From NCBI GenBank assembly GCA_022821235.1, contig JAJEEA010000030.1:1-42203 (forward strand): a stretch of DNA of 42,203 nt, in the 5' to 3' direction. The DNA comes from Vicinamibacteria bacterium (GTDB lineage: Bacteria > Acidobacteriota > Vicinamibacteria > Vicinamibacterales > UBA8438). The position numbers and the translations under genes are program-made. The stretch's first letter is position 1; each line of letters begins with the position of its first letter. The notes below the pieces were generated by a model that ran no database searches, was not told where the DNA came from, and worked only from the letters and a program-made list of their open reading frames with translations. This document shows, in pieces, positions 1-42,203 of the stretch.

Positions 1-1402
1 CTTCGCCCCCGGCCGACGCCGCGAGCGCGTCGAGGAGCCGCCCGTGGACGCCCCCGAACGCCCCGTTCGACATCACCACGACGAGGTCGCCGTCGCGGGC
101 CTCGTCCGTCACCGCCTGCACGATGTCCGACAGCTCGGGCAGGAAGCGGGCGCGTCCGCCCCCGGCCCGGATCGCCTCGACCAGCTCCGGCTCCGACAGG
201 CGCTCGGCCGGCGGCAGGGCCGAGCGGTACACGCGCCAGATCAGCGTCTCGTCCGCGTCGCCGAAGGCCTCGGCGAACGCCGCCTGGAAGACCCGGCGGC
301 ACGCGGTGGCCGACCGGGGCTCGAACAGGGCCCAGATGCGGCGCGACGGGAACGCCGCCCGCAGCCCCGCGAGCGTCTCGCGCACCGCGGTCGGGTGGTG
401 GGCGAAGTCGTCGTACACGGTCACGCCGCGCTCACGCCCGCGGACCTCGAGGCGCCGGCGCACGCCGGCAAAGCGGCCGAGCGCATCGATGACGGCGGGG
501 GCCTCCAGCCCGACCGCGCGGGCCACCGCGAACGCGGCCAGCACGTTCCGCACGTTGAAGGCCCCGACGAGCGGCATCCGCACCCGGCCGACCCGCGAGC
601 CGCGGTGGACGACCGTCAACCCGGTGCCGCCCGGGCCCGGCTCGACCTCCGCGGCCCGCCAGTCGGCGTCGCCGGCCAGGCCGAACGTCTCCACGCGGCA
701 CGGCGCCTCCTTCGCCATCTCCGCCGCGGCGGGGCTGTCGGCGCCGACGAGCAGCAGCCCGCGCCGCGGCAGCAGGGCGACGAACCGGCGGACCGCCAAC
801 CGGATCGCCTCGAAGTCGGCGTAGATGTCGGCGTGGTCGAACTCGAGGTTGCCCACCACCGCGATGTCCGGCAGGTACTTCAGGAACTTGGCGGTCTTGT
901 CGAAGAAGGCGCTGTCGTACTCGTCGCCCTCGATCACGAACTCCCTGCCCCGTCCCAGGCGGAAGCTGGAGCCGAAGTTCCCCGTCACCCCGCCGATCAG
1001 GAAGCTCGGGTCGCGTCCGCCCTCGGTGAGCAGCCACGCCGCCAGCGACGCCGTCGTCGTCTTGCCGTGGGTGCCGGCGACGACGATGGACCGGCGGCCC
1101 CAGAGCCACGTCTCGCGGACCGTCTCGGGCAGCGAGCGGTACCGGAGCCCCCGGTCGAGCACCTCCTCGACCTCGGGATTGCCGCGCGACACCGCGTTCC
1201 CGACGACCACGAGGTCGATGTCCGCGGTGACGTTCGCGGCGTCGAAGCCGTCGCGGCACGGGATGCCCCGCGCCGCGAGAAAGTCGCTCATCGGCGGGTA
1301 GACGTGCTGGTCGGAGCCGCCGACCTCGTGCCCTTCTTCCTGGAGCATGGCGGCCAGGGTGGCCATCGCGGTGCCGCAGATGCCGATCAGGTGGATCTTC
1401 AT
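1..1402 (-). CDS. mpl: UDP-N-acetylmuramate:murein-peptide ligase, 3' end cut by window edge
   Basis: This is a Mur-ligase-family ATPase that reattaches recycled murein tripeptide to UDP-MurNAc in the cytoplasm. The reading frame starts at the ATG at 1402 and stays open to base 1, so the C-terminus lies outside the window. Visible features are the N-terminal Rossmann start MKIHLIGICGTAMATLA (residues 1-17), the nucleotide loop GTHGKTTTAS near 110-119, the Mur-ligase stretch VIEGDEYDSAFFDK, and the C-terminal-domain segment YDDFAHHPTAV. The GICGTAM start and the EYDSAFFDK segment fit Mpl better than MurC, though MurC is the nearest alternative. It is the last gene of a minus-strand set with the LD-carboxypeptidase and NagZ-like genes, all murein-recycling functions. 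No strong Shine-Dalgarno sequence precedes the start. Confidence 0.9.
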   Translation of the reverse strand, partial: MKIHLIGICGTAMATLAAMLQEEGHEVGGSDQHVYPPMSDFLAARGIPCRDGFDAANVTADIDLVVVGNAVSRGNPEVEEVLDRGLRYRSLPETVRETWLWGRRSIVVAGTHGKTTTASLAAWLLTEGGRDPSFLIGGVTGNFGSSFRLGRGREFVIEGDEYDSAFFDKTAKFLKYLPDIAVVGNLEFDHADIYADFEAIRLAVRRFVALLPRRGLLLVGADSPAAAEMAKEAPCRVETFGLAGDADWRAAEVEPGPGGTGLTVVHRGSRVGRVRMPLVGAFNVRNVLAAFAVARAVGLEAPAVIDALGRFAGVRRRLEVRGRERGVTVYDDFAHHPTAVRETLAGLRAAFPSRRIWALFEPRSATACRRVFQAAFAEAFGDADETLIWRVYRSALPPAERLSEPELVEAIRAGGGRARFLPELSDIVQAVTDEARDGDLVVVMSNGAFGGVHGRLLDALAASAGGE

Positions 1403-1514
1403 CGTCTCGGTTTCGTCGCCGCCCGCCGGCCGGTCGTCGAGTGTCGTTCCGCCCGGCGCCCAAACCGATCCGCCGAGCATCGGCGCGTCCTGCGCGCAGC
1501 CTGCCGGGCCGAGG

Positions 1515-2435
1515 TCAACAGACCGCCGCCTCGGTCACGGCCAGGCGCGGGCGCGCGCCGCCGGCCACCCGCACCTCGACCCCCAGCGGCACCGTCAGGG
1601 CCGGCCCCGACGTATGGCCGGTGGGAAACCCGAACAGCACCGGCCCGGGGAACGCGCCGAGCAGATCGGCGACGACACCGCACGCGGTCAGCTCGCCGCC
1701 GGGCTCGTCGCAGCCGGGCAGCTCTCCGCACACGACGGCGGCGGCCCGGCCGAGCACCCCGCTTCCGATCAACTGGGTCAGCATGCGGTCTATCCGGAAC
1801 GGGCGTTCGCCGACGTCGTCGAGCAGCAGCACGTAGCCGTCGGGCGGGGAGAACGCGTGGGGCGTGCCGAGCGACGCCGCCAACTGGGTGAGGGTGCCCC
1901 CGAGCAGGGGGCCGCGCGCGTCGCCCGGCCGGAGCGTCCGGACCCCGTCGCAGGCCAGCTCCCCCATCGGCGCCGGGGTCGTCAGGCTGCCCAGGAACGA
2001 GTCGCGGTCGTAGGCCGCGTCGCCGCCGGCGAGGTTGACGACCGTCGGCCCGTGGAAGCACACGACCCCGCAATGGATGGTGAGATGGACGAGGAGGGCG
2101 GTGAGGTCGCTGTGGCCGATGAACGCCTTCGGCGTCCCGCCGAGGTCGGCGCGGTCGAGCAGCGGGAGCACCTGCGCGCTCCCGTAGCCGCCCCGCGCCC
2201 CGATGACGGCGGCGACGCCGGGGTCGCGCCACGCCGCGGTCAGGGCCGCGGCCCGGATACGGGCGTCTCCCGCCACGTAACCGCGGCGCGCGAAGACCCC
2301 GTCGGTGAGCACCGGCTCGAGCCCGAGCCGCGCCAGCTCGGCCACGCCCCGATCGAAACGGTCGCGGTCGAACCCGCTCGCCGGGGCCACGACCGCGATC
2401 CGGTCGCCGGCCACGAGGCGGCGCGGCTTCCGCAT
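1515..2435 (-). CDS. LD-carboxypeptidase, peptidase family S66
   Basis: A 306-residue member of the S66 (LdcA/MccF) family. Enzymes of this family remove the terminal D-Ala from recycled murein tetrapeptide in the cytoplasm. The Ser nucleophile motif is IGHSDLTA (Ser109) and the late His is in PTGHTSGPA (His274). The middle catalytic segment reads LLLDDVGERPFRIDRML. The first acidic residue there is Asp206, where LdcA enzymes usually carry the catalytic Glu, so this position deserves an alignment. Length is normal for the family and no signal peptide is visible. The start is placed at ATG 2435 because the family N-terminus (RLVAGDRIAVVAPAS) begins at once; the frame stays open upstream only by chance. 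It lies 35 bp downstream of the NagZ-like gene and about 112 bp upstream of mpl, so the three probably form an operon. Confidence 0.9.
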   Translation of the reverse strand: MRKPRRLVAGDRIAVVAPASGFDRDRFDRGVAELARLGLEPVLTDGVFARRGYVAGDARIRAAALTAAWRDPGVAAVIGARGGYGSAQVLPLLDRADLGGTPKAFIGHSDLTALLVHLTIHCGVVCFHGPTVVNLAGGDAAYDRDSFLGSLTTPAPMGELACDGVRTLRPGDARGPLLGGTLTQLAASLGTPHAFSPPDGYVLLLDDVGERPFRIDRMLTQLIGSGVLGRAAAVVCGELPGCDEPGGELTACGVVADLLGAFPGPVLFGFPTGHTSGPALTVPLGVEVRVAGGARPRLAVTEAAVC

Positions 2436-2470
2436 CAGGCGTCGACCTCCGCGATGGCGCGTCGCATGCG

Positions 2471-3694
2471 TCAGGACTCGTATTCGCCGCCCCGGGGCGG
2501 GATGTCGGCCGTGGGCGGCGCCAACGTCAGGCCCGCCGCATCGCCTCCGCCAGCGCCACGTGCTCGTCGGAGCCGGGGCGGGATCGGCCGTGGGCGGCGC
2601 CAACGTAAGGCCCGCCGCATCGCCTCCGCCAGCGCCCGGTGCTCGTCGGAGCCGATGCGCTCCAGAATCTGCCGGCGCGAGAGCGGGCGGCGCGGACGCT
2701 CCCTGGCGAGGAAGCGCGCCTTGACGCGCCGCTGCCGCGCGCACGCCTCCTCGACGAGGCGCCGGTCCAGCTCGCCGTCCTCGACGGCGTGGACGATCGC
2801 CTCCAGCACCGACGCGTGCCGCTCGACCGACGGCCCGCAGACGAGCACGGTGTCGCAGCCGCCGGCGAGGGCCTCCACCGCCGCCTGCTCCACCGTCCGG
2901 TGCGCGGTGATCGCCCCCATCTCGAGATCGTCGGTCACGACGAGTCCGCGGTGGCCGCACTCGCGCCGCAGCAGGGTGTCGACGACGGTGCGCGACAGGG
3001 TCGCCGGGCGCTCCTCGTCGAGCGCCGGATAGACCACGTGCGCGGTCATCACCGCCGCCACGTCCGCCTCGACGGCGGCCCGGAACGGCGCCATCTCGTG
3101 CGCGCGCAGCCGCTCGGGGTCGTGCTCGACCACCGGCAGCTCGTCGTGGGAGTCGACCCGCACGGCGCCGTGCCCCGGAAAGTGCTTGGCGCAGGCGGCC
3201 ACGCCGCCTTCCTGCAGGCCTGCGACGATAGCCGAGCCGAGCCGTCCCACCGAGTGCGGATCCGACGAGAGCGCCCGATCTCCGATCACCGGGTCCGCGG
3301 CCTCGTCGAAGAGATCGAGGACCGGCGCGAAGTCGAGATTCACCCCCACCGCCGAGAGCTCCGCCGCCAGGGCCTGCGCGAAGCGCCGGGCGAGGTCCTC
3401 GGCGCCCTGCCTCCCGAGATGCGCCATCGCCGGCCACTCGGTGAACGGCGCCCGCAGGCGGGCGACCCGCCCCCCTTCCTGGTCGATCCCGACCCACAGG
3501 GGAATCTCGCGCGCGAGCTCCCGGGCCGCGAAGCTCAGCTCCGCGACCTGCTCGGGCGCCTCGACGTTGCGGGCGAACAGCACCACCCCGCCGAGGTCCC
3601 ACTCTCGCGCGAGCGCACGGAGCTCCACCGGCACCGCGGCCCCGCCGAACCCGGCCGTCATCACCTGCCCCACCTGACGATGCAGCGGACTCAT
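2471..3694 (-). CDS. nagZ: Glycoside hydrolase family 3, NagZ-like beta-N-acetylhexosaminidase with altered C-terminus
   Basis: A 407-residue GH3 enzyme expected to release GlcNAc from anhydro-muropeptides during murein recycling. NagZ hallmarks are WVGIDQEGGRV (about 67-77), KHFPGHG (170-176) followed by VDSHDELP (catalytic Asp/His loop, 180-187), and VVTDDLEMGA carrying the nucleophile Asp (252-261). There is no signal peptide, as expected for a cytosolic NagZ. NagZ proteins are normally about 330-360 residues. Here about 45 residues are added after EAMRRA (residue 362) because the 3' end is tandemly duplicated (2492-2651). In the distal copy the same codons end in TGA, while in the proximal copy that codon is TTA, so translation now runs through the second copy in another frame. 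It is the first gene of the murein-recycling set. Confidence 0.9.
   Translation of the reverse strand: MSPLHRQVGQVMTAGFGGAAVPVELRALAREWDLGGVVLFARNVEAPEQVAELSFAARELAREIPLWVGIDQEGGRVARLRAPFTEWPAMAHLGRQGAEDLARRFAQALAAELSAVGVNLDFAPVLDLFDEAADPVIGDRALSSDPHSVGRLGSAIVAGLQEGGVAACAKHFPGHGAVRVDSHDELPVVEHDPERLRAHEMAPFRAAVEADVAAVMTAHVVYPALDEERPATLSRTVVDTLLRRECGHRGLVVTDDLEMGAITAHRTVEQAAVEALAGGCDTVLVCGPSVERHASVLEAIVHAVEDGELDRRLVEEACARQRRVKARFLARERPRRPLSRRQILERIGSDEHRALAEAMRRALRWRRPRPIPPRLRRARGAGGGDAAGLTLAPPTADIPPRGGEYES
2492..2651. repeat. Tandem duplication (79-81 bp unit) of the nagZ 3' end
   Basis: Two adjacent copies, 2492-2572 and 2573-2651, differ at only a few positions plus a 2-bp indel (GATGTCGGCC against GATCGGCC). 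The unit carries the end of the glycosidase gene, including its presumed original TGA stop. That stop survives in the copy nearer the gene's current end and has become TTA in the upstream copy. The offset is 81 bp before the indel and 79 bp after it, so the two copies are now read in different frames. Confidence 0.9.
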
Positions 3695-3788
3695 GACCGG
3701 CCGTTCATCTCGAGTCGGAAGGGATGCGCGCGGCGCGCGCGCCCGGGAAGGGCGCCGGCCGGCCCGCGGAAGGACGACACCCTGCGAT

Positions 3789-3794
3789 TATAAT
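3789..3794 (+). promoter_or_regulatory. Consensus -10 hexamer, leaderless promoter for the GHMP kinase
   Basis: A perfect TATAAT lies exactly six bases upstream of the GTG start at 3801. Transcription would start about 6-7 bases after the hexamer, on or next to the start codon, so the mRNA is predicted to be leaderless. No convincing -35 hexamer is seen, and no Shine-Dalgarno sequence precedes the GTG. Confidence 0.7.
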
Positions 3795-3800
3795 GCGCGG

Positions 3801-4799
3801 GTGCAAGTGCGCGCGTCGGCCCCCACCCGCATCGACCTCGCGGGGGGCACCCTCGACATCTGGCCCCTGTACCTCTTCCACCCGGGCGCGCAGACGGTCA
3901 ATGCGGCCATCGCGCAACGCGCGGCCTGCACCGTGTCGCGGAGCCGGGACCGCCGGGTGGAGATCGTGTCCGAGGACACCGGGGCCGGCCTCTTCTCCGA
4001 CACCTGGCGCCAGCTCGCCACCGACGGCGACAACCGCCTGCTCGCCCACATCGCCCGGTTCTTCGAGGTCGACGGCGTGCGCATCGCGACGCGCGCGGCA
4101 TCGCCGCTGGGGGCGGGCATCGCCGGCTCGTCCGCCCTCGGCGTCGCGGTCTGCGCGGCCCTCGCCGAGTGGTGCGGGGCCGACTTCCCGCCCGAGGAGC
4201 TGCTGACCCTGGCGATGAACCTGGAGGCCCGGACGCTGGGCATCCCGACCGGGGTGCAGGACTACCGGCCCGCCTGCTACGGCGGCGTCGCGGCCGTCGA
4301 GCTCGGGCCGGCGGGGGTTCGCCGGGTGCCCCTCGACGTCGACCCCGCGGAGCTCGAACGCCGAATCGTGCTCGTCTACAGCGGCGACTCGCGGTCGTCG
4401 GGCATCAACAACTGGGAGATCACCCGCCGGCACATCGAGGGCGACGCCACGGTCGTCGCCCGCCTCGGCCGCATCGCGGCGATCGCGTCGGCGGCCCGGG
4501 ACGCCCTGACCCGTCACGACTGGACGGCGCTCGCGTGGCAGGTGACGCTGGAATGGCGCGAACGACAGGCCCTCGCGCCCGGGGTGACCACCCCGGCCAT
4601 CGACCGGCTGTTCGCGGCCGCGACCGCGGCCGGCGCGACGGCGGGGAAAGTGTGCGGTGCGGGGGGCGGCGGGTGCCTTTTCTTCCTCGTCGACCCGGGC
4701 CGGCGCGACGCCGTGCGCGACGCGCTGGCGAACGCGGGCGCCCGCCTCCTCGACAGCCCGATCGACCTCGACGGCCTCCGCGTCGAGAGGCTCGACTGA
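3801..4799 (+). CDS. GHMP-family sugar kinase
   Basis: A 332-residue small-molecule kinase of the galactokinase/homoserine/mevalonate/phosphomevalonate superfamily. The three family motifs are present: the N-terminal substrate loop PTRIDLAGGTLDIWP (8-22), the Gly-rich ATP loop SPLGAGIAGSSALG (101-114), and the C-terminal KVCGAGGGGCLFFL (283-296). The N-terminus resembles heptose-7-phosphate or fucose kinases more than galactokinase GalK, which has a longer substrate-recognition signature. The substrate cannot be named from sequence. The GTG start is chosen because the family N-terminus (VRASAPTRIDLAGG) follows at once and a TATAAT sits six bases upstream. It is divergent from the murein-recycling set, so a role with an amino-sugar or cell-envelope sugar is conceivable but unproven. 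Confidence 0.85.
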   Translation: MQVRASAPTRIDLAGGTLDIWPLYLFHPGAQTVNAAIAQRAACTVSRSRDRRVEIVSEDTGAGLFSDTWRQLATDGDNRLLAHIARFFEVDGVRIATRAASPLGAGIAGSSALGVAVCAALAEWCGADFPPEELLTLAMNLEARTLGIPTGVQDYRPACYGGVAAVELGPAGVRRVPLDVDPAELERRIVLVYSGDSRSSGINNWEITRRHIEGDATVVARLGRIAAIASAARDALTRHDWTALAWQVTLEWRERQALAPGVTTPAIDRLFAAATAAGATAGKVCGAGGGGCLFFLVDPGRRDAVRDALANAGARLLDSPIDLDGLRVERLD

Positions 4800-4835
4800 C
4801 GGTTCCGGGCCGGCCTCCCGGCGGCCCGCACGGCG

Positions 4836-5639
4836 TCATGGCTCCACGTAGCTGAGGTAGTTCTCCGGCGTGATGGTGGCCGTCGCCACCTCGCCCCGGC
4901 CGCCGAGCGAGCGGGCCTCCTGCCCGTTGATGTCGAAGTCGAACTGCCCGGCGTTGCCGATGTTGAGGGTGATCTCGTCCTCGGCCTCGTAGGACTCCTC
5001 TTCGCCGGCCTGCATGATGCGCGACAGCACCCGCTCGCCGTCCACCGTCAGCGAGATCCAGCTCTCGCCGCGGGGCCGCAGCACGATGACCAGGGGCGCT
5101 CGAACCGCCGGCGCCGCCTCGACCTCGACCGGCGCGGCGGGCGGCAGGGGGGCAGGCTCGGCGACCGGGGTTGCCGGGCCGCCCGCATCCGCCTGTCCCG
5201 GGGAGACGGTCGACGTGCCGCGCAGCCCCAGGAACAGCAGCCCCGCCAGAGGCACGCCGATGATGAGGAGCTTGAACACCGTCTCGACCACCTGCCGGCG
5301 GCTCGGCATCTGCTCGTCGTCGAGCCGGCCCGGATCGCTGGTGGCGTCGGCGGGCGCCTGCGCCATGAAGTCGCGGGTCGTCTGTTCGGGATCCAGGCCG
5401 ACCTCGCTCGCGTAGGCCCGGACGAAGGCGCGCGTGAAGATGCCGCCGGGCAACGGATCGAAGTCGTTCTGCTCGAGGGCCTCCAGCGCACCGATGGATA
5501 TCTTGGTGGTGGCGGCGATGTCCCGGAGCTCCATGTTCCTGGCCTCGCGCGCCTCGCGAAGACGGCCCCCCACGTCGGCGGCGGCATCGCGAGAGGCCCC
5601 GGAATCGGTGGGCGTGACGTTCAGTGTCTCTCCGAGCAT
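4836..5639 (-). CDS. rodZ: RodZ-like membrane protein with N-terminal HTH
   Basis: A 267-residue bitopic protein. It has a cytoplasmic helix-turn-helix of the RodZ type (about 26-85, with LREAREARNMELRDIA and IFTRAFVRAYA), one transmembrane helix (about 121-140), a Pro/Ala-rich linker and a C-terminal periplasmic DUF4115-like beta domain (about 185-265, including SWISLTVDGE). RodZ links MreB to the elongation machinery in rod-shaped cells. In many bacteria this architecture is labelled only as a HTH/DUF4115 protein, so the cell-shape role is inferred from architecture. The start overlaps the end of thiE by 19 bp, so it is probably translated from the same transcript. Confidence 0.85.
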   Translation of the reverse strand: MLGETLNVTPTDSGASRDAAADVGGRLREAREARNMELRDIAATTKISIGALEALEQNDFDPLPGGIFTRAFVRAYASEVGLDPEQTTRDFMAQAPADATSDPGRLDDEQMPSRRQVVETVFKLLIIGVPLAGLLFLGLRGTSTVSPGQADAGGPATPVAEPAPLPPAAPVEVEAAPAVRAPLVIVLRPRGESWISLTVDGERVLSRIMQAGEEESYEAEDEITLNIGNAGQFDFDINGQEARSLGGRGEVATATITPENYLSYVEP

Positions 5640-6280
5640 CTGCGGATCTCCGCTGCGATTGCGCCGATCGAGTCGAAGCTGCCAGCGGGTCCGGGCTCGG
5701 CGAAGAGCCCGATCGCCGCCGCCCCTGCCGCCCCGGCGTCCAGCACTTCACTCACATTGTCGACGGTCACGCCCCCGATCGCCAAGATCGGCAGACGTAC
5801 CGCCCGCGCCGTCGCGGCCAGGGCCTCGACGCCGCACGGGGGGAGTCCCGGCTTCGACGCCGACGCGTACACGGTGCCCAGGGTCAGATAGTCGACGCCC
5901 CGCCCGGCCGCCGCCCGCGCCGCCTCCTCCGCCCCGTGCACGGAACGCCCGACCAGGAACCCGGGGGGCAGATGGGGCCGAACCATCGGCGCCGGGACCG
6001 ACGAGCTCCGGAGATGCACGCCGGCCGCCCCCGCCGCCAGCGCCACGTCGAATCGCTCGTTGACCAGGATCAGGCTCCGGGTCCCCCGTGCGATGCCGAC
6101 CGCCCAGCGCACCAGATCCAGCAACGTGCGGTCGGAGAGGTCGGGCTCGCGGATCTGAATCAGGTCGACGCGCGCCCGGACGGCCGACTCGATCTGCCGC
6201 TTCAGGAGGTCGGCGCCGTCGCCGTGCGGCGCCAGCCGGCGCCGGCTCGTGACCAGCGAGACGACCGGCCGCCTCGTCAG
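5621..6280 (-). CDS. thiE: Thiamine-phosphate synthase / TenI-like protein, apparent CTG start
   Basis: A TIM-barrel protein of the ThiE/TenI family, about 219 residues. Visible elements are VDLIQIREPDLSDR (38-51), ILVNERFDVALAAGAAGVHL (71-90), YLTLGTVYASASKPG (131-145) and LPILAIGGVTVDNV (163-176). ThiE enzymes usually have VHLGQ-D after the third strand. Here it is VHLRSSSVPA, so a TenI-type thiazole tautomerase or a divergent ThiE are both possible. There is no ATG, GTG or TTG in frame between the preceding stop region and the first core strand. The best start is the CTG at 6280, which overlaps the TGA of the upstream gene (CTGA). This fits translational coupling. The frame is open further upstream, so the start is tentative. 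Confidence 0.8.
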   Translation of the reverse strand: MTRRPVVSLVTSRRRLAPHGDGADLLKRQIESAVRARVDLIQIREPDLSDRTLLDLVRWAVGIARGTRSLILVNERFDVALAAGAAGVHLRSSSVPAPMVRPHLPPGFLVGRSVHGAEEAARAAAGRGVDYLTLGTVYASASKPGLPPCGVEALAATARAVRLPILAIGGVTVDNVSEVLDAGAAGAAAIGLFAEPGPAGSFDSIGAIAAEIRRCSERH

Positions 6281-6609
6281 GGCTTCCGCGACCAGGAACC
6301 GGCCTCCTCCGCGAGCGCGCGATCCACCCCGCTGCCGGACGGCGCCGGTTGCTCGCTCCCGGCCCCGCGCCGCCGCCGGAGTGACGTACTCACGGCCGCC
6401 GTCAGCTCCCAGAAGCCGATGGCGAGGGTCACGAGACCGACACCCGACACCATGCCCCGGACGCCGTGCAGCCGGGCCACGCTCGCCCAGGCGGGCAGGG
6501 TCTCGACGAACAGGTTCCGCTCCCACACGATCGACCATGGCGCCACCAGCAGCACCAGACCCGTCTCGAGGAAGTAGACGATCAACAGAATCCGCGACAG
6601 TCGGTGAAT
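6277..6609 (-). CDS. Small two-helix membrane protein, unknown function, possible ATT start
   Basis: I do not recognise a family. The frame encodes about 110 residues with two hydrophobic helices (about 4-25, ILLIVYFLETGLVLLVAPW, and about 50-72, VRGMVSGVGLVTLAIGFWEL), then a charged tail. No ATG, GTG or TTG lies at a sensible place before the first helix. A GGGGAGG Shine-Dalgarno sequence ends five bases before an ATT codon at 6609, so an ATT start is proposed; the CTG four codons later is the alternative. The gene sits between rnhB and thiE and overlaps thiE by 4 bp, so it belongs to the operon. Confidence 0.6.
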   Translation of the reverse strand: MHRLSRILLIVYFLETGLVLLVAPWSIVWERNLFVETLPAWASVARLHGVRGMVSGVGLVTLAIGFWELTAAVSTSLRRRRGAGSEQPAPSGSGVDRALAEEAGSWSRKP

Positions 6610-6722
6610 CTCGCCCTCCCCGCGGGGCCGGAGGCCCGTGGCGGCGGTCCCCGCCGCCTTCGGCCGGTCCCGGCCCGACGCCGGGTCTCGCCAAGGCTCC
6701 AGGGGCCCGCTACACGATGGTA

Positions 6723-7352
6723 TCAGACATCCGGCAACGAGGACGGCCGGAACGTCCGGCGATGCACGGACGAACGGCCGTGGCGGGCCACCGCGGCGAG
6801 GTGCTCCGGCGTCGCATATCCCTTGTGGCGGTCGAACCCGTAGCGCCCGTCCGCCCGGTGCAGGCGGAGCATCTCGCGGTCGCGGGTCACCTTGGCCACG
6901 ATCGAGGCGGCGGCGATGCACGCGCACCGCCGGTCGCCGCCGACCACGCCGCGCTGGGGAATGAAGACGGAGGGGATGCGGAACGCATCCACGAGCACGA
7001 AGTCCGGCGAGGGCGCGAGGCCGCGCAGCGCGTCCCGCATCGCGGCCAACGACGCCCGATGCACGTTGAGCCGGTCGACCTCGTCCGCCCCCCGCACGCC
7101 GACCCCCCAGGTCAGGCAGGCATCCAGGATGCGGTCGTACAGTCGCTCGCGGGCCGCGCCGGTCAGCAGCTTCGAGTCGCGAAGCCCGACGAGGCGCCGC
7201 TCGGAAAGGACCACCGCGGCGGCGACGACGGGCCCCGCCAGGCACCCCCGGCCCGCCTCGTCGACCCCCGCGATGCGGATGAAGCCCAGGCGGCGCAGCG
7301 CGTTCTCCGCCGTGCGCCGGGCCGACGTCGGTCGATGCCGGCGCGCTGCCAC
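6723..7352 (-). CDS. rnhB: Ribonuclease HII
   Basis: A 209-residue type 2 RNase H that cleaves the RNA strand of RNA-DNA hybrids and removes single ribonucleotides from DNA. Signature segments are IAGVDEAGRGCLAGPVVAAA (27-46, acidic pair Asp-Glu), LRDSKLLT, the third acidic residue in FVLVDAF, ACIAAASIVAKVTRDREM and YGFDRHKGYATPEHL. Length is normal. It starts at GTG 7352, 10 bp after the rplS stop. The rplS-rnhB order is common in bacteria and supports cotranscription. Confidence 0.95.
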   Translation of the reverse strand: MAARRHRPTSARRTAENALRRLGFIRIAGVDEAGRGCLAGPVVAAAVVLSERRLVGLRDSKLLTGAARERLYDRILDACLTWGVGVRGADEVDRLNVHRASLAAMRDALRGLAPSPDFVLVDAFRIPSVFIPQRGVVGGDRRCACIAAASIVAKVTRDREMLRLHRADGRYGFDRHKGYATPEHLAAVARHGRSSVHRRTFRPSSLPDV

Positions 7353-7362
7353 CCTGGAGGGC

Positions 7363-7722
7363 CTACTTCGAGCCTTCGCTGGGCCGGCGCCGCTCGCGCA
7401 GCCGCGCCGCGCGCCCCCGCAGGCCGCGAAGGAAGTAGAGCTTCGCGCGCCGCACCCGCGCCGCGCGCCCGATCTCGATCTTGTCGATCGACGGCGAGTG
7501 CAGGGGGAAGATGCGTTCCACGCCCTGGCCGAACGACACCTTCCGCACCGTGAACGTCGCCCGGGGACCGCCGCGGCGGATGGAGATGACGACGCCCTCG
7601 AAGACCTGGATGCGCTCCTTCCCCCCCTCGCGGATCCTGACGTGCACGCGAACCGTCAGGCCCGGCCGGAGGTCGGGGCGCTCGCGCAACTGCTCCTGCT
7701 CTATCGTCTCCATCACACTCAT
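7363..7722 (-). CDS. rplS: 50S ribosomal protein L19
   Basis: A 119-residue L19 protein of the large ribosomal subunit. It is recognised by [20 protein letters not shown] near the N-terminus, [36 protein letters not shown] and [20 protein letters not shown], which together span the whole L19 fold. It starts at ATG 7722, 76 bp after the trmD stop. The rimM-trmD-rplS order is the standard bacterial arrangement. Confidence 0.97.
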
Positions 7723-7798
7723 CTGACGCTCCAGATCTGCATCGGCCGGGACACACCCGGCCGCGCCGCCGCCCGCATCGGCATTCCCGCGGGGCCGA

Positions 7799-8581
7799 TC
7801 ACTCCTCGCCGACGCCGCCCAGTTCCTCCAGGATCTCCCGATCCTCGCTGTCGAGCGCCGCCCCCTCCAACAGGTCCGGCCTGCGCGCCAGCGTCCGCCT
7901 CAACGCCTCCCGCTTCCGCCAGCGGCGTATCTCCCCGTGATGCCCCGAGAGCAGAACGTCGGGCACCGCGTGGGCGTCCAGCTCCGCCGGCCGCGTGAAG
8001 TGCGGATGGTCGAAGGGCCCGCGCACGAACGAATCGTCATCGACCGAGCGGGCGTCGCCGACCACGCCGGGGACGAACCGGGCCACCGCGTCGACCACCA
8101 CCGCCGCCGGCAGCTCTCCCCCCGTCAGCACGTAGTCGCCGATGGAGATCTCCTCGGTGGCCACCATGTCCCGCACGCGATCGTCGACCCCCTCGTAGCG
8201 GCCGCACAGCAGCACGACGTGCCGCAGCCGGCTCAACCGCAACGCCTCCCGGTGGGAGAACGGCCGCCCCTGCGGCGACATCAGCGCCACCGCGTCGGGA
8301 GCGCCGTGCCCTTCCCGGATGGCGCCCACCGCCGCGATGAACGGTTCCGCCTTCAGCACCATCCCCGGCCCCCCGCCGTAGGGCACGTCGTCGACGGTGC
8401 GGTGACGGTCGCTCGTGTAGTCGCGCAGATCGTGCACGCCGAGCCGCACGACCTCGCGCTCCAGGGCCCGCCCGAGGACGCCCCCCCCCACCATCGTCCG
8501 CATCATCCGCGGGAAGACGGTGACGATGTCGAACCTCAGCAGTGTCTCCCCCCCGGTCGCCTCACGTCGCGCCGCGGGCAC
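7799..8581 (-). CDS. trmD: tRNA (guanine-37-N1)-methyltransferase
   Basis: A SPOUT-class methyltransferase that makes m1G37 in tRNAs with G36, using S-adenosylmethionine in a trefoil knot. Family segments are [60 protein letters not shown] (knot region) and [16 protein letters not shown]. The annotated GTG at 8581 overlaps rimM by 20 bp and gives about 15 extra residues before the family core. Two in-frame CTG codons at 8542 and 8539 lie just after a G-rich Shine-Dalgarno-like run (GGGGGGGAG) and would give a more typical N-terminus. Either way it is translationally coupled to rimM. Confidence 0.95.
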
Positions 8582-9095
8582 GACTGGAACGGTTGAGCTC
8601 GAGCAGCCCCTCCGGCGGGTCGACGACGATGACCCGCTCGCGCGGATCCACCCGCACGCAGATCGGGGCGGTCAGGGGCACCTGCACCTCGGCGGAACCG
8701 TCGTCCACGACCAGCCGGTGCGCCTCGCCGCCCCCCTCGACCGAAGCCACCACGCCCACCGTGCGTCCTGCCACCGTCTCCACGCGGCACCCGATCAGCT
8801 CGTGATGGTAGAAGGTACCGGCCGGCAGGCGCCCCAGGGACTCCGCCGGCATCCGGACATCGGCGCTCGCCAGGGCCTCGGCGCCCGACATGGTCGACAC
8901 GCCGTGAAAACCGACGATGGGCCGGCCCCGGTGGAAGCGCACGTCCCGGAGCACGAGCCGTTCGACATCCCCGCCGGGGCGGACGTAAACCGCGTTCCCG
9001 ACCCGGAACCGGTCCTCCGCGAAGTCCGTGTCGGGGTCGATGACGACCCGGCCGGCGTTCCCGTGCGGCCGGGCGATGCGGCCCACCGAGATCAT
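8562..9095 (-). CDS. rimM: Ribosome maturation factor RimM
   Basis: A 177-residue 16S rRNA-processing factor acting on 30S assembly through ribosomal protein S19. It has an N-terminal RimM domain (ISVGRIARPHGNAGRVVI, 2-19) and a C-terminal PRC-barrel domain (FYHHELIGCRVET through VPLTAPICVRVDPRERVIVV). The start is ATG 9095 because the family motif begins at once; the open frame upstream to 9302 encodes only low-complexity sequence. The usual upstream partners rpsP, the KH-domain gene and ffh are not adjacent here. Instead a Ser/Thr kinase gene lies upstream. Confidence 0.93.
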   Translation of the reverse strand: MISVGRIARPHGNAGRVVIDPDTDFAEDRFRVGNAVYVRPGGDVERLVLRDVRFHRGRPIVGFHGVSTMSGAEALASADVRMPAESLGRLPAGTFYHHELIGCRVETVAGRTVGVVASVEGGGEAHRLVVDDGSAEVQVPLTAPICVRVDPRERVIVVDPPEGLLELNRSSRARGAT

Positions 9096-9177
9096 CGCGT
9101 CCCAGTCCGGCCCGGCCACTCGTCCCTCGCCCGGAGAGCGTCGCCTACGGCTCCGCTCACCGCCCAACCAACTGCCG

Positions 9178-9208
9178 GGAGTCTGCACCGTTCTACGACG
9201 CAGACTCC
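9178..9208. terminator. Hairpin between the kinase gene and rimM
   Basis: GGAGTCTGC (9178-9186) and GCAGACTCC (9200-9208) form a perfect 9-bp stem with a 13-nt loop, and flanking CAAC/GTTG could extend it. It lies downstream of the kinase stop and upstream of rimM. No T-run follows on the minus strand, so intrinsic termination is uncertain. A related arm sequence occurs near 13053 and 23040. Confidence 0.5.
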
Positions 9209-9343
9209 TGGGTTGCAGGAAACGGCGGACGCCTTCCACCTGAGCCACCTGAGCCAGACCATCCAGATCCCACACGAGGAGCGAGACCAGACCAGGCAGC
9301 ACCGCTCGTCTCCGGGTCAGCGGCGCGCCGGCGGAGACGCGGG

Positions 9344-11275
9344 TCAGTCCGGCGAGAGCGACGACATCAACTCATCGAACCAGTTGACGACCACGTAGAT
9401 CCGGCCCGGCGGCTCGTCTTCGGCCTCCGCGGCGGCAGGAGCCAGGGTGTAGGCCAGCGTCCCGTTGTCGGACATGGTGTTGCCGGTGACGGTGTCGCCG
9501 GAGGTGTCGAAGAACAGCGGCACGGGGTCCCCCGTCGTGGCCGGCGCCTCCGGATCGACGCCGATCGCCAGCAGCGAGCCGCGGTCGCCGTAGAGCAGGT
9601 AGCCGGCCTCGAGGTAGCCGAGGCCGAGGGCCGCCTCGACGATCACCCGCACGTCGCCCGTCGCGGGCGAGTAGACGGCCACCTTCCCGTCCTCCAGGTT
9701 CACGCGGCCGTCGTCTTCGCGCACGATGGTGAAGATCAGCTCGTCGCGGCCCGGAACCGGGAGCGGCCAGAGGTGAGCATGGTCGCCTCGCTCGTCGTCG
9801 AGCCGGGTCAGAACGCGCGGCGCTCCCCCGGCCGCCGGCACCTGCATCAGCCCGCCACCCCCGTCGCCCGGCAGCACGGAGTAGACGACGGTGCCGTCCC
9901 GCAGCCACACGGCCTTGGCGTAGAGTCGCCCGTCGCCCTCGGCGATCCGGTAGGGGGTGCCTCCCTCGAGCGGGACCTGGTTGAGCGCCCATCGATCGCC
10001 GTCCCGCAACTGGAAGACGAGGCTCGCGCCATCCGGCGCAACCGCCACCGGCGCCACCGCGCCCTCGGTGCCGGGAATCGGCGCCGCTTCGAAAACGTCG
10101 AGGGCGCGGGCGTGGAGCCGCGTCCCGCCGCCGTCCTCGACACCGTAGACGACGTGGCGCCCGTCCGGCGAGACCGCGAGGGCGCCGGTGAGGGACTGGC
10201 CCGGGGCGAGGTCGATGGTGAAGCGCTGGACCGGCAGGGGCGGCGCGTCGGCGGCCGGCTTCAGCGTCCAGGCCGCGACCGCGGTCACCGCGCCGGTGAC
10301 GACGAGGGCAAGGGCGAGGCGCCATCCCGTCGCGACGCCGCGGCCGGCGGGAGCGCCGGCCGCGGCGGTGGCCGGCTCCGCGTCCGCCTCGTCCGCCTCG
10401 CCGGTCGGGTCGATCCACTGCAGCTCGCGCTTGAGGTCGCGCATCGTCTGCCAGCGGTCCTCGGGGTCCTTGGCCAGGCAGGTCCTCACCACCCGGTCGA
10501 GCCGCCGCGGGATGCCCGGCTCGATCTCCCGGAGGGGGGCGGGCGCGTCCTTCAGGATCGCGCCGATGACGCTCGCCTGGCTGTCGGCGTCGAACGGCCG
10601 CCGCCCCGACACCATCTCGTAGACGGTGGCGCCGAACGAGAAGACGTCCGACCGCGCGTCGGCCGGCTTGCCGTCGAGCTGCTCCGGCGACATGTAGTGC
10701 AGGGTGCCGAGGATGCTCCCCTCCATGGTCAGGGCGGTGTGCGTCGGCGCCGGCGTCAGCGTCCCCGGCGCCCCCGCCTCGTGCTGCTTGGCGAGGCCGA
10801 AGTCGAGCAGCCGGACCCCGGTGTCGGTGAGCATGACGTTGCTCGGCTTCAGGTCGCGGTGCACGATGCCCTGCCGGTGCGCGGTGTCGAGGGCCTCGGC
10901 AATCTCGACCGCGATGGGCAGGGCCTCGGCGACGGGGACGGGGCCGCGCTCGAGGCGCTGGGCGACGGTCTCGCCGTCGAGGAACTCCATGACGATGAAG
11001 TCCATCGGCGGCCCGCTCGACGACGGCCGCTCGCGCCCGACGTCGAAGAGCGTGCAGATGTTGGGATGGTTGATGGCGGCGACGGCGCGCGCCTTGCGCT
11101 CGAAGCGCTCGCGCTGCTCGGGACTGTCGGCGACGTGGGCGGTCAGCACCTTGACGGCGACGGTGCGGTCGAGGCGGGTGTCCGTCGCCCGGTAGACCTC
11201 GCCCATGCCGCCGGCGCCGAGGGCGCCGCCGACCTCGTAGGGACCGAGCCGGTCGCCCGGCGCCAGTGTCGGCAT
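9344..11275 (-). CDS. Transmembrane Ser/Thr protein kinase with PD40-like extracytoplasmic domain
   Basis: A 643-residue Hanks-type kinase. The kinase domain occupies about 11-285 with GALGAGGMGEVYRA (Gly loop, 17-30), VAVKVL (catalytic Lys42), HRDLKPSN (139-146), DFGLA (158-162) and YMSPEQL. A single membrane helix follows (about 318-338), then a beta-propeller-like region with repeated VSPDGRHVVYG-type blades (PD40/WD40-like). The protein ends in VVVNWFDEL, a tail I associate with kinases of this type in Acidobacteriota. Those relatives are often 850-900 residues, so the sensor here may have fewer blades. The kinase gene starts at ATG 11275. The signal it senses is unknown. Confidence 0.9.
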   Translation of the reverse strand: MPTLAPGDRLGPYEVGGALGAGGMGEVYRATDTRLDRTVAVKVLTAHVADSPEQRERFERKARAVAAINHPNICTLFDVGRERPSSSGPPMDFIVMEFLDGETVAQRLERGPVPVAEALPIAVEIAEALDTAHRQGIVHRDLKPSNVMLTDTGVRLLDFGLAKQHEAGAPGTLTPAPTHTALTMEGSILGTLHYMSPEQLDGKPADARSDVFSFGATVYEMVSGRRPFDADSQASVIGAILKDAPAPLREIEPGIPRRLDRVVRTCLAKDPEDRWQTMRDLKRELQWIDPTGEADEADAEPATAAAGAPAGRGVATGWRLALALVVTGAVTAVAAWTLKPAADAPPLPVQRFTIDLAPGQSLTGALAVSPDGRHVVYGVEDGGGTRLHARALDVFEAAPIPGTEGAVAPVAVAPDGASLVFQLRDGDRWALNQVPLEGGTPYRIAEGDGRLYAKAVWLRDGTVVYSVLPGDGGGGLMQVPAAGGAPRVLTRLDDERGDHAHLWPLPVPGRDELIFTIVREDDGRVNLEDGKVAVYSPATGDVRVIVEAALGLGYLEAGYLLYGDRGSLLAIGVDPEAPATTGDPVPLFFDTSGDTVTGNTMSDNGTLAYTLAPAAAEAEDEPPGRIYVVVNWFDELMSSLSPD

Positions 11276-11458
11276 GGCCGCGTCAGTCCAACGGCGTCGC
11301 GGGTGCGACCCTCGCCCTTCCGATGAATCGGGAGCTCGACCGACCCGCCGGGGTCCTCAAGCCCCTCCAGTGTCGGCGCGCACCCGGCCGTGTGCTCGGA
11401 GGTCTCCTCGGCGACCGCCGTGCCGCGGAACGGCGCGTAGCCGACTCGCCACCACTCC

Positions 11459-11541
11459 GCTCACTCTCGACCCCGGACGCCGGTCGCTCACCCTCGACCT
11501 CGGACGCCCGTCGCCGAGCAGCGGCAAGCGGCAAGCGGCAA
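11459..11541. repeat. 27-bp tandem repeat followed by three 7-bp repeats
   Basis: Two 27-bp copies (11459-11485 and 11486-11512) share the core GCTCAC-CTCGACC-CGGACGCC with four mismatches. They are followed by three exact GCGGCAA copies (11521-11541). The repeats lie in the 273-bp gap between the spondin-domain gene's 3' end and the kinase start. I see no gene in that gap. Confidence 0.75.
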
Positions 11542-11548
11542 GGCGACC

Positions 11549-12898
11549 TCAAGCACGGCGACAGGACCGCCGCCGGCCGCCGAGCAGGGCAAGCAAGAGG
11601 CCGAGCAGGCCGGCGCCCGCCGCCGGGAGGGCGGGAACGGGTTGAAGCGGGGTCCCCGTCGCCTCCGCCGACCAGTCGCTGTCGCCGCCGGCGTTGCTCG
11701 CGCGGACACGCACCGTGTAGGCCACGCCGTTGGTCAGCCCCGAGAGCGTCGCCGGCGGTGTCGCGACGGTCTGCTGCCGCGCGTCGGCGTACTCCTCCGA
11801 CCCGGACCGCCACTGCACCGTGTAGCGCTCCGCGCCCGGGACCGCCGCCCACGACACCTCCAGCGCCCCGTCTCCGGGAGTCACGACGGGCTGCCCGGGC
11901 CGCTCCGGCGGGGCCGGCCCCGCGTCGCGTATCGTCACCTCGACCGAGGACGGTGCGCCCGCCGCCACCGACGAGGGCAGGCGGCCCAGCGCCACCAGGA
12001 ACGTCTCATCGTCATGGTCGGCGTCGTCCACCGTCGTGACCTCACCCGTGCCGGTGGTCGAGCCGCCGTCGATGGTGATGCTCTCCAGGGGGCCGAAGTC
12101 GTCCGGCTCGGCGGTGCCCACGGTCAGCGTCAACGGGATCGTCACGTCATCCGGCAGCGCCTGCGACAGCGTCGCGGTCACCGTCACCGGGCTGCCCTCG
12201 TCGACGGGGTCGGGAGACGCCGACAGGCTCACCGTCGGCCGCGCCTCGGTCGCGGTGAGCACGAAGGTCAGCCGCGCCATGGGCTCGTTCGAGAAGGGGC
12301 CCGTGCCCCGGATGCTGGTGATGACCCCCTGCGGGTCGGTGGCGGGGTTCGAGAGCGAGAACTCGTCGCCCTCCTCGGTGCCGGCGTCGTAGGGGAACAG
12401 GTCGATCTCGACCCGCGGCTCCCATCGGTCCGACGCGTCCAGCAGCGACCGCCCGGAGATGCCGACGAACCAGTCGGGACTGGGCCCGATCATCGACAGC
12501 AGCGTGACCAGCGAATGGTCCGTGGTGACCTCGATCGAGAAGCTCGCGCTGCCCGTGCCGCCGAAGGCGACGCCCTGGCTGATGAGCGCCGCGGCGTGGG
12601 GCGAGGCTTCGAGCTCTGACCGGAACCTGCTCGTGAAGCCGGTCTCCGCCACCTCCTCGACCCCCGGCGAGGCCCGCCCGCCGCTCCGCCAGAAGGTCAC
12701 GTCGTCGTTGTGCACGGCGCCGATGAGCGTCGTGAAGTGCGCGTTCGACACGACGCCGCCCGGCGTGCTCTCGAGGGTCCAGTTGCCCTGGAACGTCACC
12801 TCGTAGGTGGCTTTCGAGGCACCGGCGTCCTGCCCCGCGGCCGGGGGCGAAAGCAAGAGAACACCGCCCGCCGCCAGCACCACGCCAAATCGCCGCAT
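11549..12898 (-). CDS. Secreted spondin-domain protein with Calx-beta-like and fibronectin type III domains and C-terminal anchor
   Basis: A 449-residue exported protein. It has a signal peptide (about 1-22, ending AAGQD), a Spondin_N-like domain (about 30-215, including YEVTFQGNW, SPDWFVGISG and PYDAGTEEGDEF), a Calx-beta-like region (about 220-320), a fibronectin type III domain (about 335-425, including SWAAVPGAERYTVQWRSG and NGVAYTVRVRASNAGGDSDW), and a C-terminal hydrophobic helix followed by GGRRRS. That tail (VPALPAAGAGLLGLLLALLG then basic residues) looks like an exosortase-type or PEP-CTERM-like sorting tail, though a clear PEP motif is missing. Spondin_N proteins are typical of animal matrix and some bacterial surfaces. 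A surface adhesion role is an inference. The start is ATG 12898, preceded by GGAGG. Confidence 0.85.
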   Translation of the reverse strand: MRRFGVVLAAGGVLLLSPPAAGQDAGASKATYEVTFQGNWTLESTPGGVVSNAHFTTLIGAVHNDDVTFWRSGGRASPGVEEVAETGFTSRFRSELEASPHAAALISQGVAFGGTGSASFSIEVTTDHSLVTLLSMIGPSPDWFVGISGRSLLDASDRWEPRVEIDLFPYDAGTEEGDEFSLSNPATDPQGVITSIRGTGPFSNEPMARLTFVLTATEARPTVSLSASPDPVDEGSPVTVTATLSQALPDDVTIPLTLTVGTAEPDDFGPLESITIDGGSTTGTGEVTTVDDADHDDETFLVALGRLPSSVAAGAPSSVEVTIRDAGPAPPERPGQPVVTPGDGALEVSWAAVPGAERYTVQWRSGSEEYADARQQTVATPPATLSGLTNGVAYTVRVRASNAGGDSDWSAEATGTPLQPVPALPAAGAGLLGLLLALLGGRRRSCRRA

Positions 12899-13192
12899 CC
12901 CGCATCCTCCAGAGCAGTACATGGTCGAAAACGTCCAATCGCCGCCTTGCGGTTCACCCCCCGCCAACGCACCCGGGCACCGGGCCGCCCCCCGCCAATC
13001 GTCTCCTTGCGACTGCGCCGGGCGCCTCGACCCTCGCGGAGCCGGCCGTTCCGGGAGTCCGCGCCGCAGAACGGCGTGGGTCGGTGGGCGCCAAGCCGAG
13101 CCGCAGGCCACGATTGGCGGCTACGGCGCACACGCCCGCGGCGGTGCCGGCGCCGACCCGCGCCGGCACCTGACGTCGGGACGGAGCCCCGG
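12899..13192. other. Intergenic region with degenerate 60-bp repeat and inverted repeat
   Basis: No gene is supported here. A degenerate direct repeat of 60-bp spacing is anchored on CCAATCG-C-CCTTGCG (copies from about 12935 and 12995). An 11-bp inverted repeat CCGCCAATCGT (12992-13002) pairs with ACGATTGGCGG (13110-13120). A short stem GCCGTTC/GAACGGC (13045-13051 with 13069-13075) encloses CGGGAGTCCGCGCCG, which resembles arms of hairpins at 9178 and 23040. Confidence 0.5.
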
Positions 13193-14155
13193 CTACTGCT
13201 GCGCCCGTTCGCGGTCGCGCGCGCGCGCCGAGACGAGCAGGTTCTCCATGCCGTAGTTGCCCTCGTGGCAGGCGTACTCGTAGAGCGGGCTGTCGGACCG
13301 CTGCATGACCACCCGCACCGACCACGGCTGCGCGAACGACGCGGCGTCGTCGACGGTGTACTCGTAGGCGAGGCGGTCGGCGTCGATCCGCGTGAACCGC
13401 TCGGTCAGCACCATGTCGGGACCCGACCCGCGGAAGCTGGTCTTGTCGGTGAAGTTCCGGGTCTCGACGACGAGGGTGTCGCCCTCCCAGCGGCCGCGCG
13501 AGTCGCCCTTCCACTGCCGCACGTGGCCGGGGAGGTGCGGCGAGCCGTCGAGGGGGACGACGCGGGCGTCGTGCACCATCTCGTTGAGGATCACGACGAC
13601 GTCGTCGGTCTGGAAGAGCTGCATGTTGTTGTTGTAGGCGCTGGGGTTCATGGGCGGGCCCGAGTTGAACCCCATGATGCAGCGCTCGAACGCCCCGCGG
13701 TCCTCGGGCCCGAACGCGTCGCGCCCGAGCAGCGTCTGCCGCCGCTCGCCCCGGGCCCGCGCCTCGTCGCTGCGCGCGGGGATCCTGCCGTCGGGCGGGT
13801 CGACCACCAGCGAGGTCCGGCGCTCCTCGCCGAGGGAGGTGCCGCGGTCGTACCAGAAGTTGTTGTAGCCGCCCGACACCGGCAGCCGGCCGTTCTCGTC
13901 GCGCCAGAGGTCGACGTTCTGCGCGTCCACCCGCTCCTGCGCGAACGCCGCCGCTTCCTCCGCGGTCAGCGTGGCCCGCCCCTCGAAGTCGTCGGGCCGC
14001 TCGAAGGGAACGGCGCTGCGGAAGTCCCAGACCCCCTGCAGGTCCCGGGTGGACATCTCCCCCTCGGCCGTCTGGCCGGCCGCCGCGGCCGTCGCCAGCA
14101 GCAAGCCGCAGGCTCCCGCTCCGATCCGCCGCGCCATCGCGTATCGCGTCGTCAT
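13193..14155 (-). CDS. Secreted protein of unknown function
   Basis: A 320-residue exported protein with a signal peptide (about 1-28, GLLLATAAAAGQ). I do not recognise a named domain. It contains LQGVWDFRSAVPFERP, NLWRDENGRLP-like and YNNFWYDRG segments, GFNSGPPMNPSAYNNNMQLF, and a C-terminal beta-rich part with GDTLVVETRNFTDKTSFRGS, ERFTRIDADRLAYEYTVDD and YEYACHEGNYGMENLL. The last parts look like the lipocalin-like secreted families that are abundant in Acidobacteriota. The two cysteines after the signal peptide could form a disulphide. Function is unknown. It is flanked by a 260-bp gap (14156-14415) in which I see no gene. Confidence 0.8.
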   Translation of the reverse strand: MTTRYAMARRIGAGACGLLLATAAAAGQTAEGEMSTRDLQGVWDFRSAVPFERPDDFEGRATLTAEEAAAFAQERVDAQNVDLWRDENGRLPVSGGYNNFWYDRGTSLGEERRTSLVVDPPDGRIPARSDEARARGERRQTLLGRDAFGPEDRGAFERCIMGFNSGPPMNPSAYNNNMQLFQTDDVVVILNEMVHDARVVPLDGSPHLPGHVRQWKGDSRGRWEGDTLVVETRNFTDKTSFRGSGPDMVLTERFTRIDADRLAYEYTVDDAASFAQPWSVRVVMQRSDSPLYEYACHEGNYGMENLLVSARARDRERAQQ

Positions 14156-14415
14156 GCTGTCCTCCTTGCGCCCGCCGAACCCGGCCGGCGCCGGTTCCGC
14201 CCTGTGCTGTCGTCGCCGCGCCGACGGCAGCGCTCGAATCCAGACTCCCGAGCCGGCGGAGCACGGCCGCGGCCGCTCCCCGCCCGGTCCAACCGGCGAT
14301 CCTGTGGCGGGAGCCCGACGCGACTCATGGCCCGGAAGACCGTCGCCCGCGGCTCACCGCCGCCCTCCGGCGCGGCCCGGCTCGGCGGGCTGCACCGTCT
14401 CCCGGGCGCGGACTT

Positions 14416-15186
14416 CTACTCCTCGTACCGATTGCTCAGCGTTCCGACCCCCTCGATGGTCACCTCGACGGTGCTGCCCGGCTTCATCGAGCCGACCCCC
14501 ACCGACGTCCCGCAGCAGATGACGTCGCCGGGGTGCAGCGTCAGGTCCTGCGAGATCGCGCTCACGATGCGGTCCGGCGGGAAGAAGAGGTCGGTGACCG
14601 GGTAGCTCTGCCGCTCCTGACCGTTGAGCACGGTGCGGATCGACAGCGACAGGGGGTCGAGGCCGGTCGCCACCGCGGGGCCGAAGACGCCGAAGGTGTC
14701 GAAGCTCTTGGCCCGGGTCCACTGCGGGAACGACGGGTCCTTCCCGAGGATGCCGACCGCGGTGACGTCGTTCACGCACGTATAGCCGAAGATGCAGGCG
14801 GCGGCACCCGCCGCGTCGACGCCGCGGCACTCGCGGCCGACGACGATGCCCAGCTCGCCCTCGAACACGACCTTGCCGTCGTAGGTGCGCGGCTTGCGAA
14901 TCGTGCCCCCGGGGCCGAGATACGAGCCGTTGGCCTTGATGAAGTAGAGGGGCTCGGCCGGCTCGCTCTGCCCCGTCTTCTCGGCCATCGCCCGCGAGTT
15001 GTTCCACAGCGCCACCATCTTGCCGGCCGGCGCCGGGGGCAGCAGCGCGACCTCGCTGGCCGGCAGGGTCGCACCGGACGCGGCCGGCCCGTCGAACATG
15101 TCGCCCGTGTGCACGGCGACGGTATCGCCGGATAGGGTGCCGAAGCCGGCCGCACCGGCGTGCTCGAACCGAATCCACAGGGCCAT
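14416..15186 (-). CDS. Fumarylacetoacetate hydrolase (FAH) family protein
   Basis: A 256-residue enzyme of the FAH superfamily. The family includes acylpyruvases, 2-oxopent-4-enoate hydratases and ring-cleavage-product isomerases. The metal-binding residues appear as Glu109 and Glu111 (VVFEGELGIVVG) and Asp140 (CVNDVTA), with the conserved Lys160 in RAKSFDTFG and the late motif LHPGDVICCGTSVGVG. No signal peptide is seen. The start is ATG 15186, preceded by AGGGAG; the open frame upstream has no family similarity. Substrate cannot be given. Its promoter may include TACAAT at 15268-15273. Confidence 0.9.
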   Translation of the reverse strand: MALWIRFEHAGAAGFGTLSGDTVAVHTGDMFDGPAASGATLPASEVALLPPAPAGKMVALWNNSRAMAEKTGQSEPAEPLYFIKANGSYLGPGGTIRKPRTYDGKVVFEGELGIVVGRECRGVDAAGAAACIFGYTCVNDVTAVGILGKDPSFPQWTRAKSFDTFGVFGPAVATGLDPLSLSIRTVLNGQERQSYPVTDLFFPPDRIVSAISQDLTLHPGDVICCGTSVGVGSMKPGSTVEVTIEGVGTLSNRYEE

Positions 15187-15267
15187 GCCGTCTCCCTCGC
15201 CGCCTCCGGTTGCGCCCGCGGGGCCGAACCCCAATCGCCGGGCCTGTCCCCGCTCGGAACCCCTCGC

Positions 15268-15273
15268 ATTGTA
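15268..15273 (-). promoter_or_regulatory. Putative -10 hexamer for the FAH-family gene
   Basis: On the minus strand the hexamer reads TACAAT, one mismatch from consensus and notable in this GC-rich DNA. It lies about 80 bp upstream of the ATG at 15186. The -35 is not evident. The rest of the gap 15187-15430 shows no gene. Confidence 0.45.
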
Positions 15274-15430
15274 CCGCGCTGCGGCGACGGCTCGACCCCG
15301 CGCGACAGGCCGCCGCCGACACCATCCGGCGGATCGTCCCCGGGGCCAGGTTCGCCGCCCGGTCTCCGGCCGGGGGAACAAGAGCTGCGGCCGCCCCGCG
15401 GGATGGACGGACTTGCCGCGGGACGGTCGA

Positions 15431-16588
15431 CTACCCGGACGGCGCCAGGGCCGGCAGCCCCTCTTCCAGCCGCTCCAGCGCGACCGTGATGTCGTCGAAC
15501 GCGGCCGCGAACGAGAACCGCAGGAAGCCCTCGGCGATCTCGCCGAAGTCGCGGCCCGGTCCCAGCGCCACCCCGGTCCGCTCGAGAATCTCGAAGGCCA
15601 GCCGCAGCGAGTCGCGCCCCAGGTGCCGGGCGTCGGCGAGCACGTAGAACGCGCCGGTGGGGGTGACGGGGACGGCGAGGCCGAGGCGGCGCACGCCGTC
15701 GACGAGCACCCGGCGGCGCCGGTCGTACTCGGCGACCATCATCCGGCGGTGCGGCTCACCCTTCTCGAGCGCGGTCAGGCCCGCCGTCTGCACGAAGTGC
15801 GACGCGGAGATGAACAGGTTCTGCTGCAGCGACACCAGGTGGCGCATCGCCGATTCCGGCGCGATGACGTAGCCGAGGCGGAAGCCGGTCATGGCGTACC
15901 GCTTCGAGAAGCCGTCGAAGACGAAGCAGCGGTCGCTCATCCCGAGCGGCGACGCGGCGACGGCGCCGTCGTAGAGCAGCCCGTCGTAGACCTCGTCGGA
16001 CAGGATCGGCACCCCCAGCCCGGCCAGCCCGCGCACCACCTCGGGGGGCTGCACCGCCCCCGTGGGGTTGGCCGGCGAGGCCAGCAGGATGCCCCGCGTG
16101 CGCGGGGTGATGGCCGCCCGCACGCGGTCGACGTCGATGACGTAGCCGTCGTCCGGCGAGGTCGGCACGAGGACCGGCCGGCCGCCGCAGGTCGCCACCA
16201 TGTTCGGGTAGCACGGGTAGTGCGGCGTGGGCAGGATGAGCTCGTCGCCGGGGTCGAGGAGCAGGCTGGCGACCATGAGGAGGGCGGGCGACGTGCCGCT
16301 GGTCACCACGATCCGGTCGGGGCTGACCGCGGTCCCGCGCCGCCGCTCGCAGTCGGCCGCGATCGCCTCGCGCAGCCGGTGGAGCCCGCGGCTGTCGGTG
16401 TAGTGGGTGTCGCCGGCGGCCACGGCGGCGACGACCGCTCCGGCCACCTCGGGCGGCGGGGGGAACCCCGGCTCCCCGACCCCGAGCTGCCGCACGTCGA
16501 GGCCGGCGCGGGCCATCTCCATGCCGCGCTCCATCACCTCCATCGCGAGGAACGGCGCGATGGACTCCATGCGGGCCGAGTAGGACAT
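15431..16588 (-). CDS. Class I/II pyridoxal-phosphate aminotransferase
   Basis: A 385-residue fold-type I PLP enzyme. The PLP lysine is Lys229 in DGFSKRYAMTGFRLGY, the cofactor-binding residues are Asn174 (SPANPTGA), Asp198 and Tyr201 (LSDEVYDGL), and Arg237 follows the lysine. The N-terminus holds the substrate-loop segment QLGVGEPGFPPP. The SKRYAMTGFRLGY block and size fit the aspartate/aromatic aminotransferase group. Amino-acid specificity cannot be read from sequence. It starts at ATG 16588 and is divergent from the rRNA/tRNA methyltransferase gene at 16740. Confidence 0.92.
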   Translation of the reverse strand: MSYSARMESIAPFLAMEVMERGMEMARAGLDVRQLGVGEPGFPPPPEVAGAVVAAVAAGDTHYTDSRGLHRLREAIAADCERRRGTAVSPDRIVVTSGTSPALLMVASLLLDPGDELILPTPHYPCYPNMVATCGGRPVLVPTSPDDGYVIDVDRVRAAITPRTRGILLASPANPTGAVQPPEVVRGLAGLGVPILSDEVYDGLLYDGAVAASPLGMSDRCFVFDGFSKRYAMTGFRLGYVIAPESAMRHLVSLQQNLFISASHFVQTAGLTALEKGEPHRRMMVAEYDRRRRVLVDGVRRLGLAVPVTPTGAFYVLADARHLGRDSLRLAFEILERTGVALGPGRDFGEIAEGFLRFSFAAAFDDITVALERLEEGLPALAPSG

Positions 16589-16727
16589 GAGCGCTCACCT
16601 CCGGACGACAGGACGGCTATCCCACGGGCTCTCGGCGCCATGCAAGACCGACCTCCGCGCCGGCGTCGGCCCCGGCGCGACATCGCCGTTTCACGAACGT
16701 GCGGGTCCGGCGCCGCCGGGGAACGGC

Positions 16728-16733
16728 TATCCT
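16728..16733 (+). promoter_or_regulatory. Putative -10 hexamer directly upstream of the TrmH-family gene
   Basis: TATCCT lies six bases upstream of the ATG at 16740, the same spacing as TATAAT before the GHMP kinase. A leaderless transcript is predicted. There is no Shine-Dalgarno sequence in the six intervening bases. Confidence 0.45.
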
Positions 16734-16739
16734 GAACCG

Positions 16740-17552
16740 ATGCCGGTCGAGCCCGTCGACGATCCCCGCGACCCGCGGCTCCGGGACTTCCACGCCGTGC
16801 CGGACCCCGTCCTGCTCCGCCGGCGCGGCCTGTTCGTGGCCGAGAGCCGGTTCGTGGTGCGCGAGCTGCTGGCCCATCCCCGCCTCGCCGCCCACGCGCT
16901 GCTGGCGACGCCGGCCGCCCTCGACAGCCTCCGGGACCTGCTCGACGCCCGGGCCCTCGACACCCTGCCAGTGTACGTGGCCCCGCCCCCGGTGTTGAAG
17001 CAGGTCACCGGATTCCGCGTCCACCGGGGGTGCCTGGCCATCGGCGAGCGACCGTCGCCGGCGACCGACGCCGACCTGCCGGCCCTCGCCACCGCCCGCC
17101 TCGTGGTGGTGCTGGAGCAGGTCGGCAACCCCGACAACCTCGGCAGCATCTTCCGCAACGCCGCCGCCTTCGGCGCCCGGTGCGTCCTTCTCAGCCCGGG
17201 CTGCTGCGACCCCCTGTACCGAAAGGCGATCCGCACGTCGCTCGGCGCCACCCTGCGCATTCCCTACGGCGAGATGCCGGACTGGCCCCGGGGGCTCGAC
17301 CGCCTCCGGGCGCACGGCTACACGGCGGTGGCCCTGGCCCCGGACCGCGACGCCGACGACCTGGCGGCGCTCGCGGCCGGCCCGCCGAGTCGGATGGCCC
17401 TGGTGCTCGGGGCCGAGGGCGCCGGACTGAGCGACGAGGCGGTGGCCCGCGCCGACCGTCGCGTCCGCATTCCCATCGCCGACGGCATCGACTCGCTCAA
17501 CGTCGCCACCGCGGCCGGCATCGCCCTGTACGCGCTGTCGAAGCGAGCCTGA
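16740..17552 (+). CDS. SpoU/TrmH-family RNA 2'-O-methyltransferase
   Basis: A 270-residue SPOUT methyltransferase that adds a methyl group to a ribose 2'-OH in rRNA or tRNA. An N-terminal substrate-binding domain (about 1-110) is followed by the SpoU catalytic domain with motif 1 VLEQVGNPDNLGSIFRNA (124-141), motif 2 LVLGAEGAGLSDE (221-233) and motif 3 IPIADGIDSLNVATA (244-258). The target is not deducible; relatives include TsnR and RlmB. The ATG at 16740 gives a normal family length. The final codons and stop are copied in a second degenerate unit 74 bp downstream. Confidence 0.9.
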   Translation: MPVEPVDDPRDPRLRDFHAVPDPVLLRRRGLFVAESRFVVRELLAHPRLAAHALLATPAALDSLRDLLDARALDTLPVYVAPPPVLKQVTGFRVHRGCLAIGERPSPATDADLPALATARLVVVLEQVGNPDNLGSIFRNAAAFGARCVLLSPGCCDPLYRKAIRTSLGATLRIPYGEMPDWPRGLDRLRAHGYTAVALAPDRDADDLAALAAGPPSRMALVLGAEGAGLSDEAVARADRRVRIPIADGIDSLNVATAAGIALYALSKRA

Positions 17553-17648
17553 CCGGCGCCGCTCGCCGCGCCGGTGGACGGCGCCGCCCCGCCGGCGGAC
17601 ACGGGCGGGGGTCGAAGCGAACCTGACCGGCACCGCTCGCCGCGCCGG
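17537..17648. repeat. Duplicated 3' end of the TrmH-family gene, 74-bp spacing
   Basis: A 38-bp segment at 17537-17574 that includes the last codons and TGA stop is repeated at 17611-17648 with two mismatches. The spacing is 74 bp. The second copy lies in non-coding DNA. Confidence 0.85.
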
Positions 17649-17907
17649 GACCGCGGCTCGCCGAGGAGGCGGCGGGGTGCCCGCTCGACGGGCGTACATG
17701 CGTGAGGGCCGGGCTCGCCCGGCTCAGGGCTCGCCGAGGCGGCGGGGCCCTCGCACCACCGGCTCTTCCCGGGGGCGGCCGCCCGGGCGGCCGAGCGCTC
17801 CCGGATCGGCCGCGGGCGCCGATCCGCGGCGCGCGCATACCCCGGCGCGATGCGCTACGATCCTGCCCTCCCGACTCCCTCACGCATGGCGACCCGGTGA
17901 CGGACAG
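17649..17907. other. Intergenic region with short repeats and a possible promoter
   Basis: No gene is supported between the repeat and the VTT-protein start. The motif GGCTCGCCGAGG-GGCGGGG occurs twice, about 72 bp apart (near 17655 and 17727). TACGAT at 17856-17861 is a candidate -10, giving a leader of about 40 nt before the GTG at 17908. Confidence 0.4.
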
Positions 17908-18591
17908 GTGCGAATCGGCTGGCGCGTCGGCATAGTCGGACTGCTCGCGGGGCTCGCCGCCGCGATCCTCCTGTCGGGACCGGCGGGGGTCGAGGAAGCG
18001 GTGTCGGCCCTCCGCGGCTGGGCCGACGCCCGGGGGGCGGCGGGGATGGTCGGGTTCGGCGCCGTCTACGTCGTGCTGGCCCTGCTGTTCGTGCCGGGAG
18101 CGGCGCTCACGATGGCGGCCGGCGCGGTGTACGGCGTCGGCTGGGGCCTGGTGGTCGTGGCCGTCGCCACCACCGTCGCCGACGCCGCCGCGTTCCTGCT
18201 GGGACGCCACGTCGCGCGCGGTGCGGTCCTGCGCCTGATGGACCGCTACCCCCGCTTCCGCGTCGTCGACCGCGCCGTCAGCCGCGGCGGCTGGCGCATC
18301 GTCGCCCTCGTCCGCCTCAACCCCACCCTGCCCTACAGCGCCGGCAACTACCTGTTCGGGGTCACCGGCGTGCCCTTCCCGACGTTCCTGGCGTCGAGCG
18401 CCGTCTTCACCCTGCCGGGCGCGTGGGCCTACCTCTACGCCGGCTTCGTGGGGTTCGAGACCGTCGCCGGCGAGGCGCGCACCGCCGTCGAGTGGGCGGC
18501 GCTCCTGGTCGGCCTGGCGGTCACGGCGGCCGCCGTCGCCTACGTCACCGTCCTCGCCCGGCGCGCGCTCGACGAGATGAACGGCCGGTAG
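17908..18591 (+). CDS. VTT-domain (TVP38/TMEM64, DedA-like) membrane protein
   Basis: A 227-residue polytopic membrane protein of the VTT/SNARE-associated superfamily. These are inner-membrane proteins implicated in lipid scrambling or transport. It has an N-terminal helix (about 5-25), a hydrophobic pair around GFGAVYVVLALLFVPGAALT, the conserved AGAVYGVGWG turn, FLLGRHVARG, the RLNPTLPYSAGNYLFGVTGV re-entrant motif typical of the family, and two C-terminal helices. The start is GTG 17908, because upstream in-frame codons encode only low-complexity sequence and the first helix follows directly. Exact substrate is unknown. Confidence 0.85.
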   Translation: MRIGWRVGIVGLLAGLAAAILLSGPAGVEEAVSALRGWADARGAAGMVGFGAVYVVLALLFVPGAALTMAAGAVYGVGWGLVVVAVATTVADAAAFLLGRHVARGAVLRLMDRYPRFRVVDRAVSRGGWRIVALVRLNPTLPYSAGNYLFGVTGVPFPTFLASSAVFTLPGAWAYLYAGFVGFETVAGEARTAVEWAALLVGLAVTAAAVAYVTVLARRALDEMNGR

Positions 18592-18757
18592 CGGGCTTGC
18601 CGCCAATCGGCGCCCTGCAACAGCGGTCCGGCAGTGACCACCGCCGGCCCTCGGGTCCGGCCCGCTCCCGGCGCCGCGGCGCGTGACAGGGCGTTTCCGG
18701 CACCGTCCTTCAGCCGCGGGGCGCGCCGGGTCGGCGGCGGCCTCGACGACGCCGCCG

Positions 18758-19813
18758 CTACTCGTGCACGCTGACGACGGTGTTGCCGCGCCCGCGGTTG
18801 TGCTCGAAGAGCTCGAAGGCCTCGATGAAGCGCTCGAACGGGATGAGGCGGTCGACGCGGGGCTCAATCGCCCCGGTGGCCAGGAAGTCGAGGATCTCGG
18901 CCACGTTCCGCTGGTGCCCGTCGGGATGCCCGGCCGCCCAGGCGCCCCACATGCTGCCCATGACCACCGCCTGCTTGATGAGGATCATGCCCGGCCGGAT
19001 CGGGCGCTGGCCGGCCGTGAAGCCCACCAGGCAGATCCGGCCCAGGGGCCGGATGACCGAGAGCAGGGCCGCCTCGAACAGGTCGCCCTGCACCATGTCG
19101 AGCACGACGTCCACCCCGGCCGCGTGGCCGAGCTCGGCCGACGCCTGGCGGACCTCTTCCTTGAACCGCCGGTGGCCGTCACGGTCGGCGCCGTAGCAGA
19201 ACACGCGGTCCGCCCCCGCCGCGGCCGGGAGCTCCCGCTTCTCGGGCGTGCTGACGCCGGCAATCACCCTGGCGCCCATCGCCTTCGCCAGCTCCACCGC
19301 GGCCGCGCCGACGCCGCCGGACGCGCCGTCGACCAGGACCAGGCTGTCGGCGGTGACCTCGCCGAGGATCTTCAGCGAGTAGTAGGCGGGAAAGAAGTTG
19401 CGGCCGAGGTTGGCGCAGGCGGCCAGATCCACCCCCGCCGGGACGCGCCAGACCGACGACGCGGGCACTCTCACCACCTCGGCGAGGCCGCCCGTGCTCA
19501 TCTGCGCGACGACCCGGTCGCCCGGCTCCATGCGGTCGGCATCGGCCTCGATGACCGTCCCCGACACGTCCATGCCCGGCACGTAGGGCAGGCCGGGCTT
19601 GTGCTGGTACAGGCCCTGCGCCTGCAGCGCGTCCGGGTACTGCACGCCCGCGTAGTGCGCGCGCACGAGCACGTGCCCCGGCTCGTTCACGGGCCGGGGA
19701 ATCTCGTCGAGGGCCAGGACGTCGCGCAACGGAGCGGGAGTGGCGATCGGCTTGCCCCGGTCGTCGAGACCGGCGTAGCGGTGGCAACGGACGGCGCGCA
19801 TCACATCACTCAT
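18758..19813 (-). CDS. Zinc-independent quinone oxidoreductase-like protein, MDR superfamily
   Basis: A 351-residue medium-chain dehydrogenase/reductase. The N-terminal GroES-like domain includes [20 protein letters not shown] and [12 protein letters not shown]. The nucleotide-binding domain includes [20 protein letters not shown], the family Rossmann turn that favours NADPH. Structural-zinc cysteines are absent, as in quinone reductases of the QOR/CCR-like branch. The start is ATG 19813 with AGGA nine bases upstream; ATG 19819 and TTG 19831 are alternatives. It is divergent from the APH-type kinase gene. A 166-bp gap (18592-18757) separates its 3' end from the convergent VTT gene. Confidence 0.9.
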
Positions 19814-19907
19814 GGGCATCAATCCTGGCAAGGCGGGCGCCCCGGCGGTCCGCCCGACGGGTCCGAGGAAACGGGCGCCGCGTTCTGCGCGGGCCGCCCG
19901 GCGCCGC

Positions 19908-19913
19908 TATGAT
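19908..19913 (+). promoter_or_regulatory. Putative -10 hexamer for the APH-type kinase gene
   Basis: TATGAT ends eight bases before the GTG at 19922, so the transcript start should fall within a base or two of the start codon. It is the third case in the window of a -10-like hexamer placed for leaderless transcription. Confidence 0.45.
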
Positions 19914-19921
19914 AAGTCACC

Positions 19922-20956
19922 GTGCCGGCGCCCGACCCAGCCATCCTCGACGCCCTGCGCCGCCTCCGGCTCGCCGGCGCGGACGAGACGCCGGCGATGA
20001 CCCCGCTGCCCGGCGGGGTGTCGTCGGACATCTGGCGCGTCGACCTCCCGGACGGGCCGGTCTGCGTCAAGCGGGCCCTCGCCCGCCTCAGGGTCGACGC
20101 GGTGTGGGAGGTCCCCGTCGAACGGAGCCGCTACGAATGGGCGTGGATGCAGGAGGCGGCCCGCGTCGACCCGACGTGGGTGCCGCCGCTCGTGGCCCAG
20201 GATCCCCGCGCGAACTGCCTCGTCATGGGGTTTCTCGATCCCGCCGACCACCCGTTGTGGAAGTCGCAACTCCGCCGGGGACACGCGCACGAACCGACCG
20301 CGCGGGAGGTCGGCGCGCGGCTCGCCGCGATTCACCGCGCCACGGCCGGCCGCACCGACCTGCGCGGCCGCTTCGACACCGGCGGCATCTTCCACGCCAT
20401 CCGGATCGAGCCCTACCTGCTCGCCACGGCCGAGCGGCATCCCGACCTGCGCTCGCGCCTCGCCGACCTCGCGGCGGCGACGGCGGAGACGCGGCTCGCC
20501 CTGGTGCACGGCGACGTCAGCCCCAAGAACATCCTCGTCGGCCCCCGCGGCCCGGTGTTTCTCGACGCCGAGTGCGCGTGGTACGGCGACCCCGCGTTCG
20601 ACGTCGCGTTCTGCCTCAACCACCTGCTGCTGAAGTGCCTGTGGACGCCGGCGGCGACGCCCCTCTTCCTCGCGTCGTTCGACGCGCTGGCCGGCGCGTA
20701 TCTCGGGGGCGTGGACTGGGAACGCCGCGAGCACCTGGACGCGCGTGCGGCGACGCTCCTGCCGGGCCTGCTGCTGGCCCGGGTGGACGGCAAGTCCCCG
20801 GTCGAGTACCTCACCGCCGAGGAAGATCGGAACCGCGTGCGCCGGGTGGCCCGCCGGCTGCTCCGGAAGCCGGCCGCGACGCTCGCCGCCGTGCGGGACG
20901 CCTGGGCGTCCAGCCTGACCCCGACGCCGTCGCCTCGCGCGGGTGTTTCCGAATGA
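19922..20956 (+). CDS. Aminoglycoside phosphotransferase (APH)-family small-molecule kinase
   Basis: A 344-residue kinase of the APH/choline-kinase fold. The N-lobe Lys is in PVCVKRA (Lys50), the catalytic loop is LVHGDVSPKNIL (Asp198, Asn203) and the metal Asp is in FLDAECAWYGDPAFD (Asp215). The substrate cannot be read from sequence. This fold covers antibiotic resistance enzymes as well as choline, homoserine, methylthioribose and amino-sugar kinases. It ends 82 bp before the enolase-like gene on the same strand, so the two may act on linked phosphorylated compounds. The GTG start is chosen from the TATGAT just upstream and the family N-terminus. Confidence 0.85.
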   Translation: MPAPDPAILDALRRLRLAGADETPAMTPLPGGVSSDIWRVDLPDGPVCVKRALARLRVDAVWEVPVERSRYEWAWMQEAARVDPTWVPPLVAQDPRANCLVMGFLDPADHPLWKSQLRRGHAHEPTAREVGARLAAIHRATAGRTDLRGRFDTGGIFHAIRIEPYLLATAERHPDLRSRLADLAAATAETRLALVHGDVSPKNILVGPRGPVFLDAECAWYGDPAFDVAFCLNHLLLKCLWTPAATPLFLASFDALAGAYLGGVDWERREHLDARAATLLPGLLLARVDGKSPVEYLTAEEDRNRVRRVARRLLRKPAATLAAVRDAWASSLTPTPSPRAGVSE

Positions 20957-21038
20957 CGATGGTCTCGCCGGCGTGCAGCCCGGATGACGATGGCGGAATC
21001 TCCCTGATGAAGATCGCGATGCCGAGCGACGACCTGCG

Positions 21039-22337
21039 ATGACCCGACCCGCGCACCGCATCGGACGCGTCCTCGCCCGCCGCGTGTGGGACTCCCGCGG
21101 CCGCCCCACCGTCGAGGCCGAGGTGCATCTGGCCGACGGCGTCAGCGGCCGGGCGACGGCGCCGGCCGGCGCCTCGACCGGCCGCGGCGAGGCCGTGGAC
21201 CTCCGCGACGGCGGCGACGCCTTCGGCGGATACGACGTCACCCGCGCCGTCCGGCACGTCCGGGACAGCGTCGCCCGCGCCCTGCGCGGCCGCGACGTGA
21301 CCGATCAGGCCGGGCTCGACCGCGTCCTGATCGACCTCGACGGCACGGCGGACAAGGGGCGGCTGGGCGGCAACGCCTGCATCGCGGTCTCGATGGCGGC
21401 GCTGCACGCCGCCGCTGCTGCCGCCCGGCAGCCGTTGTGGCGATACCTGCTGGACGGGAAACCGCCGTTGCTGCCGCTGCCCGAGATCCAGATCTTCGGC
21501 GGAGGCGCGCACGCGGGGCGGCGGGTGGACGTCCAGGACTTCATGGTGATGCCGGTCGGCGCATCCCGCTTCGCCGAGGCCCTCGACTGGACGGCGGAGG
21601 TCTACCGGGCGGCGGGAGCGCGGATGGCGGCGGCCGGGCGCCTGCAGGGGGTCGCCGACGAAGGAGGCTGGTGGCCCGCCTTCGACACCAACGAAGAGGC
21701 CCTCGAGCTCCTCGTGCGGGCCATCGAGGACAGCGGGCGCGTCCCCGGCGACGAGGTGGCGGTCTCGCTCGACGTCGCCGCCTCCGAGCTCTACCGGGAC
21801 GGCCGCTACCACCTCGGCCTCGAGCACCGGGCGGTGGACAGCGACGGCCTCGGCGACCTGCTCGCGGGCTGGATCGACCGCTATCCCATCGTCTCCGTCG
21901 AGGACCCGCTGGCCGAGGACGACCACGCCGGCATGCGGCGGTTCACGGCCGCGGTGGGCGGCCGCGTGCAGGTGGTCGGCGACGACTACCTCGTGACCGA
22001 CGCCGCGCGCGTCGAGCGCGCGGCCCGCGACGGCGCCTGCAACGCCCTCCTCGTCAAGCCGAACCAGGCCGGCACGGTGACCGAGACCCGGGCCGCCTTC
22101 GACGCGGCCCGCCGCGCCGGCCTGGGCGCCATCGTCTCCGCCCGGTCGGGCGAGACCGAGGACGTGACCGTCGCCCACCTCGCGGTGGGCTGGCGGGCGG
22201 GGCAGCTCAAGGTGGGCTCGTTCTCCCGCTCCGAACGCATGGCCAAGTGGAACGAGGTGCTGCGCATCGAGGAGGCGCTGGGCGAGGCGGCGGAGTTCGC
22301 CGGGGCACGGCCCTTGCCCCGCCCCTCGGGCGCGTGA
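21039..22337 (+). CDS. Enolase-superfamily protein, divergent enolase paralogue
   Basis: A 432-residue full-length enolase homologue. Recognisable parts are WDSRGRPTVEAEV (17-29), the mobile loop PAGASTGRGEA (42-52), GGGAHAGRRVDVQDFMVMPV (154-173, His158), ADEGGWWP (206-213, Glu208), metal ligands Asp245 (SLDVAAS), Glu288 (VEDPLAEDD) and Asp315/316 (GDDYLVT), and Lys340 in VKPNQAGTVTET. Lys391 lies in KVGSFSRSER. The almost invariant SHRSGETED of enolases reads SARSGETED here, so the active-site His (yeast His373) is Ala368, and PSGAST reads PAGAST. These changes suggest either a slow glycolytic enolase or a paralogue with another substrate, such as a phosphonate- or carboxyphosphoenolpyruvate-type reaction. 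The ATG start gives normal length. Confidence 0.88.
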   Translation: MTRPAHRIGRVLARRVWDSRGRPTVEAEVHLADGVSGRATAPAGASTGRGEAVDLRDGGDAFGGYDVTRAVRHVRDSVARALRGRDVTDQAGLDRVLIDLDGTADKGRLGGNACIAVSMAALHAAAAAARQPLWRYLLDGKPPLLPLPEIQIFGGGAHAGRRVDVQDFMVMPVGASRFAEALDWTAEVYRAAGARMAAAGRLQGVADEGGWWPAFDTNEEALELLVRAIEDSGRVPGDEVAVSLDVAASELYRDGRYHLGLEHRAVDSDGLGDLLAGWIDRYPIVSVEDPLAEDDHAGMRRFTAAVGGRVQVVGDDYLVTDAARVERAARDGACNALLVKPNQAGTVTETRAAFDAARRAGLGAIVSARSGETEDVTVAHLAVGWRAGQLKVGSFSRSERMAKWNEVLRIEEALGEAAEFAGARPLPRPSGA

Positions 22338-22402
22338 GCGCGTGCCCGAGCCATCGGAACCGGGCCGCCACCCGACGGGCCCTGCCCGCGCCCCGCCCAG
22401 AC

Positions 22403-22431
22403 TTCCCGCCGGGCCACCGCCCGGATATACT
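22403..22431 (+). promoter_or_regulatory. Putative promoter upstream of the GlcG/HbpS-like gene
   Basis: TTCCCG (22403-22408) and TATACT (22426-22431) are separated by 17 bp. The -10 is close to consensus and the -35 is weak. The start codon is 108 bp downstream, so a leader of about 100 nt is implied. The rest of the gap 22338-22538 shows no gene. Confidence 0.5.
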
Positions 22432-22538
22432 CACCGCGCTCGAAGTCGATCCGGTACGGGGCCTCGGCAGAAGCCCCAGGTTCATCACAGGCCGGCCAGT
22501 AGCGGATCCCCGTTCACACCAACTTCGGAGGAAAGTCC

Positions 22539-23027
22539 ATGCTCGCACGCCGCTTCGTCGTCGTTCTCAGTCTCGCCGCCCTCGCGCTGGCCGCCGGCCC
22601 CGCCGCCGCCCAGACCGAGGACCGGCCCATGCTCACCAGCGCCGCCGCCATGACCATCGTGCACGGCTGCCTGGCCAAGGCCCAAGAGGAAGGCTGGCGC
22701 ATGCACATCGCCGTCATGGACAACCACGGCAACCTGAAGGCGTACCTCCGGATGGACGACGCCCAGCTCCTGTCGCATGACGTCGCGATGGCCAAGGCCC
22801 ACAGCTCGGCCGCCAGCCCGCGGTCGACGCAGCAGTGGGGCCAGATGGCCTTCGGCAACGGCGTCTCCGCCGCCGCCTTCGTCCCCGGCCTGAACTACTT
22901 CGAGGGCGGGCTGCCCATCATGACCACCGACGGCCAGCACATCGGCGGCATCGGGGTCAGCGGCGACACCGGCGCCAACGACGCCATCTGCGCCCGGGCG
23001 GGCATCGACGCCGCCGGCCTGGAGTAG
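22539..23027 (+). CDS. Secreted GlcG/HbpS (DUF336) family protein
   Basis: A 162-residue protein with a signal peptide (about 1-25, ending AAAQT) and a Haem-degrading/GlcG-HbpS domain. The domain is recognised from AKAQEEGWRMHIAVMDNHGN (helix and strand of the core), VAMAKAHSSAA, a Gly-rich turn and GGIGVSGDTGANDAICARAG at the C-terminus. HbpS members bind haem and form octamers; many GlcG-like members have no assigned activity. The start is ATG 22539 with GGAGG eight bases upstream. A strong hairpin begins 12 bp after the stop. Confidence 0.88.
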   Translation: MLARRFVVVLSLAALALAAGPAAAQTEDRPMLTSAAAMTIVHGCLAKAQEEGWRMHIAVMDNHGNLKAYLRMDDAQLLSHDVAMAKAHSSAASPRSTQQWGQMAFGNGVSAAAFVPGLNYFEGGLPIMTTDGQHIGGIGVSGDTGANDAICARAGIDAAGLE

Positions 23028-23039
23028 CGAGCGACGCCT

Positions 23040-23071
23040 GGAGTCCGCGCCGCTGCCGTGGCGCGGACTCC
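23040..23071 (+). terminator. Perfect 12-bp hairpin between the HbpS-like and esterase genes
   Basis: GGAGTCCGCGCC (23040-23051) and GGCGCGGACTCC (23060-23071) enclose an 8-nt loop. No T-run follows, so it may be a Rho-assisted terminator, an mRNA-stabilising hairpin or part of a dispersed palindrome family. After it comes a direct repeat, AAGGCAAYGGCAAT (near 23077 and 23128); the second copy overlaps the next start codon. Confidence 0.6.
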
Positions 23072-23133
23072 GGAGGAAGGCAACGGCAATCTCGGGGCGA
23101 CGCCGCCGGGCGGCAGCCCCGCAAGGAAAGGCA

Positions 23134-24099
23134 ATGGCAATGCAGAAGCAACACGCTTGGATCGCAAGTCTCGCGGCGGCGGCGCTCCTGGGTGCGGCCG
23201 CACCGCCCGCCGTCGCGCAGGACGCGGCCGCGAAGTTCGTGCAGGTGGCCAGCAGCTACCGGCTCGTCCCCAACATCACCTACCTGCGCGCCGGGGGTGT
23301 GGACCTCAAGCTCGACGTCTACCAGGCCCGCGGCGCCGACCGCAGGCCGACCCTGCTCTACATCCACGGCGGCGGGTGGACCAACGGCAACAAGGAGAGC
23401 TCGGCCCTGACCTTCCTCCCCTACCTGGAGATGGGCTGGAACGTCGTCAACGCCGAGTACCGCATGGCCGACGACGCCCACGCCCCCGCCGCCGTCGAGG
23501 ACTGCCGGTGCGCGCTCCGGTGGATCTACCGCAACGCCGAGCAGTACGGCTTCGACCTCGACCGCATCGTGGTCAGCGGCAACTCCGCCGGCGGGCACCT
23601 CTCGCTCACCACCGGCATGCTGCCCGCCTCGGCCGGGCTCGACCGCCAGTGCCCCGGCGACCGCAACCGGACGTGGACGACGGGCACCCGATCGACGGCC
23701 GAGCTGAAGGTGGCGGCCATCGTCAACTGGTACGGCATCACCGACGTCGTCGACCTCATGCAGGGCCCGCCGGGAACCTCGGGCAACTTCACCGAGGCGT
23801 GGCTCGGCAGCCGCAGCGACCGCGGCGAGGTCGCGGCCCGCGTGTCGCCCCTGACCTACGTGCGCGAGGGTCAGCCCCCGGTCCTCACCATCCACGGTGA
23901 CGAGGACAGCATCGTGCCCCACGCCCACGCCGTCCGCCTGCACGAGGCCCTCGACCGGGCCGGCGTGCCCAACCGCCTGCTGACCATCGAGGGCGGCGGC
24001 CACGGCGGCTTCAGCCTCGAGGAGAACCTGCACATCTACGCGACCATCCGCTCGTTCCTCGGGGCCCACGGCCTCGGCCCGGCGCCGTCGGACGACTGA
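23134..24099 (+). CDS. Secreted alpha/beta-hydrolase, carboxylesterase/BD-FAE-like
   Basis: A 321-residue exported serine hydrolase. It has a signal peptide (about 1-29), the oxyanion segment YIHGGGWTNG (77-86), the nucleophile Ser151 in VVSGNSAGGHLS, acid Asp258 in HGDEDSIVPH and the catalytic His290 in EGGGHGGF. The HGGGW plus GNSAGG combination places it in the hormone-sensitive-lipase/BD-FAE group acting on small acyl or carbohydrate esters. The start is ATG 23134 with GGAAAGG upstream; ATG 23140 is an alternative. It lies 106 bp after the HbpS-like gene on the same strand. Confidence 0.9.
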   Translation: MAMQKQHAWIASLAAAALLGAAAPPAVAQDAAAKFVQVASSYRLVPNITYLRAGGVDLKLDVYQARGADRRPTLLYIHGGGWTNGNKESSALTFLPYLEMGWNVVNAEYRMADDAHAPAAVEDCRCALRWIYRNAEQYGFDLDRIVVSGNSAGGHLSLTTGMLPASAGLDRQCPGDRNRTWTTGTRSTAELKVAAIVNWYGITDVVDLMQGPPGTSGNFTEAWLGSRSDRGEVAARVSPLTYVREGQPPVLTIHGDEDSIVPHAHAVRLHEALDRAGVPNRLLTIEGGGHGGFSLEENLHIYATIRSFLGAHGLGPAPSDD

Positions 24100-24121
24100 C
24101 GGGAGCCCCCCCGACATCGCC

Positions 24122-24161
24122 GAGGACCACGGGTCGCAATCCCTGCTGCCGCGTGGTCCTC
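24122..24161 (+). terminator. Hairpin downstream of the esterase gene
   Basis: GAGGACCACG (24122-24131) and CGTGGTCCTC (24152-24161) form a 10-bp stem with a 20-nt loop, followed by ACTTTCC. It sits 22 bp after the esterase stop and is a candidate terminator. Confidence 0.55.
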
Positions 24162-24270
24162 ACTTTCCACTTATCCCGACCCCAACTGCACCCGGGACCG
24201 CTTACGCCGCGCCCGCAGACCGCACACGCGCCACCCCGTCCCGACCCTACGGTCCGCCACTCATGGTTCC

Positions 24271-24671
24271 ATGATCACCCAAGACCTGACCCTCTCGCTA
24301 CCACCACCCTGGCGTGGCGAGACATTCGCCCTCCGCCACCTGGCACCGAATCATCTTCCTTGTCGGACCCAACGGAAGCGGCAAGTCGCGGTTCATCGCA
24401 CAATTGGGCGCCCAACTGGGAAATGACGCTCGCCTACTTGGACCTGACCGCCTCAGCGGCATGGAACAACATCAACCACTACGCGACATCATTGGCGGCC
24501 CCTTTGCGAGCGGCTTTTCCAAGGGGAGATTCAAGCATTACAAGAGGGCTGGAGACCGAGGCTCCGGCCTCGACACCATCGTTCTGTTGGAAGAACAAAC
24601 CTGAACTTCGCATTCAAGTGGAAGCCACGCTCGCCCATCTACTTGATCGTGACGATGCGCGTACATGTTGA
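24271..24671 (+). pseudogene. Frameshifted and truncated AAA-type ATPase relic
   Basis: Three reading frames carry successive pieces of one ATPase. The first, from ATG 24271, gives LSLPPPWRGETFALRHLAP. The second (to about 24604) carries the Walker A motif IIFLVGPNGSGKSRFIAQLG and then RGSGLDTIVLLEEQ. The third continues with ELRIQVEATLAHLLDRD to a stop at 24671. The switches between frames lie near 24340 and 24595. The Walker B and C-terminal half are missing. The relic lies beside HEPN/MNT genes and may have belonged to a defence or toxin-antitoxin cassette. Base composition is clearly lower in G+C than neighbours, which fits horizontal origin. The gap 24672-24752 shows nothing further. Confidence 0.8.
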
Positions 24672-24752
24672 TCATCAGGCCAATGCTGGTATGGGAGAGT
24701 TGCGGAAACCGCCATCCGCGACCCGAATCGAGAGCGGGGCAGGGTCTGCACT

Positions 24753-25231
24753 TCAACGGATTTGCCCCTGCTCAGGTCGCAGGCGAGCCAGAAACCGATC
24801 GAAATCCCGCGCGAAGGCGCGCCGCAACGGGCCCGTCCCGGCCGCCAGGCGACGGACCTTGCGCGGATCGAGGTCGGCCGAGTACGCATGCCGAAACAGG
24901 TGACGAAACCGCCGCAGCTCGTCGAGGTCGGCGGCGGTCGATTCCGACAGCAACGCCGGGCGGACGCCGCGGATGTCGAGTTGCATGCGCTTCACCAGAC
25001 CGCGTGATAGCCGGCGGCGGCGACGCGATTCTCGAAAAACCGCGCCACCACCTCGAACAGTTGCTCGAAGGCGCCATAGAGGTTGTGCAACTGGTAACCC
25101 AAGCTGTCGACCTCCTCGGGGCGCTCGTCGAACACTTCACGGCCCGCCTCGACGCGGTCCGCGATGCGGTCCACGTCCGCGAGCCGCGCCCGCAACTCCG
25201 CCTCCAGGACGGCGAACGCTCCCGTGTCCAT
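24753..25231 (-). pseudogene. hepT: Frameshifted HepT-like HEPN ribonuclease toxin
   Basis: Two adjacent frames make one HepT-like protein. The N-terminal half starts at ATG 25231 and ends in YHAVW then TGA near 24992. The C-terminal half continues as VKRMQLDIRGVRPALL and includes the HEPN catalytic motif in RRFRHLFRHAYS (Arg-x4-His). A single missing G in GCGGTCTGGTGAAG (about 25000) explains the shift. The RNase motif is lost from the N-terminal product. The gene follows the MntA-like nucleotidyltransferase with only 4 bp between, the usual order of the MntA-HepT toxin-antitoxin family. A sequencing or assembly error cannot be excluded. Confidence 0.8.
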
Positions 25232-25235
25232 CGCG

Positions 25236-25640
25236 TCAGTACACCTTGATCCCGAACCGGGTGACGGACTCCGGGAGAGGATGCCGGTCGAGGTCGATGA
25301 CGTCGACGGCCCGGCCGGTCGCGTCCTCGATCGCCTTCATGACGTCGAGCACCGCGTGGGAGCAGCCCCCGACCGCCACATCGACGTCGGCGCCCTCCCG
25401 CCATCGGTCGGGCGACCGCAACGAGCCGACGATGTATGCACGCCGCACGCCAAGCCGGTCGCGCAACGCCAGCAGGACCCGTTCAACCCGCGGGCGCAAC
25501 TCGGCCTGCTCGCCGGCCAGCCTCCACCGCCGCGTCCGCAGCGCCCGGTCGAGGATGCTGGTGTCGTAGCGGCGCCCGTCCTCTGGCACGCTCCCGTGGC
25601 CGCAACCGGACCCGGACACGGCTTTCACGAGCGCCATCAT
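25236..25640 (-). CDS. mntA: MntA-like nucleotidyltransferase antitoxin
   Basis: A 134-residue minimal nucleotidyltransferase of the MNT family. The active-site pattern is YIVGSLRSPDRWREGADVDV, with the Gly-Ser pair at 72-73 and metal Asp residues 85 and 87. In characterised pairs MntA polyadenylylates HepT and blocks its RNase activity. It looks intact, while its HepT partner just downstream is frameshifted. The first 20 residues before VPEDGRRYD are atypical for the family, and an in-frame GTG at 25589 could be the real start. Its stop is 4 bp before the toxin start. Confidence 0.85.
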   Translation of the reverse strand: MMALVKAVSGSGCGHGSVPEDGRRYDTSILDRALRTRRWRLAGEQAELRPRVERVLLALRDRLGVRRAYIVGSLRSPDRWREGADVDVAVGGCSHAVLDVMKAIEDATGRAVDVIDLDRHPLPESVTRFGIKVY

Positions 25641-25676
25641 ACAACCCGTCGGCGCCGCCGCACCAAGCCACCCGAT

Positions 25677-28658
25677 TCAGAAGTTGAACTGCAGCGCGAA
25701 CTTGGCGAGGCGGCCGGGCATGATCGCGGTCGGCCGCAGGTAGTTCGGCCCGTAGTTCCGGTCCTCCTCGATGACCGCGTTCTCGTTCAGCACGTTGTAG
25801 ACGTCGAACATCGCCTGGATGCGCCCCCCGTCGACCTCGAAGGTCCTCGACACCCGGATGTCCGCCTGGCTCCAACGGGCGCCGTACGCCGTGCCCGGTT
25901 CGATGACGTTGATGTTGACGGCGCCGCCGGCCGCGAGCGGACGCCCGAGCGAGGCGGCGACGGCGCCGCTCGGGTAGGTGACGATGGCGGCGCGCTGCGG
26001 GCCGGGCACGCTCTGCAGGGTCCCCGCGAAGGTGATGCCGTACGGGAACGTGTACGAGCCGAGCAGCTTCACTTGCGTCAGGTACGGCGTCGACCACTCG
26101 CAGAACGCCGGCGACGCGTCGCCGGCGGCCGAACCCGCGTGGGCCTCGGGCAGGCTCGACAGGTATGCGCAGTTGTCGTGGCTCGTCCGGCCGGTGCTGA
26201 GGCCGCCGCGCAGGAGCAGGGTGTCGAGCCGGGCGTCGACCGAGAGATCGAAGCCGGCGTACCGACGCGACCGCCCCCCGAACGCGTCGGCGCCGGTGGT
26301 GGTGGCGTCGATCTGTCCCAGCTTGTCGGGGTCGACGTCGGCGAAGCCGCTCAGGGTGTAGCCGCCGCCCCCGGGCAGGCGGTCGTCGGCGGGGGCGGTC
26401 ACCGAGTAGAACCCGAAGTCGTTCGGCCCCACCGCCCGGTTGTCCTGCACGGCGAAGTTCACGAACGAGCGGTGGAACCAGCCCGCGGTGACCGAGACGT
26501 TGCCGGCCACCTCGTGCTGCAGGCTGACCGACGACTCGTAGTTGGCGTGCCGGGTGCCCCAGCCGAACGCCCACGCCGGATCGTAGAACGTGTTGACGAC
26601 CGGCTGGCCGAACGCGAGATTGTCGGAGGGCGAGATGCACTCGCCGTTGGGCAGCGGATCGAGCGGATCGCAGTCCGCCCCGCCGTTCGCGTTGAAGTCG
26701 ATGAAGGTGCGCCGCTGCGCGTTGTTGTTGTCGGCGGGGTTGACGCTCCCGGCGCGGGCGTTCGAGTCGCGGTCGGCGTAGCGGCCGAACGACGCCTTGA
26801 GGGCGGTCCGCCCGTTCCCGAACAGGTCGTAGGCCAGGCCGAGGCGCGGCTGGATGTCCTTGAACCCGACCACCTGCTGCCCGGGGAAGCTGGCCGACAC
26901 CGGCCGGTAGCGCGACGTGCCGGTGTCGTGGTCGGGATAGCCCGCGTTGAAGTAGTCCCAGCGGACCCCCAGGTTGAGGGTCAGCCGGTCCACCGTCCAC
27001 TGGTCCTGCGCGTACAGCCCGAGGTTGGCGGGCACGTCGTTCTCGACGAGCGACGGCGTCGCGTAGAAGTCGACGAGGTCGACCGGCAGCCCCTGGAGAA
27101 TGATGTAGCGCTGGTACTGGACGCTCTCGATGTACTCGTTCTCGGCCACGTTCGTCAGGTTCATGCCGACCTTGAACGCGTGGCTGCCGGTGATGTAGGA
27201 CAGCGACGCCCGCGCCGCGTTGGTGTCGGCGCGCCGGTCCTGGAACACCGTCCCCGAGAACCAGCTCGACATGCCCCGGACCGCGATGTTGCCGGGGATG
27301 AGCAGGGCCCCCGCCCGCACGGGGTCCGCGTCGGGCGTGTTCTGCCAGTTCTGGTGCTGCGGATGCAGCGACACGCCCGCCTCGAACAGGAGGCGGCTGG
27401 TGATGGGCGCGGTCCACGTGCCCTGGTACACCTGCACCCGGATGGTCGAGTCGACCGCCGCCTCGGGCATCACGTTGAGCGCGGTGGAGATGGTGCTGCC
27501 GATCAGGAACCGGTTCCGCTTGTTGTAGTTGTTGTCGTAGAAGAACGTGAACTTGTTGCGCGGCGTCGCCTGGGCGGTCAGTCGCAGGGTGGTCGACTGG
27601 GCGAGCTGGTCGTCGACCGCCTGGCGGTCGAGGGCGGGCGTGTAGGCCAGATCGCTCGGGTCCTGGTCGTGGAAGACGCCGGCCACGAACTGATCGGTCC
27701 GCTGCGACGTGTGACTGGCCCAGAACCACAGCCGGTCGCGGACGATCGGCCCGCCCGCGGCGGGGTTGGCGAACCACAGGCGGCTCAGGCGGTTCGCCTG
27801 GTCCTCGCCGATGCCCTGCGCCACCAGCGCGTCGTCCACGTTGTTCGACTGGAGACCCGGAGACGAGAAGCTGCCGAAGAACTGGCCCGCCCACAGGTTG
27901 CTCCCGTCGCGGGGAATCATGTTGACCCGCACGCCGCCCGACTCGACCTCGGCGGTGTTGCCCGAGTAGTCGATGGAGTACTCGGCATAGTTGCCGTCGG
28001 CGAAGAACAGGTTCGACGAGTCGCCCCCCCGGGTCGCCGCCTCGACGCCGAGGCCGTCGATCTGGACCATCTGGTCGGTGCCCACGCCGCCGTGAATCGC
28101 GAGCCGCTGGTAGTTCACGCCCCCCTGGCCCCCGACGTCGACGGCCAGCGTCGACCCCACCACCCCGTCGCCGACCATGCCGGGAATCAGGATGCCGAGG
28201 TTCTGGAACGATCGGCCGCTCGGAATGGCGTCGATGACGTCGCGGTCGATGGCGATGTTCTGCTGCACGTTCTGGATGTCGACCACGGGGACCTCGCCCG
28301 TCACCGTGATCGTCTCCTCGACCGACCCGACCGACAGCACGCCGTCGACGTTGGCGGTGAAGCCGGCGCTGAGGCTGACCCCTTCGCGCAGGACGGTCGA
28401 GAAGCCCGAGAGGGTGAACGTCACCGTGTACTCGCCGGAGACGAGGCCGGTGATCAGGTACTGCCCGGACTGGTCGGTGAAGGCGGTCCGGACCTGCTCG
28501 ATCAGGGCCGGGCTGCGCGCCTCGACGGCCACGCCGGGCATCACGCCGCCGGTGTCGTCGGTGACGGTGCCGCCGATGGCCTGGGCGGCGGCCGGAGAAG
28601 ACGCGAGCAGCAGGCCGGCCGCCGCGACGGCGACACCCCGCTCGAAACGGATTCGCAT
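25677..28658 (-). CDS. Oar-type TonB-dependent receptor with carboxypeptidase-regulatory N-terminal domain
   Basis: A 993-residue outer-membrane protein. It has a signal peptide (about 1-26), a carboxypeptidase-regulatory-like beta-sandwich (about 27-107, with GGTVTDDTGGVMPGVAVEA), a linker ending in VEETITVTGEVPVVD, a plug domain (about 125-250, with IPSGRSFQNLGILIPGM), and a long beta-barrel ending in LAKFALQFNF. The terminal Phe fits outer-membrane insertion. The start at 28658 has AAGGAGG five bases upstream. It is divergent from the riboswitch-controlled receptor. The ligand is unknown; this type of receptor is abundant in Acidobacteriota. The 18-residue gap to the MntA gene is too short for an independent promoter downstream. 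Confidence 0.92.
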   Translation of the reverse strand: MRIRFERGVAVAAAGLLLASSPAAAQAIGGTVTDDTGGVMPGVAVEARSPALIEQVRTAFTDQSGQYLITGLVSGEYTVTFTLSGFSTVLREGVSLSAGFTANVDGVLSVGSVEETITVTGEVPVVDIQNVQQNIAIDRDVIDAIPSGRSFQNLGILIPGMVGDGVVGSTLAVDVGGQGGVNYQRLAIHGGVGTDQMVQIDGLGVEAATRGGDSSNLFFADGNYAEYSIDYSGNTAEVESGGVRVNMIPRDGSNLWAGQFFGSFSSPGLQSNNVDDALVAQGIGEDQANRLSRLWFANPAAGGPIVRDRLWFWASHTSQRTDQFVAGVFHDQDPSDLAYTPALDRQAVDDQLAQSTTLRLTAQATPRNKFTFFYDNNYNKRNRFLIGSTISTALNVMPEAAVDSTIRVQVYQGTWTAPITSRLLFEAGVSLHPQHQNWQNTPDADPVRAGALLIPGNIAVRGMSSWFSGTVFQDRRADTNAARASLSYITGSHAFKVGMNLTNVAENEYIESVQYQRYIILQGLPVDLVDFYATPSLVENDVPANLGLYAQDQWTVDRLTLNLGVRWDYFNAGYPDHDTGTSRYRPVSASFPGQQVVGFKDIQPRLGLAYDLFGNGRTALKASFGRYADRDSNARAGSVNPADNNNAQRRTFIDFNANGGADCDPLDPLPNGECISPSDNLAFGQPVVNTFYDPAWAFGWGTRHANYESSVSLQHEVAGNVSVTAGWFHRSFVNFAVQDNRAVGPNDFGFYSVTAPADDRLPGGGGYTLSGFADVDPDKLGQIDATTTGADAFGGRSRRYAGFDLSVDARLDTLLLRGGLSTGRTSHDNCAYLSSLPEAHAGSAAGDASPAFCEWSTPYLTQVKLLGSYTFPYGITFAGTLQSVPGPQRAAIVTYPSGAVAASLGRPLAAGGAVNINVIEPGTAYGARWSQADIRVSRTFEVDGGRIQAMFDVYNVLNENAVIEEDRNYGPNYLRPTAIMPGRLAKFALQFNF

Positions 28659-28759
28659 CGTGCCCTCCTTCCTGTGTGTCTCGATGATACCGGTTTGCGG
28701 CGGCCGGTCGTCAGGCGCAGTCCGCGCGGAGATGCGGCTTGCGGGGCTGGCAGTGCTCC

Positions 28760-28789
28760 TTGACACCCGGGCCGGGCACCGTCTATGTT
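28760..28789 (+). promoter_or_regulatory. Sigma-70-like promoter of the cobalamin riboswitch transcript
   Basis: TTGACA (28760-28765) is a perfect -35, and TATGTT (28784-28789) lies 18 bp downstream as the -10. The riboswitch begins right after. It is the clearest two-box promoter in the window. Confidence 0.75.
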
Positions 28790-28794
28790 CTTGT

Positions 28795-28975
28795 GTTCTA
28801 CACGGTTGCGGCTGGATGCACGGGAAGTCCGGTGTGAAGCCGGCGCTGCCCTCGCAACTGTGAGCAGGGACGAAATCCGCACCCACGTCACTGCCCGGCT
28901 TCGGGCGGGAAGACGCGGAGAGTAGGCCGATCCTGCAAGCCAGGAGACCGATCCAGCCGCGCCTCACGCGGCCTC
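28795..28975 (+). ncRNA. Cobalamin (B12) riboswitch
   Basis: The leader carries the conserved cobalamin-riboswitch core: GGGAAG then TCCGGTGTGAAGCCGG, CGCTGCCCTCGCAACTGTGA, GGGCGGGAAGACGCGGAG and the B12 box GCCAGGAGACC (28939-28949). Expression-platform hairpins follow at about 28971-28987 (GCCTCC/GGAGGC), 28996-29010 (ACGGT/ACCGT) and 29012-29026 (GCGCCC/GGGCGC). It controls the TonB receptor at 29193; adenosylcobalamin binding should lower expression. The whole leader from promoter to start is about 400 nt. No tRNA or other gene is seen in 28659-29192. Confidence 0.93.
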
Positions 28976-29192
28976 CGACGGGGAGGCGGGGAGGAACGGT
29001 GAACCACCGTCGGCGCCCGATGGGCGCGTCATCTTCGGAAACACCGCAGTAGGCTTTCGGCATCAGCCGGGGGCGGATTCCGTACGCCCGGCTGGCCCTG
29101 GCGGTTGCCGGGCCGCGGCGAAAGCCGGCGTGCACCCGCCTCCCCGGAGTGCGCCCGCCTTCCCGCGCCCGGACGAGAGGAGTCGTCTCTTC

Positions 29193-31559
29193 ATGATCCG
29201 TCGTCTCACGTTGTCCGCGGTCGCCGCGTGCTTGCTGGCCGCGGCGTCCGCCGCCGCGCAGGGTCCGGTCACGGTGACCGGCATCGTCACCGACTCGTCC
29301 GGCCGCGTCCTGCCGGGATCCGCCATCGAGGCGCGGCGCGGCTTGCGCGTGGTCGCCGCCGCGACCGCCGGGCCCGACGGCCGGTACCGCCTCGAGCTGC
29401 CCTCCGAGGGCCTCCATCGCCTGAGCGCGCGCCGGGACGGCTTCGTCGACGGCGCGGCCGAGGTGACCGCGGCCGCCGCCACCACCGCGAGCGTCGACTT
29501 CCGGCTCGACATCGCCCCGCTACGGGACACCGTCGTCGTCACCGCCTCCCGGACCGCCGAAACCACCGCATCGGTCACGGAGTCGCACTCGGTCTTCACC
29601 GCCGACGACATCGCGGCCCTCGGCAGCCGTTCGGTGGCCGACGTCCTGCGCTACGTCCCCGGGCTGAACGTCGAGTCGACGGGCCGCGAGGGCGAGATCT
29701 CGTCAGTCTACGCGCGCGGCGGCGAGGCCGACTACAACCACGTGCTGATCGACGGCGTAAGGGTCAACGACGCCGGCGGCGCCTACGACTTCGGCCGCCT
29801 CTCCGCCGCCGAGATCGATCGGGTCGAAGTGGTGCGGGGCGCCCAGTCGGCGCTCTACGGCTCCGACGCGATCGGATCCGTCATCCAGGTATTCACGAAG
29901 CGGGGAAGGCCGGACAGCGGGCCCAGCCTGTCCGGATCGTTCGAGGGCGGCTCGTTCGGCGCGACGCGCGGCGACCTGCGGGTGCTCGGCGGCGCCGGCG
30001 GGCGCGTCGACTACCAGCTCGGCGTCGCCCATCGCGCAACCGACGGCGCGTTCCAGAACCGGCTGCCCGAGCCCGACCGCTTCGACCAGCAGTCCGTCGA
30101 CGGCAACGTCGGCGCGATCGTCGGCAACGGCATCCGGCTGCGGACGGGGTTCCGGTACAGCGACGCCCGCGGCGCCTCGGTCGGCCCCATCACCTACGCC
30201 CGCGGCGACACCGGCACCGGCTACGACACCGACAGCCTGACCTGGCATCTCGACTTCGACCAGGCCCTGTCGCCGCGCGTCGACCATTCCGCCACCGTGA
30301 GCCACTTCCGGTCCGGCCGCCGGTCGGTGGACACCGTCAGCGACCCGCAGAGCCGCGTGCTCGCAATCCTCGAAGGTAAGCCGGGCGCCCTCTATCCGGC
30401 CGGCCCGCGGCTGGTGCGACTGATCGACCAGGCCGCGTTCGACGCCCTCGCCGCGGATCCCTCCAACCTCGGCGCCGGACGGTTCCTCGCCCGGAGCGGC
30501 CCGTACAGCGGCTTCGACCACCCCTTCGAGTACGAGGCGCAGGTGCGGCGCCCGGCGCTGCGCTACCAGCTCGACGCGACGTGGCTCGACGACCAGGTGC
30601 TGAGCGCCGGCTACGACTACTACCGCGAGACGAACGCGCTCGACGAAGGGCAGCGGGTGGAGAACCACTCCTGGTTCGTCCAGCAGCAGCTCGACCTCGC
30701 CGACGCGTGGTTCGTCACCGGCGGCGCGCGCGTCGACGACAACGCCCACTACGGGACCGCCGTCAACCCCAGGCTGTCCGCGGGCGGCTATCCCCTGCCG
30801 TACCGCGAGGGGACGCTCTCGTCGGTCAAGGTGTCGGCCAACGTCGGGCGCGGCATCAAGAACCCGAGCTTCTTCCAGCTCTACGGCGGGCAGTGGGTCG
30901 ACGGCGACCTGTCGCTGCGGCCCGAGCAGGCGCTCACCGTCGACGCGGGGGCCGAGGCGACCTTCGACGACCAGCGCTGGCTGGCGCGCTTCACCTGGTT
31001 CAGCAACGACTACACCGACCAGATAGCCTGGTCGCCCTCGCCCGGCTTCGGCGGCGACGGCCTGCCCGACTACGTCAACATCGACGGATCGCGGGCGGAC
31101 GGCGTCGAGCTCGAGCTCGGCATGCAGCGGCCCCTCGGCGGGCTGACCGCCAGCGCGTCCTACGCGCTGGTGGACACCGAGGTGGTGACCAACGCGAGCA
31201 CGAGCGAGCAGTTCCAGCCGGGTCAGCCGCTGCTGCGCCGGCCGCGGCACTCGGGCAACGTGCGCGTCGGCTACACGCGGGGGCGGGGCAGCCTGCACGT
31301 CGCCATGCGAGTGACCGGCGACCGCCACGACAGCGCGTTCCTCGGCCTGCAGCGCGTCTCCGACGGCCGCGGGGTGGACATCACCGTCAACCCCGGCTAC
31401 ACGCTGGTCGCCGCCGGCGGGCAGTTCCGCGTCCGCCCCGAGCTGACGCTGTTCCTGCGCGTCGACAACCTCACGGACGCCGTGTACGACAGCGCGCTCG
31501 GCTATCCGGGCCTGCCGCGCGCGTTCGTCGCCGGCGGGCGCTTCGACTTCGGCGGCTGA
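29193..31559 (+). CDS. btuB: BtuB-like TonB-dependent cobalamin receptor with N-terminal regulatory-like domain
   Basis: A 788-residue outer-membrane receptor for cobalamin or a related corrinoid, inferred mainly from the riboswitch just upstream. It has a signal peptide (about 1-23), a carboxypeptidase-regulatory-like domain (about 28-105, with TGIVTDSSGRVLPGSAIEA) that classical BtuB lacks, a plug (about 113-215, with SVADVLRYVPGLNVES and IDRVEVVRGAQSALYGSDAI) and a barrel ending in GGRFDFGG. The FDFGG end is unusual, as barrels normally finish on an aromatic residue. The start is ATG 29193 with GAGGAG upstream. The periplasmic and inner-membrane partners BtuFCD are not in the window. Confidence 0.92.
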   Translation: MIRRLTLSAVAACLLAAASAAAQGPVTVTGIVTDSSGRVLPGSAIEARRGLRVVAAATAGPDGRYRLELPSEGLHRLSARRDGFVDGAAEVTAAAATTASVDFRLDIAPLRDTVVVTASRTAETTASVTESHSVFTADDIAALGSRSVADVLRYVPGLNVESTGREGEISSVYARGGEADYNHVLIDGVRVNDAGGAYDFGRLSAAEIDRVEVVRGAQSALYGSDAIGSVIQVFTKRGRPDSGPSLSGSFEGGSFGATRGDLRVLGGAGGRVDYQLGVAHRATDGAFQNRLPEPDRFDQQSVDGNVGAIVGNGIRLRTGFRYSDARGASVGPITYARGDTGTGYDTDSLTWHLDFDQALSPRVDHSATVSHFRSGRRSVDTVSDPQSRVLAILEGKPGALYPAGPRLVRLIDQAAFDALAADPSNLGAGRFLARSGPYSGFDHPFEYEAQVRRPALRYQLDATWLDDQVLSAGYDYYRETNALDEGQRVENHSWFVQQQLDLADAWFVTGGARVDDNAHYGTAVNPRLSAGGYPLPYREGTLSSVKVSANVGRGIKNPSFFQLYGGQWVDGDLSLRPEQALTVDAGAEATFDDQRWLARFTWFSNDYTDQIAWSPSPGFGGDGLPDYVNIDGSRADGVELELGMQRPLGGLTASASYALVDTEVVTNASTSEQFQPGQPLLRRPRHSGNVRVGYTRGRGSLHVAMRVTGDRHDSAFLGLQRVSDGRGVDITVNPGYTLVAAGGQFRVRPELTLFLRVDNLTDAVYDSALGYPGLPRAFVAGGRFDFGG

Positions 31560-31751
31560 CGGCCGCTTGCAGCGTTCAGGCGCGACCGTCGGACCCGCGG
31601 CGCCTGGCGTCCCGGGGCACCGCGTGAAGCGCTCTCCTTTGCTCGAAAGGCCAGGAAGCGCGTGATGCGGCAGGCGCCGGGCTGGCCCCGGTGCGCGCCT
31701 TGGACGGCTGGCTCGGCGACCGCGTCACCGGAGCACTTGGTTCGGCTTCAA

Positions 31752-31820
31752 GGCAAGCCTGCACTTGGCCATGCGGGCAACCGGCGGCCGGCTGACGTCG
31801 CGGGTGGCGGAGTGACGTGC
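31752..31820 (+). pseudogene. Probable relic of a duplicated receptor C-terminal segment
   Basis: One frame reads ASLHLAMRATGGR, closely matching GSLHVAMRVTGDR of the receptor just upstream (codons near 31288). The surrounding sequence is not open for long and has no start. The 376-bp gap 31560-31935 also carries two degenerate copies of GACCG-CGGACCCG and GCGTGAAGCGCT near 31590-31630 and 31825-31885. It is best read as an eroded duplication of the receptor's 3' end. No intact gene is supported here. Confidence 0.45.
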
Positions 31821-31904
31821 GTGACCGCCGGACCCGTAGCGCTTGTCGCCCCCTCCCCCGGCAGGGACCCGCGTGAAGCGCTGACCCCCAGGAATCAGTT
31901 GTGC

Positions 31905-31922
31905 TACGATTTGTGATCACAA
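31905..31922 (+). promoter_or_regulatory. Candidate -10 and palindromic operator of the toxin-antitoxin operon
   Basis: TACGAT (31905-31910) is directly followed by the perfect 12-bp palindrome TTGTGATCACAA (31911-31922), which would cover the transcription start. AAGAGG follows as Shine-Dalgarno sequence, 7 bases before the ATG at 31936. The layout fits autorepression by the antitoxin or antitoxin-toxin complex. Confidence 0.6.
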
Positions 31923-31935
31923 TTCAAGAGGCAGC

Positions 31936-32268
31936 ATGGGTTCCCTCAACGTCTTCAGCGCCCGCGATGTCCGACAGCGTTCCGGCGAGCTTCTCCGGGA
32001 TGCCGAGCACGGACGTCTGGCGATAATCACGAAACACGGGCGTCCGGCGATCCTGGCCGTCCCGTTCGACGAGCGTCTGGTCGAGGTCGGCATCCATCGC
32101 GCCATGGCGCTACGCCTGTTCGAGCAGCGCCAGGCGACGCTGGTCCAGGCGGCAAGACTGGCGGCAGTAACTCCGGAGGAGTTCGTCGGGCTGCTGGGGG
32201 CAGCCGGCATTCCAGCCGTCGATTACCCGCCCGAGGAGCTCGACGATGAGGTCGGCGTCGCATCGTGA
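31936..32268 (+). CDS. Antitoxin with Phd-like N-terminus and UPF0175 C-terminus
   Basis: A 110-residue protein. The N-terminal half (about 1-50) resembles Phd/YefM antitoxins, with NVFSARDVRQRSGELLRDAE and RLAIITKHGRPAILAVPFDE. The C-terminal half carries the UPF0175 helix-turn-helix-like segment ALRLFEQRQATLVQAARLA and TPEEFVGLLGAAGIP. It is probably the DNA-binding antitoxin of the DUF3368 toxin whose start overlaps its stop by 4 bp (GTGA). A Phd-UPF0175 combination is unusual, since the two are generally separate families. Confidence 0.8.
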   Translation: MGSLNVFSARDVRQRSGELLRDAEHGRLAIITKHGRPAILAVPFDERLVEVGIHRAMALRLFEQRQATLVQAARLAAVTPEEFVGLLGAAGIPAVDYPPEELDDEVGVAS

Positions 32269-32756
32269 CGCCCATCGTCGCCGATACCGGGCCGCTCATC
32301 GCCCTCGCTCGCGCCGGTCGACTCGACCTGCTGCGGCACATGTACCGGCAGGTCGTCATTCCACCGGCCGTTCACGGGGAGCTCGCAATCGGGTCCGGCC
32401 GCCCCGGTGCGACCGCGCTCGCAGGCGCTCCGGCCGCGGGCTGGCTCTGCGTCCAACCGGTGGTGAATCAACAGGCGCTACAGGAGCTCGGACAGCTTCT
32501 CGACCTCGGTGAAGCCGAAGCGATTGCCCTGGCCGAGCAGCTCGACGCGAGGTTCCTCCTCATCGATGAGGCGGCCGGACGACAGATCGCGCGGCGACGC
32601 GGCGTTTCCGTGACCGGTGTCGCCGGCGTGCTGCTGTCCGCGAAGGCGGGCGGAGCCGTGGTCGCCGTCGGACCGATTATCGAGGAGCTCTCGAACGCCG
32701 GGTATCGCTTGTCGTCGCGGCTGGTCTCGGCCGTGCTCGAACGGGCCGGGGAATGA
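32265..32756 (+). CDS. DUF3368 PIN-like toxin
   Basis: A 163-residue PIN-fold RNase-like protein. Acidic residues appear at VADTGPLIALARAG (first Asp, about residue 6), LDLGEAEAIALAEQ (Glu cluster) and LLIDEAAGR. The order matches DUF3368 toxins that pair with UPF0175 antitoxins. It starts at GTG 32265, overlapping the antitoxin stop, so the two are translationally coupled. The core looks intact. Target RNA unknown. Confidence 0.85.
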   Translation: MTPIVADTGPLIALARAGRLDLLRHMYRQVVIPPAVHGELAIGSGRPGATALAGAPAAGWLCVQPVVNQQALQELGQLLDLGEAEAIALAEQLDARFLLIDEAAGRQIARRRGVSVTGVAGVLLSAKAGGAVVAVGPIIEELSNAGYRLSSRLVSAVLERAGE

Positions 32757-32966
32757 GACGACATCGACGAGGCGCGGTCCATCCACTGTTTCCACCATCC
32801 GAACGTCGTCCGGGCGCATCGCTACATCGAGGCGCACGACACGCCGTACATCGGCATGGAATACGTCCCCTTCCGGAAAGCCGTTGTCGAGCGCCCGGAT
32901 CGAGTGCCGTTCGACGAGAACGCGTCGCTGTCGGTGACGATTCTCCCAGCCGTCTTCGAAGACTGA
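32757..32966 (+). pseudogene. Fragment of a Ser/Thr protein kinase N-lobe
   Basis: The frame starts directly after the toxin stop without a start codon and reads EARSIHCFHHPNVVRAHRYI, then EAHDTPYIGMEYV, ending at a TGA at 32964-32966. This is the alpha-C/beta-4/hinge part of a Hanks-type kinase. The glycine loop, catalytic Lys and catalytic loop are all missing. The last 30 residues have no recognisable origin. It is a relic, not a functional kinase. Confidence 0.65.
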
Positions 32967-32988
32967 TGCCGGAGCGGGGGGCGCGTCC

Positions 32989-34140
32989 TCAGCGGTACTC
33001 GCCGTTCCACAGCGCCTCGAGGAACTCCGCGTACGGCAACACGTCCACCCCGCCGACGCGACGACGGCGCGGTTCCAGGCAGACGCAGAGATAGCGCCGC
33101 AGCTTCTCCTCTTCGGCCAGGGCCCGCAGCGCCTTCAGGTCGCCGGGCGACACGTTCGCCTTGCCCTTGACCTCGATCGCGGTGTGGTCGCCGAGGATGA
33201 AGTCGACCGCGAAACCCGACGTGGAGCGCCAGTGGCACAGGTCCTCGCCCGAGCGGTAGTCGATCCAGCTCCTGAGCTCGTGCAGCAGCCACGTCTCGAA
33301 CGCCAAGCCGAACTCCGGCGTGCCGGGCCGTGGCCGGCGACCCTGCAGCGCCGACGCGACGCCGATGTCGAAGAAATAGTACTTGGAGGACGCGAGCGGC
33401 TTGCGCTTGACGGATTGGCGCCAGGCGGGTACTTCGAAGAGCACCAGCGTGTCGCGCAGGATGCCGAAGTACTCGTAGACGGTCGTCCGCGGCGTCTGGG
33501 CGTCGTTGGCCACGTTGGTGAAGTTGACGATGGAGGCGTTCGCGAGGGCCGCGACGCGCAGGAACCGCCCGAACGCCGGGATGTTGCGTGTGGCGCCCTC
33601 GGCCACCACTTCCTCCTGCAGGTACGTGCCGGTGTAGGCGCGCAGGTCGGCAGCGGGATCGTCGGAGAAGTAGATCGACGGGAGGGTCCCGTGAGAGACC
33701 GCGCGTGCGAGATCGAATCGCCCGCCCAGCTCCATCCAGGTGAGCGGGTGCAGCACCTTCGTGCGCGCCCGGCCGCCGAGCAGGTTGACGCCGCCGCGGC
33801 GCAGCTTGCGGGCGCTGGACCCGGTCAGGAGGAAGCGCACGCCGCGCGCCTCGATGATGCGGTGGACCTCGTTGAGCAGCAGCGGCAGTCGCTGGATCTC
33901 GTCGATCGCCACGACGTCGACGTCCGGCGCGAGATCTTCGAGTATTCGGCCGGGCCGCTGGCTGAGATCGAGGAAGACGGCGTGGTCCAGCAGGTCGTAG
34001 ACCGGCGCCCTCGGAAGCGCGCGGCGAATGAGCGTGGTCTTGCCGGTCTGCCGGGGGCCGAGCAGAAAGTGGGACTTCCGGGCCAGCAGCGCGGGCAGGT
34101 CCAATGCGCGGTCGAGAATGGGTTCGGGCGGTGTCGGCAT
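32989..34140 (-). CDS. AAA+ ATPase with DUF4143 domain
   Basis: A 383-residue protein of the AAA_14/DUF4143 family. Walker A is LLGPRQTGKTTL (near residues 26-37), Walker B VVAIDEIQRLP, sensor-1 FLLTGSSARKL, and a C-terminal DUF4143 domain with YLQEEVVAEGATRNIPAFGR and a restriction-fold-like end DFILGDHTAIEVKGKANVS (Asp, Glu-x-Lys). Such proteins are common in accessory and mobile regions; their function is largely unknown. The ATG at 34140 is taken as start; a GTG three codons upstream (34149) is possible. The start region overlaps a palindromic site, and no Shine-Dalgarno sequence is seen. Confidence 0.88.
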   Translation of the reverse strand: MPTPPEPILDRALDLPALLARKSHFLLGPRQTGKTTLIRRALPRAPVYDLLDHAVFLDLSQRPGRILEDLAPDVDVVAIDEIQRLPLLLNEVHRIIEARGVRFLLTGSSARKLRRGGVNLLGGRARTKVLHPLTWMELGGRFDLARAVSHGTLPSIYFSDDPAADLRAYTGTYLQEEVVAEGATRNIPAFGRFLRVAALANASIVNFTNVANDAQTPRTTVYEYFGILRDTLVLFEVPAWRQSVKRKPLASSKYYFFDIGVASALQGRRPRPGTPEFGLAFETWLLHELRSWIDYRSGEDLCHWRSTSGFAVDFILGDHTAIEVKGKANVSPGDLKALRALAEEEKLRRYLCVCLEPRRRRVGGVDVLPYAEFLEALWNGEYR

Positions 34141-34141
34141 A

Positions 34142-34168
34142 GTCGTCACATATCATGACATATGACGA
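34142..34168. promoter_or_regulatory. Palindromic AT-rich site at the start of the DUF4143 ATPase gene
   Basis: CATAT and ATATG (34148-34152 and 34159-34163) flank six bases. GTCGTCA (34142-34148) and TGACGAC (34162-34168) form a second, overlapping inverted repeat. It is the most AT-rich spot in the area and lies just upstream of the start codon, so it may be an operator and promoter together. The gap 34150-34236 has no gene. Confidence 0.55.
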
Positions 34169-34236
34169 CAACGCCGACATCTGCCGTCGCCGGCAGCCCG
34201 GAAGGGTGGATGCGCCCAGGCACCAGGCCGACTCCT

Positions 34237-34549
34237 TCACACAACTTCCACGAGCGTATCCCCCCGATGAAGCGCGGCCAGGATGTCGCCCAACTCGTGG
34301 TCCATCCGATTGAGCAAGGCCGAGCGCCGTGTGTCACACTACCGCCGGCCCTGATGACAGGATGTGGTGAACTGCGAAGTCCTCGTCCTTGGTCACGATG
34401 ACCGCGCCGACTCGTTCCGCGTGGCCCCGGATGGCGTCGTCCGACGCCGCCGCCAAGCCACAGTCGGCGACATGCTCCGCCTCGTGGCCCTGGGCCTCCA
34501 TCCGGCGCGCCGGAGCCGGCGGGAGCTGGGCATCGACGAGGAAACGCAA
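34237..34549 (-). pseudogene. Frameshifted DUF5615 PIN-like toxin
   Basis: The frame from TTG 34549 encodes MRFLVDAQLPPA, ADCGLAAASDDAI, and AVIVTKDEDFAVHHILSSGP, typical of DUF5615 PIN-like toxins, then stops after PAVV at 34334. The next frame continues with TRRSALLNRMDHELGDILAA and ends in TLVEVV at 34237-34239, which is the normal end of the family. The junction lacks the usual WLRIGN-type segment, so a small deletion caused both loss and frameshift. It lies 1 bp after its DUF433 partner. The two PIN acidic residues (Asp6, KDEDF) lie in the retained N-terminal part. Confidence 0.75.
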
Positions 34550-34550
34550 G

Positions 34551-34775
34551 CTATGCGCTCCGCAGTACAGGATGATCGTGTCGACGTGCCGCGAACTCGA
34601 GAACGGCGACGATATCGTCGGGCTCCAGGTAAGGCAGGTCCTTCAGGATCTCCTCTCGCGTCGCGCCGGCCGCCAAGAGGTCCAACACGTCCGTGACGCG
34701 GATGCGCAAACCTCGAATGCAGGGCCGCCCCCCGCAGACGCCGGCGTCTGTCGTGATCCGATCGATCTTGCTCAC
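34551..34775 (-). CDS. DUF433 antitoxin
   Basis: A 74-residue DUF433 protein with IDRITTDAGVCGGRPCIRGL, VTDVLDLLAAGATREEILKD and YLEPDDIVAVLEFAARR, the whole conserved domain. DUF433 proteins pair with DUF5615 PIN-like toxins as antitoxins. It starts at GTG 34775 with AAGGAGG upstream. Its toxin partner begins immediately downstream and is frameshifted, so the antitoxin may now be free of selection for neutralisation. Confidence 0.85.
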   Translation of the reverse strand: MSKIDRITTDAGVCGGRPCIRGLRIRVTDVLDLLAAGATREEILKDLPYLEPDDIVAVLEFAARRHDHPVLRSA

Positions 34776-34831
34776 GGCGCCTCCTTCAGACAGCGAACGT
34801 CCATTATCTCCCGACTTCGCCAACAGCGCAT

Positions 34832-35100
34832 GAGGGCCGGCGGCGGACGGGTGCACGTCAGATTTGTTGGAGAGCCTGAGGCTGGCTTGGCGGCTCTTCG
34901 TTCCCGGAAGTCTCGAAGCAGCCGCGGAGATTCCGGCCGTGCAGCGCGATGGCGGCGTCGGCCTCTGCGATGGTCCAGCCCGTGCCGGTCCCAACAATGC
35001 TGACGTGCACCCGCGGCGGACTCGCCCTGCGACGCCGAGCGCGAGCGGCAGAAGCTGATCCAGCAGCAGGCGCGGGAGGGCCGGCGGCGGGCTCGCGCTA
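34832..35100. repeat. Degenerate 71-bp tandem duplication split by MITE-like element 1
   Basis: GAGGGCCGGCGGCGG-CTCGC-CT-CGAC occurs at 34832 onward (interrupted by the element) and again at 35076 onward. Removing the 164-bp element and one 9-bp target copy leaves a spacing of 71 bp. The second copy reaches the 3' end of the glycosyltransferase gene. Confidence 0.65.
34849..35012. mobile_element. MITE-like element 1: 164 bp, 12-bp terminal inverted repeats, 9-bp target duplication
   Basis: The ends are GGGTGCACGTCA (34849-34860) and TGACGTGCACCC (35001-35012), perfect inverted repeats. The 9-bp direct repeat GCGGCGGAC flanks both sides (34840-34848 and 35013-35021), the expected target-site duplication. 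The first 19 bp are identical to element 2 at 38736. The interior encodes no protein I recognise. It is therefore a non-autonomous element mobilised in trans. The 9-bp duplication length would fit several DDE transposase families. The site lies in a tandem-duplicated stretch between the DUF433 gene and the glycosyltransferase gene. Confidence 0.88.
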
Positions 35101-36174
35101 CGACGGAGCCGGGACGCTCGCCGCGTACACCGCCTCCAGCCTGCGAACGAGGGCTTCAGGCCCGAACCCGCGTGGCGGATCGACGCCATGCCCCGGCGCG
35201 ATGCGCAAAGCCGTCGCCAGCGCGTCGACGTCGCCCCAGGGCACCAGCAGATCGCCGCCGGGGTGCCACTCGCGCACGCCGCCGCTGTCCCAGGCGGCGA
35301 CCGGCGTGCCGAGGGTCAGGGCCTCGAGCCCGACGATGCCGAACGGCTCCTGCCAGCGCGAGGGCATGACGAGCACGGCGGCGCGCCGGTAGGCGGCGGA
35401 GAGGCGCCGGCGGCCGAGCCAGCCCAGCACCTCGACGCCCTCGGCCTCTACCTCGCGGCGTAGCGGTCCGGTGCCCGCCACGACGAAGGGCAGCCCGGAG
35501 CCCGACCGCCGCCAGGCTTCGATCGCCTCGCGGATGCCCTTGGCCTCGACCACGCGCCCGGCGAACAGGACGCAGGGCGGACCGTCGGCCCGCGCGTCGG
35601 GGTCGAGGCCGCGGGTGACGGGGGGCACGATCGTGACCTGGTCCGCGGGGACCCCCACCTGGGTCAGCTCGCGCTTCATGTAGGACGACAGCACCGCCAC
35701 CCGCAGCCGCCTCACCCATTCCAGCCGCTGCGCGGTCAGCGCGAGCGTGCTCTCGAAATAGCCCCGATCGTCGAAGCAGCCGGCGCACGCCTCGCGCCCC
35801 ATCGCTTCGCCGCAGACGCGGCCGTCGGCGGTCCACTTGCCGCGTCCCGGACAGAAGAAGCGGTGGTCCTGGACCGTCATCACCGCGTCCACGCCGGCCG
35901 CCCACGCCAGCACCGCGGGGTTGACCACGTTGTGCACGTGCACCAGGTCCGGGCGCAGCCGCGCCCTCAGGGGGGCGAGATCGGCCTCGGCCCGCACCCT
36001 GGCGTCGAGCCGCGGGACGACGGTCACCGGACAGGGCGGACGCACGGCGCCGTCGACGCGGCCCACCGCGAGGTGCTGCTCGTGCCCGGCCGACAGGGCC
36101 TGGAGCACACCGAGAAGGGCCAGGTCGGCTCCCCCTCGGTCACTCAGTCGGTCCGCGAGATGGAGAATCCGCAT
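35098..36174 (-). CDS. GT4-family glycosyltransferase
   Basis: A 358-residue GT-B fold glycosyltransferase. The N-terminal acceptor domain starts MRILHLADRLSDRGGADLAL and holds the VHVHNVVNPAVL segment and a Cys cluster (FFCPGRGKW, VCGEAM, ACAGCFDD). The C-terminal donor domain has LFAGRVVEAKGIREAIEAW, VVAGTGPL and the EX7E-type motif in MPSRWQEPFGIVGLEAL. Likely a cytoplasmic enzyme adding a sugar to a cell-surface glycan. The start is ATG 36174, within GGCGGCGATGCGG; upstream in-frame sequence is made of repeat copies with similar GGCGGCGATG contexts. Confidence 0.9.
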   Translation of the reverse strand: MRILHLADRLSDRGGADLALLGVLQALSAGHEQHLAVGRVDGAVRPPCPVTVVPRLDARVRAEADLAPLRARLRPDLVHVHNVVNPAVLAWAAGVDAVMTVQDHRFFCPGRGKWTADGRVCGEAMGREACAGCFDDRGYFESTLALTAQRLEWVRRLRVAVLSSYMKRELTQVGVPADQVTIVPPVTRGLDPDARADGPPCVLFAGRVVEAKGIREAIEAWRRSGSGLPFVVAGTGPLRREVEAEGVEVLGWLGRRRLSAAYRRAAVLVMPSRWQEPFGIVGLEALTLGTPVAAWDSGGVREWHPGGDLLVPWGDVDALATALRIAPGHGVDPPRGFGPEALVRRLEAVYAASVPAPS

Positions 36175-36330
36175 CGCCGCCGGGCGTCCCCGCCGCCCTT
36201 CCGACACGGCAGAGCGTGACGCGGCGGAGCGTGCCGGCCTCACGCATCATCGCCGCCAGGCGTCCCCGCCGCCCTCCGACACGGCAAAGCTTGACGCGGT
36301 GGAGCGAGCCGAGTCTACGCATCGCCGCCG
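36172..36330. repeat. Degenerate 72-76 bp array at the glycosyltransferase start and NIPSNAP end
   Basis: The motif CATCGCCGCC (minus strand GGCGGCGATG) occurs at 36172, 36248 and 36320, 76 and 72 bp apart. CCGACACGGCA-AGC-TGACGCGG-GGAGCG occurs at 36201 and 36276. One copy contains the NIPSNAP stop and another the glycosyltransferase start codon, so the array spans a gene junction. Confidence 0.8.
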
Positions 36331-36653
36331 GGGGCCGTCGCCCTTTCCGACGGGCCCTCCGCCGACCGGATCACGGTGATCTCGCGGTGCGCCAGATGAC
36401 CGCGCACGCGGTGGACGTTGGCCTGCCACCAGTCCGAGCCGTAGAACGCCCGCTCCTTCCGCTCGAGATCGGCGTCGGTCTCGCCGTAGCTCCGCACCCA
36501 GATGAACTGCGTCCCGGCGTCGTTCACCCAGGCGCCCTCCACCGTGATGTCGTGCTCGCGGAGGAGCGGCGCGATGTGGCCGTGGAACAGTTGGAGCCAG
36601 CTCTCCATCTGCCCCTTGTTAATGGTGTAGACGCGAAGGTGGGCTATCGACAT
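36315..36653 (-). CDS. NIPSNAP-family protein
   Basis: A 112-residue dimeric alpha/beta-barrel (ferredoxin-like) protein of the NIPSNAP family. Family features are HLRVYTINKGQMESWLQLF, EGAWVNDAGTQFIWVRSYGE and the DADLERKERAFYGSDWWQA block. Function in bacteria is unclear. The start is ATG 36653, since the family core follows directly; a TTG at 36683 could add ten residues. Its last codons (GGDA then TAG) form part of the repeat array. It is upstream of the glycosyltransferase on the same strand, 140 bp away. Confidence 0.85.
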   Translation of the reverse strand: MSIAHLRVYTINKGQMESWLQLFHGHIAPLLREHDITVEGAWVNDAGTQFIWVRSYGETDADLERKERAFYGSDWWQANVHRVRGHLAHREITVIRSAEGPSERATAPGGDA

Positions 36654-36708
36654 CGTCGTGTGCGATCCTGGCGACTCTTCCAATCCGAATCCGAAGCGTT
36701 GCGAAGGC

Positions 36709-36885
36709 GTCCCGCCGCGTTGACCGAGCCGACCCTCCCCGCGACCTGCTCACGGGAGCCACCGGGCTCGTCGCGGCCATGAGGTCCCGCCGCGTTGCCC
36801 CAGCCGACGCTCCCCGCCACCTGCCGACGGGAGCCACCGGGCTCCCGGTCACGAGGTCCCGCCGCGTTGCCCGAGCAGACCCGGC
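36709..36885. repeat. Three degenerate copies, 72-75 bp apart
   Basis: GTCCCGCCGCGTTG occurs at 36709, 36784 and 36856 (spacings 75 and 72), each followed by a related stretch with CGGGAGCCACCGGGCTC in the first two units. The array fills the gap between the amidase 3' end and the NIPSNAP start. I see no gene in it. Confidence 0.85.
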
Positions 36886-36896
36886 CTGCCGCCCCT

Positions 36897-38591
36897 CTAT
36901 CTCATGCCCGGCGGCGGGACCCGGCGCATCGTCGCCTGCTCGAATGCATAGGCCAGCTCGATCAGCCGCGGCTCGCTGCAGGCCGTCCCCGCGAAGCTGA
37001 CCCCGAATGGTCGGGGCCTCGGCTCGAAGTCCTCCGGCATCGGCGGGTCCGATTCGGTCGCGACGAAGGCGTAGGGCACGATGACGGTCGGGTAGCCCGG
37101 CCGGGCGGAGATGCCGGCCCCGCTCGACCCGGGAAAGAGCAGGGCATCCAGCTCGAGGCCGGTCATCACCTCGTCGATGCCATGCTCGCCGTTCAGATGG
37201 AGGTCCCGCGCGCGGTCGGCCTCGTACTCGGCGCGGTCCGCCTCCAGGTCGATCTCGTCGGCGCCGTCGAGTCGGGCCTGCCCGTACTTGAGCGCGCCCG
37301 CCTGCTCGTGAGCCAGGTTCCATTCGCGGAGCGCCGTCAGCGTCTCGACGGGGGCGGTGTCGCCCAGGGTCGCGAGCCAGGCATTGAAGTCGCGCTTCAT
37401 GCCGTACGCGAGCACGCTGCTCCCGGTGCTCGAGAGCAGGTTGCCGGCGGGGTCGGGGTCGACGACGCTCGGGATGTCCGCCGGATCGACGATCGTGGCG
37501 CCTTCCTGCTCGAGGACCGCGATGGCCTCGGCCATCACGGCCCTGCCCGCCTCCGACAGCCGGCTTTGCGGCTCGTCGGAGCCGGGAGCCGCGACCGGAT
37601 CGTAGTAGAGCGCCCGCGGAATGCCGATGCGCGCCCCCTGCAGGCCGTCGCGGCGGAGAAAGACCGTGTAGTCCCGACCGGGCGGAGGCTCGCATCGCGA
37701 CGTCGCCGGATCGTTGGGGTCGGGCGCGGAGCCCTCGAGGGCCCCGAGCATGATCGCGGCATCGGTGACGGTGCGCGCCATCGGCCCCGCCGTGTCCTGA
37801 TCGGCGGTGATGGGAATGACGCCCCAGCGGCTCACCCGCCCCACCGTCGGCTTGATGCCCGCCAGCATGTTCGCGTTCGACGGGGACAGGATGGAGCCCG
37901 ACGTCTCGGTCCCGACGTTCGCCGCCCAGAAGCTGGTCGCGGTGCCGATGCCGGAGCTGGAGCCGCCGGTGCCCATGACGGGGCGGCCGTCGTTCGTGCC
38001 CGCGCGCGGGTCGCGGCGGGGGTCGTACGGATTCAGGCCGAATCCCCCCAGCGCGCTGTAGTTCCCCGGCATGCCGCTGGCGGTGTAGTTCGCGAGCTCG
38101 GTCATGACGGTCTTGGCGAGGATGACGGCTCCGGCCTCGCGCAGGTTCGTGGTGAGCGTCGCCTCGTACGGCGGCACGTAGCCTTCGAAGGCCAGCGCGC
38201 CCCCGGTGGTCGGCAGGTCGGTCGTGTGGACGTTGTCCTTGAGCGCGACGGGAATGCCGTGGAGCGGTCCCCGGACCCGTCCCTCGGCGCGCTCCGCGTC
38301 GAGTCGGTCCGCCTCGGCGAGGGCGTTGGCGTTGACCGCGATCGCGGCGTTCACGCGCTCCTCGTACAAGGCGATGCGCAGCAGGTGCGCTTCGACCAGT
38401 TGCCGTGACGTGACCCGCCCCTCCTCCATCGCCCGCTGCATCTCGAGCACGGTCGCCTCGACCACCTCGAAGCGCTCTGCCGGCTCCTCGACCGTGCACG
38501 AGGCGAGGAGCCCCGGCAGGAGAGCCGCGGCAACCGCGACGGCAAGACGGATCCTCATGCGACGTACCGATACGCGGGAAAGCGCCTGCAT
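36897..38591 (-). CDS. Amidase-signature lipoprotein
   Basis: A 564-residue Ser-cisSer-Lys amidase. It has a lipoprotein signal (LLPGLLASC, Cys32), so it is probably anchored to a membrane outside the cytoplasm. The catalytic Lys is Lys118 (IPVALKDNVHT), the cis-Ser region is GTGGSSSGIGTA (about 207-218) and the nucleophile Ser233 lies in VGTETSGSI. Length is at the long end for the family. Substrate unknown; relatives act on amide bonds of varied small molecules or aminoacyl groups. The start is ATG 38591 with AGGAG eight bases upstream; ATG 38558 is possible. Confidence 0.9.
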   Translation of the reverse strand: MQALSRVSVRRMRIRLAVAVAAALLPGLLASCTVEEPAERFEVVEATVLEMQRAMEEGRVTSRQLVEAHLLRIALYEERVNAAIAVNANALAEADRLDAERAEGRVRGPLHGIPVALKDNVHTTDLPTTGGALAFEGYVPPYEATLTTNLREAGAVILAKTVMTELANYTASGMPGNYSALGGFGLNPYDPRRDPRAGTNDGRPVMGTGGSSSGIGTATSFWAANVGTETSGSILSPSNANMLAGIKPTVGRVSRWGVIPITADQDTAGPMARTVTDAAIMLGALEGSAPDPNDPATSRCEPPPGRDYTVFLRRDGLQGARIGIPRALYYDPVAAPGSDEPQSRLSEAGRAVMAEAIAVLEQEGATIVDPADIPSVVDPDPAGNLLSSTGSSVLAYGMKRDFNAWLATLGDTAPVETLTALREWNLAHEQAGALKYGQARLDGADEIDLEADRAEYEADRARDLHLNGEHGIDEVMTGLELDALLFPGSSGAGISARPGYPTVIVPYAFVATESDPPMPEDFEPRPRPFGVSFAGTACSEPRLIELAYAFEQATMRRVPPPGMR

Positions 38592-38735
38592 CACACGGCT
38601 CCTGTTCGTCCCGTTTCCATCCGGATCCAGCCTCGTCCCGTTCGGGCGCGGCGTGCCGAGGCGGCCAGGGCGCTGCAAGGTCGACGACCGGGAACAGCCC
38701 GATTATAGGCGGCTTCCGCCGACCCCGGGAACCGG
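38592..38735. other. Amidase upstream region
   Basis: Part of a 394-bp gene-free stretch (38592-38985). This portion holds the Shine-Dalgarno sequence of the amidase and possibly its promoter (GATTATAGG near 38701, whose minus-strand reading CCTATAAT contains TATAAT). The remainder is MITE-like element 2 and a duplicated dehydrogenase tail. Confidence 0.5.
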
Positions 38736-38865
38736 GGGTGCACGTCAGATTTGTGGGACCCGCCACTGCCGCCGTGAGCACTTCGCCGAAAGCCACCCGT
38801 TCGCACGCCAACCTGGCCCCAGAATGCTCGCAACCGCGAATCTGCAACTTTCCTGACGTGCACCC
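38736..38865. mobile_element. MITE-like element 2: 130 bp, same termini as element 1
   Basis: The ends are GGGTGCACGTCA (38736-38747) and TGACGTGCACCC (38854-38865). The 9-bp sequence GGGAACCGG is present directly before (38727-38735) and after (38866-38874). The left 19 bp GGGTGCACGTCAGATTTGT matches element 1 exactly, but the interior differs in length and sequence. It contains no recognisable gene. It is inserted at the edge of the duplicated dehydrogenase 3' end. Confidence 0.88.
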
Positions 38866-39065
38866 GGGAACCGGACGGCACGAACGTCACCAGGCGCGAT
38901 GGTACAGCTCTAGGGCCTCGCGGACGCCGAAAGGACGGTGACGGGGTGAACGTGCCCGCCCGCGGGGAACCGGCCGGCACGAACGTCACCAGGCGCGCTG
39001 GTACAGCTCGAGGGCCTCGCGGGCGCCGAAGGGCCGCGGGTTGAACGTGCCCGTCCACTGTGCGG
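38866..39065. repeat. 99-bp duplication of the alcohol dehydrogenase 3' end
   Basis: A unit starting near GGGAACCGG and running through CACGAACGTCACCAGGCGCG is found at about 38866-38964 and again at 38965-39063. Offset is 99 bp (for example CGAACGTCAC at 38881 and 38980). The distal copy encodes ALELYHRAW then TGA on the minus strand, matching the real ALELYQRAW end. It is a spare, non-translated gene tail. Confidence 0.88.
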
Positions 39066-40128
39066 CCGCCGCCTCGGCCAGCGACGGCAGATCGTCGGCC
39101 GCTACGCCGGCGGTCCGGAGGTCGGACGAGAATCCGCCCGACCGGCCGGCGGCGGCGAGTCGGCGGGCCAGGCGGTCTCCGGCGCCGCCGGGGTGCGAGG
39201 GCGGCGGCAGCGCGCCCACGAGGTCGCGGTAGAGATCGGCGCCATCTTCCGCGTTCCAGCGCACGACGTGCGGCAGCAGGATCGCCAGCGCCACGCCGTG
39301 CGTCAGCGCGTAGCGCGCGGTCAGGGGGTTGGCGCAGGCGTGCGCGGCCCCGAGCATCGAGTGCTCGATGGCCACTCCCGCGTAGAACGCCCCGAGCTGC
39401 ATCGCCGCGCGCGCATCGACGTCCCCCGGGTCGGCCAGCGTGCGTTCGTAGTGGGGCTCGAGCAGCCGGAAGGCGGCGTGCGAGAACAGCGTCGAAATGG
39501 GAGTGCGGCGCGTGGTGACGGCGGTCTCCACCGCGTGGGCGAGGGCGTCGAAGCCGGCGGCGGCGGTCACCGCGGGCGGCTGCGAGACGGTCAGCCCGGG
39601 ATCGAGGATCGCCGCCGCGAAGGCGAGCTTCGGGTCGCCGCACGCCATCTTCATGTGGGTGGCGCTGTCGGCGATGACCGCGTAGCTCTGGGCCTCGGAG
39701 CCGGTGCCGGCGGTCGTCGGCACCGCGATCATCGGGAGCAGCGGCCTGCGGGCGAGCCCGTAGCCTTTGTAGTCGGCGATGGTCCCCCCGTTGGTGAGCA
39801 GCAGGTTGATGCCCTTGGCGCAGTCGAGGGGACTGCCCCCGCCCAGGCCGATGACGCCGTCGGGTCGGCAGGCGGCGGCGAACTCGACGCCCCGGTCGAC
39901 CATCGCGCCGTCGGGGTTCGCCTCGCACGCGTCGAAGACGGCGGGCTCGACCCCGGCGTCGCGCAGTTGCCCGAGCGCGCGCTCGACGTGGCCGGCGTCG
40001 CGCAGCCCGCGGTCGGTGACGAGCAGCGGCCGCGAGAAGCCGAGCTCGCGGGCGAGGGGCCCAAGACGGTCGATGGCGCCCGATCCGAACACGAGGCGGG
40101 TCCGAAGCTGGAACTCGAAAGGTGTCAT
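38986..40128 (-). CDS. Iron-containing (group III) alcohol dehydrogenase
   Basis: A 380-residue Fe-ADH family oxidoreductase. The NAD(P)-binding region has GVIGLGGGSPLDCAKGI (92-107), and metal ligands are Asp194 and His198 (AGFDALAHAVE), His263 (GAAHACANPL) and His277 (ALTHGVAL). Length is normal. It probably reduces aldehydes or oxidises primary alcohols in the cytoplasm; substrate not deducible. The start is ATG 40128. Upstream on the minus strand CATACT (40153-40148) could be the -10. Its 3' end is duplicated just downstream. Confidence 0.93.
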   Translation of the reverse strand: MTPFEFQLRTRLVFGSGAIDRLGPLARELGFSRPLLVTDRGLRDAGHVERALGQLRDAGVEPAVFDACEANPDGAMVDRGVEFAAACRPDGVIGLGGGSPLDCAKGINLLLTNGGTIADYKGYGLARRPLLPMIAVPTTAGTGSEAQSYAVIADSATHMKMACGDPKLAFAAAILDPGLTVSQPPAVTAAAGFDALAHAVETAVTTRRTPISTLFSHAAFRLLEPHYERTLADPGDVDARAAMQLGAFYAGVAIEHSMLGAAHACANPLTARYALTHGVALAILLPHVVRWNAEDGADLYRDLVGALPPPSHPGGAGDRLARRLAAAGRSGGFSSDLRTAGVAADDLPSLAEAAAAQWTGTFNPRPFGAREALELYQRAW

Positions 40129-40158
40129 GAACGGTCGCCGTCTTTCCAGTATGCTACC

Positions 40159-40335
40159 GAGGTCTCACAGTCGCGGCCGGGACATCCGGCTGCGGCGTCT
40201 CGGTCCGGCCTGAGGCCGACCAGTTCCGCGAGGTTTGCCCGTCACGGCCGAGACAGCCGGTTGGCGCGTTGAAGCCGACCAGTTCCGGCGAGGTCTGCGA
40301 GTCGCGGCCGGGGCAGCCGCCTGCTGCGTCGGGGA
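40159..40335. repeat. Three degenerate copies in the dehydrogenase-TPR intergenic region
   Basis: GAGGTYTG-C-GTCRCGGCCG occurs at 40159, 40230 and 40290 (spacings 71 and 60). The first two units also share GGCCGACCAGTTCC or AGCCGACCAGTTCC. The gap 40129-40431 (303 bp) between the divergent genes shows no other feature than this array and promoter-like sequence. Confidence 0.8.
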
Positions 40336-40431
40336 GATGGCGACCGTCGCGGTATCGACGGCCGAGATTGGTCCAGCGACGCATCTCCGACCGGCCCGCA
40401 CCGGCCGACAAGTGGCTACGGGTAACCTCCC

Positions 40432-41028
40432 ATGGACGACGCCAACGCGCGCTCCCCCGTCGACGAGGCGCGGGAGTTGATCGACAAGGCCTGGACGCTG
40501 CGCTGGAAGGTGCTGCGGTCGCCACCGGCCACCGAGGCCGAGCTGCAGCAAGCCGTCGCCCGCTTCCACGGGTATCTCTCCGAGGCGGTGAGCCTCTTGC
40601 GCACCGCCGGCGCGACCCGCGAGCTGGTGGGGGCGCTGGGGAAGCTGGGCCATGCCGAGGAGAATGCCGGGCGCGTCGATGCCGCCCTCGCCTGCTACGA
40701 GGAAGCGGTGACGGTCGCGCGCGGCGCGAATCACCGGCTGCCGCTCGCCCACGCGTTGCGTCAACTCGGCGACCTGCATCGGAAGGCGGAGCGGCTGACC
40801 ACGGCGGAAGACTGCTACGCGGAGGCCCTGGCCCTCTACGGCGGGCAGGACGATCCTCCGGCGCTCGACTACGCCAATGCCCTCCGCCCGATGGCGATCC
40901 TCAAGGAGGAGCTGGGTCAGGTCGACGAGGCCAGGACCCTGTGGCAGCGTGCGCGCGAGCTCTACGGCGTGGCTTCGATCGAGGCCGGGGTGGCCGAATG
41001 TACGGACCATCTCACCCGTCTCGGCTGA
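40432..41028 (+). CDS. Tetratricopeptide-repeat protein
   Basis: A 198-residue all-helical soluble protein with about three TPR motifs from roughly residue 60 to 190 (ELVGALGKLGHAEENAGRVD, LAHALRQLGDLHRKAERLTT, LDYANALRPMAILKEELGQV). It has no signal peptide and probably acts as a protein-protein scaffold. The partner is unknown. It starts at ATG 40432, after AACCTCCC, without a good Shine-Dalgarno sequence. It is divergent from the dehydrogenase. Confidence 0.85.
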   Translation: MDDANARSPVDEARELIDKAWTLRWKVLRSPPATEAELQQAVARFHGYLSEAVSLLRTAGATRELVGALGKLGHAEENAGRVDAALACYEEAVTVARGANHRLPLAHALRQLGDLHRKAERLTTAEDCYAEALALYGGQDDPPALDYANALRPMAILKEELGQVDEARTLWQRARELYGVASIEAGVAECTDHLTRLG

Positions 41029-41096
41029 ACCGTCCCGGATCATTGGGCCGAGGAAGACCCGTGGGGAGCTCGCCCGGCCCCTTCGCGACGATGGCC

Positions 41097-41280
41097 GCCT
41101 TGCGGCCCCGTCCGCCGCACCGGCAGTCGGCCTCCGTTTTCCGAAGGGGCTGCCGGCCGGGTGGTGTATGCCTTCGGCCCCGCCTGCCGCACCAGCGGTC
41201 CGCCTCCGTTTCCGAAGGGACTATCGTCCGGGTGACGTACGCCTTGCGGCCTCAACTGCGGCACCGGCAGTCGTCCTGAC
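41097..41280. repeat. Three degenerate copies, 71-73 bp apart, between convergent genes
   Basis: GCCTTGCGGCC (or GCCTTCGGCC) occurs at 41097, 41170 and 41241, spacing 73 and 71. Each is followed by CGCACC-GC-GTC and, in two units, GCCTCCG-TTTCCGAAGGG. It lies in the 260-bp gap between the convergent TPR and cytochrome P460 genes; no gene is seen. Confidence 0.85.
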
Positions 41281-41288
41281 CACCGCGA

Positions 41289-41909
41289 CTAGAAGCCCGG
41301 CTTCAAGGTCCCCTTCTCGCGCGCGATCTCCAGGGCGACCGGATAGAACTGGACGAAGGTGCGCTCGACCGCGGTGTGATCGGTGTGGCACTCGATGCAC
41401 CGCGCCACTTCCTCGCCGGCCAGGGGCGCGACCGAGTCGGGCATCGCGCCGGCGCGCCCGAAGTTGTAGAACGCCCATCCGTCCTCGAACCGCGAGTCCT
41501 TCACCTCGGCCTCGAGCACGAGCAGCTCGCTCTGGAAGCTGCCCGCCACGTTGATCGACGCCTCGGAGACCGCCTCCCGGATCTCGAGGATGAAGACGCT
41601 CCCGTCCGGCCACTCCCCCGTCTCGGCGAACCCCGCGTAGGCCGAGCGGTTCACGAACACGTTCTGGAACCGCATCGGGCGCGCGCCGCTGCCCGCCTCC
41701 CCGACCCGCTCGGCCTCGTAGGTCATCCCCAGGCCGGAGCTCAGGAACATCCACTCGCGGTAGTCGTCGGGGCGGACGAGCTCGTCGCCGTTGCGGTAGC
41801 GGGGCCCGTCCCCGGGCTCCGACTGGGCGCGCGCGCTCACGGCCAGCGATGCGGCGCACGCCGCTGCCGCCGCCATGCCCAAGGCTATCGTCAAACTCCG
41901 GACGGTCAT
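41289..41909 (-). CDS. Cytochrome P460-family protein
   Basis: A 206-residue exported c-type haem protein. It has a signal peptide (about 1-29, ending ARAQS) and one haem site CIECH (Cys171, Cys174, His175) followed by the family's ERTFVQFYP. Upstream, RPMRFQNVFVNRSAYAGFAE and VKDSRFEDGWAFYNFG are typical P460/cytochrome c'-beta elements. Characterised P460s oxidise hydroxylamine or bind nitric oxide in the periplasm; whether the cross-linking residue is present needs structural alignment. The start is ATG 41909 with AGAG(A)G upstream. A 100-bp tandem array lies immediately 5' of it. Confidence 0.9.
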   Translation of the reverse strand: MTVRSLTIALGMAAAAACAASLAVSARAQSEPGDGPRYRNGDELVRPDDYREWMFLSSGLGMTYEAERVGEAGSGARPMRFQNVFVNRSAYAGFAETGEWPDGSVFILEIREAVSEASINVAGSFQSELLVLEAEVKDSRFEDGWAFYNFGRAGAMPDSVAPLAGEEVARCIECHTDHTAVERTFVQFYPVALEIAREKGTLKPGF

Positions 41910-41927
41910 CTCTCTGGTCTCCAGGTC

Positions 41928-42203
41928 ATCCCGCCCGCGAGAACGGCGGCGGGAGGTGCCCACCGCCGACAAGAGGCGGCATCCATTGTCGAAACGGTCT
42001 CTTCTCCGCTCACGGCGTCGTCGCCGCATCCCGCCCGCGAGACGACGGCAGGCGGTTCCGACCGCCGAAACCGGGCGGCGTCCATTGTCGAAACGACGGT
42101 CTTCCCCGTTCACCGGCGTCGTTGCCGCATCCCGCCCGCGAGACGACGGCAGGCGGTTCCGACCGCCGAAACCGGGCGGCGTCCATTGTCGAAACGACGG
42201 TCT
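41928..42203. repeat. 100-101 bp tandem array upstream of the cytochrome P460 gene, cut by window edge
   Basis: Units start with ATCCCGCCCGCGAGA at 41928, 42029 and 42129 (spacings 101 and 100). The last two are nearly identical, the first is more diverged. The block CGGCGTCCATTGTCGAAACG recurs in the units. The third copy runs to the end of the window, so the array length is unknown. It holds no supported gene, though a shadow frame runs across it. Confidence 0.9.

What the first reader, a model, noticed from the sequence alone, without database searches (positions are those of the whole stretch)
34849..35012. A MITE-like family with 12-bp inverted termini and perfect 9-bp target duplications
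Two elements, here and at 38736-38865, have identical 12-bp inverted ends (GGGTGCACGTCA), share the first 19 bp, and each is bracketed by a different perfect 9-bp direct repeat (GCGGCGGAC and GGGAACCGG). Seeing target duplication twice with different sequences is strong evidence of transposition. They encode nothing. I cannot match these termini to a family I know.
Basis: seen in the sequence. Interest (0 to 1): 0.85.

Follow-up and report, generated by a model that had tools for sequence, protein, structure and literature searches.

The report
MITEs derived from an ISKra4 transposon
Two short, gene-less transposable elements in this window belong to families of cut-down copies of an ISKra4-family (Mutator-type) bacterial transposon whose full-length relatives insert with the same 9-bp target duplications; the type is known, but their habit of landing exactly beside one another is unusual.

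Summary
Confirmed. The two elements (34849-35012, 164 bp; 38736-38865, 130 bp) have 13-bp perfect inverted ends and are each bracketed by a different perfect 9-bp direct repeat. The host genome carries about 50 such ends, in at least three miniature families (about 164, 150 and 130 bp). Across 87 non-redundant insertions, 46 have perfect 9-bp duplications and no other length is enriched. A same-genus genome has an ortholog of the 38736 site without the element and with one diverged copy of the 9-mer. The autonomous parent type is identified: 1.83-1.88 kb insertion sequences with the same ends and 9-bp duplications, encoding an ISKra4-family (Mutator superfamily) transposase. The 164-bp element is an internal-deletion derivative: 143 bp match the transposase 3' end, joined to 22 bp of the other end. 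(1) Pairs of elements lie 8-9 bp apart far more often than chance (11 against about 0.09 expected), which suggests resident ends act as preferred targets. (2) In a same-genus chromosome a composite transposon (ISKra4 element, ~3.1 kb with citrate synthase and a LarB-like gene, related miniature element) sits at six sites, each with its own 9-bp duplication.

The parts
34849..35012 (+). MITE of the 164-bp family (left end = transposase-3'-side end of the parent IS)
   Evidence: 11 matching places spanning most or all of the element in the host genome at 88-100% identity, plus further partial matches; 143 bp + 22 bp match the two ends of an ISKra4 IS
34840..34848 (.). 9-bp target duplication, left copy (GCGGCGGAC)
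35013..35021 (.). 9-bp target duplication, right copy (GCGGCGGAC)
34849..34861 (+). terminal inverted repeat, 13 bp perfect (GGGTGCACGTCAG)
35000..35012 (-). terminal inverted repeat, 13 bp perfect
34912..34986 (-). decayed remnant of the ISKra4 transposase C-terminus (GTGWTIAEADAAIALHGRNLRGCFE, against GMHWTVAGANAIIALRCCKLSGRFE)
   Evidence: 13/25 identical, E=7e-5; the surrounding 143 bp is 75% identical to the parent at DNA level, E=1e-22
38736..38865 (+). MITE of the 130-bp family
   Evidence: a 100%-identical second copy at contig C147, an 88% copy at C424 and a 68-bp internal-deletion form at C517
38727..38735 (.). 9-bp target duplication, left copy (GGGAACCGG)
38866..38874 (.). 9-bp target duplication, right copy (GGGAACCGG)
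   Evidence: single diverged copy (GCGAACCCG) at the empty orthologous site in G003
38736..38748 (+). terminal inverted repeat, 13 bp perfect
38853..38865 (-). terminal inverted repeat, 13 bp perfect; the terminal 35 bp (38831-38865) is 86% identical to the 5'-side end of a second ISKra4-type element in the host genome

Best explanation
[quoted passage not shown] Shown here: the ends, the 9-bp duplications, the multiplicity, an empty orthologous site, the autonomous relatives with the same ends and duplications, the descent of the 164-bp family from the IS ends, and natural composites in which one end is an ISKra4 IS and the other a MITE of a related subfamily. Inferred: that the transposase of the host genome itself moves the 164- and 130-bp elements; that transposition goes by copy-out/paste-in with a circular intermediate, as reported for related Mutator-like transposases; and that the recurrent 8-9-bp spaced pairs arise because the transposase, which in circle formation joins an element end into the flank a few bp outside the partner end, can do so with a different element, so that a resident end becomes a preferred target.
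For: Autonomous copies: IS1876 in OY282382.1 (L097, L099, L112, L120, L152 and others), and 1829-1830 bp copies in L065 and L073, with identical 19-bp ends. Their ORFs score 282-301 bits to NF033572 ISKra4 transposase, cut-off 205. Perfect 9-bp duplications at L112, L099 and L152. MITE-164 nt 1-143 matches the last 145 nt of IS1876 (75%, E=1e-22) and nt 143-164 matches its first 22 nt (91%); a 198-bp element in the host genome shows the same architecture at 92% over 162 nt. The host genome holds ISKra4 transposase 3' ends at six contig edges, so the multi-copy IS itself is broken in assembly. Empty site in G003. 9-bp duplication length statistics. Composites: IS1876 + 3093-bp cargo (2911 bp at one site) + MITE-181 at six sites, each with its own perfect 9-bp duplication. 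8-9-bp spaced pairs. Literature: prokaryotic Mutator-like elements have 18-39-bp IRs and 8-9-bp duplications, and the circles reported for several of their families carry 6-10 bp of flank between the ends (PMC3942029); an IS256-family structure explains strand transfer into the flank of the recipient end (PMC7780238).
Against: No intact transposase is assembled in the host genome (only C-terminal ends at contig edges), and none was found in same-genus genome G003, which nevertheless carries many MITEs. The 130-bp family shares only its terminal ~23 and ~35 bp with ISKra4-type ends, so its descent is less direct than that of the 164-bp family. The composites use a related MITE subfamily (181 bp), not the two in the window. 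No transposition was observed experimentally.
Confidence: 0.93

Rival explanations
1. The elements are MITEs of another IS family that makes 9-bp duplications (for example IS4/IS50- or IS1-like), and the ISKra4 similarity is limited to convergent ends.
For: 9-bp duplications are not unique to ISKra4 (own knowledge). No intact ISKra4 gene is assembled in the host genome.
Against: Homology extends 143 bp into the transposase 3' coding region with a recognisable peptide. Full-length IS with the same 19-bp ends carry ISKra4 transposases in Vicinamibacterales, Alphaproteobacteria and Pseudomonadales MAGs.
Confidence: 0.03
2. The repeats are REP/REPIN-like or regulatory hairpins, with the 9-bp repeats arising by chance or local duplication.
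For: Both fold into stable hairpins as RNA (z -5.3 and -3.3), and the surrounding DNA contains other local repeats, for example the duplicated gene end at 38866-39060.
Against: Perfect 9-bp duplications of different sequence at 46 of 87 insertions, against 0.08 expected with 8 or more of 9 matching; an empty orthologous site; no Rfam match.
Confidence: 0.02
3. The 8-9-bp spaced pairs reflect movement of pre-formed pairs, or recombination between copies, rather than targeting of resident ends (a rival to the targeting step only, not to the MITE identity).
For: A pair can in principle move as a unit between its outer ends. Outer 9-mers differ from the middle 9-mer in several pairs.
Against: In C27, C258 and (with a 1-bp shorter spacer) L221 all three 9-mers agree, the pairs join different subfamilies in different orientations, and the 9-mers differ between pairs, as expected from two successive insertions at one spot.
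Confidence: 0.3

Closest known systems
ISKra4-family insertion sequences (p-MULT 4; NCBIfam NF033572; PMC3942029)
   Same: Same transposase family in the autonomous copies; near-perfect terminal repeats; 9-bp target duplications; Mutator-superfamily relatives.
   Different: The window elements are 130-164 bp with no functional gene. The autonomous relatives read as two overlapping ORFs around an A7 run with a -1 shift, which PMC3942029 reports for the sister ISMich2 group; the subgroup was not resolved here.
Bacterial IS-derived MITEs in general (review PMC10969869; MITEAba12, PMC6382973)
   Same: Short, non-coding, terminal repeats and target duplications shared with an autonomous IS, multiple copies.
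   Different: The parent family is ISKra4. Searches of the held open-access papers for ISKra4 with MITE or 'miniature inverted-repeat' gave four papers in all, none of which by title and abstract concerns ISKra4-derived MITEs.
TIMEs and TIME-COMPs (Tn3-derived miniature elements and composites; PMC4133298, PMC13367494)
   Same: Miniature elements whose ends mobilise intervening genes as a composite (from the abstracts).
   Different: Those derive from Tn3-family transposons. The composite seen here in G004 has an intact ISKra4 IS at one end and a miniature element at the other, and carries citrate synthase and a LarB-like gene.

Membership tests
MITE (non-autonomous, IS-derived) | Short, with terminal inverted repeats | tested here: met
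   13-bp perfect ends, 130 and 164 bp
MITE (non-autonomous, IS-derived) | No functional transposase gene | tested here: met
   Only a decayed 25-codon remnant in the 164-bp element; no transposase-sized ORF fits in 130-164 bp
MITE (non-autonomous, IS-derived) | Target site duplication on insertion | tested here: met
   empty site with one diverged 9-mer copy
MITE (non-autonomous, IS-derived) | Multiple dispersed copies | tested here: met
MITE (non-autonomous, IS-derived) | Ends shared with an autonomous element | tested here: met
   Full-length ISKra4 IS with identical 19-bp ends; internal homology for the 164-bp family
ISKra4 / p-MULT 4 (for the autonomous relatives) | Transposase above the ISKra4 model cut-off | tested here: met
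   282-301 bits against 205; 13 loci above the cut-off in G004
ISKra4 / p-MULT 4 (for the autonomous relatives) | IRs of 18-39 bp and 8-9-bp duplications (PMC3942029) | tested here: met
   IRs of 19 bp or more and perfect 9-bp duplications at L112, L099, L152
ISKra4 / p-MULT 4 | Intact transposase in the host genome itself | tested here: inconclusive
   Only transposase 3' ends at six contig edges; the interior is not assembled
ISKra4 group | Insertion a fixed distance upstream of sigma-A promoters (reported for some members) | not tested
   Only base composition of target sites was examined; no strong motif
ISKra4 / Mutator-like | Circular transposition intermediate | not testable with these tools
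   Needs PCR or long reads on living cells

The most novel reading that the evidence does not exclude
The ISKra4 transposase treats the 8-9 bp outside a resident element's terminal repeat as a preferred target, so elements of different subfamilies accumulate in tandem and share the target duplication. This would be the trans version of the strand transfer that normally closes the transposon circle.
Probability: 0.5. Interest if true: 0.6.

Novelty: new member of a known kind. Interest (0 to 1): 0.4.

Why it matters
It assigns an unplaced MITE family to a parent (ISKra4, Mutator superfamily) for which the held literature describes no miniature derivatives, in Vicinamibacterales genomes. It also offers a testable signature, the 8-9-bp spaced pairs, of how Mutator-type bacterial transposases choose targets, and shows an IS/MITE composite that has recently copied metabolic genes to six places in one chromosome.

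Tried and rejected
A clean empty site for 34849-35012 was sought in G003 and other relatives. The flanks are conserved, but a 1.25-kb block (32960-34209) lies in a different order there, so this site is not informative. An empty site for the C258 tandem pair was sought; the flanks are found in G003 and G004 but diverge across the junction, so it neither supports nor contradicts. A target-sequence motif: none strong in 46 sites. RNA family: no Rfam match. The 45-aa N-terminus beside the second end type gave no NCBIfam match; relatives in G014 and G020 run into ISKra4-like sequence, so it is probably the 5' end of a second ISKra4 lineage, but no full copy was found. Literature searches for tandem or TSD-targeted insertion gave nothing directly comparable.

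Full report
Observation. Both elements are present exactly as described: 34849-35012 (164 bp) between two copies of GCGGCGGAC, and 38736-38865 (130 bp) between two copies of GGGAACCGG. The perfect inverted ends are 13 bp (GGGTGCACGTCAG). These four ends are the only exact GGGTGCACGTCA matches in the window. Both elements are intergenic: the first lies between a DUF433 gene (34554-34775, minus strand) and a group-1 glycosyltransferase (35101-36243, minus), the second between an amidase (36900-38678, minus, with the start uncertain) and an iron-containing alcohol dehydrogenase (38989-40128, minus).

Multiplicity and target duplications. The host genome (6.62 Mb, 552 contigs; the window is contig 325) has 52 matches to the first 19 bp with up to 3 mismatches, against 0 for the reversed control. 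Matches to the 164-bp element number 19, of which 11 span most or all of it at 88-100% identity. The 130-bp family has a 100%-identical copy at C147, an 88% copy at C424 and a 68-bp deletion form at C517. A third family of 150-153 bp has nine copies. Over 87 non-redundant elements from all fetched loci, perfect flanking repeats occur at 9 bp in 46 cases and at other lengths of 3 or more in 0-4; 55 pairs match at 8 or more of 9 positions, against a mean of 0.08 when flanks are shuffled between elements.

Empty site. In G003, a same-genus genome (its contig C51 has the same length, 60,835 bp, as JAJEFC010000166.1, a Vicinamibacteria MAG, so it is probably that record), the sequence runs continuously through the position of the 130-bp element...GGCTTCCGCGGGCCACCGCGAACCCGCCGGCACGAACG..., with a single diverged copy (GCGAACCCG) of the 9-mer. 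The first element's site is uninformative there because the neighbourhood is rearranged.

Parent. A scan of public genomes for the 19-mer found full-length elements with the same ends at both sides: 1876 bp, many copies, in OY282382.1 (a complete Vicinamibacterales chromosome), and 1829-1830 bp in an alphaproteobacterial and a Pseudomonadales MAG. Their ORFs score 282-301 bits against the NCBIfam ISKra4 transposase model, cut-off 205. Several IS1876 copies have perfect 9-bp duplications (L112, L099, L152). The coding region reads as two overlapping frames around an A7 run, compatible with a -1 frameshift; this is inferred from sequence. The host genome has the last 22-35 profile positions of ISKra4 transposases at six contig edges, as expected if a multi-copy IS broke the assembly.

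Descent of the miniature elements. The 164-bp element matches the last 145 nt of IS1876 over its first 143 nt (75%, E=1e-22) and the first 22 nt of IS1876 over its last 22 nt (91%); a 198-bp element at C41 shows the same structure at 92% over 162 nt. On the minus strand of the window element the peptide GTGWTIAEADAAIALHGRNLRGCFE aligns with the transposase C-terminus, 13/25 identical. The 130-bp family shares about 23 bp with IS ends at the left and 35 bp (86%) at the right with a second kind of end found at contig edges C464, C465, C475 and C444. Beyond that second end lies an ORF start whose relatives in G014 and G020 run into ISKra4-like sequence (32 bits for the G020 stretch, below the family cut-off), so it is probably the 5' end of another ISKra4 lineage.

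Elements acting together. The segment is 100% identical at five sites and carries one ~180-bp deletion between internal repeats at the sixth. It carries a citrate synthase gene (PF00285) and a gene matching AIR carboxylase (PF00731), which I read as LarB-like from general knowledge. This shows that an IS end and a MITE end of this family are used together by one transposition machinery. It concerns a related MITE subfamily, not the two in the window.

Tandem pairs. Counting the gap between the right end of one element and the left end of the next gives 8 cases at exactly 9 bp and 3 at 8 bp, against a background of 0.044 per bp for gaps of 20-1000 bp, so about 0.09 expected. Three pairs are in the host genome (C27, C258, C350). 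In C27 and C258 all three 9-mers are identical, in L221 nearly so, and the elements belong to different subfamilies. The simplest reading is that the second element used the first one's target duplication as its target. Circles of several Mutator-like elements carry 6-10 bp of flank between the ends (PMC3942029), and in the IS256-family ISCth4 structures strand transfer goes into the flank of the recipient end (PMC7780238). A trans version of that reaction would give exactly this spacing. This mechanism is inferred. The counts come from loci fetched because they contain these ends, with up to 2 mismatches allowed, and outer partners were not resolved for every pair.

Verdict. The finding is right and the family is now placed: ISKra4-derived MITEs. 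The kind is known; the parent family and the end-adjacent insertion pattern are the new parts. PMC searches found no description of ISKra4-derived MITEs, but most subscription journals are not in that library and ISfinder could not be consulted.

Noticed in passing
L302, L303, L304, L306, L307, L308 (OY282382.1 = G004): Composite transposon (ISKra4 IS + ~3.1 kb with citrate synthase and a LarB-like gene + 181-bp MITE) at six sites with different perfect 9-bp duplications; near-identical copies imply recent spread.
   Followed up: partly
L302 2284-2301: At one composite site the 18-bp spacer between two adjacent IS copies (ACCGTGGCAGTGCCCGAC) joins the two cargo-edge sequences, as if this locus were near the composite's birthplace; not resolved.
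   Followed up: no
window 38866-39060: The 3' end of the iron-containing alcohol dehydrogenase gene is duplicated in tandem (about 95 bp) next to the 130-bp MITE; GGGAACCGG also occurs at the second copy.
   Followed up: no
window 32960-34820: Relative to same-genus G003, the 32960-34209 block and the DUF5615/DUF433 (possible toxin-antitoxin) block at 34223-34820 are in swapped order beside the first MITE.
   Followed up: partly
G000 contigs C464, C465, C475, C444 (L275-L277): A second kind of end (GGGTGCACGTCAAGAAAGT) followed by an ORF start MPEAELTEPLDHAAQKRGV..., always at contig edges; probably the 5' end of another ISKra4-type element broken by assembly.
   Followed up: partly
L309 477-3683 (OY282382.1): A 3.2-kb element with the same ends, an ISKra4 transposase, about 1.3 kb of extra DNA and a perfect 9-bp duplication (GATCGGCGC); possible passenger gene.
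   Followed up: no
G003 (same genus): Carries many 130- and 164-bp MITEs but no ISKra4 transposase match in its assembly, so its MITEs may be orphaned or the IS unassembled.
   Followed up: no
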